NCBI GenBank assembly: GCA_016929715.1 | Contig: JAFGIG010000101.1 | Coordinates: 1 to 44,182 of the forward strand | DNA length: 44,182 nt | DNA from: Caldifarciminota bacterium | GTDB taxonomy: Bacteria > SDB-A | Direction: 5' to 3' | Shown: positions 1 to 44,182 of the stretch, piece after piece | Position numbering within the stretch: the first letter of the stretch is position 1 | How the letters are laid out: the number at the start of each line of letters is the position of its first letter | The notes under the pieces: generated by a model | What the model was told of the DNA's origin: nothing | Database searches by the model: none | What the model saw: only the letters and a program-made list of their open reading frames with translations | Program-made: the position numbers and the translations under genes

Positions 1-9
1 AATTGTCAA

Positions 10-83
10 TGGGCCCGGTAGGACTCGAACCTACGACCACCTGATTATGAGTCAGATGCTCTAACCGACTGAGCTACGGACCC
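10..83 (-). tRNA. tRNA with CAU anticodon (elongator Met or Ile2)
   Basis: The minus strand folds into a complete cloverleaf. The 7-bp acceptor stem GGGTCCG/CGGGCCC has one G-U pair, the D arm has AGCTCAG, the anticodon loop is CTCATAA, and the T arm has GGTTCGAGTCC. The discriminator base is A and CCA is not encoded. A CAU anticodon fits elongator tRNA-Met or the lysidine-modified tRNA-Ile2. The GGTCGTAGG variable/T-arm stretch resembles several Ile2 tRNAs I remember, but sequence alone does not settle it. Confidence 0.93.
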
Positions 84-196
84 AAGTTCGTCTAATTTTA
101 CAGGATTGAAAATCCGTGTCAAGAAAAAATGAACTAACCCCTTGTCGGACGCCGGCTGATTTGATAAATTACATAACTATAATTCGCGGAGGAGCA

Positions 197-1036
197 ATGC
201 CGGAAAGATATCTTATAAGAGAATGCAGAAAAGAAGATATGCCCTTTATATCAGACATATCAAAAAACACTTGGGACGGATACGATTTTCTCGAAGATGT
301 TTTCGAAGAATGGCTCGAAGACGGGAATTTTTGGGTTCTCGAACACAAAGGCTCGGTAATAGGAACTGTCAAGATATCTCTCTATCCCTGCAAAACCGCA
401 TGGCTCGAGGGACTCAGAGTTCATAAAAATTTTCAAAAGCACGGTTTCGGAAGAGTTTTATACGATTTCACTGCGAAAAAAACCGCTGAGCTCATCGAAA
501 GCGGAAAAGCCCAAAACGCCGAATTTGCAACTTATTACCTCAACGAAGAATCTCTTTCCCTCTCCACGAGAGACGGCTTCGACAGAGCCGAAACTTTCAC
601 CTCTCTGTCAGCTAAGTCTCAAAATTTCAAATCCTGCCCTGAAAATCAAATAAAACTTTCCCATGATTTCGAGTATTTCACTGAAAATTGCTCATACAAA
701 AAATACATACCCGTGGGATGGGAGTTCGTAAAAAAATGTTCCGATACACCGCTGTGGCTTAGAAAAAAAACCTTTCTCTACGATTTCGGCGGAAAATTTT
801 TCATTCAGCCCAGACGCGCGTTCAAGGATATTTTTACTCCTCTTGAACCCTCAAAAGAATATGTCCTCGGACTCATTCCGGCTATTGCCGAAAGAGCATT
901 AAAGTCAGAAGAAGAATACATGAGCGTCATGGTCCCATCTTACTCGAAAGAATTGCTCGAAACCCTGAGAAAAGAAGGTTTCAACACATGGGAGGAAGGA
1001 AGAGAAGGGGATGTGCTTGTGATGAGAAAACACTGA
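197..1036 (+). CDS. GNAT-family N-acetyltransferase, two-domain
   Basis: A 279-residue protein. The N-terminal half is a GNAT fold with the acetyl-CoA pyrophosphate-binding stretch NFQKHGFGRVLYDF. A weaker, possibly GNAT-like second half follows (roughly residues 145-279). The ATG at 197 is preferred to upstream in-frame codons because GCGGAGGAG lies just before it and the GNAT domain begins at once. The acceptor substrate cannot be told; small-molecule or protein N-acetylation are both possible. It is convergent with the dehydratase gene, whose stop is two bases away, so there is no room for a separate terminator. Confidence 0.82.
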   Translation: MPERYLIRECRKEDMPFISDISKNTWDGYDFLEDVFEEWLEDGNFWVLEHKGSVIGTVKISLYPCKTAWLEGLRVHKNFQKHGFGRVLYDFTAKKTAELIESGKAQNAEFATYYLNEESLSLSTRDGFDRAETFTSLSAKSQNFKSCPENQIKLSHDFEYFTENCSYKKYIPVGWEFVKKCSDTPLWLRKKTFLYDFGGKFFIQPRRAFKDIFTPLEPSKEYVLGLIPAIAERALKSEEEYMSVMVPSYSKELLETLRKEGFNTWEEGREGDVLVMRKH

Positions 1037-1038
1037 AT

Positions 1039-2043
1039 TCACCAGCCCGTTTCGTCAACAGGCGATTTTTTAGACACATTTTCCCACCAGAGACGGTTTT
1101 GTCTATACCATTTCACAGTCGCGGCCAACCCCTCGTCGAATCCTGTGACCGGCTGCCAGCCGAGTTCTTTCTTTATCTTAGAGCTGTCGAGAAGATACCT
1201 TCTGTCGTGTCCCGGCCTGTCTTCAACGTAAGACTTCAGGCTATCGGGTGCGGAAGTAATTTTCAGCAGAGCTCCGGCAATGTCTTCGACGCTTTTTTCT
1301 ATTGAACTCCCAACGTTGTAGGTCTGTCCGGGTCTGCCTTTTTCAAGAACCAAATCCACTGCATGGCAGTGATCTTCCACAAAAAGCCATTCTCTTTTAT
1401 TATGGCTGTTTTTATAGAGAGGAATTTTTTTACCCCTAAAAATATTTGTTAGAAAAAGCGGGATAAGCTTTTCGGGGAACTGGTAAGGGCCGTAATTGTT
1501 CGAGCAAACCGTTATGGTCGCGTTCAGCCCATAGACATTGTGATACGCCCTGACCGCGTGATCGGCGGAAGCTTTTGATGCGTTGTAAACAGTTCTCGGC
1601 CTGTATGGAGAGTTTTCCGAAAAAGGTTTCTCTTCGTCCAAATCCATGTCGCCGTAAACTTCGCAAGTGGAAATATGGTGAAATCTCGGGATATTCTCTT
1701 TTCTCGCGCACTCAAGAAGCGTCTGTGTTCCGATAACGTTTGTCCTGAAAAAAACGCCCGGATTTACGACGGAATAGCTGTTGTGGCTTTCCGCGGCGAA
1801 ATTGATTACCGCGTCGGGCCCGAACTTTTTTAAGGTTTCGCGGACTTTTTCAGCATCGCAGATGTCGCCCCTGACGAAACTGTAGTCAGAATCCGAATTC
1901 TCTATATCTTGAAGGTTTTGGATGTTTCCGGCATATGTCAAGAGGTCGTAGTTCAGGATTGAATCAGCGGGAAATTTTTTGAACCTGCATCTTATGTAGT
2001 TGGAGCCGATAAATCCGGCTCCTCCTGTGATAAAAAGCTTCAT
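1039..2043 (-). CDS. rfbB: dTDP-glucose 4,6-dehydratase-like SDR protein
   Basis: A 334-residue extended short-chain dehydrogenase. It has the NAD-binding GGAGFIGSNY at the N-terminus, the family stretch NFAAESH, the catalytic Y153-x3-K157 (YNASK) and the C-terminal RPGHDRRYLLD typical of RmlB. The family converts dTDP-glucose to dTDP-4-keto-6-deoxyglucose for deoxysugar synthesis. The usual active-site T-D-E is T126-C127-E128 here. The ATG at 2043 follows GAGGAGACG and overlaps the upstream stop as ATGA, so it is translationally coupled to the degenerate transglutaminase gene. No rmlA, rmlC or rmlD lies beside it, so the exact nucleotide sugar is uncertain. Confidence 0.85.
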   Translation of the reverse strand: MKLFITGGAGFIGSNYIRCRFKKFPADSILNYDLLTYAGNIQNLQDIENSDSDYSFVRGDICDAEKVRETLKKFGPDAVINFAAESHNSYSVVNPGVFFRTNVIGTQTLLECARKENIPRFHHISTCEVYGDMDLDEEKPFSENSPYRPRTVYNASKASADHAVRAYHNVYGLNATITVCSNNYGPYQFPEKLIPLFLTNIFRGKKIPLYKNSHNKREWLFVEDHCHAVDLVLEKGRPGQTYNVGSSIEKSVEDIAGALLKITSAPDSLKSYVEDRPGHDRRYLLDSSKIKKELGWQPVTGFDEGLAATVKWYRQNRLWWENVSKKSPVDETGW

Positions 2044-3413
2044 CTCGTCTCCTCTTCCAAAGATAACATCCATTTCCTCACTTTTTTACCGATTCCTGGG
2101 TCATATCCTTCAAAGACAATGCTTTTTTCAGCACACGAATCAAGGCAGATAACCGCGGGATATTCCAGAGGAGGGTCCCAGAGATTTTTTAAGCTTTCAG
2201 ACTCAAGACATAAAAAGATTTCAGAATCCTGCCCGTATATCAATATTTCGGGACAATCCTCAAAAATACCGGCGAGCATTCTAAGTGTGGGTTCCGAACC
2301 TTTCTCTCCTGAGATTACGGCGCACGGAGTCTCTAAACCGAGATCAGCAAGAATGGCAAAAACACTCTCAGGCAGTTTTCTCGGGATCGAAAACAAAAAC
2401 TCGGGCGCACTCGGCGTTATTTCGGTTTTTTCGCCGTTTTTCACCGAAAAAGAGAACATCTCGACAGACGAGGAGCCTTCTTCATCCCTACAGCCCGCGA
2501 CAAAAATATAATCTCCCTCACCGAGAGACGCTTCGAAATATTCATCTTCTTCACCGGGAAAATCGAAATAATCGAGGGGTTTTAAGCTCCCGTTGCAGAA
2601 TAAGTTCAAAGAATAATCCGTTTCACCGTCTTTAAGGTGAATGTGATTGATTACGAAGGTCCCGCAGTGAGCATATTTCTCCGTAAGTATTTCAAAGCCT
2701 GCCGCCCCAAAGGCGTAGACAATACTCACTCCGTGCTCTCGTCCGGGAAGGCTGAAATCTCCTGATAGATCAGCCGCCCATGGATAAAAAGGGACCCATG
2801 AGGAACCGTCGAATATCTCAATCCATTCGCAGGGCTCAAAACTTTTAGTCCCCGACGGGAGAAAGACCAAGCGTGAAGGAAATCCAAGAGACCTCAACGC
2901 CGCGGCGATGAATATAATTTTTTCCATTTTGGTCGCTTCTCGGCTTTCGAATATCCGCAGGACAGACCTGCCCGGGCCGAGAAGAGACATGGGTTCCTCT
3001 TTTATGTGTCTATCCGACCAACTGTTTAAGGAGCAAGCCGTCATAATCGGAGATTCAAAAGATATATTCCAAAAAAAATCTTTGAGGAGGGGTTTGTAAA
3101 GAGAAGGAGGTTCATAAAGTATCCTGTAATCGAGAAGGTATTTGAGAAAAATTGAGTCGGGAATGCTTTTTTCCGTCAGATACGGCAGAGAATGATCTAA
3201 ATTTTTCATAAAGAGAGCTGAATCGAATTCCAGAAGGTCTATAGTCCCGAGTATTGCTATCAGCTCGAGGGCTTTTTCCTTTTTAATGCCGTCTTCAATT
3301 AGATTCACTGTTGATTCTATAAGATGGGATTTTTTCCCGGCGTTTTCGAGTATTTCAGGGCTGAGAATACTTCCTGACAACGCGAAGCAGAAAAAAAAAG
3401 TTATGGTCGTCAT
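2040..3413 (-). CDS. secreted transglutaminase-like protein lacking the catalytic triad
   Basis: A 457-residue protein with a short N-terminal signal-like segment (TFFFCFALSGSI). Residues about 145-212 align by eye with the transglutaminase core of the gene just upstream: ALRSLGFPSRLV matches ICRTFGIPARQA. All three catalytic positions differ: Cys becomes K162, His becomes C195 and Asp becomes Y210. It should therefore be catalytically dead and may bind peptide or act as a partner of the intact paralogue. The C-terminal 240 residues are acidic, without a domain I recognise. ATGA overlaps join it to genes on both sides. Confidence 0.72.
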   Translation of the reverse strand: MTTITFFFCFALSGSILSPEILENAGKKSHLIESTVNLIEDGIKKEKALELIAILGTIDLLEFDSALFMKNLDHSLPYLTEKSIPDSIFLKYLLDYRILYEPPSLYKPLLKDFFWNISFESPIMTACSLNSWSDRHIKEEPMSLLGPGRSVLRIFESREATKMEKIIFIAAALRSLGFPSRLVFLPSGTKSFEPCEWIEIFDGSSWVPFYPWAADLSGDFSLPGREHGVSIVYAFGAAGFEILTEKYAHCGTFVINHIHLKDGETDYSLNLFCNGSLKPLDYFDFPGEEDEYFEASLGEGDYIFVAGCRDEEGSSSVEMFSFSVKNGEKTEITPSAPEFLFSIPRKLPESVFAILADLGLETPCAVISGEKGSEPTLRMLAGIFEDCPEILIYGQDSEIFLCLESESLKNLWDPPLEYPAVICLDSCAEKSIVFEGYDPGIGKKVRKWMLSLEEETR

Positions 3414-4471
3414 CGAACCCTCATGTAAAACAAGGTGTCAGGGTACATGTATTCTTTCAGAGAAAGAGAACAGACCAGGGTATCGTCTTTGAGCGGCTCA
3501 AATACGCCGAAAGCCTTTTTCCCGTCTTTTTCAGCCAAAGCAAAAACGCTGACAATGCCGCAGGTCAGATATACCTTCCCGTCTTCTCCTGTTTTCAGCC
3601 AAATCAATTCCCTCAATGCTCCCCAGTTGTATGCGTAAATCGACACTTTTGAAAACTCAACGGGCACATCGCCGTCTGTCACGTAAAATGCCAATGTCCC
3701 GGCAGGGGCATAAGCGCCTGTCCTGTTTATTAGGGAAGCATCCGAAAAAATCCTCACAACTTCTTCCCCTTCAGGCTTCCCCGGAGCTATGGCGAGTATC
3801 AGAGCTGTTTTTTGCAGATATTCAGTGAACCATGTCCTGTCCAGGACTGCGCCTTCGTCTATGTAGTGCCAATCTCCACCGATATAAACCTCAGTCCATG
3901 CGTGATTGTTGTCTGTGAATGACCAGTAAGGAACATAAGCCTGTCTTGCAGGGATTCCGAATGTTCTGCATATAGACGCTGAAAAAATCATGAGTTCTTC
4001 ACATCTTCCGAACCCTGAATAATAAGTCTCCAAAGGTCCCTGATCCCTTCTCGAAGTCTGTCTGAATTTCAATACGGACGAAGTCCACCTGAAAATCCTC
4101 TCGACTGCCTCTCGGGTGTCAGAACAGCTATCGAGACTGTCTGCGAGGATATTGAAGAAAAAAGGCCTGTAGTCTTCGAGCGGTTCCTGTGAAAACCTCG
4201 GATAAAGAACGTATCTTCTGCGTATATCTTCAGGAAGATTTTCCGCCCATAAAAACCTTCGATAACTTCTGGCAGGATATATAGCGGAATTAAAGACCGC
4301 CAGGCTCTCCTGAGGGTTCAAATTTTTCTCGAAAATGTTATCGAATATCCATTGGGCGTCTTCGGATACATCCTTTGCAAACCCTGCAGGTTCAAAAAAG
4401 ACCGCAGAAGTAAAAAAGACGAAAAAAACAAATCCGAAAAATTTACCCTTATTTTTCAGAACTGATACCAC
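3410..4471 (-). CDS. secreted transglutaminase-core protein (intact triad)
   Basis: A 353-residue protein with an N-terminal hydrophobic signal segment (FFGFVFFVFFTSAVFF). Its transglutaminase/protease-like core has C157 in GRCEELM, H190 in NNHAWTEVY and D205 in WHYIDEG, a complete Cys-His-Asp triad. Such domains cleave or cross-link peptides and amides outside the cytoplasm; the substrate here is unknown. The start is GTG, overlapping the barrel gene by 16 bases, and I see no good ribosome binding site, so coupling to the upstream gene is likely. The stop overlaps the next gene as ATGA. Confidence 0.8.
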   Translation of the reverse strand: MVSVLKNKGKFFGFVFFVFFTSAVFFEPAGFAKDVSEDAQWIFDNIFEKNLNPQESLAVFNSAIYPARSYRRFLWAENLPEDIRRRYVLYPRFSQEPLEDYRPFFFNILADSLDSCSDTREAVERIFRWTSSVLKFRQTSRRDQGPLETYYSGFGRCEELMIFSASICRTFGIPARQAYVPYWSFTDNNHAWTEVYIGGDWHYIDEGAVLDRTWFTEYLQKTALILAIAPGKPEGEEVVRIFSDASLINRTGAYAPAGTLAFYVTDGDVPVEFSKVSIYAYNWGALRELIWLKTGEDGKVYLTCGIVSVFALAEKDGKKAFGVFEPLKDDTLVCSLSLKEYMYPDTLFYMRVR

Positions 4472-5802
4472 GCGGTCAATTTAGTGACGACGACGAAAGT
4501 TTTGTCTCCTGATATGTAATAAGGGACGTGATAGAGAATTAAATCATCTATTGTGAAGTTGATTTTCAGGTCCTCGAAAATTGTTATCTCTCCTCCGAGC
4601 TCGAAAGAAATGTCGCTTTCGTATCTCGACCTTTTTTCTTCCGCCTTTCTGACAACGTAAGAACCGCTTTCGAAGAAGACGTTGGATCTTTCTACTGTCT
4701 CAGAAACCCTTTTTAAGGAATAATCTACGGAAGCATGAGCTGAAAGCCATTTCCATATCAGAAAATTCGCAGATACGTATATCTGCGGGAATGTGAATTC
4801 GTCTATGGCAGCCTTGCCGGGCAGAGCCCTTCTGATTGTGTCGGAGGCTATCCCCGTGAAAACAGTGTCGACTGTGAAATCGTTCATCGTCTTTGAATAG
4901 AGAATGTTGACGCCTACGCTGAAAGAATTCGGTATCCCCATGTCGTCGAATGCCGCGCCGGCGGTTATGGAATATTTTTTCCTGTCGTTCTCGGGATTGA
5001 CGGCCATGCCGAGTTCTCGTGCTGAAAATCCCTCTCTTCCCGCGTCATAGCTGAAAGAAAGACTCGGAAAAGTGAAATACCTGTATTGGTCTATCCAATT
5101 CTTAAACTGGAAATTGACATTCGCATTGTAGTAGGAGTTTTCCGTTTCAACAAAACTTGTGTCCATTAAAGTGTCTATTATCCTGAAATCTGAATTCCAG
5201 GACAGATAGTCAAAACCGGCAGTGAAATAAATCTTTTTGTTGTCCAGCCCTGCTATAGCGCCGAAAGTATTGGAGTTGGGTTCGGCTTTTATACTGCTCT
5301 GAGTTAAAAAATAATCGTATTCGCTTTCCTTTGAAAACGATCCGGCGTGGATATTTATTCCCGCGCCTCCTCCGAACATCTTTCTGGATATTATAAAATC
5401 GGCAAGATAAGACGGAGGTTTCATCGAATCGAGCATATAAGGCAGGATGTCCGGTGACTGAGATATTCTCGGTCTGAAATAAGTCGTGTCCAGAGGATAA
5501 CCGCCGATATATTGTTTTCTGTTCAATGCGATTCCCAAGTAATTGTCGGCAAGTCGATAATGGAAGAAACCCCATCTGTCAGTCCCCGGGAATCTCTCTC
5601 CAAAATCGATGCCTATGGCGTTTTTTTCTATAGCGGCATGATAGGTGTAGAGATAACCGGGATTATACCATGCCGTTGTTATCTCGCATCCCTCTACGCC
5701 CGAAAAACAGCCGAGACCGGGAATACATACACCGGCGGTAATGTATACGGGCAAAAGTATAAAAATAAGGGTTCCAGCGAGCATCGGAAAGCTAATTCTC
5801 AT
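4456..5802 (-). CDS. outer-membrane beta-barrel protein (FadL/PorV-like)
   Basis: A 448-residue protein with an N-terminal signal peptide (PMLAGTLIFILLPVYITAG). The near-N-terminal AWYNPGYL resembles the NPA motif of FadL/PorV-type barrels. Many alternating-hydrophobicity strands follow, and the chain ends on phenylalanine (AWYQF), the usual terminal outer-membrane insertion signal. FadL relatives move hydrophobic compounds and PorV-type proteins serve type IX secretion; neither role can be assigned here. The ATG at 5802 follows AGAGGT. It heads the four-gene leftward unit with the transglutaminases and the dehydratase. Confidence 0.68.
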   Translation of the reverse strand: MRISFPMLAGTLIFILLPVYITAGVCIPGLGCFSGVEGCEITTAWYNPGYLYTYHAAIEKNAIGIDFGERFPGTDRWGFFHYRLADNYLGIALNRKQYIGGYPLDTTYFRPRISQSPDILPYMLDSMKPPSYLADFIISRKMFGGGAGINIHAGSFSKESEYDYFLTQSSIKAEPNSNTFGAIAGLDNKKIYFTAGFDYLSWNSDFRIIDTLMDTSFVETENSYYNANVNFQFKNWIDQYRYFTFPSLSFSYDAGREGFSARELGMAVNPENDRKKYSITAGAAFDDMGIPNSFSVGVNILYSKTMNDFTVDTVFTGIASDTIRRALPGKAAIDEFTFPQIYVSANFLIWKWLSAHASVDYSLKRVSETVERSNVFFESGSYVVRKAEEKRSRYESDISFELGGEITIFEDLKINFTIDDLILYHVPYYISGDKTFVVVTKLTAWYQF

Positions 5803-5833
5803 TTTCTACCTCTTTTTGTTTTGGCGATTGAAT

Positions 5834-5862
5834 TTGCATTGCCGAGTGTTTTGTTATATAGT
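5834..5862 (+). promoter_or_regulatory. candidate sigma70-type promoter for gatE
   Basis: TTGCAT at 5834-5839 and TATAGT at 5857-5862 are separated by 17 bases. This would put transcription start near 5869, about 20 bases before the gatE ATG. No Shine-Dalgarno precedes that ATG, so the leader would be short and weakly initiated. An alternative -10, TATACT at 5872-5877, would make the message nearly leaderless. Confidence 0.45.
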
Positions 5863-5890
5863 CTGAAATCCTATACTAACAGTAATATTT

Positions 5891-7852
5891 ATGCAAGATT
5901 ATTTCGATCGTGAAAAAAACATAGAAAAGACGAGAAATCTCGTCGGTTTTGTCCCTTTTCAAAAGGCGTCCGGAGATCTTTATTCTTCTCTCGGTTTCAA
6001 ATGCGGGCTCGAAGTTCATCAGCAGCTTTTGACAGCAAAAAAGCTTTTCTGCCGCTGTCCGGCGGGATTGTATTTTCAACCCGATGATTTTGAAGCTGAA
6101 GTAATCAGACACATGCGGCCGACACTTAGCGAGCTCGGAGAGTATGACGGAACAGCCCTCATGGAATTCAAGACAAAAAAAAGGGTAATATACAGGATAA
6201 GGAAAGAGACAACATGCACATACGAGATAGACGACACTCCGCCTTTCAAGGTCAACCTTGAAGCGCTCGACATAGCTGCGGAAATAGCCTGCCTCCTCAA
6301 GACAAACATCGTCGGAGAACTGCACATAACGAGAAAACAGTATCTCGACGGAAGCATACCTACTGGTTTTCAGAGAACAGCCATAGTCGGCATAGAAGGC
6401 AGTATCCCCCTCAAAAACAAAGAAGTGAGAATAATACAGCTCAGTCTCGAAGAGGACTCCTGCAGAGAGGTTTCCGATTTCAGACACGACAGGATATTCA
6501 CTACCGACAGACTCGGAATGCCGCTAGTTGAAACCGTCACCTATCCCGACCTTCTGAATCCTCTCGAAGTCGTCGAAGCAGGGCAGTATATAAGGTTTCT
6601 CACGAGAAGCACAGGCAGGGTCAGAACAGGCATAGGCGCGACGAGACAGGACGTCAACGTCAGCATAACCGGCGGAACAAGAGTCGAACTCAAAGGTGTG
6701 CCTAAAATCAGCCTCTTCCCCTGGCTTGTCCACAACGAAGCATTCAGGCAGAAAGCTCTTCTCGAGATAAGAAAAATTCTTCTTGAAAAATTCAAAGGAA
6801 AAGAAACATGGCGACTGACTTCATGCAATTTCGATCCTGAACGCCTCAACCTTCCGCGTTCTCACACAAGGGCATACGGGAAAGAACCTCTTTCAGCCCG
6901 CGCAGTCCGCCTTCCCGGATTTGAAGGAATGCTTTCATTTTTCACTTCACCCGGAAAATCTTTTTCAGATGAATTGAGCGACAGGCTTAAAGTCGTCGCT
7001 GGACTCGAAAAACCCAATATTATGCATTCTGAAGACGGAGTATTCTGCGAAAACAAAGACGCTAAAGATTTTCTCCTGTCTAAACTCGGCTCTAAAAAAG
7101 GCGACGCTTTACTCGTCTTCTGGGGTCCTGAAGAGGACATGGAAACCGCCCTTGAAACCATAGACGAGAGATGCCTGCTTCTTTTCGACGGAATCCCGAA
7201 CGAGACGAGGAAAGGGCTCCCCGACGGAACAACCATATTTGAAAGAGTCCTCCCGGGACCGGACAGGATGTATCCGGATACTGATTCGGCTCCTATCCCC
7301 ATAGAGAGGTCCTACGTCGAAAAAATCGAATCTAATCTGCCGGTATCAGTCAATGAAAGGTTCTCTCAGCTCGATGCATGGGGCGCTCCGCAAGACGTCA
7401 GGACATACATACTCAGGAAAAATCTCATGCCGCTTCTCCAGAAGCTCAACCTAACCTACGGCGCGGACCCGAAATTCCTTTCCTGCCTTTCGGGACATTA
7501 TATAAAAAATCTCGAAGGAAAATCCGGCAAAAACTTTCCTTGGCTCAGGCTATTTGAAATTTTCGAATACATGGAATCAGAGTCAGTCGAATTTGAAAAA
7601 ATCAGGGACGTCGCCAAAATTCTCATTGAAAACCCGAACATGGAAATTGACTCGCTGTTCAGCCTCGCGGGATTTGTCAAAAGACAAAGAGATGAAGTAT
7701 TGTCAATGATACCCGAACTGAGAAAGAATTTTTCGAGAATAAGAAAATCTGAAAAAGAAGACGCTGAAAAGAGATGGCTCATGGGAAAATTAAAAAGCTT
7801 CGCGCTTGGAAACATTCCTCTCGGAGAACTTTACGGGGAGATAATACTTTGA
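5891..7852 (+). CDS. gatE: archaeal-type Glu-tRNA(Gln) amidotransferase subunit E
   Basis: With GatD this subunit converts Glu-tRNA(Gln) to Gln-tRNA(Gln) using amide nitrogen and ATP. GatE binds the tRNA and activates the glutamate. Visible are the GatB/E signature GLEVHQQL at 39-46, a Cys pair FCRC at 53-56, LEEDSCR, and the segment specific to GatE rather than GatB: GIPNETRKGLPDGTT followed by RMYPDTDSAPIPI, in the AspRS-like insert. A helical YqeY-like tail ends the protein. At 653 residues it has about 30 more at the N-terminus than I expect for the family. The ATG lacks a ribosome binding site, so the true start may be later. GatDE is described as archaeal; here it sits among bacterial genes. 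Confidence 0.93.
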   Translation: MQDYFDREKNIEKTRNLVGFVPFQKASGDLYSSLGFKCGLEVHQQLLTAKKLFCRCPAGLYFQPDDFEAEVIRHMRPTLSELGEYDGTALMEFKTKKRVIYRIRKETTCTYEIDDTPPFKVNLEALDIAAEIACLLKTNIVGELHITRKQYLDGSIPTGFQRTAIVGIEGSIPLKNKEVRIIQLSLEEDSCREVSDFRHDRIFTTDRLGMPLVETVTYPDLLNPLEVVEAGQYIRFLTRSTGRVRTGIGATRQDVNVSITGGTRVELKGVPKISLFPWLVHNEAFRQKALLEIRKILLEKFKGKETWRLTSCNFDPERLNLPRSHTRAYGKEPLSARAVRLPGFEGMLSFFTSPGKSFSDELSDRLKVVAGLEKPNIMHSEDGVFCENKDAKDFLLSKLGSKKGDALLVFWGPEEDMETALETIDERCLLLFDGIPNETRKGLPDGTTIFERVLPGPDRMYPDTDSAPIPIERSYVEKIESNLPVSVNERFSQLDAWGAPQDVRTYILRKNLMPLLQKLNLTYGADPKFLSCLSGHYIKNLEGKSGKNFPWLRLFEIFEYMESESVEFEKIRDVAKILIENPNMEIDSLFSLAGFVKRQRDEVLSMIPELRKNFSRIRKSEKEDAEKRWLMGKLKSFALGNIPLGELYGEIIL

Positions 7853-9231
7853 TGGATATTTACAAAGGATACAGAGGGCTTTCCCTTGAAGTTCTTAAAA
7901 AATACAACATTCCAGTCTGGACCGACGCTCTTGTTAAAACCGAAAAAGGCGATTTCAGAGGCATCATACTGCCAAGGTCTGTCAACGACGACGACAGGCA
8001 CATAGTTCTGAAAATACCCAACGGCTACAACATTGGAGTTTCAGCAGATTTAGTAACCGGCATCGAAGACGTTGGATACAAGGAAGCGCACTATAAAATT
8101 CCGGAAAAGGAATTTCCGTTTTCTCCCGAAAAACCCGGCATAAAACTTTTCGGAACAGGCGGGACCATTGCTTCGAGGCTCGACTACAGGACAGGCGCGG
8201 TAATTCCGGCTTTCTCTCCGGGAGAGCTTTACGGAGCCGTTCCCGAACTGGCGGATATCTGCAACCTCACAACCGAAAAGCTTTTCGCAGTTTTCAGCGA
8301 AAACATGGGACCTCAGCAGTATAAGACTCTCGCCGTTGCGATAGGAGAGGAAATAAAAAAAGGAACTCAGGGAATAGTTATAGGACACGGGACGGACACA
8401 ATGCATCACACCGCGGCCGCCTTGTCTTTCATGGTCCAGAATTCTCCTGTTCCCATCGTCATGGTAGGCTCGCAGAGATCTTCAGACAGGCCTTCTTCAG
8501 ACGCCGCATTAAATCTGATCCATGCGGTAAAGACAGCCGCAGAATCCGACATCGCCGAAGTCATGGTCTGTATGTTCGGTCCTACTTCGGATAAATACGG
8601 GCTTCTGCACAGCGGGACGAGGGTGAGGAAAATGCATTCGTCCTACCGTTCGACTTTCAGGACTGTAGGCGACATACCCATAGCTGCCGTCGACAGAGAT
8701 AAAATAACTCCCATAAGAAAACTTTATAAAAAAAGAAGGTCCGACAGAAACGTCGAAATTCATCCGTTTTTCGAAGAAAAAGTTGCAATGATATACTATT
8801 ATCCCAATATGATGCCCGACATGATAGACTCCCTTGTTGAAAATGGATACAAGGGAATAATAATCATAGGAACGGGGCTCGGTCACGTGAATAAACCTCT
8901 TTATCCCGCCATAAAAAGAGCCGCGGAAAAAAATGTTGCGATGTTCATGACCGTTCAGACGCTTTGGGGCTACACTCACATGTTTGTCTACGACACAGGA
9001 AGGGACCTGATGAGCCTCGGAGTCATCCCTGCCGAAAACATGCTCCCTGAAGTCGCCTACATTAAGCTCGGCTGGGCTCTCGGCATGACTGACGACCTCG
9101 AAGAAATCAAAAAGATTATGCTGACGCCTGTCTGCGACGAAATTACAGAAAGAGAACCCTACAACGGATATTTGATTTTCCAGGGAGGAATACCCGAAGT
9201 AGAGGATTTTCTCAGTAAAATCCATAAATAG
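7852..9231 (+). CDS. gatD: archaeal-type Glu-tRNA(Gln) amidotransferase subunit D
   Basis: The 459-residue amidase subunit releases ammonia from asparagine or glutamine for GatE. Residues 1-90 form the GatD-specific N-terminal beta domain that separates it from plain asparaginases. The L-asparaginase fold follows, with GTGGTIASR (T105), GHGTDT (T181, D182) and K260 in RVRKMHSSYR, the catalytic set of this family. The start is the ATG in TGATG, sharing one base with the gatE stop. That coupling fits the equimolar complex and rules out the 26-codon upstream extension. Direct adjacency to gatE argues against a stand-alone asparaginase. Confidence 0.94.
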   Translation: MDIYKGYRGLSLEVLKKYNIPVWTDALVKTEKGDFRGIILPRSVNDDDRHIVLKIPNGYNIGVSADLVTGIEDVGYKEAHYKIPEKEFPFSPEKPGIKLFGTGGTIASRLDYRTGAVIPAFSPGELYGAVPELADICNLTTEKLFAVFSENMGPQQYKTLAVAIGEEIKKGTQGIVIGHGTDTMHHTAAALSFMVQNSPVPIVMVGSQRSSDRPSSDAALNLIHAVKTAAESDIAEVMVCMFGPTSDKYGLLHSGTRVRKMHSSYRSTFRTVGDIPIAAVDRDKITPIRKLYKKRRSDRNVEIHPFFEEKVAMIYYYPNMMPDMIDSLVENGYKGIIIIGTGLGHVNKPLYPAIKRAAEKNVAMFMTVQTLWGYTHMFVYDTGRDLMSLGVIPAENMLPEVAYIKLGWALGMTDDLEEIKKIMLTPVCDEITEREPYNGYLIFQGGIPEVEDFLSKIHK

Positions 9232-9242
9232 ACGGAGCTTTT

Positions 9243-10544
9243 TTGCCTGATTTCAGCTATTACACGGCAGTGGATCAAATCTACCACGCCGACTGGACCG
9301 CTGAGAAGTTTTCGCGCTTTGAGAGAATGAAAGAAGCAATAAGCGAACTTTGGCCGCGAAAACACCCCGCAAAAATCGTTCAAATAGCAGGAACGAGCGG
9401 AAAAGGCTCGGTTTGCCGTTTTTTAGAAGCTTCGTTTTCGCTGAAATCGAGAACCGGAGCATTCACCAACCCTCATCTTTTCGATTTCAGGGAAAGATTT
9501 TCCATATCCGGCAAGTCTGTTGATCAGTCTGAGATAACGCAAGTTTGGGAGGATATTCTGCTCCCTCTCTGCGTCCGTCAATACAGAAAAAATCCATCAC
9601 TCGCTTTGTCTTTCAGTGAAATCTGCGTTTTAATGGCTCTTGTCTTTTTTCAAAGATACGAAATCGAATGGGCGTTTCTCGAAACAGGCTGCGGAGGCAG
9701 ATACGAAAGGCTCTCATGCCTCGAAGCTCAAGCGGCTGTGATAACATCAGTCGGTTACGACCATCCTCTGAGCCTCGGAGAACAAAAATGGCAAAGGGCG
9801 TGCGACAAAGCAGGTATTATAAGAAAATCAAAACCTCTCTTCACAGCCGAGACCGACCCGCAGATTCTCGATATATTCAGCCACTTTTGTCAAAGGTCTG
9901 AATCCGAAATGATACCGGTCGGTGAAGAGGATGAGTCTTTAGTCCGCGAGTTCATCGCCGGACAAAAAGAAAAACCTGTATTTCTTTCACAGGAGCACCA
10001 GATAAAAAATGCTTCCCTCGCACTTAAAGTTTTTTGCTGGTTCTTCCCGGAAATAAATCCGACAGAAGCCCTTTTGAAAATGAACGAGGTGTCAGTTTCA
10101 GGAAGATTCGAGGAGGTTTCACCGGGTGTTTACATTGATATAGCACATAATGAAGATAAAATCGAAGCTCTCGCCTGTCATCTGAAATCGAGTTTTCACG
10201 GCAAAAACATAATTCTAGTCATCGCGCTTTCAAACCTGCGCTCGCCTGAAAAAGTTTTCAAGAGCATAGCTTTTCTCGCCAGTCACATAATAGTCACGAG
10301 AGCATCCTACAGTTCCGTCGAACCATCTGATATAGCAAGGAAACTAAAAAACATGACCGGAAATGAAATAAAAGTGATCCGGAATCCGCGTGAAGCATAC
10401 AAAAAGGCGTTGTCCATGAAAGACAAGACAAACATTGTCCTGCTGACGGGTTCAAATTACATGATAGATCAAGCTCTGAACCCGGACAGAAAACTCGCCC
10501 ACCTGAACAATACTTACGGATGGAGATACAAAAGGGAGAACTGA
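9243..10544 (+). CDS. folC: folylpolyglutamate/dihydrofolate synthase family protein
   Basis: A 433-residue Mur-ligase-type ATP-dependent enzyme. It has the P-loop GTSGKGSV at 50-57, a diverged family motif TGCGGRYERLS (usually GLGGRLDATN), GYDHPLSLGE and DIAHNEDK (usually D-x-AHNP). FolC adds glutamate to dihydropteroate or folates. The start is TTG at 9243 with CGGAG six bases upstream, directly after gatD, so it is probably in the same operon. The diverged motifs leave open a related amide ligase with another substrate. It converges on the GGDEF gene with a three-base gap. Confidence 0.82.
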   Translation: MPDFSYYTAVDQIYHADWTAEKFSRFERMKEAISELWPRKHPAKIVQIAGTSGKGSVCRFLEASFSLKSRTGAFTNPHLFDFRERFSISGKSVDQSEITQVWEDILLPLCVRQYRKNPSLALSFSEICVLMALVFFQRYEIEWAFLETGCGGRYERLSCLEAQAAVITSVGYDHPLSLGEQKWQRACDKAGIIRKSKPLFTAETDPQILDIFSHFCQRSESEMIPVGEEDESLVREFIAGQKEKPVFLSQEHQIKNASLALKVFCWFFPEINPTEALLKMNEVSVSGRFEEVSPGVYIDIAHNEDKIEALACHLKSSFHGKNIILVIALSNLRSPEKVFKSIAFLASHIIVTRASYSSVEPSDIARKLKNMTGNEIKVIRNPREAYKKALSMKDKTNIVLLTGSNYMIDQALNPDRKLAHLNNTYGWRYKREN

Positions 10545-10547
10545 AAA

Positions 10548-11987
10548 TCAGCAGTAGATATCTATCCTGTTTTTACCTTTTGATTTGGCTCTGTAAAGAG
10601 CCTGGTCGGATTTTTTTAGTAAATTTGAGAAACTGTCGGTCGAAGGGTCTTTTTCGGCAACGCCTATACTCAGAGTCACTTTAAGAGTGTCGTCTTCAAA
10701 TCTGGTTTCGCTGTTTTCGACTTCTCTGTGAATTTTTTTTGCAAGTTCTATCGCGCCTTGTATATGTGTTTTCGGCATCAATATGGCGAATTCGTCCCCG
10801 CCGTATCTCGCGAGAATGTCGTAATTCCTTATCTGGGTCTGAAATATTTTTGAAACATTTTCCAATACGGCGTCGCCTGCGCAGTGACCGAAGACATCGT
10901 TTATTGACTTGAAGTCGTCGAGGTCCAGCATCATCATAGAGAGAAATTCATTGAATTTTATCGCCTTGAAATATTCCTTGTCCGCTAACGTGAAAAAGAG
11001 CCGTCTGTTGAATAGACCCGTCAGTTCATCTGTAATAGACAAATGGTGAAGCTGATTGAAAATGTGGGAGTTTTCCAGGGAAACCGCCGCCTGATTTGCT
11101 ATTTGTCTGAGGACATCAATATGATGTTTTTTGTAATATGACTCCTGGGAATGATGAAGAGTCAGGACGCCGAGGATTTGATCCCTTCTTATCATGGGAA
11201 CGCAGGCGACCGATTTCAGATCTGGTCCTTTCCATTTCATTTTATACCATCTCGGATCCGTGTCTGTATTGTCAATTATCCCGGGTTCCTTTTTTTCAAA
11301 CACCCATCCTGCCAAGCCTCTGTGCATTATTTTGTCCACTATAACCGACTGCTGAAGAGGTGAAGGATAGTTATTGGAGAGTATCTGCTTGATCACGTTG
11401 CCTCTCGAATCAGTCAGAAAAACGGTTCCGGAATGTGATTTAGTTGCCTCGACTGTAAGTTTGAGGACTTGTTCCATTATCAAGTCTATGTCGAGGGTCG
11501 AATTGAATATGCTTGATGCTTCAAAAAGAAAACGGGTTTCACCAGCGCTCTCCGAAAGAGAGTTGAATGATGCCGAAAAAGACAGGAGATTTTTAACGCG
11601 CGCGATAAATTCCTTCTCAAATCTTCCGGTTTCCAGATATTCGCTCGCTCCGAGCGAGAAGCAATCTTCAACTGAAAATTCAACGCTTTCCGAAACGACA
11701 ATTACAGGAAAACTTTCTCTAGTTTTTTCCGCTCTGATCGCCGAAATCATTTCTGAAACTTCTCCGCTGAATTCGTCCGCTATTATCAGAGCGGCTTCGG
11801 CTTTTTTTTCCGCGCCGAGTTTATCGAGCGCGTCAAACACGTTGTCGCATAAAAGAGGCTCAAACCCTTCCTCCTCCAGAAAAGACTTAATTTTCGAGTC
11901 TTTTTGTTTGCGCGCATCAAAAACCAATATTATCACTGAACTTCCTGAAGGCGATTCAGAGTCCGTGTTATTTTCAGTATTGTTCAT
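10548..11987 (-). CDS. diguanylate cyclase: REC-like, GAF, GGDEF
   Basis: A 479-residue cytoplasmic signalling protein. A receiver-like domain (about 17-140) keeps a possible acceptor D71 but lacks the usual acidic pair and conserved Lys (LGASEYLETG). A GAF domain follows (about 155-308), then a GGDEF domain (about 315-479). The active-site motif YGGDEF at 395-400 is intact, and RNYD five residues before it fits the product-inhibition I-site. It should make cyclic di-GMP in response to a GAF-sensed signal, with a receiver that is probably not phosphorylated in the normal way. It is a single gene, divergent from the NYN-domain gene. Confidence 0.9.
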   Translation of the reverse strand: MNNTENNTDSESPSGSSVIILVFDARKQKDSKIKSFLEEEGFEPLLCDNVFDALDKLGAEKKAEAALIIADEFSGEVSEMISAIRAEKTRESFPVIVVSESVEFSVEDCFSLGASEYLETGRFEKEFIARVKNLLSFSASFNSLSESAGETRFLFEASSIFNSTLDIDLIMEQVLKLTVEATKSHSGTVFLTDSRGNVIKQILSNNYPSPLQQSVIVDKIMHRGLAGWVFEKKEPGIIDNTDTDPRWYKMKWKGPDLKSVACVPMIRRDQILGVLTLHHSQESYYKKHHIDVLRQIANQAAVSLENSHIFNQLHHLSITDELTGLFNRRLFFTLADKEYFKAIKFNEFLSMMMLDLDDFKSINDVFGHCAGDAVLENVSKIFQTQIRNYDILARYGGDEFAILMPKTHIQGAIELAKKIHREVENSETRFEDDTLKVTLSIGVAEKDPSTDSFSNLLKKSDQALYRAKSKGKNRIDIYC

Positions 11988-12070
11988 TTTCCATCTTAGG
12001 GTTAAACTTCGCCCGAATTATAAAGTATAATCTCTCATAAATCATCCGGATTGTCCGGGAGTATTGAGAA

Positions 12071-12535
12071 TTGAAAAAATATCTTATTGTTGACGGATAT
12101 AACCTCATCGGCAAAAAATGTGCCGATTTCTATTCTGAAGAGAACAGGGAAAAATTAATACGCAATATAGTAAATTTTACCCTCTCAGAAAAATATTTTT
12201 CTATAATAGTCTTCGACGGCAAAGGCACAACAGCCACCAGAGAAAAAAGGCCGGGCGTCGAAGTGATTTTTTCAGGAGATAAAGACAAAGCCGACGATTT
12301 GATAGTGAAGATAATAGAAAACGGAAAAAAAGACGACTCTTATACCGTTTTGACTTCGGACAGGGAACTTTCTGCAAGGTGCAAAGCGCTGGGAGCGGCA
12401 GTGGCTCAGACACAAAAATCTATCAGCAAAAAAAAGAAGAAAACAAAAGATTTTAGTGATAAAATGCCCCAAAACCGCACAGTAGATTTCTGGTTAAAAT
12501 ACTTTAACGAAAAAGGAGGCTCAGATGAAGTATGA
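12071..12535 (+). CDS. NYN-domain (YacP/Rae1-like) ribonuclease
   Basis: A 154-residue protein opening with YLIVDGYNLIG, the acidic first strand of NYN/PIN-like nucleases. VFDGKG and TVLTSDRELSARC supply the later acidic residues. Bacillus Rae1 (YacP) is a ribosome-associated mRNA endonuclease of this family, so RNA cleavage is likely, with unknown targets. The start is TTG at 12071, with GGGAG a few bases upstream and the conserved strand immediately after. The C-terminus is lysine-rich (SKKKKKTKD). Its last codons overlap the AIM24-like gene, whose ribosome binding site lies inside this one. Confidence 0.8.
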   Translation: MKKYLIVDGYNLIGKKCADFYSEENREKLIRNIVNFTLSEKYFSIIVFDGKGTTATREKRPGVEVIFSGDKDKADDLIVKIIENGKKDDSYTVLTSDRELSARCKALGAAVAQTQKSISKKKKKTKDFSDKMPQNRTVDFWLKYFNEKGGSDEV

Positions 12536-13214
12536 AATCCTCTACCAGCCCAGCTATTCTGTGGCGAAAATCCATCTCGAAAAAGACGAATCCATAACCG
12601 GTGAATCCGGCGCGATGGTCGGCATGACTCCTAACATAGAAATCAAATCTGAAATGGGAGGCGGCAAAAAAGGCATAGGCGGTTTCGTTAAAGCCGCGGC
12701 GCGTTCTTTTGCCGGAGAGAGTTTTTTCCAGACAAAGTACACCGCTCTCAACGGACCCGGTGAAATAATTCTGGCGCCTGCGGGCGTCGGAGACATAACG
12801 GCAATAGAGCTTAAAGAACAGTCCTTTATGGTCCAGTCCGGTTCCTACCTCGCCTCCACCCCAGGTCTTCAGATAGACACCAAATTCACTGGAGGAAAAA
12901 GCTTTTTCGCCAGAGAAGGGCTTTTTATGATGAAGATAACGGGAACAGGCACGCTCATCGTATCAAGCTTCGGAGCAATTCACGAAGTCAATATACAGCC
13001 GGCAGAAGATTACGTCGTCGACAACGGACACATAGTCGCCTTCGACGCGAACATCCCTTATACGATAGAGAAAGCCGCAAAAGGATTCATCTCTTCGGTG
13101 ACTTCAGGGGAAGGTTTTGTATGTAAATACAAAGGACCGGGCAAGATATACCTTCAGACGAGACAGATTGAAGGTCTCGCCGGGCTGATAATTCCATTTT
13201 TGCCTAAAAAATGA
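12525..13214 (+). CDS. AIM24/TIGR00266-family protein
   Basis: A 229-residue protein of the all-beta AIM24-like family. It shows the early ESGAMVGMTPNIEIKSEMGG, a central FFQTKYTALNGPGEI, and late YVVDNGHIVAFD with FVCKYKGPGKIYLQTR, all typical. The bacterial function is unknown; the yeast namesake is mitochondrial. AAGGAGG precedes the ATG at 12525, giving the best ribosome binding site in this operon. The stop overlaps ygiQ as ATGA. There is no signal peptide or membrane segment, so it is probably cytoplasmic. Confidence 0.85.
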   Translation: MKYEILYQPSYSVAKIHLEKDESITGESGAMVGMTPNIEIKSEMGGGKKGIGGFVKAAARSFAGESFFQTKYTALNGPGEIILAPAGVGDITAIELKEQSFMVQSGSYLASTPGLQIDTKFTGGKSFFAREGLFMMKITGTGTLIVSSFGAIHEVNIQPAEDYVVDNGHIVAFDANIPYTIEKAAKGFISSVTSGEGFVCKYKGPGKIYLQTRQIEGLAGLIIPFLPKK

Positions 13215-14908
13215 CTCTTCCCGCCTCGAGAGAGGAAATCAGAGCCCGGTATAAAAACGGCTACGATGTCCTTCTTTTGACAGGCGACGCTTATGTAGAT
13301 CACCCGTCGTTCGGAGTCTCGCTTATAGCGAGACTCCTTGAGCGATCGGGATACAAAACGGCTGTCTTTTCACAGCCCACTAAAGAGAATCTGAAAAAAA
13401 TTCCTCGACCAAATCTTTTTGTCGGCGTCACCGCCGGAAACCTCGATTCGGTGGTTTCCAACTACACAGGTAACAGAAAGATAAGGACGGACGATAAATA
13501 TTCCTCCTGGGGCGAGCCGTTCTGGACAGACGGGACAAAAAAAAGACCGGACAGGGCTTCAATCGTCTATTCGAACTGGGTCAAGGAAATTTTCAAAGGG
13601 ATCCCGCTGATTCTCGGCGGTCTCGAAGCATCTCTAAGGCGGACGGCTCATTACGATTTTTACAGCGACAATGTCAGAAAATCAGTTCTCGCCGATTCGA
13701 AGGCTGATATTCTCGTCTTTGGAATGGGTGAGCTTCAGATTATCGAAATAGCGGAAAGAATTAAAAAAGGCGCTTTTGACGCCAAAAACATCCCGGGAAC
13801 GTGTTATATATCGAGCGAACCCGCTGGAGAAGAACTGCCTTCTTTCGATGAGGTTTCAACCGACCCCTGTTCTTTTCATAAATCGCACGTTCTTCTTTCT
13901 AAAAATTCACACCCCGTGTTCGGTAAAATCCTCTGTCAGAGACAGGACAGCCGTTATGTGGTTTTCAACCCGCCCGCGATGCCTGTGGAAAGCGATTTTC
14001 TCGATTCTCTATATTCACTTCCCTACTCGAGAAAAGCCCACGCGTCATGCAGATCCGTTCCGGCTCTTGAAATGATAGCCAATTCAGTCACTTCCCACAG
14101 GGGATGCCTCGGCTCCTGCTCATTCTGCTCCATAAAGATTCACCAGGGGAAAAAAATCGTCTCAAGATCAGAAGATTCCATAATCGATGAAATCGAAAAA
14201 ATTGTCAGAAATCCCCTTTTCAGGGGGCATATAACGGATGTCGGCGGACCTAGCGCCGACATGTATGGAAGCAGATGCCTGAAATATCCCGATGCCGGAT
14301 GCAACGACAGGGACTGTCTTTATCCTGACAAGTGTCCTCATCTATTGTTGTCTCCCGACAGATATATGTCTCTTCTCGAAAATATCTCCTCCCTGAAAAA
14401 GGTCAAAAAAGTCAGCATCGGTTCCGGTTTCAGGCTCGATATAGCCCTTTCCGATGATGCGATCCTTAAGGAAATTTGCCTTAAATACACGAGCGGCATG
14501 CTCAAAGTCGCCCCCGAACACGTCAGTAAAAATGTCCTCGACATCATTAAAAAATATAAACCGGGAGTTTTTGAGAATTTTATCCTGAGGTTCGAGAGAA
14601 TCAAAAGGCAATTCGGACTCCGCGTGGAACTCGTCCCGTATTTCATCCTGTCTCATCCCGGCGAAGGCGAAACTGAATTCGAGGAACTGCTCCAATTCAC
14701 AAAAAAAAGAAATGTTTTCAACAAATCTTTTCAGGATTTTACGCCTACGCCGATGACGGACTCTACATGCTCTTATCACACGGGCATAGACCCTTATTGG
14801 AATAAAACTGTGAAGACCCAAAAAGGCGGAGCTCAGAGAAACAAAAAAAGGAAATCTTTTTCCAGAAGCGGATTATTCAGAAAATCAGACGAACCTCATC
14901 AGCTCTAA
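13211..14908 (+). CDS. ygiQ: YgiQ-family radical SAM protein
   Basis: A 565-residue protein with the YgiQ N-terminal domain (GDAYVDHPSFG near residue 25, LGGLEASLRR near 135). A radical SAM core follows, with C299-x3-C303-x2-C306 in HRGCLGSCSFCS, the ligands of the SAM-binding 4Fe-4S cluster. A later cysteine group (DAGCNDRDCLYPDKC) may bind a second cluster or metal. The reaction is unknown. It is shorter than the E. coli protein as I remember it, mainly at the C-terminus. It starts by ATGA overlap with the AIM24-like gene, and its last 24 bases overlap the convergent VOC gene. Confidence 0.9.
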   Translation: MTLPASREEIRARYKNGYDVLLLTGDAYVDHPSFGVSLIARLLERSGYKTAVFSQPTKENLKKIPRPNLFVGVTAGNLDSVVSNYTGNRKIRTDDKYSSWGEPFWTDGTKKRPDRASIVYSNWVKEIFKGIPLILGGLEASLRRTAHYDFYSDNVRKSVLADSKADILVFGMGELQIIEIAERIKKGAFDAKNIPGTCYISSEPAGEELPSFDEVSTDPCSFHKSHVLLSKNSHPVFGKILCQRQDSRYVVFNPPAMPVESDFLDSLYSLPYSRKAHASCRSVPALEMIANSVTSHRGCLGSCSFCSIKIHQGKKIVSRSEDSIIDEIEKIVRNPLFRGHITDVGGPSADMYGSRCLKYPDAGCNDRDCLYPDKCPHLLLSPDRYMSLLENISSLKKVKKVSIGSGFRLDIALSDDAILKEICLKYTSGMLKVAPEHVSKNVLDIIKKYKPGVFENFILRFERIKRQFGLRVELVPYFILSHPGEGETEFEELLQFTKKRNVFNKSFQDFTPTPMTDSTCSYHTGIDPYWNKTVKTQKGGAQRNKKRKSFSRSGLFRKSDEPHQL

Positions 14909-15238
14909 AGTGTTCCCCGCCGGATCAGCGGCATAAAAATGATAGACTCCGTGCCTGGCGCTTTCTTTAGGCTCTGTGATTGCGTATCCTGCTTCCTTGA
15001 ATTTCAAATGAAGACCGTCGACATCCTCGACTGCGAATGACACGAGACACCCTCCGGAATCAGTATCCTCACCCTGAGCCCTGCAATATCCTAATCCCGA
15101 ATATCCGGAGTCGTCTATAAATATCTCGCAATTTTCGCCTTTCTTGAAAGATGCAAAACCGAGGATTTTTGACGCAAATTCGCAGCATTTTTCAAATTCG
15201 TCAACCCTGAAATATACTATCATCTTTTCGGTTTTCAT
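14885..15238 (-). CDS. VOC (glyoxalase/bleomycin-resistance) superfamily protein
   Basis: A 117-residue protein of two beta-alpha-beta-beta-beta repeats. It opens with MIVYFRVDEFEKCCEFASK and ends with GVYHFYAADPAGNTLELMRF, the usual VOC C-terminal strand with its Glu metal ligand. The first-strand His ligand is not obvious (IVYFRV), so metal binding is uncertain. The ATG follows AAGGGAG. The gene overlaps the end of the upstream membrane protein by 38 bases and the end of ygiQ by 24. The substrate is unknown. Confidence 0.78.
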   Translation of the reverse strand: MKTEKMIVYFRVDEFEKCCEFASKILGFASFKKGENCEIFIDDSGYSGLGYCRAQGEDTDSGGCLVSFAVEDVDGLHLKFKEAGYAITEPKESARHGVYHFYAADPAGNTLELMRFV

Positions 15239-15608
15239 CGGAAATGCTCCCTTGAGAAAGACTTTGTGCCTTGATCCCGTAAAACACGCTTACTACAGCT
15301 CCGGCTATCAGCAGTGACCATTCGAATAGCCTCAGCGAACCCCAGAGAGGTATCGGCGGCGCGTTTTCGAGCCCCTGATAAATCGCCGCCCTCGCCGCCG
15401 AGACATCCGCGATCAGGTGAAAGATATAGAGGACAAACGCCGATGCGAAACCGAGAAATATATAAAGAGCCGATAATACCTTATTTTTTTCAGGATTTTG
15501 TTCTTTTTTAGCCTTTAACCATCTCGCCGCTCCCCACACCGCTCCTGCGAGAAGAATTACTAAATAGACAATTTCTCTCCAAGTCACTACTTTGCCGAAC
15601 CACCACAT
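15201..15608 (-). CDS. small integral membrane protein, unknown function
   Basis: A 135-residue protein with three likely membrane helices: IVYLVILLAGAVWGAARW near the start, ALYIFLGFASAFVLYIFHLI in the middle, and LFEWSLLIAGAVVSVFYGI late. I do not recognise the family. The ATG at 15608 is chosen over one 21 bases upstream because AAGGAGG lies just before it. It overlaps the end of pcm by 22 bases and the VOC gene by 38, so it belongs to the surE-pcm transcription unit. Confidence 0.7.
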   Translation of the reverse strand: MWWFGKVVTWREIVYLVILLAGAVWGAARWLKAKKEQNPEKNKVLSALYIFLGFASAFVLYIFHLIADVSAARAAIYQGLENAPPIPLWGSLRLFEWSLLIAGAVVSVFYGIKAQSLSQGSISDENRKDDSIFQG

Positions 15609-16255
15609 GAGCTTCCTCCTTGTCTCCAACCTCTTATTCCTATCAAAGGAACAAAAACGCAGCCGAATTTTCTGTTGACATGATATCCTTCTTTTTTCTT
15701 CGTAACAACGATTAATTCCTGAAAGCCTATGGATCCAACCGGTATCACGAGCTTTCCATTCTCTATTAACTGACCGAGCAAAGTCTCCGGTATGTCAGGA
15801 CAGCCGGCAGTGACTATCACTCCGTCAAAAGGGCTCATCTCGGGCCAGCCCACCGAACCGTCGCCGATTCTGACGTTGATATTTTTATATCCCAGTTCAT
15901 CGAATCTCTTTTTTGCTTCTTCTGCGAGCTCCGGAATACGCTCTATAGTATAGACCTTGTCGACGAGTTCCGCCAGAACAGCCGCCTGATAGCCGCTTCC
16001 CGTTCCGATTTCAAGGACTATGCTGTTTTTCCGGGGTTCAAGCAGCTCTGTCATCTTTGCAACCATGTATGGTTGTGAAATTGTCTGATTTTTGCCAATC
16101 GGAAGAGGACTGTCGTCGTATGCTCTCGGTCTGAAATCATCCCCGACAAAATAATGCCTGGGAACATTGAGCATCGCCCTCAATACTTCAGGATCTTTTA
16201 CGGGGTCTTCTTTCTTCTGAAGTAATTTCACCATAGTCTCTCTCGAAATTCTCAA
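15587..16255 (-). CDS. pcm: protein-L-isoaspartate O-methyltransferase
   Basis: A 222-residue enzyme that methylates isoaspartyl residues in damaged proteins using SAM, starting their repair. The substrate-side motif is PIGKNQTISQPYMVAKM at about 52-68. SAM-binding motif I is VLEIGTGSGYQAAVLA at about 80-95, then YTIERIPELA and the later motif VTAGCPDIPETLL. The C-terminus is Gly/Ser/Cys-rich. It starts by ATGA overlap with surE, the conserved surE-pcm pairing of many bacteria, which supports both assignments. Confidence 0.94.
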   Translation of the reverse strand: MRISRETMVKLLQKKEDPVKDPEVLRAMLNVPRHYFVGDDFRPRAYDDSPLPIGKNQTISQPYMVAKMTELLEPRKNSIVLEIGTGSGYQAAVLAELVDKVYTIERIPELAEEAKKRFDELGYKNINVRIGDGSVGWPEMSPFDGVIVTAGCPDIPETLLGQLIENGKLVIPVGSIGFQELIVVTKKKEGYHVNRKFGCVFVPLIGIRGWRQGGSSCGGSAK

Positions 16256-16992
16256 TTTTCCTCTCCGGCAATAATTTTTTCCATTTTTGAAGCCAAAAAT
16301 GAATCGAAAAGATTCCCTATCTTAAACGGCGTAAGAGACGGACTACCAGAATCTACGGCACAAATATCACTTCCCTCCTCGAAATCCCAAAGCGGTTTGT
16401 CTCCGGAAAGCCAGTAATACGGCCTTCCCAGCGGATCATATCTCGGCTCTATCGCGCCGTTGTATTTTCTGTGTCCCATAAAAGTTATCTTTATCAGGTC
16501 TGAACTCGGCCTGTTCGGGACATTCAAATTCCAAAGGCCTCCGAGAGAGAATACTTTGGGTATGATTTTTTTTGCAATTTCCCCGCTCACAAGAAAATTT
16601 TCAAAATCTTTAGTATATTCATTGGACACGGCAAGAGAAGGTATTCCCGACAAAGAAGCTTCAGCGGCGGCTGCAAATGTCCCCGAATAGAGGATGTCCT
16701 CGCCTATGTTGTATCCCGCATTTATTCCCGAAACAACTATATCCGGTTCGGGGCAAAGTCCGGCTCTGAGAGCGAGGACAATGCAGTCTGTAGGAGTTCC
16801 TGAGACGGAATACACGCCTTTTCCGTTTTTCTTGACGAGGACAGGTTTTCTCAGAGTGATACCGTGGCTTGAGGCGCTCTGCTCCTCTTTTGGCGCGACA
16901 ACAGTCAATTCCCCGAGAGTTTCGAGAGATTTCATGAGAGCGGAAAGCCCAGGGGCATCAATGCCGTCGTCATTGGTCAAGAGTATTTTCAT
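16252..16992 (-). CDS. surE: 5'/3'-nucleotidase SurE
   Basis: A 246-residue metal-dependent nucleotide phosphatase. The metal-binding residues are visible: D8-D9 in LLTNDDGIDAPG, S39 in EEQSASSHG and N91 in SGINAG. It hydrolyses nucleoside monophosphates and is tied to stress survival alongside pcm. The length is normal. The ATG directly follows the stop of the glycosyltransferase gene, with only GAGAG as a weak ribosome site, so coupling is likely. Confidence 0.95.
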   Translation of the reverse strand: MKILLTNDDGIDAPGLSALMKSLETLGELTVVAPKEEQSASSHGITLRKPVLVKKNGKGVYSVSGTPTDCIVLALRAGLCPEPDIVVSGINAGYNIGEDILYSGTFAAAAEASLSGIPSLAVSNEYTKDFENFLVSGEIAKKIIPKVFSLGGLWNLNVPNRPSSDLIKITFMGHRKYNGAIEPRYDPLGRPYYWLSGDKPLWDFEEGSDICAVDSGSPSLTPFKIGNLFDSFLASKMEKIIAGEEN

Positions 16993-17730
16993 TCAGCTCT
17001 CGGAGATGAACATAGTTATCAGTTTAAGAAATCTCAACGTGTCCGCTGTCGGGTTGATATGGCTGACCTCGTCGCCGTAGTGAGTCGAGACCTCGACTTC
17101 TCTTATCTCGGATTTTTTTCTCGCCGCCCTTATGAGGATTTCGGTTTCCGTCTGAAATCTCCGTGTTTTGAGGCGCAATTCCTTGAATATGCCGCATGAG
17201 AGATATCTGAACCCGCATTGAGAATCCCTTATTCTCTTTTTTGAAAGTATTGAGCACACGAGAGAGGTTGATTTGTTGGAAAAAATTCTCGGCAGAGGCA
17301 TGTCCTTCAAGCAGAATTTCCTCACTCCGACGATGATACAGTCAAAATCTTTTCCAAGCGCTTTGAGAAAAACGGATATTTCATCGGGAATATGCTGTCC
17401 GTCTCCGTCCATTAGAACTGCTCCTTTATAACCTTCTGCCGCCGCCCAGTTCATTCCTCTTATAATCGAAGCTCCTTTGCCCATGTTTTTTTCAGACTTC
17501 AGAATAACAGCGCCTTGTTCTTTCGACTTGGATGAAGTCAAATCCGTCGAAGCGTCGTCGACCACACACACAGTTAAATTGTAATTATCCCTTATTTTCT
17601 TCACTATGCCGCCTATTGCAGTTTCTTCGTTGAAAGCCGGAATGACGACCGCCACTTCACGTGAAAAATCTTCTGTAGAAATACCATTGCTCAGGGTATT
17701 TTTTGACATAATATTCATAGATCCGGGCAT
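16993..17730 (-). CDS. family 2 glycosyltransferase (polyprenyl-phosphate type)
   Basis: A GT-A glycosyltransferase resembling dolichyl-phosphate mannose synthase. The nucleotide-sugar motif is VAVVIPAFNEETAIGG, followed by CVVDDASTDLT, GKGASIIRG, the metal-binding VLMDGDGQHIPDE, and SQCGFRYLS. There is no transmembrane tail. It probably transfers a sugar to a polyprenyl phosphate or envelope lipid. The start is uncertain: the longest reading overlaps the acyltransferase by 74 bases, later ATGs lie at 17718 and 17709, and none has a clear ribosome binding site. The catalytic domain begins around residue 27, so the choice does not affect function. Confidence 0.85.
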   Translation of the reverse strand: MPGSMNIMSKNTLSNGISTEDFSREVAVVIPAFNEETAIGGIVKKIRDNYNLTVCVVDDASTDLTSSKSKEQGAVILKSEKNMGKGASIIRGMNWAAAEGYKGAVLMDGDGQHIPDEISVFLKALGKDFDCIIVGVRKFCLKDMPLPRIFSNKSTSLVCSILSKKRIRDSQCGFRYLSCGIFKELRLKTRRFQTETEILIRAARKKSEIREVEVSTHYGDEVSHINPTADTLRFLKLITMFISES

Positions 17731-18511
17731 AAATGTCTAAAAGCTCTCTTTCTGCATCGCCGCATTCATTAAATTTTTTTGTATTAAACGGACCGTGAAC
17801 ATAGACAATATATTTACCATTTTCCCCCTTCAAAGCAAAAGGAAAAACAGCCCAGTCGAAGAATCTCCTCGCAAGTTTGAAAGGGGGACCTGAAAGAAAA
17901 ACATCTTTTTCGAACATCCTTGTCCTGACTGGTTTTCCGAAGGAACTCCTGTCGGCGAGGACGGCGAGAATTCCCGGTGAAGGGCTGTTTTTCAGAAAAC
18001 TTAAAACTTTTTCAGGAAAAATGCTTTCTACTCCGTTTTGAGCCCTTTTGCTTATGAAATATTCGGTGTCTCCTCTTAAAAAATGCTTTGCGGCAACAGC
18101 TCTTGTGGGATAACCGAGAACAGCTCCGAATTTTCCGAGAAGCTCCCAGTTGCCTATGTGGCCGCTGATTGCCGCCACGCTTTCTCCATCTTCGAGCAGA
18201 CTTCGGACCGCATCCAAACCTCCGCCCTCCGCGTCAATGAAAATTTCAGGGGCTTCATTTCTGTTCATAAGGAATCCTGTCAGATTATCCGCGAAATTAA
18301 AAAAGTTTTTTTCCGCTATGTCCTTGACGCGGCGGTCTGAAGAGGAGACCCCTAAAACATGGGAAAGATTTTCCAGCAGGCAGTTTAAATTACCGCGCAT
18401 GAAGAAACGGAAAGCCGTAGCGGTTTTTTTCTCTGCCGTTTTTGATTTTCCTCCGGCGCCGGATAAGAACTTTTCAGCCCACCGGTAAAGAGAAATTTTC
18501 ATAGGTTTCAC
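17657..18511 (-). CDS. LpxL/HtrB-type lysophospholipid acyltransferase
   Basis: A 284-residue lauroyl/myristoyl-type acyltransferase. It has the HxxxxE catalytic motif in SGHIGNWELLG, AVLADRSSFGKPV in the middle, and the family ending PEQWYFYRRFF. In Gram-negative bacteria such enzymes add secondary acyl chains to lipid A; relatives acylate other glycolipids. There is no obvious N-terminal membrane anchor. The start is GTG at 18511, because AGGAG lies eight bases upstream while the ATG nine bases later is too far from it. It heads the leftward surE-pcm unit and is divergent from the MFS gene. Confidence 0.83.
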   Translation of the reverse strand: MKPMKISLYRWAEKFLSGAGGKSKTAEKKTATAFRFFMRGNLNCLLENLSHVLGVSSSDRRVKDIAEKNFFNFADNLTGFLMNRNEAPEIFIDAEGGGLDAVRSLLEDGESVAAISGHIGNWELLGKFGAVLGYPTRAVAAKHFLRGDTEYFISKRAQNGVESIFPEKVLSFLKNSPSPGILAVLADRSSFGKPVRTRMFEKDVFLSGPPFKLARRFFDWAVFPFALKGENGKYIVYVHGPFNTKKFNECGDAERELLDIYARIYEYYVKKYPEQWYFYRRFFT

Positions 18512-18585
18512 GGTTTAATCTCCTGAACATTGAGGTTGACATTTATAGATTATGACATAACATCTACCAAATTTGGAGAAAGTAT

Positions 18586-19989
18586 ATGAAAAAAAAAAGG
18601 ACAATACAGAGCGCTTCCATTGTGAAGATATCTTTCTCCGAGGGCGTGTTCGCCCAGATATTTTCTTCACTGTCCGCTCCCGGAAGTATTTTTATAACAA
18701 AGTTCGCCATATTTCTCGGCGCGGGACCTTTCTATTTCGGGCTTCTGACGGCGATAGGTCAGATTTCACAGCTCTTTCAGCCAATCGGCTATATTATGAC
18801 GAGAAAAATGCCTACAAGAAAGCCCATCCTAGTAAAAATGCTCTTATTCAGCAGAGCTGCCTGTCTTCTTTTCGCTCTTCTGCCTTTCTTTTTCTCCGGC
18901 GTTCAGGCGAGGATAGTTTTCGCCCTTTTGTTTTTCGCCATAACTGCTGTTCAAGCCGCCGCCGGAAATATATGGATTTCATGGATAGCAGACCTAATAC
19001 CCGAAAGGGTCAGGGGAAGATTTTTCTCATACAGAACGCAGTTTCTGATGGTTACCGCTCTGTTGACAGGTTTTGTCTTCAGTATTTTTTTCGATATGTT
19101 CGAATCACAGGTGGGGGTTTTCGAATCTTTCAGAAAAAATGTATCCCTTCTCTCTTTCTTTAGAAAAGAAAATCTTACAGCGGCTTTCGCTGTGATTTTC
19201 TCCCTTTCCGCCTTATCAGGCATAGTCAGCGCTTTAATCCTATCCAAACAACTTGAAAAACCAAAAAAACTTTACGGGGAAAGGCTGAAAGAAACCCTGA
19301 CGTCGCCGTTTAGTGATTCTAACTTTCTCAAACTCATCATTTTTGCGACATGGTTCACTCTCGCCATTGGCGTCGGTTCTCCTTTCTGGGCTCCTTTCAT
19401 GATCCAGAAACTCAAAATGAACCTTTTCCTCATACAGATATACGGAACCGTCAGCGTTTTGGCTTCGGTTATTTCTCTGAGATACTGGGGGCGTTTTATA
19501 GACAGATTCGGCAACAAGACTACAATGAGGATTACTGTTATTTTGGGAGGTATTAACCCTTTTGTCTGGGTCTTTCTCAACCAAAACAATTTCTGGATTG
19601 TCTATATCGAAGGAATTACATCCGGTATAATGTGGTCGGCGACAAACGTGATATTCACAAATTTCGTTTTGTCAATATCACCCCAGGGCAAAAACCAGAT
19701 TTATTCGGGAATTTTCGGAGCTTTCACAGCCGCAGGCATAGTAATCAGCGCGCTTCTCTCGGGAATTTTCATGCCTCCGGCTATAAAAAACGCTTTTGTT
19801 CAAATAGAGCCCGAGCAAATACTTTTCGCCGCAACGGGCTTTTTGAGGTGGACAGCTGAGATTCCCCTTTCATGGGTAAAAGAACCCCGGTCTAAGCCTC
19901 TGGGTTTCGCTTTGCTTTATATGATATCTTCTGTCAAGATGAAAATAATAAATATGGGTCTTCTTTTGAGGACTTTCGTCTCTAAATAA
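18586..19989 (+). CDS. MFS transporter
   Basis: A 467-residue membrane protein with about twelve hydrophobic segments and a charged central loop (SKQLEKPKKLYGERLKE). MFS-like signatures are LIPERVRGRFFSYR after TM4 and GRFIDRFGNKTTMR in the second half. The substrate is unknown. The ATG at 18586 follows TTTGGAGAA. It is a single gene, divergent from the acyltransferase, with a TTGACA at 18536-18541 in the 74-base gap but no convincing -10. Confidence 0.85.
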   Translation: MKKKRTIQSASIVKISFSEGVFAQIFSSLSAPGSIFITKFAIFLGAGPFYFGLLTAIGQISQLFQPIGYIMTRKMPTRKPILVKMLLFSRAACLLFALLPFFFSGVQARIVFALLFFAITAVQAAAGNIWISWIADLIPERVRGRFFSYRTQFLMVTALLTGFVFSIFFDMFESQVGVFESFRKNVSLLSFFRKENLTAAFAVIFSLSALSGIVSALILSKQLEKPKKLYGERLKETLTSPFSDSNFLKLIIFATWFTLAIGVGSPFWAPFMIQKLKMNLFLIQIYGTVSVLASVISLRYWGRFIDRFGNKTTMRITVILGGINPFVWVFLNQNNFWIVYIEGITSGIMWSATNVIFTNFVLSISPQGKNQIYSGIFGAFTAAGIVISALLSGIFMPPAIKNAFVQIEPEQILFAATGFLRWTAEIPLSWVKEPRSKPLGFALLYMISSVKMKIINMGLLLRTFVSK

Positions 19990-20021
19990 TTTTGTCCCCC
20001 CCCTCGATGGGTTTAATTTCA

Positions 20022-20050
20022 TTGACATAAAAGCCTCCTATAATTTATCC
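20022..20050 (+). promoter_or_regulatory. candidate promoter for the selenoprotein gene
   Basis: TTGACA is at 20022-20027 and a perfect TATAAT at 20039-20044, but only 11 bases separate them. A 17-base spacing from TTGACA would instead place TTATCC (20045-20050) at -10. One of the two elements is probably used with a weaker partner. The leader would be about 20 bases and includes AAAAAGGAGG before the ATG. Confidence 0.4.
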
Positions 20051-20071
20051 TTTACTGAAAAAGGAGGACAG

Positions 20072-21127
20072 ATGACCCGTAACCGGCTTTTATGCCTATT
20101 TTTGACACTCTTAGCGGCTCTGCCGCTGTCCGGAGCAATCCGCAAACCGCTTCTTGAAATTCACAGCGGAGCCAATTGAGGGGGTTGCGCTTCATCTGCA
20201 GGTCTGCAGAACACATTTATAACAGCCAACTGGGACAGCCTTTCAGCTCTAAAATATTACCTTTATTCGACTGAACCCCTATACAGCCCGGACGGCTGGG
20301 GAAGGTTTCAGTTCTACGGCGGATCTGTCATACCGAGAGCCAATATGGACGGCGGAGCGATGTTCGCGCCTACATCCTCTACCGCGCTGAATACCGCCTA
20401 CGCGACTGCAATGACGATTCCGTGTCACGTCGAAATCCTTCTTCAGGGGACGGCAGAGCCCGATCTGATGTCGGGGACTCTCGGCATCACTATAATTGCC
20501 GAACAGGAACCGGGAGCGAGCCCTTACTACCTTCATGCAGCCGCTTGTTCTCACCTCGTCCCTTACAGTTACAGTTATTTTTCAGAATTTCACTATCCCC
20601 TGAGGAAAATGTATCCCAACTACAACGGGACTCTCGTAACTTTTTCAGGGGTATATCCTGAAACACTTCAGTATAACATTCCTTTCTCACTCAGCGCTTC
20701 CTGGTGGCACCTCGAACCGGACGACATCTATTTTGCAGTATGGCTCCAGACAAACAAAGGCACCGACAAACAAATTCATCAGAGCGAGAACATTGAGATA
20801 ACGGTATTCAATTCAGTCGAGGAAACGCCTTCTCCTGTCGTCTCTTCGGGAGTATTCGCCCTTGGGGCTGTTTATCCCAATCCGTTCTCAGATGTTTCTT
20901 TCATTCCGGTTTTAGTTGAAAAACCTGCAGTGATATCCTTAAAAATCTTCGACCTCACAGGCAGAGCTGTAAGAGACCTGTTTTCAGAATCCCTCGTCGA
21001 AAACGATATCGTCTTGTTTTGGGATGGCAAAGACGACTCCGGCGCTGAAATGAATGCCGGCATATACAGAATACAGCTCACAGGTGACGGATTCAGGGAC
21101 TCCAAAACAATCATAAAAATAAGATAA
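20072..21127 (+). CDS. exported Omp28/thioredoxin-like selenoprotein with C-terminal sorting domain
   Basis: A 351-residue reading with one in-frame TGA (20177-20179) read as selenocysteine 36. AAAAAGGAGG precedes the ATG at 20072. Residues 1-22 are a signal peptide (RLLCLFLTLLAALPLSGA). LLEIHSGAN-U-GGC follows: a thioredoxin-fold first strand leading to U36-x-x-C39, resembling the LLE-F-TG-x-CxxC opening of Omp28-type surface proteins. The later GGSVIPRANMDG fits the cis-Pro loop. The last 85 or so residues (YPNPF, IFDLTGRAVRDL, NAGIYRIQLTGDG) are a FlgD-Ig/T9SS-like sorting domain. The frame stays open from TGA to 21127. A pseudogene or a shorter gene from ATG 20345 are the alternatives, but the SECIS hairpin argues against both. 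The redox partner is unknown. Confidence 0.85.
20177..20210 (+). promoter_or_regulatory. Sec codon (TGA) and bacterial SECIS hairpin
   Basis: The TGA at 20177-20179 is followed by a perfect 6-bp stem, TCTGCA (20195-20200) with TGCAGA (20205-20210), closed by the loop GGTC. The core TGCAGGTCTGCA is, from memory, the apical hairpin of the E. coli fdhF SECIS recognised by SelB. The GGU loop begins 21 bases after the TGA, against about 18 in fdhF. An alternative fold pairs TTC with GAA and leaves ATC unpaired on the 5' side, like the bulged-U feature. The hairpin lies inside coding sequence, as bacterial SECIS elements do. Confidence 0.85.
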
Positions 21128-21134
21128 GATTAAA

Positions 21135-21158
21135 AGGGGAGTTGGAAAAAACTCCCCT
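21135..21158 (+). terminator. intrinsic terminator after the selenoprotein gene
   Basis: GGGGAGTT (21136-21143) pairs with AACTCCCC (21150-21157) around a GGAAAA loop. An outer A-T pair and a T-containing tail follow, starting eight bases after the TAA stop. Read from the other strand it also has a T-rich tail (CCCCTTTTAATCTT), so it may work in both directions. Confidence 0.7.
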
Positions 21159-21206
21159 CTTTCATAAATATTTTTCAAAAAAAACTTGACTTTTTTAGAT
21201 TTTCAT

Positions 21207-21315
21207 TCAATTATCCTCAGTTAACTCAATCGGTGAGGTGAAGATGTTTTTGACCATAAATACTGCTTTATAGCTTCCAGAGTCGTTCCCGCTCAGGCGG
21301 AGAGTAGTTTCCAAC
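21207..21315 (-). pseudogene. possible gene remnant in the selenoprotein-ABC exporter gap
   Basis: In the 233-base gap 21128-21360 one minus-strand frame reads TTLRLSGNDSGSYKAVF, then MVKNIFTSPIELTEDN and a stop at 21207. It has the look of coding sequence and resembles the end of a secreted beta-sandwich protein. There is no start codon with a ribosome binding site. Further upstream the frame runs on only as the antisense of the ABC exporter. It may be the 3' remnant of a lost gene, or chance. Nothing else is evident in the gap except the terminator and the ABC gene leader. Confidence 0.22.
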
Positions 21316-21360
21316 AAAAATAAAAACGATGCGACGCGTTGATGCAGAGGGTTATATATT

Positions 21361-23217
21361 ATGTTCACGAGATTGAGACAGACAAACGAAATACTAAAAG
21401 GCCATCGCCTAACTTTCGCCTTATCAATATTCTGCATGTCAGCGGCGGCTTTTTTCGGATTTATTTCGCCACTGATTATAAGATATGTCATTGACACTGT
21501 AATAGAGGGAAAAGCGCCCGGATTTCCTTTCAATATTTTAAGCTTTATGAGCCAAAAAAACTCTTTGGGAGAAAGTTTGTTCACAGCCGGCGCTCTGCTC
21601 GTAGGAGTCACTTTTCTGCAGGGCGTCTTCACGCTTCTTAAAGGAGCTCTCTCTTCGAGGTCTTCAGAGGGCGCTACAAGAGATCTCAGGGACAGGCTCT
21701 ACAATCACATACAGCACCTGCCTTTTTCCTTTCACACCAGAGTCAAAACGGGAGACCTGATTCAGAGGTGCACTTCAGATGTCGAGACAATCAGAAGGTT
21801 TTTTTCAGTTCAATTCATCGAAATAGGAAGAGCGATAGTCATGCTCTGCCTTGTCATACCGATAATGATAAAATTGAACGCGGTCATGACTTTTTACTCA
21901 ATGCTGATAATTCCTGTTATCTTTGCTTTTTCAGTTTTTTTCTTCATCAGGGTTAAAAAGGCGTTTAAGAAATCCGATGAATCCGAGGGCGCTCTCTCTG
22001 CGATGCTTCAGGAAAATCTAACGGGAATCCGCGTCGTCAGGGCTTTTGCGAGACAGGATTTCGAGATGAAAAAGTTTGACCTGAAAAACAAAGACTTCAG
22101 GGACTTGACATACAAACTCATAATATTGCTGTCGCTTTACTGGTCTTCATCCGACTTTCTCTGTCTGGCTCAGATAGCCCTTATAACTGTTATAGGAGTT
22201 AAGATGTCTCTCGCCGGAGATTTGTCAATAGGAACTCTTGTTGTATTCGTTTCTTACGAAAGCCTTCTCCTATGGCCTGTCAGGCAGATGGGCAGGATTA
22301 TCACAGATATGGGCAAGACTTTCGTTTCTGTTGAAAGAGTCAACGAGATACTTTCGGAAAAAACAGAATACAGACTTTCCGAAAGCGGTTCAGTTATCCC
22401 TGAAAGCCGACTTCTCAAAGGTTTCAGCATAAAAGGGAATATTCAATTCCGGGATGTCTGGTATTTTTTCCCGAATTCAACAGAACCCGCTCTTAGGGGC
22501 ATAAATATCAAGGTGCGGGAAGGACAGACTGCCGCTATTATGGGACCTACGGGCTCCGGGAAAACAGCTTTAGTGAGTGTGCTGCCTCGGCTTCATGAAT
22601 ATTCGAAAGGGTCAGTTCTCATTGACGGCGTGGAGTTAAATACAATAGACCCCCATTTTATAAGAAAAAACATCGGCATAGTTCTTCAGGAACCATTTTT
22701 GTTTTCAAAGACAATCAAGGAAAACCTCATAATGGGCAAAAAAATCTCTTCGGAAGATGAGATTCATGCCGTATCTGAAATTTCAGCGGTCCACGACTCT
22801 ATACTGTCTTTTGAAAAAGGCTACGATACTCTTGTAGGCGAAAGAGGCGTGACGCTTTCAGGAGGGCAGAAACAGAGGATAGCAATCGCAAGAACCCTTC
22901 TCAAAGATCCTCCTCTTTTGATTTTCGACGATTCTTTCAGCTCTCTTGATTCCGATACCGACATCAGGATAAGAAGCGCCCTCAGGAAAAGAGAAGGCAA
23001 GAGAACGACAATTTTGATATCTCACAGGATATCCTCCATCTCACACGCAGACGTAATCTTCGTCATGGAGAACGGAGAGATAAAACAGTCCGGCGACCAT
23101 GAAAGCCTTATAAGAGAAGATGGCTTATACAGGAGAATATGGGGAATTCAGTCAGAATTCGAAAAAGAAGCTGAAGAGGCTGGAATAGCAGCCGAAAAAG
23201 AGGCAGTCCATGAATGA
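21361..23217 (+). CDS. ABC exporter half-transporter, degenerate-site subunit
   Basis: A 618-residue type IV (multidrug/lipid-type) exporter subunit: six membrane helices (1-320), then the nucleotide-binding domain. It has Walker A GPTGSGKT at 395-402, an intact signature LSGGQ at 499-503, Walker B LLIFDD at 519-524 and the switch H555. The catalytic glutamate after Walker B is aspartate (D524), so its own ATP site should be slow or dead. That is the pattern of heterodimeric exporters such as BmrCD or TM287/288. It overlaps the partner gene by eight bases. The substrate is unknown. Confidence 0.92.
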   Translation: MFTRLRQTNEILKGHRLTFALSIFCMSAAAFFGFISPLIIRYVIDTVIEGKAPGFPFNILSFMSQKNSLGESLFTAGALLVGVTFLQGVFTLLKGALSSRSSEGATRDLRDRLYNHIQHLPFSFHTRVKTGDLIQRCTSDVETIRRFFSVQFIEIGRAIVMLCLVIPIMIKLNAVMTFYSMLIIPVIFAFSVFFFIRVKKAFKKSDESEGALSAMLQENLTGIRVVRAFARQDFEMKKFDLKNKDFRDLTYKLIILLSLYWSSSDFLCLAQIALITVIGVKMSLAGDLSIGTLVVFVSYESLLLWPVRQMGRIITDMGKTFVSVERVNEILSEKTEYRLSESGSVIPESRLLKGFSIKGNIQFRDVWYFFPNSTEPALRGINIKVREGQTAAIMGPTGSGKTALVSVLPRLHEYSKGSVLIDGVELNTIDPHFIRKNIGIVLQEPFLFSKTIKENLIMGKKISSEDEIHAVSEISAVHDSILSFEKGYDTLVGERGVTLSGGQKQRIAIARTLLKDPPLLIFDDSFSSLDSDTDIRIRSALRKREGKRTTILISHRISSISHADVIFVMENGEIKQSGDHESLIREDGLYRRIWGIQSEFEKEAEEAGIAAEKEAVHE

Positions 23218-25018
23218 ACAATATTATAAAGAAGAGGAATTCACCAAGACTTTCAGACCCGACCTTTGGAAAAAGGTTATAGGTTTTTCCAGGCCTTACA
23301 CGAAATTCGTCGTTTTTCTTTTTGTGGTAATGATATCAGTCGCTGTGATAGACGCGATTTTTCCGATTATGACAAAATTCGCGATAGACAGGCTCATAAT
23401 TGATAAGAATCCCGCTTTCGTAATGAAGTTTGCCGGAGTATTCGCACTGCTGATAATCGTCCAGAGCATAAACGTCTTTCTGCTCATAGCTCTTGCCGGA
23501 AAAATTGACATGTGGATGTGCTATGACATAAAAAAAGCCGCCTTCGCCAATTTGCAGTCGCTCTCTTTTTCTTATTTCGATAAAACTCCCGTGGGTTGGA
23601 TTATGGCGAGGATGACATCCGACACAGAGAGAATAGCAGACACATTCGCATGGGGTTTCGTCGATCTAATCTGGGGATTTACTATGATGGCTGCTATAAG
23701 CGGTATTATGTTCTATCTCAATCCCAAGATAGCGGCGGCTGTCCTCATTACAGTCCCTTTGCTCGTTTTTGTCAGTTTTAAGTTTCAGAAGCTTATTCTC
23801 AAGAGCTACAGAGCTGTCAGAAAGGTCAATTCCAAAGTAACAGGTTCTTACAACGAAGGAATTACGGGCGCCAAGACGACAAAGACGCTCGTCAGGGAAT
23901 CGGAAAATCTGACCGAATTCAAGTATCTGACCCGAAAGATGTTCAAAGCGTCATTCACCGCAGCTCTTCAGTCCTCGGTCTACCTACCCATAGTTCTCCT
24001 GCTGTCGAGTATCGGGACTGCCATAGCGGTTATTTACGGCGGTTTTTCAGTAAGTGCAGGTTTCATGACTTTCGGAACAATGGTAGCTTTTATTTCTTAT
24101 TCTGTAAGATTCTTTGAACCGGTTCAGGAACTTGCGAGAATATTCGCAGAATTTCAAAACGCACAGGCTTCAGCCGAAAGAGTGATGTCTCTCATAAGCA
24201 TAGAACCTGAGATAAAAGATTTGCCTTCTCTGCTGTTATCCAGCAAATCCGGAAAAGGTCCTATTCAAGGCGACATTGAATTTAAAGACGTATCTTTCAG
24301 ATACGGCAACGGCCCATGGATCCTTAAAAATTTCAACTTCAAAGTCAGGGAAGGCGAAAGTGTCGCTCTCGTCGGAGAGACAGGTTCCGGCAAGACAACC
24401 ATAGTCAGCCTGATTTGCAGGTTTTATGAACCCCTAACTGGAAAAATCCTCATAGACGGTAAAGACTACAGAAACATACAGCTTCACACCCTGCAGTCGG
24501 CTGTTGGAATGATGCTTCAGACTCCCCACCTTTTCAGCGGGAGTGTCCTTGAAAACATAAGATACGGAAACCTCGAAGCGTCTGAAGATGAAATAGCCGC
24601 GGCTGCCGAAAATGTCTTCGCGGACAGATTTATAAAAAAACTCGAAAGAGGCTTTAATACCGAGGTAGGAGAAGGAGGGGGCTTCCTGTCGGTAGGACAG
24701 AGACAGCTTATTTCTCTCGCGAGGGCTCTTCTGAGTGATCCTAAAATCCTGATTCTCGACGAAGCGACATCTTCAGTTGACACCGAAACCGAAAAGCTTA
24801 TCCAGACCGGAATAAAAAAACTTATGAAAGGAAGGACAAGTATAGTCATAGCTCACAGGCTATCTACAATTACTTCCGTCGACAGAATTGTCTTTTTAGA
24901 AGACGGCGCTATAATCGAACAGGGATCGCACAGAAAACTGATGAGAAATAAAGGAAGATATTTTAAATTGTATAAAAATCAGTTCATACACGAAAAAGAG
25001 CTCGCCTATCTGGGATAA
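23210..25018 (+). CDS. ABC exporter half-transporter, consensus-Walker-B subunit
   Basis: A 602-residue partner of the preceding gene. It has six membrane helices, Walker A GETGSGKT at 389-396, Walker B ILILDE at 513-518 with the catalytic E518, and H549. Its signature is LSVGQ (493-497) rather than LSGGQ. Paired with the first subunit, the site formed by that subunit's Walker motifs (Asp for Glu) and this signature is the degenerate one. The other site combines the intact motifs. That reciprocal arrangement is strong evidence for an obligate heterodimer. Confidence 0.92.
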   Translation: MNEQYYKEEEFTKTFRPDLWKKVIGFSRPYTKFVVFLFVVMISVAVIDAIFPIMTKFAIDRLIIDKNPAFVMKFAGVFALLIIVQSINVFLLIALAGKIDMWMCYDIKKAAFANLQSLSFSYFDKTPVGWIMARMTSDTERIADTFAWGFVDLIWGFTMMAAISGIMFYLNPKIAAAVLITVPLLVFVSFKFQKLILKSYRAVRKVNSKVTGSYNEGITGAKTTKTLVRESENLTEFKYLTRKMFKASFTAALQSSVYLPIVLLLSSIGTAIAVIYGGFSVSAGFMTFGTMVAFISYSVRFFEPVQELARIFAEFQNAQASAERVMSLISIEPEIKDLPSLLLSSKSGKGPIQGDIEFKDVSFRYGNGPWILKNFNFKVREGESVALVGETGSGKTTIVSLICRFYEPLTGKILIDGKDYRNIQLHTLQSAVGMMLQTPHLFSGSVLENIRYGNLEASEDEIAAAAENVFADRFIKKLERGFNTEVGEGGGFLSVGQRQLISLARALLSDPKILILDEATSSVDTETEKLIQTGIKKLMKGRTSIVIAHRLSTITSVDRIVFLEDGAIIEQGSHRKLMRNKGRYFKLYKNQFIHEKELAYLG

Positions 25019-25046
25019 AACAGGCGGAAATCTATAAAATCAATAT

Positions 25047-25520
25047 TCAGAGCGGCTTTATGCTCTCTATAAAAAGCTCCATGTCATCGTCGTAATCATC
25101 GACATTGTCCTGTTCGCCTATTCCGAAAAGGATCAGCCCTGTTTCCTCGTCCACGAAGATAAGAAAATAAGCTATCAGAAATTTTTCGTCCTCGGTTTCA
25201 CCTTCGCCGTAAATAGCTCTCATTCCGTTGAGATTCTCCTCACAAGTTTCTCTAAAAACGGCTTTTCCTGCCTTTATTTCAAATTCGCTGACAATAAGGC
25301 TGAATTCGTCGAAGATTTCTTCAGGAGAAGAAGGAAAAAAACCGATGATAATGCATTCTTCTTCCGGAAAAATAATCAGACCTCTCTCTTCGCGTTCACA
25401 TTCCCATGAATCCGGGAGGTAAAATGATACGCCTCCGTCGGGAAAATCAATTATTTCTCCGAAGAGATTTGAAAGACAGAAAATTCCTGCTGTCAGCAAA
25501 AAAGCCTTAAATCTGTTCAT
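25047..25520 (-). CDS. secreted protein of unknown function
   Basis: A 157-residue protein with a signal peptide (FKAFLLTAGIFCLSNLFG) and an acidic mature part. FPDGGVSFYLPDSWECE resembles the opening of PsbP/DUF1795-like domains, which start with a F-x-LP-x-W pattern, but this is a weak match. The ATG at 25520 is chosen because AGAGGTG lies just before it; the GTG six bases earlier is part of that site. It is the last gene of the leftward histidine-kinase unit and converges on the ABC exporter. Confidence 0.65.
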   Translation of the reverse strand: MNRFKAFLLTAGIFCLSNLFGEIIDFPDGGVSFYLPDSWECEREERGLIIFPEEECIIIGFFPSSPEEIFDEFSLIVSEFEIKAGKAVFRETCEENLNGMRAIYGEGETEDEKFLIAYFLIFVDEETGLILFGIGEQDNVDDYDDDMELFIESIKPL

Positions 25521-25899
25521 TTTCACCTCTTTGTTGCGTTTCCTGAGCCGGACTTTTTTTGTAAAGAATCTTGAAAATTCTCGCTACATTGTGTTTTTCC
25601 GAGACTTTTTTGTCGCCGAAAAAACCTATGATGACGAGAAGAACCGACATTAAAATTCCGGGAACCGTTATGAATAAAAGAGTTTTGTCGCTGAAATTTA
25701 TTATGGAAAAATAAGTTATCACAAGAAGAGATACTACGCCGAGAAAGATAATCGCCCTGTAGATTATATTTTCAAATGTTTTCGAAGATCCGTCCCACTT
25801 GATGGTGTCCTCGATAAAGACTTCGTCCTTTTTAGTCAAACCCTGCTTTTCATTATCAGGACAATCAGTATGAACGTTCTGGTGTTGTTCCCCGCTCAT
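25507..25899 (-). CDS. small membrane protein, two helices, unknown
   Basis: A 130-residue protein. About 45 polar residues come first, then two membrane helices (IIYRAIIFLGVVSLLVITYF and LLFITVPGILMSVLLVIIGF) and a basic, polar tail (SEKHNVARIFKILYKK). I do not recognise a family. The ATG at 25899 follows AAAGGAGG, which rules out the longer reading. Its end overlaps the start of the next gene by 14 bases. Confidence 0.65.
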   Translation of the reverse strand: MSGEQHQNVHTDCPDNEKQGLTKKDEVFIEDTIKWDGSSKTFENIIYRAIIFLGVVSLLVITYFSIINFSDKTLLFITVPGILMSVLLVIIGFFGDKKVSEKHNVARIFKILYKKSPAQETQQRGENEQI

Positions 25900-25946
25900 C
25901 AATCCTCCTTTCAAACAAACTGATAAAGGTAATTAAATTTGCCTCT

Positions 25947-26390
25947 TCATGAAGAAATCTGCAGAAGCTCGCAGTGATTTTTAGTCAGGTGTTCAGTCAG
26001 AATATAAAAAAATCTGTCAACCCGTTTCTGATCTCCCGACTTTATTTCAACTTCCACGCATGATTCAAAATAGTCAGTATTCAGATGAGCCGAGACGAAC
26101 AAGTCCGGCTTCAGAAAGATTTGAATTTTCTTTGTCGCTGAATTTTTAGATCTGTAGTTTGCTATGCAGAAAAAAGAATTGTCAGACGAGATTATGTATT
26201 TCACAGTCTCTCCGCTTGATTTTGTTTCGATTCTCGCTTTTTGCTCCCGAACGTATTTTTCGTATATCTCTGAGAATATCTCCTCGAGTCTTTCTATGCC
26301 GCAGGCCTCTGAAAAGACGAGTTTTTCGCAATACCTAGGATTCTCAGCTGACTTTTCAGACGCTAGTTTCTTAATCTCTTTTTCAGTCAT
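25947..26390 (-). CDS. hypothetical protein
   Basis: A 147-residue cytoplasmic protein, lysine/glutamate-rich and predicted alpha/beta. The N-terminal half is helical (CGIERLEEIFSEIYEKYVRE) and the C-terminal half has strands (KIQIFLKPDLFVSAHL, CVEVEIKSGD). No motif is recognisable. AAGGAAG precedes the ATG, and the start overlaps the reductase gene by eight bases. Its codon pattern matches its neighbours, so it is probably real. Confidence 0.6.
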   Translation of the reverse strand: MTEKEIKKLASEKSAENPRYCEKLVFSEACGIERLEEIFSEIYEKYVREQKARIETKSSGETVKYIISSDNSFFCIANYRSKNSATKKIQIFLKPDLFVSAHLNTDYFESCVEVEIKSGDQKRVDRFFYILTEHLTKNHCELLQISS

Positions 26391-27567
26391 TTTTTTCTTC
26401 CTTTTTTACATCGGACGAGGGAACATCGATAAGCGGATCATGCGGTCGTATTTTTTCGAATTCGGCTATGAGTTCTGAAATTTTCAAATTCTGAGGACAT
26501 TTGGTTTCGCAAATCTTACAACCCGTGCATTTGTCCGCTCTTTTTTCCTCTGGTATGAAACGATAGCGGTTTTTAATGTTTTCAGGCGCTTCAAACATTA
26601 AAAGGTCTGAATATAATGCGAGAATTCCGGGTATAAAAACTCCGGACGGGCAGGGAAGACAGTATGAACAACCCGTGCAGTTGAAATGCTTCATTGAGAG
26701 GTAAGTGTTTTTTACTTCTTCGAAAAGCGACATATCTTCAGAGCTGAGACAGCCGGGTTTTGAAATATCCGCAGTTTGCGAGTTTTGCATTACCTGTTCC
26801 GGTGTGTTCATCCCGCTCAATATCAGCGAAATCTCCTTCTTGTTCCACAGCCACATAAGAGCCCATTCGGCATATCTTCTTTTCACCTCAGCTTTTTGCC
26901 AGACATCTTCAATCTTCTTAGGGGGACAGGCAAGATTTCCTCCGAGGAGAGGCTCCATGATTATAACCGGTATGCCTTTGGAAGCGGCTAAATTCAAGCC
27001 TTTTGTCCCGGCTTGAAAATTTTCATTCATGAAATTATACTGGATCTGGCAAAAATCCCAATCGTCTCTGTAATTTATTATTTCTCTGAAAACATCATAA
27101 CTGTCGTGGAAGGAAAATCCGACAAAACCGATTTTTCCGCATTTTTTAGCTTCAAATGCTTTTTCGGGAATACCAAGTTCCTTCATTTTTTTCCATGTAT
27201 CGGCCGAGAGTGAATGAAGAAGATAAAAGTCAATAAAGTCGGTTCTGAGCTTCTTCATCTGTTCTAGAATAAAAGAATCAAAATCCTCAGTCTTCTCAAC
27301 TTTCCAGACGGGTAGTTTTGTCGCAAGATTGACTTTTTTACGCAGTTCTTTTCCGAGAAATTCACCGAGAAAAACTTCACTGTTGCCTCCGTGATACGGA
27401 TAGGCTGTATCAAAATAGTTAATACCTTCATGAACGGCTTTTTCGAGGACTTCACCCGCTGCATGGGGGTCAATTTCACTGTATGAGCCTTTTACGGGAA
27501 ATCTCATACAGCCGAGGCCGAGAACTGAAATATCCCTACCCGTTTTTCCGAAACGGACATATCTCAT
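26383..27567 (-). CDS. aldo/keto reductase with C-terminal ferredoxin-like domain
   Basis: A 394-residue protein with an aldo/keto reductase TIM barrel at 1-280. Catalytic residues are D53 and Y58 in YFDTAYPYHGG, K84 in ATKLP, and the His in FYLLHSL. A C-terminal domain follows with two 4Fe-4S motifs, CTGCSYCLPCPSGV and CTGCKICETKCPQN. This architecture links NAD(P)H-dependent carbonyl reduction to one-electron carriers; substrates are generally unknown. Strong GGAGGGAG precedes the start, which overlaps the histidine kinase stop by four bases. Confidence 0.92.
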   Translation of the reverse strand: MRYVRFGKTGRDISVLGLGCMRFPVKGSYSEIDPHAAGEVLEKAVHEGINYFDTAYPYHGGNSEVFLGEFLGKELRKKVNLATKLPVWKVEKTEDFDSFILEQMKKLRTDFIDFYLLHSLSADTWKKMKELGIPEKAFEAKKCGKIGFVGFSFHDSYDVFREIINYRDDWDFCQIQYNFMNENFQAGTKGLNLAASKGIPVIIMEPLLGGNLACPPKKIEDVWQKAEVKRRYAEWALMWLWNKKEISLILSGMNTPEQVMQNSQTADISKPGCLSSEDMSLFEEVKNTYLSMKHFNCTGCSYCLPCPSGVFIPGILALYSDLLMFEAPENIKNRYRFIPEEKRADKCTGCKICETKCPQNLKISELIAEFEKIRPHDPLIDVPSSDVKKEEKND

Positions 27568-30275
27568 TTTGGGCTCCCTCCGGTGGCTTCTGAAAGTTTA
27601 TTAGACAGAGCTCTGAGATTATAGGGTTTCTGTATGAAACCGTTTATGTTCATGCCCGAAAATTTTTTTGAGATGTCGTGCTCGTCGTAACCGCTTGAAA
27701 TAATGACTTTTGCGTTGTGTTTTATTTCTCTGATTTTCGACAAACATTCTTCTCCGTCCATTTTCGGCATAGTCAAATCGAGGATGACGCATTCGAAAAC
27801 ATTGGGGTCGGAATAAAACAACTTCAATCCTTCAGCTCCGTCTTTTGCTGTTAAGACCTTATATCCGAGCGTCTCTATCATCTTCGTGCAGATGTCGCGG
27901 ACTAATTTTTCGTCATCAATGAGAAGCACCGTTCCTTTTCCCTTTTTAAGCCCCGTTTGCGCCGGTAATAAATTTTTTTTCATGTCAATTCTGCTGCCTG
28001 CGGGCAGAAAAATCCTGAATGTAGAACCTCTTGCTTTCTCGGACATCACTTTGACTGCTCCGCTGTGAGCCTTTACTATCCCAAGGACAGCAGCAAGACC
28101 GAGGCCTCTGCCGGTGAATTTCGTGGAAAAAAACGGTTCGAATATTTTCGATTTTGTTTCATCGTCCATTCCGGTTCCACTGTCGGTTACTTCAATAAAA
28201 ACGTAGTTTTCCTCTTCGACCAGTTCTCCAATCATATCCTCACCGATTTCAGGAACAAATCCTTTTAGAGCGTTTGTCTTGACTATTATCAGTCCGTGTT
28301 TATCCGACAGGGATTCTGAAGCGTTTATGACGAGATTCATGACCACTTGCCTTATCTGCGACGCATCGCCTGAAACGGAAGGGATGTCTTGTGTCAGTTT
28401 GTATTTAATGGTTGCTTTTTTGGAAACGGACATCTGGAGTATCGGAGCCATCTCGCGAATCATTTCGTTAACGTCAATCTCCTCAATTTCGAGTTTTCCC
28501 TTGCCGGAGTATGACAGCAGTTGATGAGTCAGTTCAGATGCGTTTTTAGAAGCCTGGAGTATTTCAAATACATGGCTTTTTTCTGACGTCCCTTCTTTTA
28601 ATCTCGAAAGCAGAAGGTCCGCATTACCCATTATGCCCATCAAAAGGTTATTAAAATCGTGAGCTATTCCGCCGGCGAGAACACCGAGGCTTTCAAGTTT
28701 CTGGGCTTGGAGCATCTGCTGTTCTATTTTGCTTTTGTTCTCATCATTTTTAACGGCATCGGTTACGTCCACGATGGCTTCAAGAACCTGAAAGTCTGTT
28801 CTCTGTTCATTCGGGACCACAAAAGTCCTGCTGTTATACCATCTTTCTATTGTTTTGCTGAATCTCACCTCATTCTGGTTTTTCTCTGTCCGGAAAGTGT
28901 CTGCAACAGGGCATTTTTCACAAACAGCCGGTTTGCCGACAAAATGATCATGGCACTTCTTTCCGACCGGATCGCCGAACGGAAACATTTTTTTAATAAA
29001 TTCGTTGACCCAGAGAACCCTCATGTCCCTGTCATACATAGTCAGGCCTATTTCGAGAGAAGACAGGATTTTTCCCATGAGTTCTTTTTCCTCTTTAATT
29101 TTTTCTTCGGCTATCGTTTCTGCTGTAATGTCCCTTTGTATCCCCCATACATGCGAAATCTTCAGATCTGCCACATTGCCGATGAGGCTGTTGCTAAATA
29201 TCTTTCTTTTGCCGAGAGAATCTTTTTCGACTGTCTTTTCGTCTTTTAACCTGTATCCTGAAGAAATGAACTTTCTGAAATATGAGATGTTTTCCGGATC
29301 ATCGGGTTTCATGAACTCCTCGGGTTTTTTCCCTATCATTTCGGATGCTTTCCTGAAACCATACATTCTCGCATAGGCATCGTTGCATTCTGCGAGAACC
29401 GCGTTTTCGTAAAATATCCTTATCTGTTCATCTTCAGGCAGATCAACGGAAATGGGGACTTGACTGTCGAATCTCATTATCCCGTCACCGCTCTCCCTTA
29501 CAAAAAATCTATATTTTTCTTCGCTCTGGGCGAGAGATTTGTTGACGGCAATATAGTCGGTTATATTTTTTACAGTTCCGAGGATTTTTTCCTCAGAGAG
29601 TTTAACGTGGCTTGCGGCAAAATATCTCTTTTCTCCTTTTATCTCCAAATCGTATTCAAAGACAACATTTGCGCCGGTTTTCAGGGTTTCTCTGACTGCT
29701 TCGAGAGATTTAAGGGCAACTTCTTTCGGAAGCAGTTCCTTTAAGTTTTTCCCCACTATCATTTCTCTGGACACATACAGGTCTTCCTCGTTATTGGAGA
29801 TGACATCGTGGAAATAACCTTTGCGGTCTATTACAAATATCATTTCGGGAATAATCTGAAATATAGCCTCGTATGTTTTCAGCTCATCGGAGAGTTTTTT
29901 CTCGTAATCGTTCATCTTCAGGACTCTCCCGTAGAACTTTTTCACATAGACCGCCCCTAAAAGCATGAAGGCGCTTACTGCGTAAACTGAAGCCTGCCGT
30001 ATCTGTTCATTTAGATAATAGACCTCATAGAAACCTTTTTTGGTGAAGTAATCCTGAAGAATGAAAAAAGCTGAAAATGGAAAAATCAGGGAAAGTATGA
30101 AAAGGGCAATGTTCCATTTCCTCTTCATGACTATGATGGCGATTATAAAAGCGGAGAGTCTCATGGCTGAGGATATGAAAATCGCAGCGATACTGCTGAA
30201 AAAACAAATGACGCCGAGTGCTGAGAAAAAAAGAAAGACTGCAGTAAAAATAAGCGTGTTTTTCTTTTTTTTCAT
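27564..30275 (-). CDS. hybrid sensor histidine kinase: TM-PAS-PAS-PAS-HisKA-HATPase-REC
   Basis: A 903-residue membrane sensor. Three or four N-terminal hydrophobic segments lead into three PAS-type domains (roughly 130-245, 255-390 and 400-510). Then come HisKA with H539 in GGIAHDFNN, HATPase with NLVINASES, TDSGTGMDD and GRGLGLAAV, and a C-terminal receiver with D833 in VILDLTMPKMDG and Lys in GFIQKPY. The third PAS domain carries C-x10-C-x2-C (CHDHF to CEKCP), a possible metal or redox site. ATG 30275, after GGGAG, is preferred over ATG 30305, which has no ribosome site and sits on a TATAAT. No DNA-binding regulator is adjacent. Confidence 0.9.
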   Translation of the reverse strand: MKKKKNTLIFTAVFLFFSALGVICFFSSIAAIFISSAMRLSAFIIAIIVMKRKWNIALFILSLIFPFSAFFILQDYFTKKGFYEVYYLNEQIRQASVYAVSAFMLLGAVYVKKFYGRVLKMNDYEKKLSDELKTYEAIFQIIPEMIFVIDRKGYFHDVISNNEEDLYVSREMIVGKNLKELLPKEVALKSLEAVRETLKTGANVVFEYDLEIKGEKRYFAASHVKLSEEKILGTVKNITDYIAVNKSLAQSEEKYRFFVRESGDGIMRFDSQVPISVDLPEDEQIRIFYENAVLAECNDAYARMYGFRKASEMIGKKPEEFMKPDDPENISYFRKFISSGYRLKDEKTVEKDSLGKRKIFSNSLIGNVADLKISHVWGIQRDITAETIAEEKIKEEKELMGKILSSLEIGLTMYDRDMRVLWVNEFIKKMFPFGDPVGKKCHDHFVGKPAVCEKCPVADTFRTEKNQNEVRFSKTIERWYNSRTFVVPNEQRTDFQVLEAIVDVTDAVKNDENKSKIEQQMLQAQKLESLGVLAGGIAHDFNNLLMGIMGNADLLLSRLKEGTSEKSHVFEILQASKNASELTHQLLSYSGKGKLEIEEIDVNEMIREMAPILQMSVSKKATIKYKLTQDIPSVSGDASQIRQVVMNLVINASESLSDKHGLIIVKTNALKGFVPEIGEDMIGELVEEENYVFIEVTDSGTGMDDETKSKIFEPFFSTKFTGRGLGLAAVLGIVKAHSGAVKVMSEKARGSTFRIFLPAGSRIDMKKNLLPAQTGLKKGKGTVLLIDDEKLVRDICTKMIETLGYKVLTAKDGAEGLKLFYSDPNVFECVILDLTMPKMDGEECLSKIREIKHNAKVIISSGYDEHDISKKFSGMNINGFIQKPYNLRALSNKLSEATGGSPK

Positions 30276-30340
30276 AAAATCATTAACTCCCGTAGATTTA
30301 ACCATTATACAGGAGTTCTGGTGAAATCACAAAACGAGGT

Positions 30341-31375
30341 TTAAAAAGCGAGCTTGGCAAGTTTGAGTATGCCCTGACTCCACGGAACTCTGTGAGAAAC
30401 GCCTGTTTTGACAAATGATGATGTGTTTTTCATATACCACCTGAAATTTCTCAGCAGAGCGTCCTTATTGGAGAAAAGCGGCTTGTATCCTATTTTTGAT
30501 TCTGCTTTCTCTATGCTGACAAAAGAATCTTTGCTCGCCGTCTCATAGACCCACATATAAAGAGGAGAGATCTTGAAAAATTCGAGGACTTTCAGTGCGG
30601 CTACAGCCGGTTTGTCGGGCAGGGTCACTATTTTTTTCCCAAAACCCGCATCGTCGAGGACCGCCTGATAGTCTTCTTTCATCGTGCCGAACTCTTTCGC
30701 TCCGATGTTGAAAGTGTCATTGACCTCATCTCTTGGCCGGACCATGCAAAGATATATCGCTTCACAGAAATCTTCCACATCCAGGAGCTGATATCTGTTT
30801 TTTCCGTCTCCAAGCAAAGGAAAATTCCTTCCGTCAAGAGCCCAGTCGTATAACAGCGTGAATACTCCGAGACGCTCCGGTCCTATAAACGATTTAGGCC
30901 TGAGTATCGGGGTGCACATGCCCTTGTCCCGGAACTGGAGACAGACTTTTTCTGCAAGTATCTTGGCTTTTCCGTAGTCTCCGACGCCTGAAAGTCTGTC
31001 ATCCTCAAAAATAGGATGATGATCAGGAACTCCGTAGACCGCGGTCGTTGAGATATGTATAAACCTTTCTATTGCGCTTTTCTCGGCCTGCTGGAGCATC
31101 ACCCTCGTCCCGTCGACGTCAGTAGAGTAAATATCGCTTTTTTTGTAAAGAGGCAAAGCCGCGGCGCAGTGAATTACAATGTCCACGCCTTCGTAGGATC
31201 TCGACACTGCATCAGGATCCCTTATGTCTCCTGAGACTGCTTTGACGATGTCTTTTTCGGGATAAAGGAAAGGTTCTATGTCCAGAGAGACAATATTTCT
31301 AATATCTTTTTGTATAAGTTTTCTTATCATGTTTATACCTAAAAAACCCGCCCCGCCGGTAACCAGAATCCTCAT
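30341..31375 (-). CDS. NAD-dependent epimerase/dehydratase family protein
   Basis: A 344-residue extended SDR. It has NAD-binding VTGGAGFLGINM, the acidic strand end SLDIEP, HCAAALP, the active-site Ser/Thr region HISTTAVYG, and Y-x3-K in GDYGKAKILAE. The second half has RPKSFIGPERLG and a hydrophobic stretch around LKVLEFFKISPLYMWVY. Nucleotide-sugar epimerases or sterol/dihydroflavonol reductase-like enzymes share this fold; the substrate cannot be named. AAGGAG precedes the ATG. A TTGACA on this strand (31420-31425) overlaps the end of the preceding gene, but the matching -10 (AATATC) is weak. Confidence 0.85.
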   Translation of the reverse strand: MRILVTGGAGFLGINMIRKLIQKDIRNIVSLDIEPFLYPEKDIVKAVSGDIRDPDAVSRSYEGVDIVIHCAAALPLYKKSDIYSTDVDGTRVMLQQAEKSAIERFIHISTTAVYGVPDHHPIFEDDRLSGVGDYGKAKILAEKVCLQFRDKGMCTPILRPKSFIGPERLGVFTLLYDWALDGRNFPLLGDGKNRYQLLDVEDFCEAIYLCMVRPRDEVNDTFNIGAKEFGTMKEDYQAVLDDAGFGKKIVTLPDKPAVAALKVLEFFKISPLYMWVYETASKDSFVSIEKAESKIGYKPLFSNKDALLRNFRWYMKNTSSFVKTGVSHRVPWSQGILKLAKLAF

Positions 31376-31421
31376 TTTATTTCTCCTTTTCTCAGGGATA
31401 TTTCACATTGCGCATTCTATG

Positions 31422-33380
31422 TCAATTATCAAACAAGAGTATTTTCTCAGTCAAGAGTTTCGTCCCGCAGAAAGAGACCGAGACAAAATAGATTCCCCTC
31501 GAAAATCCATTTGTCCTGATCCTTTCACTGTGATGTCCCAAAGGAAAGTATCTTTTTTCCTTTTCCAATACTTTTCTGCCTGCGGCGTCGAATAAGATAA
31601 ATCCCACTTCATCGGGATATCCAAGTTCGAAATCTATAATAATATCACCCTTTTGAGTTAAGAGATTTACAAACAAGAGGGTTTCAGGTCCGTTATTTTC
31701 TTGTGTTCCTGTGTTTTCGAGGATTTCAATTTCTTCCGTGAACGGCATGCTGTCAGAGTAAGAATAAGCCGTGAAAAAATACCACATCCTGAGAAGGTAT
31801 AACCCAGCGCTGAGACCTGTAGTGTTGAAAACACATAGTTCGCCGTTGACAACAGGATTTGCCGCAAATGGAGATACTTCAAAAAACTCAAAAGTGTCTG
31901 ACATGGGCGCGTATTCTATGCGGTAACCCGCAAAATTGAATGGAGAAAGCGGGGCTCTGGTGCAGTAAGCACTGCCGGGTATCGAAATAAAATCGTTTGA
32001 ACAGCATGGATCCGGGGGATAAAATCCGGCGATCAATACCGCCCCGGAATCTTCCGTAAAAGGAGTGGCTGAATGGACAGTGTTGTAACTTACTGCGAGT
32101 GATCTGTCTGCGGCTATCACCCTGCCGTAAAAGAAATTGGCATTGTAGAAAAGAGTTAAGGATTTTCCTTCAAGAAGCGCGTCTGTGTATATGCTTGAAA
32201 GGGCGCATATGAGAAACGAAGAATCGGCATTTCCGATATGTCCTCCGGAACCGTCGCAGATTACATTGCTCAAAAAGGCGATTGAGCTGTCCCCTAAGAG
32301 AAACTCGCCAAAAATCGAATTTTTGAGCGTCACGTCGTGTCTCCCCCAGAAATAGAAATTCCAGGACTCAACACTCGTATTGACAAGCCTGTAAGATCTT
32401 CCCGGAAAAGGCGCTGTGAAATCGACATAATGGGTGTTGTTGACAAAACCGGACAACGTGTCGCTGACCTGCTCCGTAAAAAGAGACCCTGCCGCTCTGA
32501 GTTCAACATCGTAAATTGTCACATCGGTGCTGTCGCAGGCCATTGTCGCTAAAAACAACGCAAAGACACTGTCTATCTCCACGGAATAATTTATCCCTGA
32601 ACAGGAAGTATCCGGATACCTGAAATGCTCTATGAACATAGAAGGGGAGTGAGGTCCCCTGACGGTTCCGGATGAATTTTTAGGAAATCCGAGCCAGACG
32701 AGAACAGAATCAGAGTTTTTTATCCTGAGCTCGGCCTCTTCTTCAGTGAAAAGAACGAATTCGCCGGCTTTGTCAGAATTTATTATTTCGATCGCAGATT
32801 TGCCTGTCAACGAAAAAGTTATGAATGATTTTTCCATCCGCACAGAGTCGAAAGCGGCGGAAGAGCTGTCGTAAAGAGAGAATCCAAAGGGTTTCGAATT
32901 AGACCTCAGAGTTGAGTTTTCTGCGTCAAAAGACGAATTCCCGTATGAATTTATCGAATACTGATACACATAGGATTCGTCGAGAAAAAACACGGCATTG
33001 TCGAGCTTCATCATGCCTTCGTCAGACAGGACGATATCTCCTCTCATTCTGAGTGAACACGAATTGACCTCGAGAAGTCCGTTTTGAAATATTATTATGT
33101 CCTCGTAAATTGAAGTGTCGCTTGTTATTACGAGAGTGTCGGTGAGATAAAAGGTTTCGGGAGCTTTTAAAGAAAACGTTTCTTCACTCAACGTGATCGG
33201 ATCGCAAGATGTTGCATGAAATCCGCTCGGCAATGTTGGTATGTCTGAGGATGCCTCGCCGGCGTATATTCCGGCTTTAAGAAATCTGCATCTATCCAAA
33301 GCCTCTGAAAATACGTCATGCGGAAAAAACGCGCCTTTATATCCGGCAGAAAACAATAAAACAAAAATAATGAATTGCAT
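31422..33380 (-). CDS. secreted beta-helix-like surface protein with sorting domain
   Basis: A 652-residue protein with a signal peptide (QFIIFVLLFSAGYKG). It has a long middle of short alternating strands typical of right-handed beta-helices (LEVNSCSLRMRGDIVLSD, AFDSVRMEKSFITFSLTG). It ends in a FlgD-Ig/T9SS-like sorting domain (VGFILFDAAGRKVLEKE, SRGIYFVSVSF). An adhesin or surface-exposed polysaccharide-active role is possible, but no catalytic residues stand out. ATG 33380, after AAGGGG, is preferred over the ATG six bases earlier. It sits a few bases after the P-loop gene. Confidence 0.72.
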   Translation of the reverse strand: MQFIIFVLLFSAGYKGAFFPHDVFSEALDRCRFLKAGIYAGEASSDIPTLPSGFHATSCDPITLSEETFSLKAPETFYLTDTLVITSDTSIYEDIIIFQNGLLEVNSCSLRMRGDIVLSDEGMMKLDNAVFFLDESYVYQYSINSYGNSSFDAENSTLRSNSKPFGFSLYDSSSAAFDSVRMEKSFITFSLTGKSAIEIINSDKAGEFVLFTEEEAELRIKNSDSVLVWLGFPKNSSGTVRGPHSPSMFIEHFRYPDTSCSGINYSVEIDSVFALFLATMACDSTDVTIYDVELRAAGSLFTEQVSDTLSGFVNNTHYVDFTAPFPGRSYRLVNTSVESWNFYFWGRHDVTLKNSIFGEFLLGDSSIAFLSNVICDGSGGHIGNADSSFLICALSSIYTDALLEGKSLTLFYNANFFYGRVIAADRSLAVSYNTVHSATPFTEDSGAVLIAGFYPPDPCCSNDFISIPGSAYCTRAPLSPFNFAGYRIEYAPMSDTFEFFEVSPFAANPVVNGELCVFNTTGLSAGLYLLRMWYFFTAYSYSDSMPFTEEIEILENTGTQENNGPETLLFVNLLTQKGDIIIDFELGYPDEVGFILFDAAGRKVLEKEKRYFPLGHHSERIRTNGFSRGIYFVSVSFCGTKLLTEKILLFDN

Positions 33381-33391
33381 TATCATCCCCT

Positions 33392-34408
33392 TTATTTTAA
33401 TAGTTCAAAAAGATACGAATTATCAAATAACATTGAGTTCACCAAAGGTATTTCGGTCATTTCGGCGCATTCCTCAAGGTGAACAGGAGAGCCGGAGACC
33501 ACTCCAGATATTATATCAGGTTTTAAGCCGTATTCTTTTGTCAAAATATCAATTCCTCCATAGACGCCCAAAGGATCGAGAGCGCAATAAATAAGCCTGT
33601 GTAACCTTTCCCTTACAGTTTCATTGTGCAGAAGAATAGAGGTCTCTCTCTGCAGTATGCCGTCTGCCGTCTCGACCACCCAGTAATTCTCCTTATTGTT
33701 GGCGTATTTCAAATCGAAAGAGTTGAAAATTTTTAAAAGCTCATCTTCGCTGAGAAGATAGGTTGAAGGATAACCGAGAAAACTGAAATCAGCGAACCTT
33801 CTGGCTCCGGAATCGTTCATCAGTAGAATATCCTTTAGTCCCGCAGTTCCGGTAACCTTTGATGCCCTGACATTCTTTCCGGATTTTGAAAGCGCCGAAC
33901 AGCAAGCCGCCGCTGCCGTAGTTTTTCCCGAGTTCATCGAAGATCCGCAGACAAGTATCATTTTAGCTCTCGGATATTTTTTAATTCGGGATCTGGGATT
34001 TATAAGAGGGGAATCAGCCGTATTTAATGTTCTTCCCGAGTTGTCAGAGATATACCCCAGACATTTAACCTCCGTGGGAAAAATCACCTTGGAACTCTTT
34101 TTTCGCGCAACGCCAATAATTCCCGATCTCGATAGAACATGCGCTTTCTCAGGCATAGATTGAGGAATGATTCCTTCGTAATAATCAGCCGCGTATCTGT
34201 TGCCGAAAACGCAAACTATTTCCATCCCCTCCCTGAGCCTGTGTATTCTTCCCGATTTGTTTTCTATCTGTGTGTGCTGGCCGATTTTATCCACAATGCA
34301 ATAAACTAAATCTCCGATTGACGGTTTTTTCAGAGTCCATGAAAAGGATTTAATCATTTTTTTGCTGACCGTGTAGGCGGCGCTGGGTATTAAAACGTTT
34401 TTTTCCAT
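33392..34408 (-). CDS. P-loop NTPase of unknown function
   Basis: A 338-residue protein. Residues 1-145 are a beta-rich N-terminal region with no recognised motif. A nucleotide-binding domain follows, with Walker A CGSSMNSGKTT at 154-164 and later ENYWVVETADG, which could carry the Walker B acidic residue. The overall look recalls DUF1611 or MobB-like small P-loop proteins, but I cannot assign it. The ATG lacks a clear ribosome binding site; the preceding gap is 27 bases. Confidence 0.65.
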   Translation of the reverse strand: MEKNVLIPSAAYTVSKKMIKSFSWTLKKPSIGDLVYCIVDKIGQHTQIENKSGRIHRLREGMEIVCVFGNRYAADYYEGIIPQSMPEKAHVLSRSGIIGVARKKSSKVIFPTEVKCLGYISDNSGRTLNTADSPLINPRSRIKKYPRAKMILVCGSSMNSGKTTAAAACCSALSKSGKNVRASKVTGTAGLKDILLMNDSGARRFADFSFLGYPSTYLLSEDELLKIFNSFDLKYANNKENYWVVETADGILQRETSILLHNETVRERLHRLIYCALDPLGVYGGIDILTKEYGLKPDIISGVVSGSPVHLEECAEMTEIPLVNSMLFDNSYLFELLK

Positions 34409-34435
34409 ACTGAATGGTTTTATTTTTTTCAGTGT

Positions 34436-35518
34436 TCAGGTCTCTGTTTCTAAAACCTCTATGCTGTTGAGTTTTGATTTCATAATCGCCTTTCTCAGAA
34501 ATGAATTGAACATGAAAGGCGATTTAACTATCTTTCCTGCTATATTAAGCGAAATATTTTTTGAATTTTTTATGTATCTTTCCGAAAAACCGCTTATTCC
34601 GTTTTCCAAACTCTTTGCGAGATTCAAAGCGCTCCAGAACGCGTAACTCAATCCTTCAGCTGAACTTGGACTTATAAACCCCCCGGCTTCGCCAACAAGA
34701 GCAGTCCTGCCTTTGGCAAAAGCGAGTTCGGAAACATTCATAGGCCTTTCAAGATAGCATCCCCTCACTGCGAAATTTTCTCTGAATACGAATCCGTGTT
34801 TTCGGAGTTTTTCTTTTAACACTCTGAATTTTGAAAAAATATCCGAAGGGTTTTTCAGCGCAGAACCGAGAATAAGATAACCGTTTTTCGGTATTGTCCA
34901 GGAGTAAAAATCCGTGATTTGGCTGTCAAAAATTGAAGAAAAATACGGTGTCGCCTCGCCGGTTTCGTGCCATTCCTGAACTGACAAGTATCTTCTCAAT
35001 GATTTTGACGGAAAAGTTATTCTCCTGACGGCTGAATTCGCACCGTCTGCTCCGACAACTGCCTTTACTCTGATTTTTTTTACCTTTCCGCCTTTTCTGT
35101 ATGACACTTCGCAGTATTCAGAGCTATCTGAATGAGAGAGATAAAAAGAATTCGACTCATATTGTATCTTTCCAAGGGTCAAAGACAGAAGCCAAGCGTC
35201 TAATTTCTGCCTGTCAATGTTTATATAATGCCTTTGGTAATGGCATTTTAAACCCGTCCCGAGGTCTATCGCCTTGACCGAGAAAAGCTGGGGTTCTGCG
35301 AGTATCTTTGACGGAAGCCCCAAGCCGAATTTTGCGAGCATTTTCTGAGCGTCAGGAGCGAGAAGTCCGCCGCAGTTTTTTCCCTGGGGAAAGTTTGTCG
35401 ATGCCGTGGAATTGAGGTCTCTTTTGTCAAGAACCACGACATTGAATTTTTCCGAAATCAGCCTCGCCAGCGTGGAACCCGCCGGACCAGCTCCGATAAC
35501 CGCGATATCGAAATCCAT
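34436..35518 (-). CDS. FAD-dependent oxidoreductase, geranylgeranyl-reductase-like
   Basis: A 360-residue flavoprotein. It has the Rossmann FAD motif IAVIGAGPAGSTLA at the N-terminus, VVGADGANSAVRR, and the C-terminal FAD motif ALVGEAGGFISPSSAEGL. These define the GGR/PHBH-like group, which reduces isoprenoid double bonds or hydroxylates aromatics. An early N-FPQGKNCGGLL fits the GGR group, whose usual CGGG or CGGA site is CGGL here. The start shares TAATG with the ferritin-like gene, so the two are co-translated. Menaquinone or lipid saturation are candidate roles. Confidence 0.82.
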   Translation of the reverse strand: MDFDIAVIGAGPAGSTLARLISEKFNVVVLDKRDLNSTASTNFPQGKNCGGLLAPDAQKMLAKFGLGLPSKILAEPQLFSVKAIDLGTGLKCHYQRHYINIDRQKLDAWLLSLTLGKIQYESNSFYLSHSDSSEYCEVSYRKGGKVKKIRVKAVVGADGANSAVRRITFPSKSLRRYLSVQEWHETGEATPYFSSIFDSQITDFYSWTIPKNGYLILGSALKNPSDIFSKFRVLKEKLRKHGFVFRENFAVRGCYLERPMNVSELAFAKGRTALVGEAGGFISPSSAEGLSYAFWSALNLAKSLENGISGFSERYIKNSKNISLNIAGKIVKSPFMFNSFLRKAIMKSKLNSIEVLETET

Positions 35519-36015
35519 TATGTTTTTGACATCATCATTTCATAATCTTCGACAAGTGCCTGAAGGTCTTCCTCATGTTCGACTTCATCCTGCAGAATCT
35601 GCAAAACGAGATTGTATGTCACGGGATCTTTGTCTTTCGTCAAATCGAGGATGTCAGAGTAAGTATCTATGGCGCACCTTTCTCCTTTGACATTCTGGTC
35701 GAGTATGTTTTTCACGTAAGGATCTTCCGGGGCGTCATATCCGCAGTTTGTATTCTTATACCAGTCTTCAGGTCTGAGAATGGGAGTTCCGCCGAGCTGG
35801 ACTATCCTGAGAGAAAGCATGTCCGCGTGTCTCAGTTCGTCAGCCGCATGCTGAACGAGTTCGGCAATGACAGCTTCTTTCATAGGCCCTTTGACCACTT
35901 TTGAACCGATCCAATACTGGTAATAAGCCAGCCATTCGTCTGAAAACGCCTTGTTGAGAATTTTCAACAGCTGATCGACGTTAATTTTCAGTATCTGTAT
36001 TCCCCTTTCGCCCAT
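35518..36015 (-). CDS. ferritin-like diiron protein
   Basis: A 165-residue four-helix protein with diiron ligands at the expected spacing: E27 (DEWLAYYQY), E60 and H63 (DELRHAD), E112 (KGERCAID), and E144 and H147 (DEVEHEED). Bacterioferritin/Dps-like members store iron or detoxify peroxide and oxygen. It lacks the heme-ligand Met context I would expect of a classic bacterioferritin. AGGAGG precedes the ATG. Its coupling to the FAD oxidoreductase and position near mntP suggest metal or oxidative-stress work. Confidence 0.85.
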   Translation of the reverse strand: MGERGIQILKINVDQLLKILNKAFSDEWLAYYQYWIGSKVVKGPMKEAVIAELVQHAADELRHADMLSLRIVQLGGTPILRPEDWYKNTNCGYDAPEDPYVKNILDQNVKGERCAIDTYSDILDLTKDKDPVTYNLVLQILQDEVEHEEDLQALVEDYEMMMSKT

Positions 36016-36027
36016 TTTTCCTCCTTT

Positions 36028-36702
36028 TCAGTTGTTTTTTCTCTTTAACTCCTGTTCTATCTCTTTAAGCAAAGCGTTGCTTTCTTCATTCAAGACGAGC
36101 GCTCTTTCAGCTATCTCAAGCGACCTCTTAGTGGATTTTTCTGCAAATTCCATGTAAGACTTGTTTTTTTTCTGCATAATCGCCATGACTGCGATTACTA
36201 TTATAAGAATTCCCAAAATCACCGCTATAGGAAAAAATGAGGATATCACCGACATAAAACTTATCCAAGGCTTTAACTGTTTCCCGTAGATGTCGTAATC
36301 AAGATTGAGATCTCTGTATAAAACCCATGTTTCAGATACGCCGTCAAAATAAAGATAGTTCCCTCTTTGCCATATTGAATAACTGTAATAATATTTATCA
36401 TAGAAATCGTCATCGACTCCGACAAGTTCAGTCTCAATACAGCCTATCCTGTATCCGTCATTTTGATAGGCTTCATAGTCTATGACGACGTTTAATACTT
36501 TTAGAGTTCCTTCAAAAGGGAAAAGCTCTGTTTTGAATTCATAAGTCATCTCCGCCAAAGGTCTTAAACAAACAGTTGTTCCGTCATTTCTTAGATTCTC
36601 TTCCCACGCCGACAAAAGATCTTTCTGATCCTGCGTCAGGGCAGTAATATCTAAATACAGAAAAATGCCTGAGAGTATAAATAGAGTTTTAGGTAAATTC
36701 AT
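36028..36702 (-). CDS. membrane-anchored protein, unknown, coiled-coil tail
   Basis: A 224-residue protein with an N-terminal signal-like segment (LFILSGIFLYLDITA) and an extracytoplasmic domain of about 120 residues rich in Tyr and Asp. One strong membrane helix follows (FFPIAVILGILIIVIAVMAI), then a cytoplasmic helical tail likely to form a coiled coil (LEIAERALVLNEESNALLKE). I do not recognise a family. AAAGGAT precedes the ATG, two bases after mntP. Confidence 0.65.
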   Translation of the reverse strand: MNLPKTLFILSGIFLYLDITALTQDQKDLLSAWEENLRNDGTTVCLRPLAEMTYEFKTELFPFEGTLKVLNVVIDYEAYQNDGYRIGCIETELVGVDDDFYDKYYYSYSIWQRGNYLYFDGVSETWVLYRDLNLDYDIYGKQLKPWISFMSVISSFFPIAVILGILIIVIAVMAIMQKKNKSYMEFAEKSTKRSLEIAERALVLNEESNALLKEIEQELKRKNN

Positions 36703-36704
36703 CT

Positions 36705-37256
36705 TTATCCTTTCAAAAGATGTTCAAAGAGTATTTTCACTCCAATCAGGATTAAAATCAAACCCCCCGTCAACTCCGCTTTTTTACCTGCGAACTTTCC
36801 GAATTTTTTTCCTATGTAAAACCCGCAATAAGACATAGTAAATGTTATTGCGCCAATTACTGCAACAGCCTTAAAAACATCCAATATAAAATATGAAAAT
36901 GTCAATCCCACGGCAAAAGCGTCTATGCTTGTCGCTATCGCCAGTAAAAGTAAATACCCTTTCTTTATTTCTTTTTCTTTTTCTTTTCCGAAAGATTCCC
37001 AAACCAATTTCACTCCTACGGCTGACAGTATTAAAAAAGCTGCCCAGTGGCCTATTCCCGAAATCAAAGATAGAAGATATTTTCCGGTCTGCCAGCCCCC
37101 AAGAGGCATAACAGCCTGAAATAGACCGAAATACAAACCGAGCTTAAGAGGCAGATACCTTCCTTTATTTTTCCCGGAAAATCCCAAGCCCACCGACACG
37201 GCAAATGCGTCGGAAGCTAAAGCCAGTGAAAGCGCCGTCAAAGTTAAATAATTCAG
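36705..37256 (-). CDS. mntP: manganese efflux pump MntP
   Basis: A 183-residue, six-helix exporter that removes excess Mn(II). Two inverted halves carry the family motifs ASDAFAVSVGLG and ATSIDAFAVGLTF, with the metal-binding Asp residues. I place the start at CTG 37256: AAGGAA lies six bases upstream, and the resulting NYLTLTALSLALASDAF matches normal MntP N-termini. The alternative TTG at 37241 has no ribosome site and clips the first helix. A TTGCCC-17-TATAAT promoter lies just upstream. There is no room for the yybP-ykoY manganese riboswitch often found before this gene. Confidence 0.87.
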   Translation of the reverse strand: MNYLTLTALSLALASDAFAVSVGLGFSGKNKGRYLPLKLGLYFGLFQAVMPLGGWQTGKYLLSLISGIGHWAAFLILSAVGVKLVWESFGKEKEKEIKKGYLLLLAIATSIDAFAVGLTFSYFILDVFKAVAVIGAITFTMSYCGFYIGKKFGKFAGKKAELTGGLILILIGVKILFEHLLKG

Positions 37257-37276
37257 ATTTTTTCCTTTTGATTTTT

Positions 37277-37305
37277 ATTATACCCGAGTAAATTATACAG
37301 GGCAA
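37277..37305 (-). promoter_or_regulatory. candidate mntP promoter
   Basis: On the minus strand TTGCCC (37305-37300) and TATAAT (37282-37277) are exactly 17 bases apart. This puts transcription start about 14-16 bases before the CTG start. A second TATAAT at 37297-37292 has no -35 partner. Confidence 0.5.
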
Positions 37306-37338
37306 AGAGCGAATCATTTATCCAGAGCCTTATTTCTC

Positions 37339-37385
37339 TTGACTAATGATTGCATCTATGAAAAAATATTACCTATACCATAGGT
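37339..37385 (+). promoter_or_regulatory. csoR-copA promoter region with CsoR-type operator
   Basis: TTGACT at 37339-37344 is a likely -35; the -10 is unclear (AATATT or TATTAC around 37365-37372). The inverted repeat ACCTAT-ACC-ATAGGT (37371-37385) ends just before the GGAGG of csoR. Its ATACC/GGT composition and its place over the transcription start fit autoregulation by a copper-sensing CsoR: repressor bound without copper, released with Cu(I). Confidence 0.65.
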
Positions 37386-37395
37386 GGAGGTATTT

Positions 37396-37668
37396 ATGAA
37401 AGAAGAAAAACAAAAAATAATTCTGAATCTGAAAAAAGCGCGAAGTCACATTGAAAAAATCATTAAAATGGTCGAAGACGAAGAGGAATGCATTTTTCTA
37501 ATGCAGCAGAACCTTGCTGTCATAGGGCTTTTGAGGTCTTCGCACGAAATGATGCTCCGACGGCATTTAAGCAGATGTTTAGGCAAAGCATTCAGTTCAG
37601 GAAGCGAAAAGACTAAAAGAGAGATGATAGAAGACGTCATAACCGTTTCAAAACTCTTCAAAAGATAA
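37396..37668 (+). CDS. csoR: copper-sensing transcriptional repressor CsoR
   Basis: A 90-residue all-helical DUF156 protein. C32, H57 and C61 have exactly the 25- and 4-residue spacing of the Cu(I) ligands C36, H61 and C65 in Mycobacterium CsoR. This separates it from FrmR- or RcnR-type relatives. The ATG at 37396 follows GGAGG; the in-frame GTG at 37384 lies in the operator and ribosome site. It is three bases upstream of copA and probably represses both genes until copper binds. Confidence 0.92.
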   Translation: MKEEKQKIILNLKKARSHIEKIIKMVEDEEECIFLMQQNLAVIGLLRSSHEMMLRRHLSRCLGKAFSSGSEKTKREMIEDVITVSKLFKR

Positions 37669-37671
37669 AAT

Positions 37672-39897
37672 ATGAAAGGGTCACTCACTCTCGTTATCAA
37701 CGGCATGACATGCGCCTCCTGCGCATCAGGGATAGAAAAATTCATATCCTCAAAAAAAGGCATAAATAGCGCCTCCGTAAACATTGCCACAGGACAAGGT
37801 TTTTTCGAATACGATTTGGAAATTCTCTCCGAAAACAACATCATTGACTGGATAAATCTTCTCGGTTATAAGGCTCAAATAGCCGCTAAAAAGCCTTTTT
37901 CAGTTTCCGGGGACGAAACACACAGAATCGAAGTCAAAAAACTTTTTACCGGATTTATACTTTCGCTTTCTCTCGGGTTTCCTCTTTTGTATTTTTCAAT
38001 GGGGTCCATGATAGGTATTCCCGTTTTAGATATCGAACCCATCCAAAATTCAATTATACAATTCGTTTTGACTACAGCAATAATGGCTGTCAACTGGAAT
38101 ATATACGCATCCGGACTTAAAAAACTTCTGCTGAGAAATCCGAACATGGACTCTCTCGTGGAAATCGGGACTCTCGCGGCTTATTTTTACTCCCTGGCGC
38201 TGACCCTTCAATCTCTTTTGGACAAAAATCATCACTCAGATCATCTCTATTACGAAAGCGCCGGTTTTATTCTTATATTTATATCTCTCGGAAAGTTTCT
38301 CGAAAGCTTGGCAAAAAAGAAAACTCACGACTCGGTTCGAAAACTCGTTGATATTCAGCCGAAAAAAGCCGTCATCGAAAAAGACGGCAGAGAAGAAGAA
38401 ATCCAAACTCATTTAATCAAACCGGGAGACATAATCGTCGTCCGGCCTGGGACGACTGTCCCTACAGACGGAATCATATTCAGCGGAAGTTCTTTCTTCG
38501 ACGAAAAGGCTATTACAGGAGAGAGCCTGCCCGTCGAAAAACACGAAGGAGATCAGGTTATAGGCGGAACAGTAAACTTGAACGGTTATGTCAGATTCAC
38601 CGCTTCAAAAGAAAGCGAAGACACTGTCCTCTCACAGATAATAAAAACCGTATATAACGCGCTTAACACAAAAGCTCCCATACAGCTCTTCGCCGACAAG
38701 ATTTCATTTTATTTCGTTCCCGCTGTGCTCGCAGTCGCTTTATTATCATTCGCGGCTTGGATATTGGCGGGAAAGCCATTTGTTTTCGCCCTGACTTCAT
38801 TCGTATCGGTTCTCATTATAGCCTGCCCATGTTCTTTAGGCCTGGCTACTCCGACGGCGGTAATGATGGGAATGGGGCTTGCTGCAAAAAGAAATATTCT
38901 CGTAAAAAAAAGCGAAGCCCTCGAACAGGCGTGTAAAATCGGCGTTATTGTATTTGATAAGACAGGAACTCTCACTCAAGGTAAAATTTCAGTCAGCAAC
39001 GCTGAATATCTCAACGGATTTTCTGAAACAGAGATTCTTTCCCTTGCCTACTCCCTTGAATCCAAATCCGAACATCCAATAGCAAAATCTTTGGCGAATT
39101 TCGCGACTGAAAGAAAAGCCGAACTCAAAGAAGTTCTTGATATTTCAGTAGCTCCGGGTAAGGGCATCAGCGGCAAGATTGACGGCAATGAAGTGGCAAT
39201 CGGAACTCTTAAATATCACGGGGAAACCTTAAAAGACATAAATTCTATAGAAAACATTCTCGATGGCGCGGGAATGAACGCAGAAACTTCCGTCCTAATG
39301 ACCATTTCCGGAAAACCGTCCGCGATATTCTCTTTTTCAGATCCCTTAAGAAAAGAAGCCCCGGAAGTCGTCGGCAAATTAACCCAAATGGGTCTAAAAG
39401 TCGTAATGATAACAGGAGACAGGCCTCAAGTCGCGTCTTCGATAGCCCGAAAAACAGGCATCAAAGATTACATAGCAGAAGTTCTTCCAAACGAAAAAGC
39501 GAGTAAGATCGAAGAGATAAAAAAATCAGGAAAAATAGTCGCCATGGTTGGAGACGGAATAAATGACGCGCCGGCTCTGGCATCCGCTGACATTGGAATA
39601 GCTCTCGGCGGAGGAACCGACATAGCAATAGAAACCGGCGACATAGTCCTTGTAAAAGACGACCTCAACGATGTCCTTTGCATCCTTGATCTTTCAAAAT
39701 TCACCATGAAAAAAATCAAGCAAAACCTTTTCTGGGCTTTTTTCTACAATATCCTCGGCATACCTATAGCTGCCGGCGCTTTTTACTGGCTTACCGGATG
39801 GTTGTTGAGCCCAATATTCGCCGCCGCGGCTATGTCGCTTTCTTCAGTCAGCGTCGTATTAAATTCTCTGTCGATGAAATTTTACAGGGGGCAATAA
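37672..39897 (+). CDS. copA: copper-exporting P1B-type ATPase CopA
   Basis: A 741-residue Cu(I) export pump. One N-terminal metal-binding domain carries GMTCASC (C14, C17). Eight membrane helices surround the actuator TGES (282-285), the transport motif CPC (385-387), the phosphorylation site D429-KTGT, the SEHP loop (466-469) and the hinge GDGINDAP (627-634). The late YNILGIP membrane motif is the Cu-type signature. It follows csoR with a three-base gap and little ribosome site of its own, so coupling is likely. Confidence 0.96.
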   Translation: MKGSLTLVINGMTCASCASGIEKFISSKKGINSASVNIATGQGFFEYDLEILSENNIIDWINLLGYKAQIAAKKPFSVSGDETHRIEVKKLFTGFILSLSLGFPLLYFSMGSMIGIPVLDIEPIQNSIIQFVLTTAIMAVNWNIYASGLKKLLLRNPNMDSLVEIGTLAAYFYSLALTLQSLLDKNHHSDHLYYESAGFILIFISLGKFLESLAKKKTHDSVRKLVDIQPKKAVIEKDGREEEIQTHLIKPGDIIVVRPGTTVPTDGIIFSGSSFFDEKAITGESLPVEKHEGDQVIGGTVNLNGYVRFTASKESEDTVLSQIIKTVYNALNTKAPIQLFADKISFYFVPAVLAVALLSFAAWILAGKPFVFALTSFVSVLIIACPCSLGLATPTAVMMGMGLAAKRNILVKKSEALEQACKIGVIVFDKTGTLTQGKISVSNAEYLNGFSETEILSLAYSLESKSEHPIAKSLANFATERKAELKEVLDISVAPGKGISGKIDGNEVAIGTLKYHGETLKDINSIENILDGAGMNAETSVLMTISGKPSAIFSFSDPLRKEAPEVVGKLTQMGLKVVMITGDRPQVASSIARKTGIKDYIAEVLPNEKASKIEEIKKSGKIVAMVGDGINDAPALASADIGIALGGGTDIAIETGDIVLVKDDLNDVLCILDLSKFTMKKIKQNLFWAFFYNILGIPIAAGAFYWLTGWLLSPIFAAAAMSLSSVSVVLNSLSMKFYRGQ

Positions 39898-39909
39898 CAA
39901 ATTGCCCCC
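39887..39909 (+). other. strong stem-loop at the copA stop codon
   Basis: GGGGGCAAT (39887-39895) pairs perfectly with ATTGCCCCC (39901-39909) around the loop AACAA, overlapping the copA stop. No T-run follows on the plus strand. On the minus strand the tail TGTAAAATTT is only mildly T-rich. It may stabilise the copA 3' end or slow transcription between these convergent genes, rather than act as a standard terminator. Confidence 0.5.
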
Positions 39910-39960
39910 ATCCAATTCAACGGCACTACAGACCTCGTTACTATTTATTACCACTCAATA

Positions 39961-41163
39961 TCAGTAAATAACTTTCAGTTTCAGCGATAATTTCTGTGTT
40001 TCGTCCGAAAGCATCAAAATGTAGTTTCCCTGAGCGACATAAGCTCCGCTGCCGTCCGTCAAATCCCAGAAATATGTCCTTATGTCGTCAGTTCTGCCGG
40101 AATATATATCCCGGACGAGCCTTCCGTCCAACGAGTAGATAGCGAGGGTAAAACTTCCGGGGGCGTTATAAAATATACTAATTCCGCCTTTACCCGAAAG
40201 AGAAGGGCAATAAAGAAGGTATCCTTCAGGCAATGAGGGGGATTGAACTTCCTCGACCACGTGAACTGTTCCGTTTGTCTCTCCCCATGTTTCGGCTTTG
40301 TCGAAAAGAGAAATTCCTCCTCCCGAACTCGCCCAGTTGTATCCGTCGTGAGGACCGGCTCCGTCGGGAACGCGCTGAAATGTGGAATCGTTGTATTCGT
40401 TATACCAGCCGAGTTGATCGACTCTCTGGGTGTCGGGCATAAAAAGATAGCAGAGATCTACGTTTGAGAAATTGATGCCTCCGAAATCAGTCGAGTCCAG
40501 AACGAGATAACCATAGGCCGGGATGACATAGTATCCTGTTATGGGCATAAAATCGTCACCGTCCGACAGAAACCATCCTCCGACAGCAACCGGAGAAGAC
40601 GTCGAGTTGTAGAATTCAACTGAGTCGAATGTTGGATTTTCTCCGTAAGGATCAATTTCATTCACGCAGACAAGAGCGTTGAGAGGAGCGGGGCTCGCGT
40701 CATTAGCAGCGTTCGGTGTGGGAGTCCCGTCGACATTGAAGTCCATGGCGTTGTTGGGTGAAGTGTAATAGCCGTCGGTTATCCTCGCTGTGCTCCAGGC
40801 GGGGTTGTTGGAATTGTATATTCCGACCGGCGCGGGTCCGGAATAACCGTATCCGATATAATCTAAAGTGTCTCCAGAAGTGTTTATAAGCAAAATTACA
40901 TCGCCGTCGTTGGATAGATTGTTGGTTGAAAATGTAAATAAATAATAGCCGTTACCTGGAATAGATCCGGACAGAATATTAGTGTCACTCGGCATGTCTA
41001 TCAGAGCCCATCCTGTCAGATCCACAGCAGCGGATGTTGTATTGTATAACTCAATCCATTCTGGATTTGCTTTAGCAGCAAATTCATTTATTACTACGGC
41101 AGGCGCCTGCGCCGTCAAAGCGGCGGCGGAAAGAGAGACCAAAACCAAGAATACAATTCTCAT
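39961..41163 (-). CDS. secreted lamin-tail-domain surface protein with sorting domain
   Basis: A 400-residue protein with a signal peptide (MRIVFLVLVSLSAAALTAQA). Two lamin-tail (LTD) beta domains follow: VVINEFAAKANPEWIELYN near residue 23, and VCVNEIDPYGENP with DSVEFYN near 165. It ends in a FlgD-Ig/T9SS-like sorting domain (LAIYSLDGRLVRDIYSG, AQGNYILMLSD). LTDs in secreted bacterial proteins are found beside nucleases or as surface modules; no catalytic domain is visible. It is a close paralogue of the upstream gene, 20 bases away, with which it is probably co-transcribed. Confidence 0.8.
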   Translation of the reverse strand: MRIVFLVLVSLSAAALTAQAPAVVINEFAAKANPEWIELYNTTSAAVDLTGWALIDMPSDTNILSGSIPGNGYYLFTFSTNNLSNDGDVILLINTSGDTLDYIGYGYSGPAPVGIYNSNNPAWSTARITDGYYTSPNNAMDFNVDGTPTPNAANDASPAPLNALVCVNEIDPYGENPTFDSVEFYNSTSSPVAVGGWFLSDGDDFMPITGYYVIPAYGYLVLDSTDFGGINFSNVDLCYLFMPDTQRVDQLGWYNEYNDSTFQRVPDGAGPHDGYNWASSGGGISLFDKAETWGETNGTVHVVEEVQSPSLPEGYLLYCPSLSGKGGISIFYNAPGSFTLAIYSLDGRLVRDIYSGRTDDIRTYFWDLTDGSGAYVAQGNYILMLSDETQKLSLKLKVIY

Positions 41164-41183
41164 TTTTTCCTCCGTTCAATTTA

Positions 41184-43121
41184 TTATTCCACTACTGAAA
41201 TCTTGCGCGAAACATTACCCGAAGAGCTTTCGAGCCTGCAGAAATAGACGCCTTTTGCGAGATATGAGCCATCATTGCTCTTGCCGTCAAAAGGTAAATG
41301 CCTTATTCCAGGCTCCTCATGTCTGTCCAAAAGCGTTCTGACCTCCCTTCCGGAGACATCGTAAATCTTTATAACTACTCTGCCGTGTGACGGAACCGCA
41401 TAAGAAATCCATGTTCCGTTGCCGAATAGTGCGTTTGAAAAATAAAGCTCAGGCCTCTCTATTGATATCTCTTCTCCTATTTCTTCAACTACTCCGTTGA
41501 GATCGGCTAGCAAAGCCCTTATGCAGTAAATTTCAGAAGACCAAAGCGACCATCCCGCATCGTAATCCCATGCTCTGTCGTTTGTTTGCGTGTAGAATCC
41601 CCAACCCGGTTGGTTGATGCCGTCATAAAATATGCAGACGACGAAATCTTCTCCGGCTTCTATGGTCAGCCCCTGCTGGGTGACATCGACAACATACCAT
41701 TGCGGAGTCCCCAAAACAGGAAAAGTGACATTCTGCGTGAATTCTTCTGCTCCTGGCTCGGTTCCCCCCCACTGGAAAACTTTGCAGTCGAAGATGTTGC
41801 TTCCGGTCGTCGCGTCCTGGAGCATATATTTGGCGCCTATCAGTCTGAAAGGACCTCTCTGGGACGGAGCCGTCAGTCTCATGCCCGAACCGGAGCCGGC
41901 AGTAGTCCAATGATAGTAATTTGTCGCCGAGGCAGAATCGTAATAGACTTCTGTAGTGTCTCCGAAGGGAAGCGAATCTACTATAGTAAAAAAAGAATCC
42001 GAAGTGTCTGAGAAAAAATAATCCTCTTCACTGAATACCGCAAGCAGGCAGTTCGGGCAAGAAGCTCTCGGGACCTCGAACATAAGCGGAGACGAAAGCA
42101 CTGAATCTCCGACAAGCTCCCAGAGTGCTCCGCCGTCGTAGCTGATGAAGACATCATAGGCGATGGCGTTTCCGGTCCATGTGACTGTGACAGTGTCGCC
42201 TGAATAGAGGGTTTCGCCTCCTGCCGGATAATCGACCGTGATGGATGTAAAACCGTTCGGTTCTCCCCAGGTGGCGGTGGTGTCAATAAGAGTCAAACCT
42301 CCTCCGGAAGATACCCAGTTGTAGCCGTCGTTAGGTCCTGTTCCGTTCGGAATCCTCTGAACTGAAAAATCGTTGTAATCGCCTGCCCATCCGAGCTGGT
42401 CTCTTCTTGCGGTATCCGGAGAAAAAAGATAGCATACGTCCTGAGACGCGAAATCGAAACCGAATTCAGACTCAGCGACAACTGTGAAAGATCGCGGCAA
42501 TAAAACATGCGACCCGAGCGCTGAAATAGCGTCGCCGTCAGACAGAAACCAGCCCCCTAGGTCTATTGTGTCCGTCCAAGACATATTGATGAACTCTACG
42601 GAATCATCGCCTGAAGTCGGATAGGGGTCTATCTCGTTGATTATAACATAACCGTCGAGAGGAGCAGGCTTGGCATCATTCGGAGCGCCCGGCGTAGGCG
42701 TAGCGTCTATGTTGAAATCCCGTCCCATACTGCTTGTCCAGTAACCGTCGGTTATTCTCGACACGGACCATCCGACAATAATGACGGGAGCCGGACCTAC
42801 ATCTCCGAAAGCGACAAAGTCAACGAGCGTGTCTCCCGGTTTGTAGAGGAAAATAGAATCCCCGTCGTTGTCCATTATCGCTGTAGATATGCTGAAATTC
42901 ATGACAGAATTGGCGCCGATAGTTCCCGAGAGCATCAGCGAATCCCCGTCCACTGCGGATGTAATCTTCCAACCAGTCAAAACAACGGGCGCGGAAGTCG
43001 TATTGTAGAGCTCCGCCCATTCTGTCCCTTTGGGCGAAAATTCGTTTATGACGACTTGCGGGACCTGCGAATTCAGGACCAAAGCAGCTGCCAAAAATGC
43101 AAAAACGCAAAAAACCTTCAT
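41184..43121 (-). CDS. secreted lamin-tail-domain surface protein, longer paralogue
   Basis: A 645-residue protein with a signal peptide (MKVFCVFAFLAAALVLNSQ). Two LTD domains (VVINEFSPKGTEWAELYN and VIINEIDPYPTSGDDSVEF) match the downstream paralogue. An Ig-like segment follows (VDYPAGGETLYSGDTVTVTW), then a beta-sandwich of about 130 residues (FRLIGAKYMLQDATTG, EDFVVCIFYDG), and a FlgD-Ig/T9SS-like sorting domain (IKIYDVSGREVRTLL, AKGVYFCRLES). The first half and the sorting domain are duplicated; the centre is extra here. AAAGGAGG precedes the ATG. Confidence 0.8.
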   Translation of the reverse strand: MKVFCVFAFLAAALVLNSQVPQVVINEFSPKGTEWAELYNTTSAPVVLTGWKITSAVDGDSLMLSGTIGANSVMNFSISTAIMDNDGDSIFLYKPGDTLVDFVAFGDVGPAPVIIVGWSVSRITDGYWTSSMGRDFNIDATPTPGAPNDAKPAPLDGYVIINEIDPYPTSGDDSVEFINMSWTDTIDLGGWFLSDGDAISALGSHVLLPRSFTVVAESEFGFDFASQDVCYLFSPDTARRDQLGWAGDYNDFSVQRIPNGTGPNDGYNWVSSGGGLTLIDTTATWGEPNGFTSITVDYPAGGETLYSGDTVTVTWTGNAIAYDVFISYDGGALWELVGDSVLSSPLMFEVPRASCPNCLLAVFSEEDYFFSDTSDSFFTIVDSLPFGDTTEVYYDSASATNYYHWTTAGSGSGMRLTAPSQRGPFRLIGAKYMLQDATTGSNIFDCKVFQWGGTEPGAEEFTQNVTFPVLGTPQWYVVDVTQQGLTIEAGEDFVVCIFYDGINQPGWGFYTQTNDRAWDYDAGWSLWSSEIYCIRALLADLNGVVEEIGEEISIERPELYFSNALFGNGTWISYAVPSHGRVVIKIYDVSGREVRTLLDRHEEPGIRHLPFDGKSNDGSYLAKGVYFCRLESSSGNVSRKISVVE

Positions 43122-43183
43122 TCTGCCTCCTTTAATGAACTCATTAAAAATAAGACATCATAATTGTTAAAAAAAGATAAACT

Positions 43184-43588
43184 TCAGGGATTATTTGATT
43201 CAGTTTCGGGAGCGCTCTTTTTCAGTTCATAAAGGTTTCCGTCTTTGTCCTTTACGAAAAGGACAGTCTTGTTTGAAGATCTGTGCCTGATAAACTCATA
43301 ACCGAGCTTCTGCCCTCTGGCGACAACTCCCGGAACGTCGTCTACTCGAAAACAGATGTGTTCAAAATTCTTTACAGTTTTCCTGTAGCCTTTTAGAACG
43401 AATACTTCTATCCAGTCCTCTTTTGACAGGTAAATATACGCGTGAGTCGGATCGGCGATTCCGAAAAGAGACAATGAAGCAGTTGAGTCCAAACCATAGC
43501 CGTATAGATATTTGCACTTCATTACATCGACAAAAAATTCTTTCGCATTCTCGGCGGAAGAAACTGTAATAGCTACATGCGCAATCAT
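43184..43588 (-). CDS. VOC superfamily (glyoxalase-like) protein
   Basis: A 134-residue protein. MIAHVAITVSS supplies the first-strand His. FEHICFRVDD opens the second repeat, with its own His, and KDKDGNLYEL supplies the C-terminal Glu. The metal set H-H-E is therefore largely present, unlike the other VOC protein in this window. The ATG at 43588 is preferred to a TTG 18 bases upstream because the fold starts there; neither has a clear ribosome site. The substrate is unknown. It is divergent from the NUDIX gene. Confidence 0.8.
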   Translation of the reverse strand: MIAHVAITVSSAENAKEFFVDVMKCKYLYGYGLDSTASLSLFGIADPTHAYIYLSKEDWIEVFVLKGYRKTVKNFEHICFRVDDVPGVVARGQKLGYEFIRHRSSNKTVLFVKDKDGNLYELKKSAPETESNNP

Positions 43589-43677
43589 ACTTATTTTTTC
43601 TACCAAATAAAATCACAGAGGTAAACGGATATTTTATGCGCCGGTTTATTCTTCCTGCAAAAATCATCCTCATGTTA

Positions 43678-43703
43678 TATAATTAATTATAAACTTTAAG
43701 GAG
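43678..43703 (+). promoter_or_regulatory. -10 element and ribosome binding site of the NUDIX gene
   Basis: A perfect TATAAT at 43678-43683 is followed about 15 bases later by AAGGAG (43698-43703), six bases before a CTG codon. No clear -35 is visible. The placement supports translation starting at CTG 43710, since a stop (TAA at 43680) closes the frame upstream and there is no ATG, GTG or TTG in the first 35 codons. Confidence 0.5.
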
Positions 43704-43709
43704 CAGACG

Positions 43710-44182
43710 CTGAAAGAGGAAAAAATAGAATCCCTGACTCTTTTCGAGGGAAAAGTAATTACCGTAAAAAAAGACCTCGTCAGAATAGGCGCGGATAAAA
43801 AGGCTTCGAGAGAAATCGTCTTGCACAAAAAGGCTGTAGCTGTAGTTCCGGTCCTAGAAGACGGATTTGTCCTCATACGGCAGTTCAGATATGCCGCAAA
43901 CGAAATTCTCTGGGAAATTCCAGCCGGCATAATGGAAGACGACGAGACTCCCGCAGAGACTGCAGTTAGAGAGCTCATAGAAGAGACGGGTTTCAGGCCG
44001 GAAAAACTAGAACAGCTCTGCCGTTTTTACACAACGCCGGGTTTTTCAAACGAAGAAGTAATAATTTTTTATTCCCAAAACCTGATTCCGGACAAATCTT
44101 TATCTCCGGATCCGGACGAAAACATAGAAAAAAAGGTCTTTTCACACTCCGAAGTCCGATCCTCGCTTAAAAACGGCTTGAT
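43710..44182 (+). CDS. NUDIX hydrolase, ADP-ribose pyrophosphatase type (cut by window end)
   Basis: The first 157 codons of a NUDIX protein. The Nudix box G-x5-E-x7-REL-x-EE-x-GF is perfect (GIMEDDETPAETAVRELIEE, then TGF). LIRQFRYAANEILWEIPAG before it is typical of ADP-ribose/ADP-sugar pyrophosphatases, which hydrolyse ADP-ribose to AMP and ribose-5-phosphate. The start appears to be CTG at 43710, with AAGGAG at ideal spacing; no other start codon fits before the domain. The gene continues past the right edge. Confidence 0.85.
   Translation, partial: MKEEKIESLTLFEGKVITVKKDLVRIGADKKASREIVLHKKAVAVVPVLEDGFVLIRQFRYAANEILWEIPAGIMEDDETPAETAVRELIEETGFRPEKLEQLCRFYTTPGFSNEEVIIFYSQNLIPDKSLSPDPDENIEKKVFSHSEVRSSLKNGL

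Follow-up and report, generated by a model that had tools for sequence, protein, structure and literature searches.

An archaeal-type GatDE amidotransferase in a Caldifarciminota bacterium belongs to a widespread bacterial branch found beside glutaminyl-tRNA synthetase

Results

A coupled gatE–gatD pair among bacterial-type genes

The window analysed here, a stretch of 44,182 nucleotides that forms one contig (C110) of a Caldifarciminota bacterium genome, carries two intact, adjoining genes for the subunits of a GatDE-type amidotransferase, followed by folC. The features of the locus are:

5891..7852, + strand: gatE, bacterial type 1, 653 aa (open frame; TIGR00134; AlphaFold model against 2d6f_D)
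5891..5980, + strand: N-terminal extension of ~30 aa in type 1 GatE (alignment with type 2 and archaeal PDB sequences)
5981..6775, + strand: catalytic cradle of GatE (E41, H43, E187, E188, D189 and E214 conserved)
6800..7192, + strand: predicted AspRS-like (GAD) insertion domain of GatE (fold in the model; no match to Pfam GAD)
7343..7849, + strand: predicted helical YqeY-like tail of GatE, strongly diverged (model residues 485–653 against 4ye8; no PF02637 match)
7850..7854, + strand: TGATG, in which the gatE stop and the gatD start overlap, coupling the two genes (read directly from the sequence)
7852..9231, + strand: gatD, 459 aa (TIGR02153; T105, T181, D182, K260; C-terminal extension common to bacterial GatD)
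9243..10544, + strand: folC, a neighbour and not part of the enzyme (TIGR01499, 225.7 bits; same order in relative L005)

The GatE product scored 377.7 bits against TIGR00134 (gatE_arch; cut-off 319.55), and so passes this equivalog model, and 442.2 bits against NF003107, slightly below the cut-off of 456. GatD scored 500.8 bits against TIGR02153 (gatD_arch; cut-off 324) and 502.5 bits against NF003217 (cut-off 310), and contains the Pfam domains GatD_N (PF18195), Asparaginase (PF00710) and Asparaginase_C (PF17763). The gatD start was taken as the ATG at 7852 (MDIYKGYRG...), where its homologues begin; the mechanical open reading frame, starting at 7774, is too long. The nearest solved structures to the pair are chains of archaeal GatDE, 2d6f and 1zq1 (E about 1e-76 to 1e-118). 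A preliminary description of this DNA had named the genes gatE and gatD, coupled by TGATG in a bacterial context, and each of these points held: the pair exceeds family-model cut-offs with its catalytic residues kept, the overlap can be read at 7850–7854, and the neighbours examined (rmlB, folC, GGDEF, AIM24, YgiQ, MsbA-like and SurE) are of bacterial type. folC starts 11 bases 3' of gatD and is probably co-transcribed with gatDE.

Elsewhere in the window, two adjoining transglutaminase-like proteins (2040–4471, − strand; one below the Pfam cut-off) are encoded beside an outer-membrane-like protein and divergently from gatE, and the product of 20345–21127 (+ strand) carries at its C terminus a sorting domain for type IX secretion (TIGR04183, 33.1 bits; cut-off 23).

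gatDE is resident in the bin and in its phylum

The window belongs to a bin of 1.98 Mb that is 94.7% complete and 0.08% contaminated. All four genomes examined from the same phylum carry gatE, split over two contigs in one of them. The gene order of the window (outer-membrane-like gene, gatE, gatD, folC) recurs in an independent relative of the same family, L005, a bin labelled 'Desulfuromonas sp. SDB'. L005 and G053, a genome from that family, have identical GatE. Because of this synteny and the presence of gatE in 4/4 phylum genomes, gatDE is resident and not a contaminant. The low contamination of the bin, taken with the same two observations, rules out a chimeric contig, one of the circumstances in which the preliminary description would have had to be set aside.

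The catalytic centre is conserved and the tRNA-reading parts have diverged

The GatE residues E41, H43, E187, E188, D189 and E214 were identical across 23 type 1, 15 type 2 and two archaeal sequences, and T105, T181, D182 and K260 of GatD were invariant in 28 bacterial GatD. We take the two threonines, the aspartate and the lysine of GatD to be catalytic, and the acidic residues and histidine of GatE to form a metal site. Against a copy from the same genus, dN/dS was roughly 0.06 for gatE and 0.03 for gatD, with dS saturated, which is purifying selection on both genes.

An AlphaFold model of GatE (mean pLDDT 78) superposed on 2d6f_D, a chain of the GatDE structure with tRNA(Gln), with a Z score of 25.6 (rmsd 5.3, 478 aligned residues). 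Residues ~304–434 of the model matched AspRS insertion domains (Z 8–10), and residues 485–653 matched the N-terminal domain of human GlnRS (4ye8) with a borderline Z of 7.9. The predicted domain order is thus cradle, AspRS-like insertion and helical YqeY-like tail, with the tail match being borderline. The predicted GatD model had a mean pLDDT of 72 with a weak stretch, and was left out of the claims made here.

At the level of sequence, neither Pfam GAD nor YqeY (PF02637) was detected in the window GatE, whereas both matched the archaeal controls; across the family these signals were strong in the archaeal controls, weak to moderate in type 2 and essentially nil in type 1. Identity between type 1 and archaeal GatE fell from 42% in the cradle to 21% in the insertion and 14% in the tail, and that between type 1 and type 2 from 66% to 29% and 15%, so that the type 1 tail is only 14–15% identical to either. 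The pair thus looks like an active enzyme under selection, in which the catalytic centre has been kept and the parts that read tRNA have been remodelled. Since the cradle is conserved while the tRNA-reading domains have diverged the most, its substrate may have changed.

GatDE is widespread in bacteria and forms two clades

A scan of GTDB species genomes identified relatives encoded by at least 583 stretches. The best 80 of these were all bacterial by record title, and their carriers included Bacteroidota, Zixiibacteriota, Aminicenantota, Cloacimonadota, Clostridium, Oceanirhabdus and others. gatE was found in 30 of 395 genomes sampled from the phylum of a Bacteroidales bin (G048), and in 6/194 genomes of the family of Clostridium tagluense. 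The window GatE is 52–77% identical to 80 other bacterial GatE drawn from across phyla and 31–33% identical to archaeal GatE; for GatD the values are 67–91% and ~47%. The two genes adjoin in nearly all loci, and GatD is ~460 aa long across phyla. When neighbouring genes were clustered over 80 loci they proved to be lineage-specific, and no partner beyond gatD was widely common.

Trees of both subunits gave the same split into archaeal, type 1 (including the window) and type 2 sequences, showing that the subunits have been inherited together. SH-aLRT support in the GatE tree was 97 for type 1 and 98 for type 2, and in the GatD tree only 82 and 60. The trees contain just two usable archaeal sequences and therefore do not fix the bacterial root relative to archaea, or the depth and direction of the split; scans of viral contigs yielded no further archaeal GatE for rooting. 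A sequence from a plasmid search, Natrinema, was left out because of its short frame and a branch length of 6.15. This gatE-like stretch (L150, 3001–3804) lies on a plasmid of Natrinema thermotolerans (CP031304) without an annotated gene, and its frame (476 aa) looks interrupted. Type 2 occurs in Bacteroidota (L163–L181). Within type 1 the Bacteroidota form one clade, save for a few bins (Aminicenantes-labelled or unnamed) nested inside it; three of the Aminicenantes-labelled bins (L034, L044 and L081) are so placed by GatE, through either transfer or mis-binning.

Taken together, these data show that the window GatDE belongs to a widespread and probably old bacterial branch. Of the two origins offered in the preliminary description, an unreported bacterial lineage comes close to what the trees show, since both bacterial clades lie at a distance from the archaeal pair of sequences, although not as a pathway for Gln-tRNA. 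The other, transfer from archaea, is not supported as an event confined to this genome, given the four phylum genomes, the conserved synteny and the hundreds of bacterial relatives; the phylogenies it called for recovered bacterial clades distinct from the archaeal sequences.

The host has its own synthetases for glutamine and asparagine

The window genome encodes two class I Glx synthetases. One is a bacterial GluRS (gltX_bact, 506 bits), which, in a one-residue comparison bearing on whether it is non-discriminating, has an arginine aligned with Arg358 of the Thermus enzyme, as does its best-matching chain, 4gri. The other is a GlnRS, present as a C-terminal half (glnS, 407.7 bits) on a frame that is still open where the contig ends. 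AsnRS (444 bits), an AsnB-like asparagine synthase and a single, bacterial-type AspRS were also found, with no second AspRS of archaeal type. Because GlnRS and AsnRS are present, the host appears to charge both glutamine and asparagine directly. No Amidase match indicative of GatA was found in this genome, and its sole GatB_N match was the window GatE itself.

Archaeal GatDE reads the A1:U72 pair of tRNA(Gln) (PMC9499178). Both tRNA-Gln genes of the window genome instead have U1:A72, together with G73, and U1:A72 was found in 9/9 tRNA-Gln read from GatDE-bearing genomes (these two and seven further). The suggestion that GatDE provides this bacterium's Gln-tRNA was therefore not upheld, as GlnRS is present and the tRNA lacks A1:U72. 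The comparisons proposed alongside it found a GlnRS (as a fragment), neither GatA nor GatB, and no A1:U72 in the tRNA-Gln genes.

GatDE and GlnRS occur together across bacterial phyla

GluRS/GlnRS-type matches were present in 48 of 50 GatDE-bearing bacterial genomes, most of which have two, while GatB was absent from 42 of the 50. BLAST confirmed GlnRS for 28/30 fetched loci, including those of Clostridium tagluense and Oceanirhabdus, and GlnRS was seen in one type 2 genome (L180). In the Clostridiaceae, GatB was absent from 5/6 GatE genomes but also from about half of the rest, so that mutual exclusion of GatE and GatB there was discarded as evidence.

In three lineages (L005, L075 and L180), no more than a few kb separate glnS from gatDE. 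The expectation, calculated from 1.17 Mb of flanks and genomes averaging 3.2 Mb, is 0.37 (P about 0.006); the pattern consists of three cases and was spotted post hoc. glnS is divergent and beside gatE in L075, and convergent and beside gatD in L180. The same flanks contained no GluRS, AsnRS or AspRS gene. In the type 2 locus of L180 (3918–7234), the 3' ends of glnS and gatD face each other, with three bases between them. Separately, a tRNA-Gln (CUG) gene was found directly beside glnS in six GatDE-bearing genomes (L116, L126, L129, L138, L141 and L144).

Discussion

The pair described here resembles archaeal GatDE (2d6f from Methanothermobacter, 1zq1 from Pyrococcus) in its two subunits, family models and catalytic residues, and in the overall fold of GatE with its AspRS-like insertion. 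It differs in its low identity to the archaeal proteins (31–33% for GatE, 47% for GatD), in the N-terminal extension of type 1 GatE and the C-terminal extension of GatD, in its diverged insertion and tail, and in a host that has GlnRS and a U1:A72 tRNA-Gln in place of A1:U72. With type 2 bacterial GatDE it has the bacterial cradle signatures in common and a GatD that is ~73% identical; type 2 GatE, however, is only 41–42% identical to the window GatE, forms a separate clade, and has retained a recognisable YqeY signal and a weak GAD one, which the window protein lacks. The GatB subunit of bacterial GatCAB has the same cradle as GatE, and GatCAB works on misacylated tRNA and can coexist with GlnRS (PMC4206432), but its amidase is a different one, GatA, it has GatC as a third subunit, and neither GatA nor GatB is encoded in the window genome.

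In the reading that we tentatively favour, while giving it somewhat less than even confidence, bacterial GatDE would act as a Glu-tRNA amidotransferase and, in bacteria that have GlnRS, would provide repair or backup of Gln-tRNA(Gln). GatD, as an asparaginase-like amidase, would free ammonia, and GatE would act as the kinase/transamidase, both being made from one coupled operon; the enzyme would then most likely make glutamine from glutamate that is esterified to tRNA. As the host has GlnRS, GluRS and AsnRS and lacks GatA and GatB, such an activity would be accessory to the direct route, serving repair or backup. Counting against repair or backup are the U1:A72 tRNA-Gln, the diverged tRNA-reading domains, the truncation of glnS by the contig end and the absence of such an enzyme from most GlnRS bacteria. 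The strongest rival is a re-purposed GatDE, in which the same amide transfer to an activated carboxyl would serve another acceptor, for instance a different tRNA, a molecule that resembles tRNA or a substrate of some other kind, through a remodelled insertion and tail. This is possible but the less probable of the two. It would explain why the cradle is kept while insertion and tail diverge most, why type 1 lacks the Pfam GAD and YqeY signals of the archaeal controls, and why the host combines a complete synthetase set for Gln, Glu, Asn and Asp with a tRNA-Gln that lacks A1:U72; yet the model still has an AspRS-like insertion and a weakly YqeY-like helical tail, no conserved extra gene points to another pathway, and glnS tends to be nearby. 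The broader proposition that spans both, namely that bacteria hold an ancient, undescribed GatDE branch beside GlnRS which either corrects Glu-tRNA(Gln) in a post-transfer step or works on a new acceptor, seems to us somewhat more probable than not.

Other explanations fare worse. It is improbable that GatDE serves, in the archaeal manner, as the working route to Gln-tRNA(Gln) while the GlnRS is non-functional or used elsewhere. The intact GatDE, the bacterial GluRS and a glnS cut by the contig end are compatible with this, but GlnRS accompanies GatDE in many phyla, glnS lies close to gatDE in the relative L005, and tRNA-Gln has the U1:A72 of bacterial GlnRS substrates, plus G73 in the window genome; as the sole route to Gln-tRNA in that genome, GatDE is ruled out by the GlnRS present. 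We give slightly less credence still to amidation of Asp-tRNA(Asn) for the supply of asparagine. An amidotransferase is kept beside GlnRS and AsnRS in bacteria such as Deinococcus and Thermus, where it is GatCAB (PMC4206432), but the present host has AsnRS, one bacterial-type AspRS and an AsnB-like asparagine synthase, and archaeal GatDE acts specifically on Glu-tRNA(Gln) (PMC9499178). A recent archaeal origin by transfer, or contamination of the bin with archaeal DNA, is suggested by the archaeal names of the models and by the archaeal origin of the nearest solved structures; it is the least credible explanation of all and fails on the present data, given a GatE far closer to other bacteria (52–77%) than to archaea (31–33%), the long branch between archaeal and bacterial sequences in the trees, the 0.08% contamination, gatE in 4/4 genomes of the phylum and the synteny with L005.

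Reviews state that GatDE is restricted to archaea (PMC9499178, PMC8007984), which bears out the account of the literature given in the preliminary description. We found no description of bacterial GatDE in the open-access literature searched, a body that leaves most subscription journals outside its coverage; the genes are not invisible in databases, as NCBI models would already name many bacterial copies GatE or GatD. Scenarios for LUCA and for the split of the amidotransferases rest on an archaea-only GatDE (PMC9499178), and its wide occurrence in bacteria changes the distribution that such scenarios must explain. Since Clostridium tagluense and Oceanirhabdus are carriers (among the best 80 of at least 583 relatives), cultured isolates should be obtainable. 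That GatDE coexists with GlnRS is the reverse of what holds in archaea, and raises the question of whether bacteria with GlnRS correct tRNA(Gln) that has been mischarged. Surveys of genomes based on gatCAB alone miss GatDE, and one scheme classes genomes as 'GlnRS present, gatCAB absent, indirect pathway defunct' (PMC3927822). If bacterial GatDE is indeed a corrector on the side of GlnRS, or serves a new acceptor, genomes so classed would hide a tRNA amidotransferase.

Follow-up and report, generated by a model that had tools for sequence, protein, structure and literature searches.

The window analyzed here is a single stretch of 44,182 nucleotides from a Caldifarciminota bacterium, and on its forward strand, at 20072–21127, it carries a gene that would encode a protein of 351 residues if the TGA at codon 36 is read as selenocysteine (Sec). 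Exactly two stops lie in this frame, the conserved TGA at 20177–20179 and the TAA at 21125, which bears out the claim of an initial annotation that the frame is interrupted by the codon-36 TGA only. The same annotation had described a strong ribosome binding site and a signal peptide, and both can be seen: AAGGAGG at 20061–20067, with the ATG 4 nt downstream, and a hydrophobic N-terminus that by eye resembles a signal peptide (residues 1–22; 20072–20137). With the TGA read as Sec, the active-site motif becomes N-U-G-G-C, where the predicted Sec36 is residue 1 of a UxxC pair and Cys39 (20186–20188) would be the resolving cysteine. A terminator-like inverted repeat of 12 pairs, found by consensus scan 3' of the gene (21132–21161) and scored on the reverse strand only, may serve it, and a sigma-70 promoter scan gave a 10/12 match at 20022–20051 (five matches found against 2.0 expected), to which we assign no weight. 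Elsewhere in the window, at 5891–9231 on the forward strand, adjoin gatE (TIGR00134, 377.7 bits; cut-off 319.6) and gatD (TIGR02153, 500.8 bits; cut-off 324), a pair encoding an archaeal-type Glu-tRNA(Gln) amidotransferase in an otherwise bacterial genome.

Read through the TGA, the protein is modeled by AlphaFold2, at moderate confidence (pLDDT 74.4), as a thioredoxin fold (20135–20419) followed by an Omp28-type beta-sandwich domain (20423–20821). Among solved structures it is best matched by Porphyromonas gingivalis HBP35 (PDB 5y1a; Foldseek E 2.2e-6), with which VIA-align superposes it at Z 19.3 over 221 residues, so that the two-domain fold of HBP35 is recovered; the third match, the P. 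gingivalis Omp28 domain 2r2c, aligns with model residues 97–228 (Z 11.9, 106 residues). Profile matches of the first domain to solved thioredoxins are weak. A Pfam scan of the window protein's domain gave no family, PF11551 (Omp28) included, one paralogue reaching E 0.2, and a sequence search of GTDB contigs returned matches to the tail domain only. The description of the protein as Omp28-like therefore stands by structure comparison and not by Pfam. The C-terminal region (20870–21118) is a type A sorting tail of the type IX secretion system (T9SS; TIGR04183, 31.7 bits; cut-off 23), and the same genome encodes the translocon protein SprA in one frame (427 bits), for which none of 14 control genomes gave a match. 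By sequence and predicted structure, the product belongs to the Omp28/HBP35 type of thioredoxin-fold proteins, with a predicted UxxC site and a type IX secretion tail.

A protein search of four genomes of the phylum, the window's own genome included, recovered six other copies whose corresponding codon is also TGA (L018, L019, L020, L021, L025 and L027; 44–74% identity; spread over the four genomes) and four paralogues with Cys in its place (L023, L024, L026 and L029). Both active-site columns are invariant in all 11 copies, as Sec or Cys in the first and Cys in the second; the alignment that the initial annotation had called for thus gives TGA or Cys at position 36 throughout, and the paralogues confirm that the TGA stands for the first Cys of a CxxC, as it had proposed. 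It could be argued that a Cys-type gene has acquired the TGA by nonsense mutation, or shows it through an error of base calling, given that Cys paralogues exist and that the assembly is of metagenome type (1.98 Mb in 142 contigs, 94.7% complete). Against this, the same TGA occurs in the six other copies and in 21 relatives outside the phylum, and the codons beyond it are under purifying selection; a pseudogene or sequencing error is strongly disfavored, to the point of being extremely improbable. The selection shows in the 56 codons directly 3' of the TGA, where dN/dS between the window copy (L017) and L019 is about 0.05. All of these codons precede Met92 (20345), the first ATG from which translation might restart after stopping at the TGA and the start of an ORF of 260 residues; such a restart would yield a protein lacking the thioredoxin active site, and P. 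gingivalis also makes shorter forms of HBP35 (PMC2907840). The stretch from the TGA to Met92 is, however, conserved as protein, the invariant Cys39 included, and selection immediately after the TGA argues that translation crosses it. As the main outcome, a restart at Met92 is accordingly most improbable, and its product could be a minor form made under selenium shortage. We note that the second copy in the window's own genome lies partly on contig C63 and partly on C30, the two sharing an exact overlap of 87 bases, and that the phylum has another, distant Omp28-type family (L038 1552–2256 and L063 465–1160) with TGA at the first CxxC Cys, followed in both genomes by the identical hairpin CCAGC-CGTGA-GCTGG.

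Downstream of the codon-36 TGA, the message is predicted to fold into a hairpin, UCUGCA-GGUC-UGCAGA (20195–20210, forward strand), with a 6-bp stem and a loop at 20201–20204, the core of which may match that of the E. coli fdhF SECIS, as the initial annotation had it. The initial annotation had placed this hairpin 21 bases after the TGA, a distance that is right for the loop (21 nt) and not for the base of the stem, which starts at 15 nt. In a published model of the bacterial SECIS, the loop spans 3–9 nt with a G in its first two positions, the stem 4–16 bp and the spacing 16–37 nt, with a minimum free energy of −7.5 or lower (PMC13188914). The window element agrees with this model in loop G, stem and spacing, and in energy only when the 45 nt after the TGA are taken together (−9.9 kcal/mol), the hairpin by itself lying above the limit (−6.5 to −7.3 kcal/mol). 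The fold z-score is −1.5, and an Rfam scan of 19900–21400 found no match to a SECIS family, only chance matches below gathering scores. Under a loose rule, moreover, of the window's 1749 TGA triplets 35 (2%) are followed by a hairpin of equal or greater stability, and comparative support is therefore needed. Two further in-frame TGAs with hairpins (5455 and 20272) were considered and dropped, since nothing else spoke for them.

The comparative support comes from the seven TGA copies, every one of which has, in the corresponding position, a hairpin with a G-containing loop, five of them with the loop GGUC, and it is this conservation that lifts the hairpin above chance. In the three copies of the L020 type (L020, L025 and L027) the loop-closing pair has changed on both sides, from A-U to U-A, although these hairpins are weak (−3.3 to −4.1 kcal/mol). 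When the partner columns are shifted, pairing is lost, from 93% of cells in the true register to 24–55%; the covariation as such amounts to one clear compensatory pair, and to one or two pairs at most, among seven related sequences. Folding of the Cys paralogues gave no comparable hairpin.

If the TGA is to be decoded as Sec, the cell must possess the machinery to do so, and the four sel genes that the initial annotation had proposed to look for are all present. The genes selA (494.7 bits) and selB (315.9 bits) adjoin on contig C142 and selD lies on contig C81 (357.6 bits), while selC lies in two parts, one at an end of C67 and one at an end of C142, the two contigs having 79 exact bases in common. 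With the gene broken across these ends (L009 and L011), ARAGORN detects it on neither contig alone, so that the genome might pass for selC-negative; on the joined sequence, ARAGORN reports a tRNA-SeC with anticodon TCA, that is, tRNA-Sec(UCA). The selD gene (L008 1501–2418) itself contains a TGA in frame, within the active-site motif GUAAK, and serves as an internal positive control for the use of Sec. A different reading of the TGA would be its genome-wide reassignment to a standard amino acid, and in its favor the only release factor found in this assembly, in a search for prfB (RF2), is RF1-like (L121, contig C26). Yet TGA terminates 25 of the 37 genes in the window and is internal to none of those 25, in keeping with the initial annotation's view of it as an ordinary stop, and the Sec machinery is complete. 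Since prfB scores above cut-off in all three other genomes of the phylum, and the assembly is 94.7% complete, we read its absence here as an assembly gap, and reassignment as next to impossible. Insertion of selenocysteine at codon 36 is, on this sequence evidence, very likely, on the strength of the machinery, the Sec/Cys column, the matching hairpins, the selection after the TGA and the normal use of TGA as a stop. The original proposal of a selenoprotein with a SECIS element, made from the window alone, is thus supported.

The Sec/Cys exchange extends beyond the phylum. A profile of the window branch matched in 45 of 386 genomes, and the 17 TGA-bearing loci fetched from 13 genomes outside the phylum all have the TGA at the first CxxC position; in most of them a hairpin follows, its loop being GGUC, CGUGA or the like. 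Four more TGA loci, obtained by searching with the NCBIfam model NF045500, behave in the same way, bringing the total to 21 of 21 with TGA at the same Cys. By the window-branch profile search, selA is above cut-off in 15/16 genomes with a TGA copy vs. 16/28 counted as “Cys only” (Fisher p 0.010); at least one genome on the latter side (G004) does carry a TGA copy as well. We also observed that one genome (G289) carries two genes of Omp28 type whose Cys site is TGA (L091 and L094) and no selA above cut-off, which reflects either an assembly gap or decaying use of Sec, and that in one relative (L079) the first active-site residue is something other than Sec or Cys (TTTTDMENC), so that its redox site may have been lost. 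In a quickly built tree with 50 sequences, in which some branches are long and lineages were counted through family codes, Sec and Cys forms are interleaved and the Sec/Cys label requires 10 changes, at least four of them on well-supported branches. Six Sec copies of the window branch form one clade (support 96), nested in a ten-member clade that also contains the four Cys paralogues. We consider it rather probable that Omp28/HBP35-type secreted thioredoxin-fold proteins constitute a broad and largely uncatalogued selenoprotein superfamily spanning many lineages of bacteria, with repeated replacement of Sec and Cys and with a part of its members displayed by the T9SS. If so, that part would present selenocysteine at the cell surface. 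Since routine annotation cuts such genes at the TGA, a group of surface redox proteins is likely to be mis-annotated in many uncultured lineages.

We hold it to be highly probable, from sequence and structure model, that the window gene is read through its TGA as Sec and that its product is a secreted Omp28/HBP35-type UxxC redox protein carried by the type IX system. In such a pathway, SelB, tRNA-Sec and the SECIS would together read the in-frame TGA of 20072–21127, the T9SS would carry the product through the outer membrane, and the protein would then be held on the cell surface or released from it. There the Sec-x-x-Cys site would reduce, oxidize or isomerize disulfides, with Sec presumably a faster nucleophile than is Cys in the paralogues. 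The gene hence offers a testable case of a predicted selenocysteine on a type IX-exported protein.

Among related systems, HBP35 offers one close comparison. It shares with the window protein the two-domain fold, the T9SS tail and a two-residue thioredoxin site (C48 and C51 in HBP35), and differs in having Cys where Sec is predicted here, at an overall identity of 11%. HBP35 is exported through the Por system (PMC3120885), outperforms E. coli thioredoxin in insulin reduction, loses this activity when both Cys are changed, and complements an E. coli dsbA mutant (PMC2907840). The likeness in fold, together with these export and reductase data, leads us to infer a surface-exposed thiol-disulfide oxidoreductase with Sec as the attacking residue, and by this analogy a cell-surface oxidoreductase is most likely what the window gene encodes. 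HBP35 also binds hemin, outside its CxxC (PMC2907840), and a Sec protein of the same fold might mainly be something else, such as a haem- or metal-binding surface protein. The first and second residues of the UxxC pair are invariant in 11/11 copies, as expected of a redox site, and we regard such a primary role as unlikely. With the Omp28 outer-membrane lipoproteins (PF11551, NF033782; PDB 2r2c) the window protein shares the fold of its second domain, and differs from them in matching neither the Pfam nor the NCBIfam Omp28 model.

The remaining comparison concerns novelty. The initial annotation had known of no described Omp28-like selenoprotein family and had suggested that this one might be new, and a literature search for Omp28 together with selenoprotein, which found nothing, seemed to point the same way. 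This suggestion is overturned by NF045500, which NCBIfam names “Omp28-related selenoprotein” and which appears as GOS_C, with a UxxC motif, among the 119 prokaryotic selenoprotein families catalogued in 2026 (PMC13188914); GOS_C was predicted in 2008 by Zhang and Gladyshev from 74 Sec sequences, with a thioredoxin-like fold and UxxC (PMC2398784). The window protein resembles this family in its predicted Sec in a UxxC, its thioredoxin-like fold and its bacterial SECIS, and the Cys paralogues of the phylum align weakly with the NF045500 model (17–32 bits), as does the distant TGA protein L038 (43.5 bits). In contrast, the window protein itself does not match the model, no locus in the 386 genomes reaches its cut-off of 200 bits, and of the 10 outside loci scored among the 17, nine lie at 26 to 58 bits and one gives no match at a threshold of E 0.01. 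We therefore file the window protein as a divergent relative and not as a member, its branch being, by sequence, a divergent subfamily outside the NF045500 model. As 13 genomes outside the phylum contain TGA copies and no locus in the 386 searched lies above the cut-off, the known family seems narrower than the real one: the general kind of protein has already been described, and what is new is this branch and its broad, previously uncatalogued spread among bacteria.
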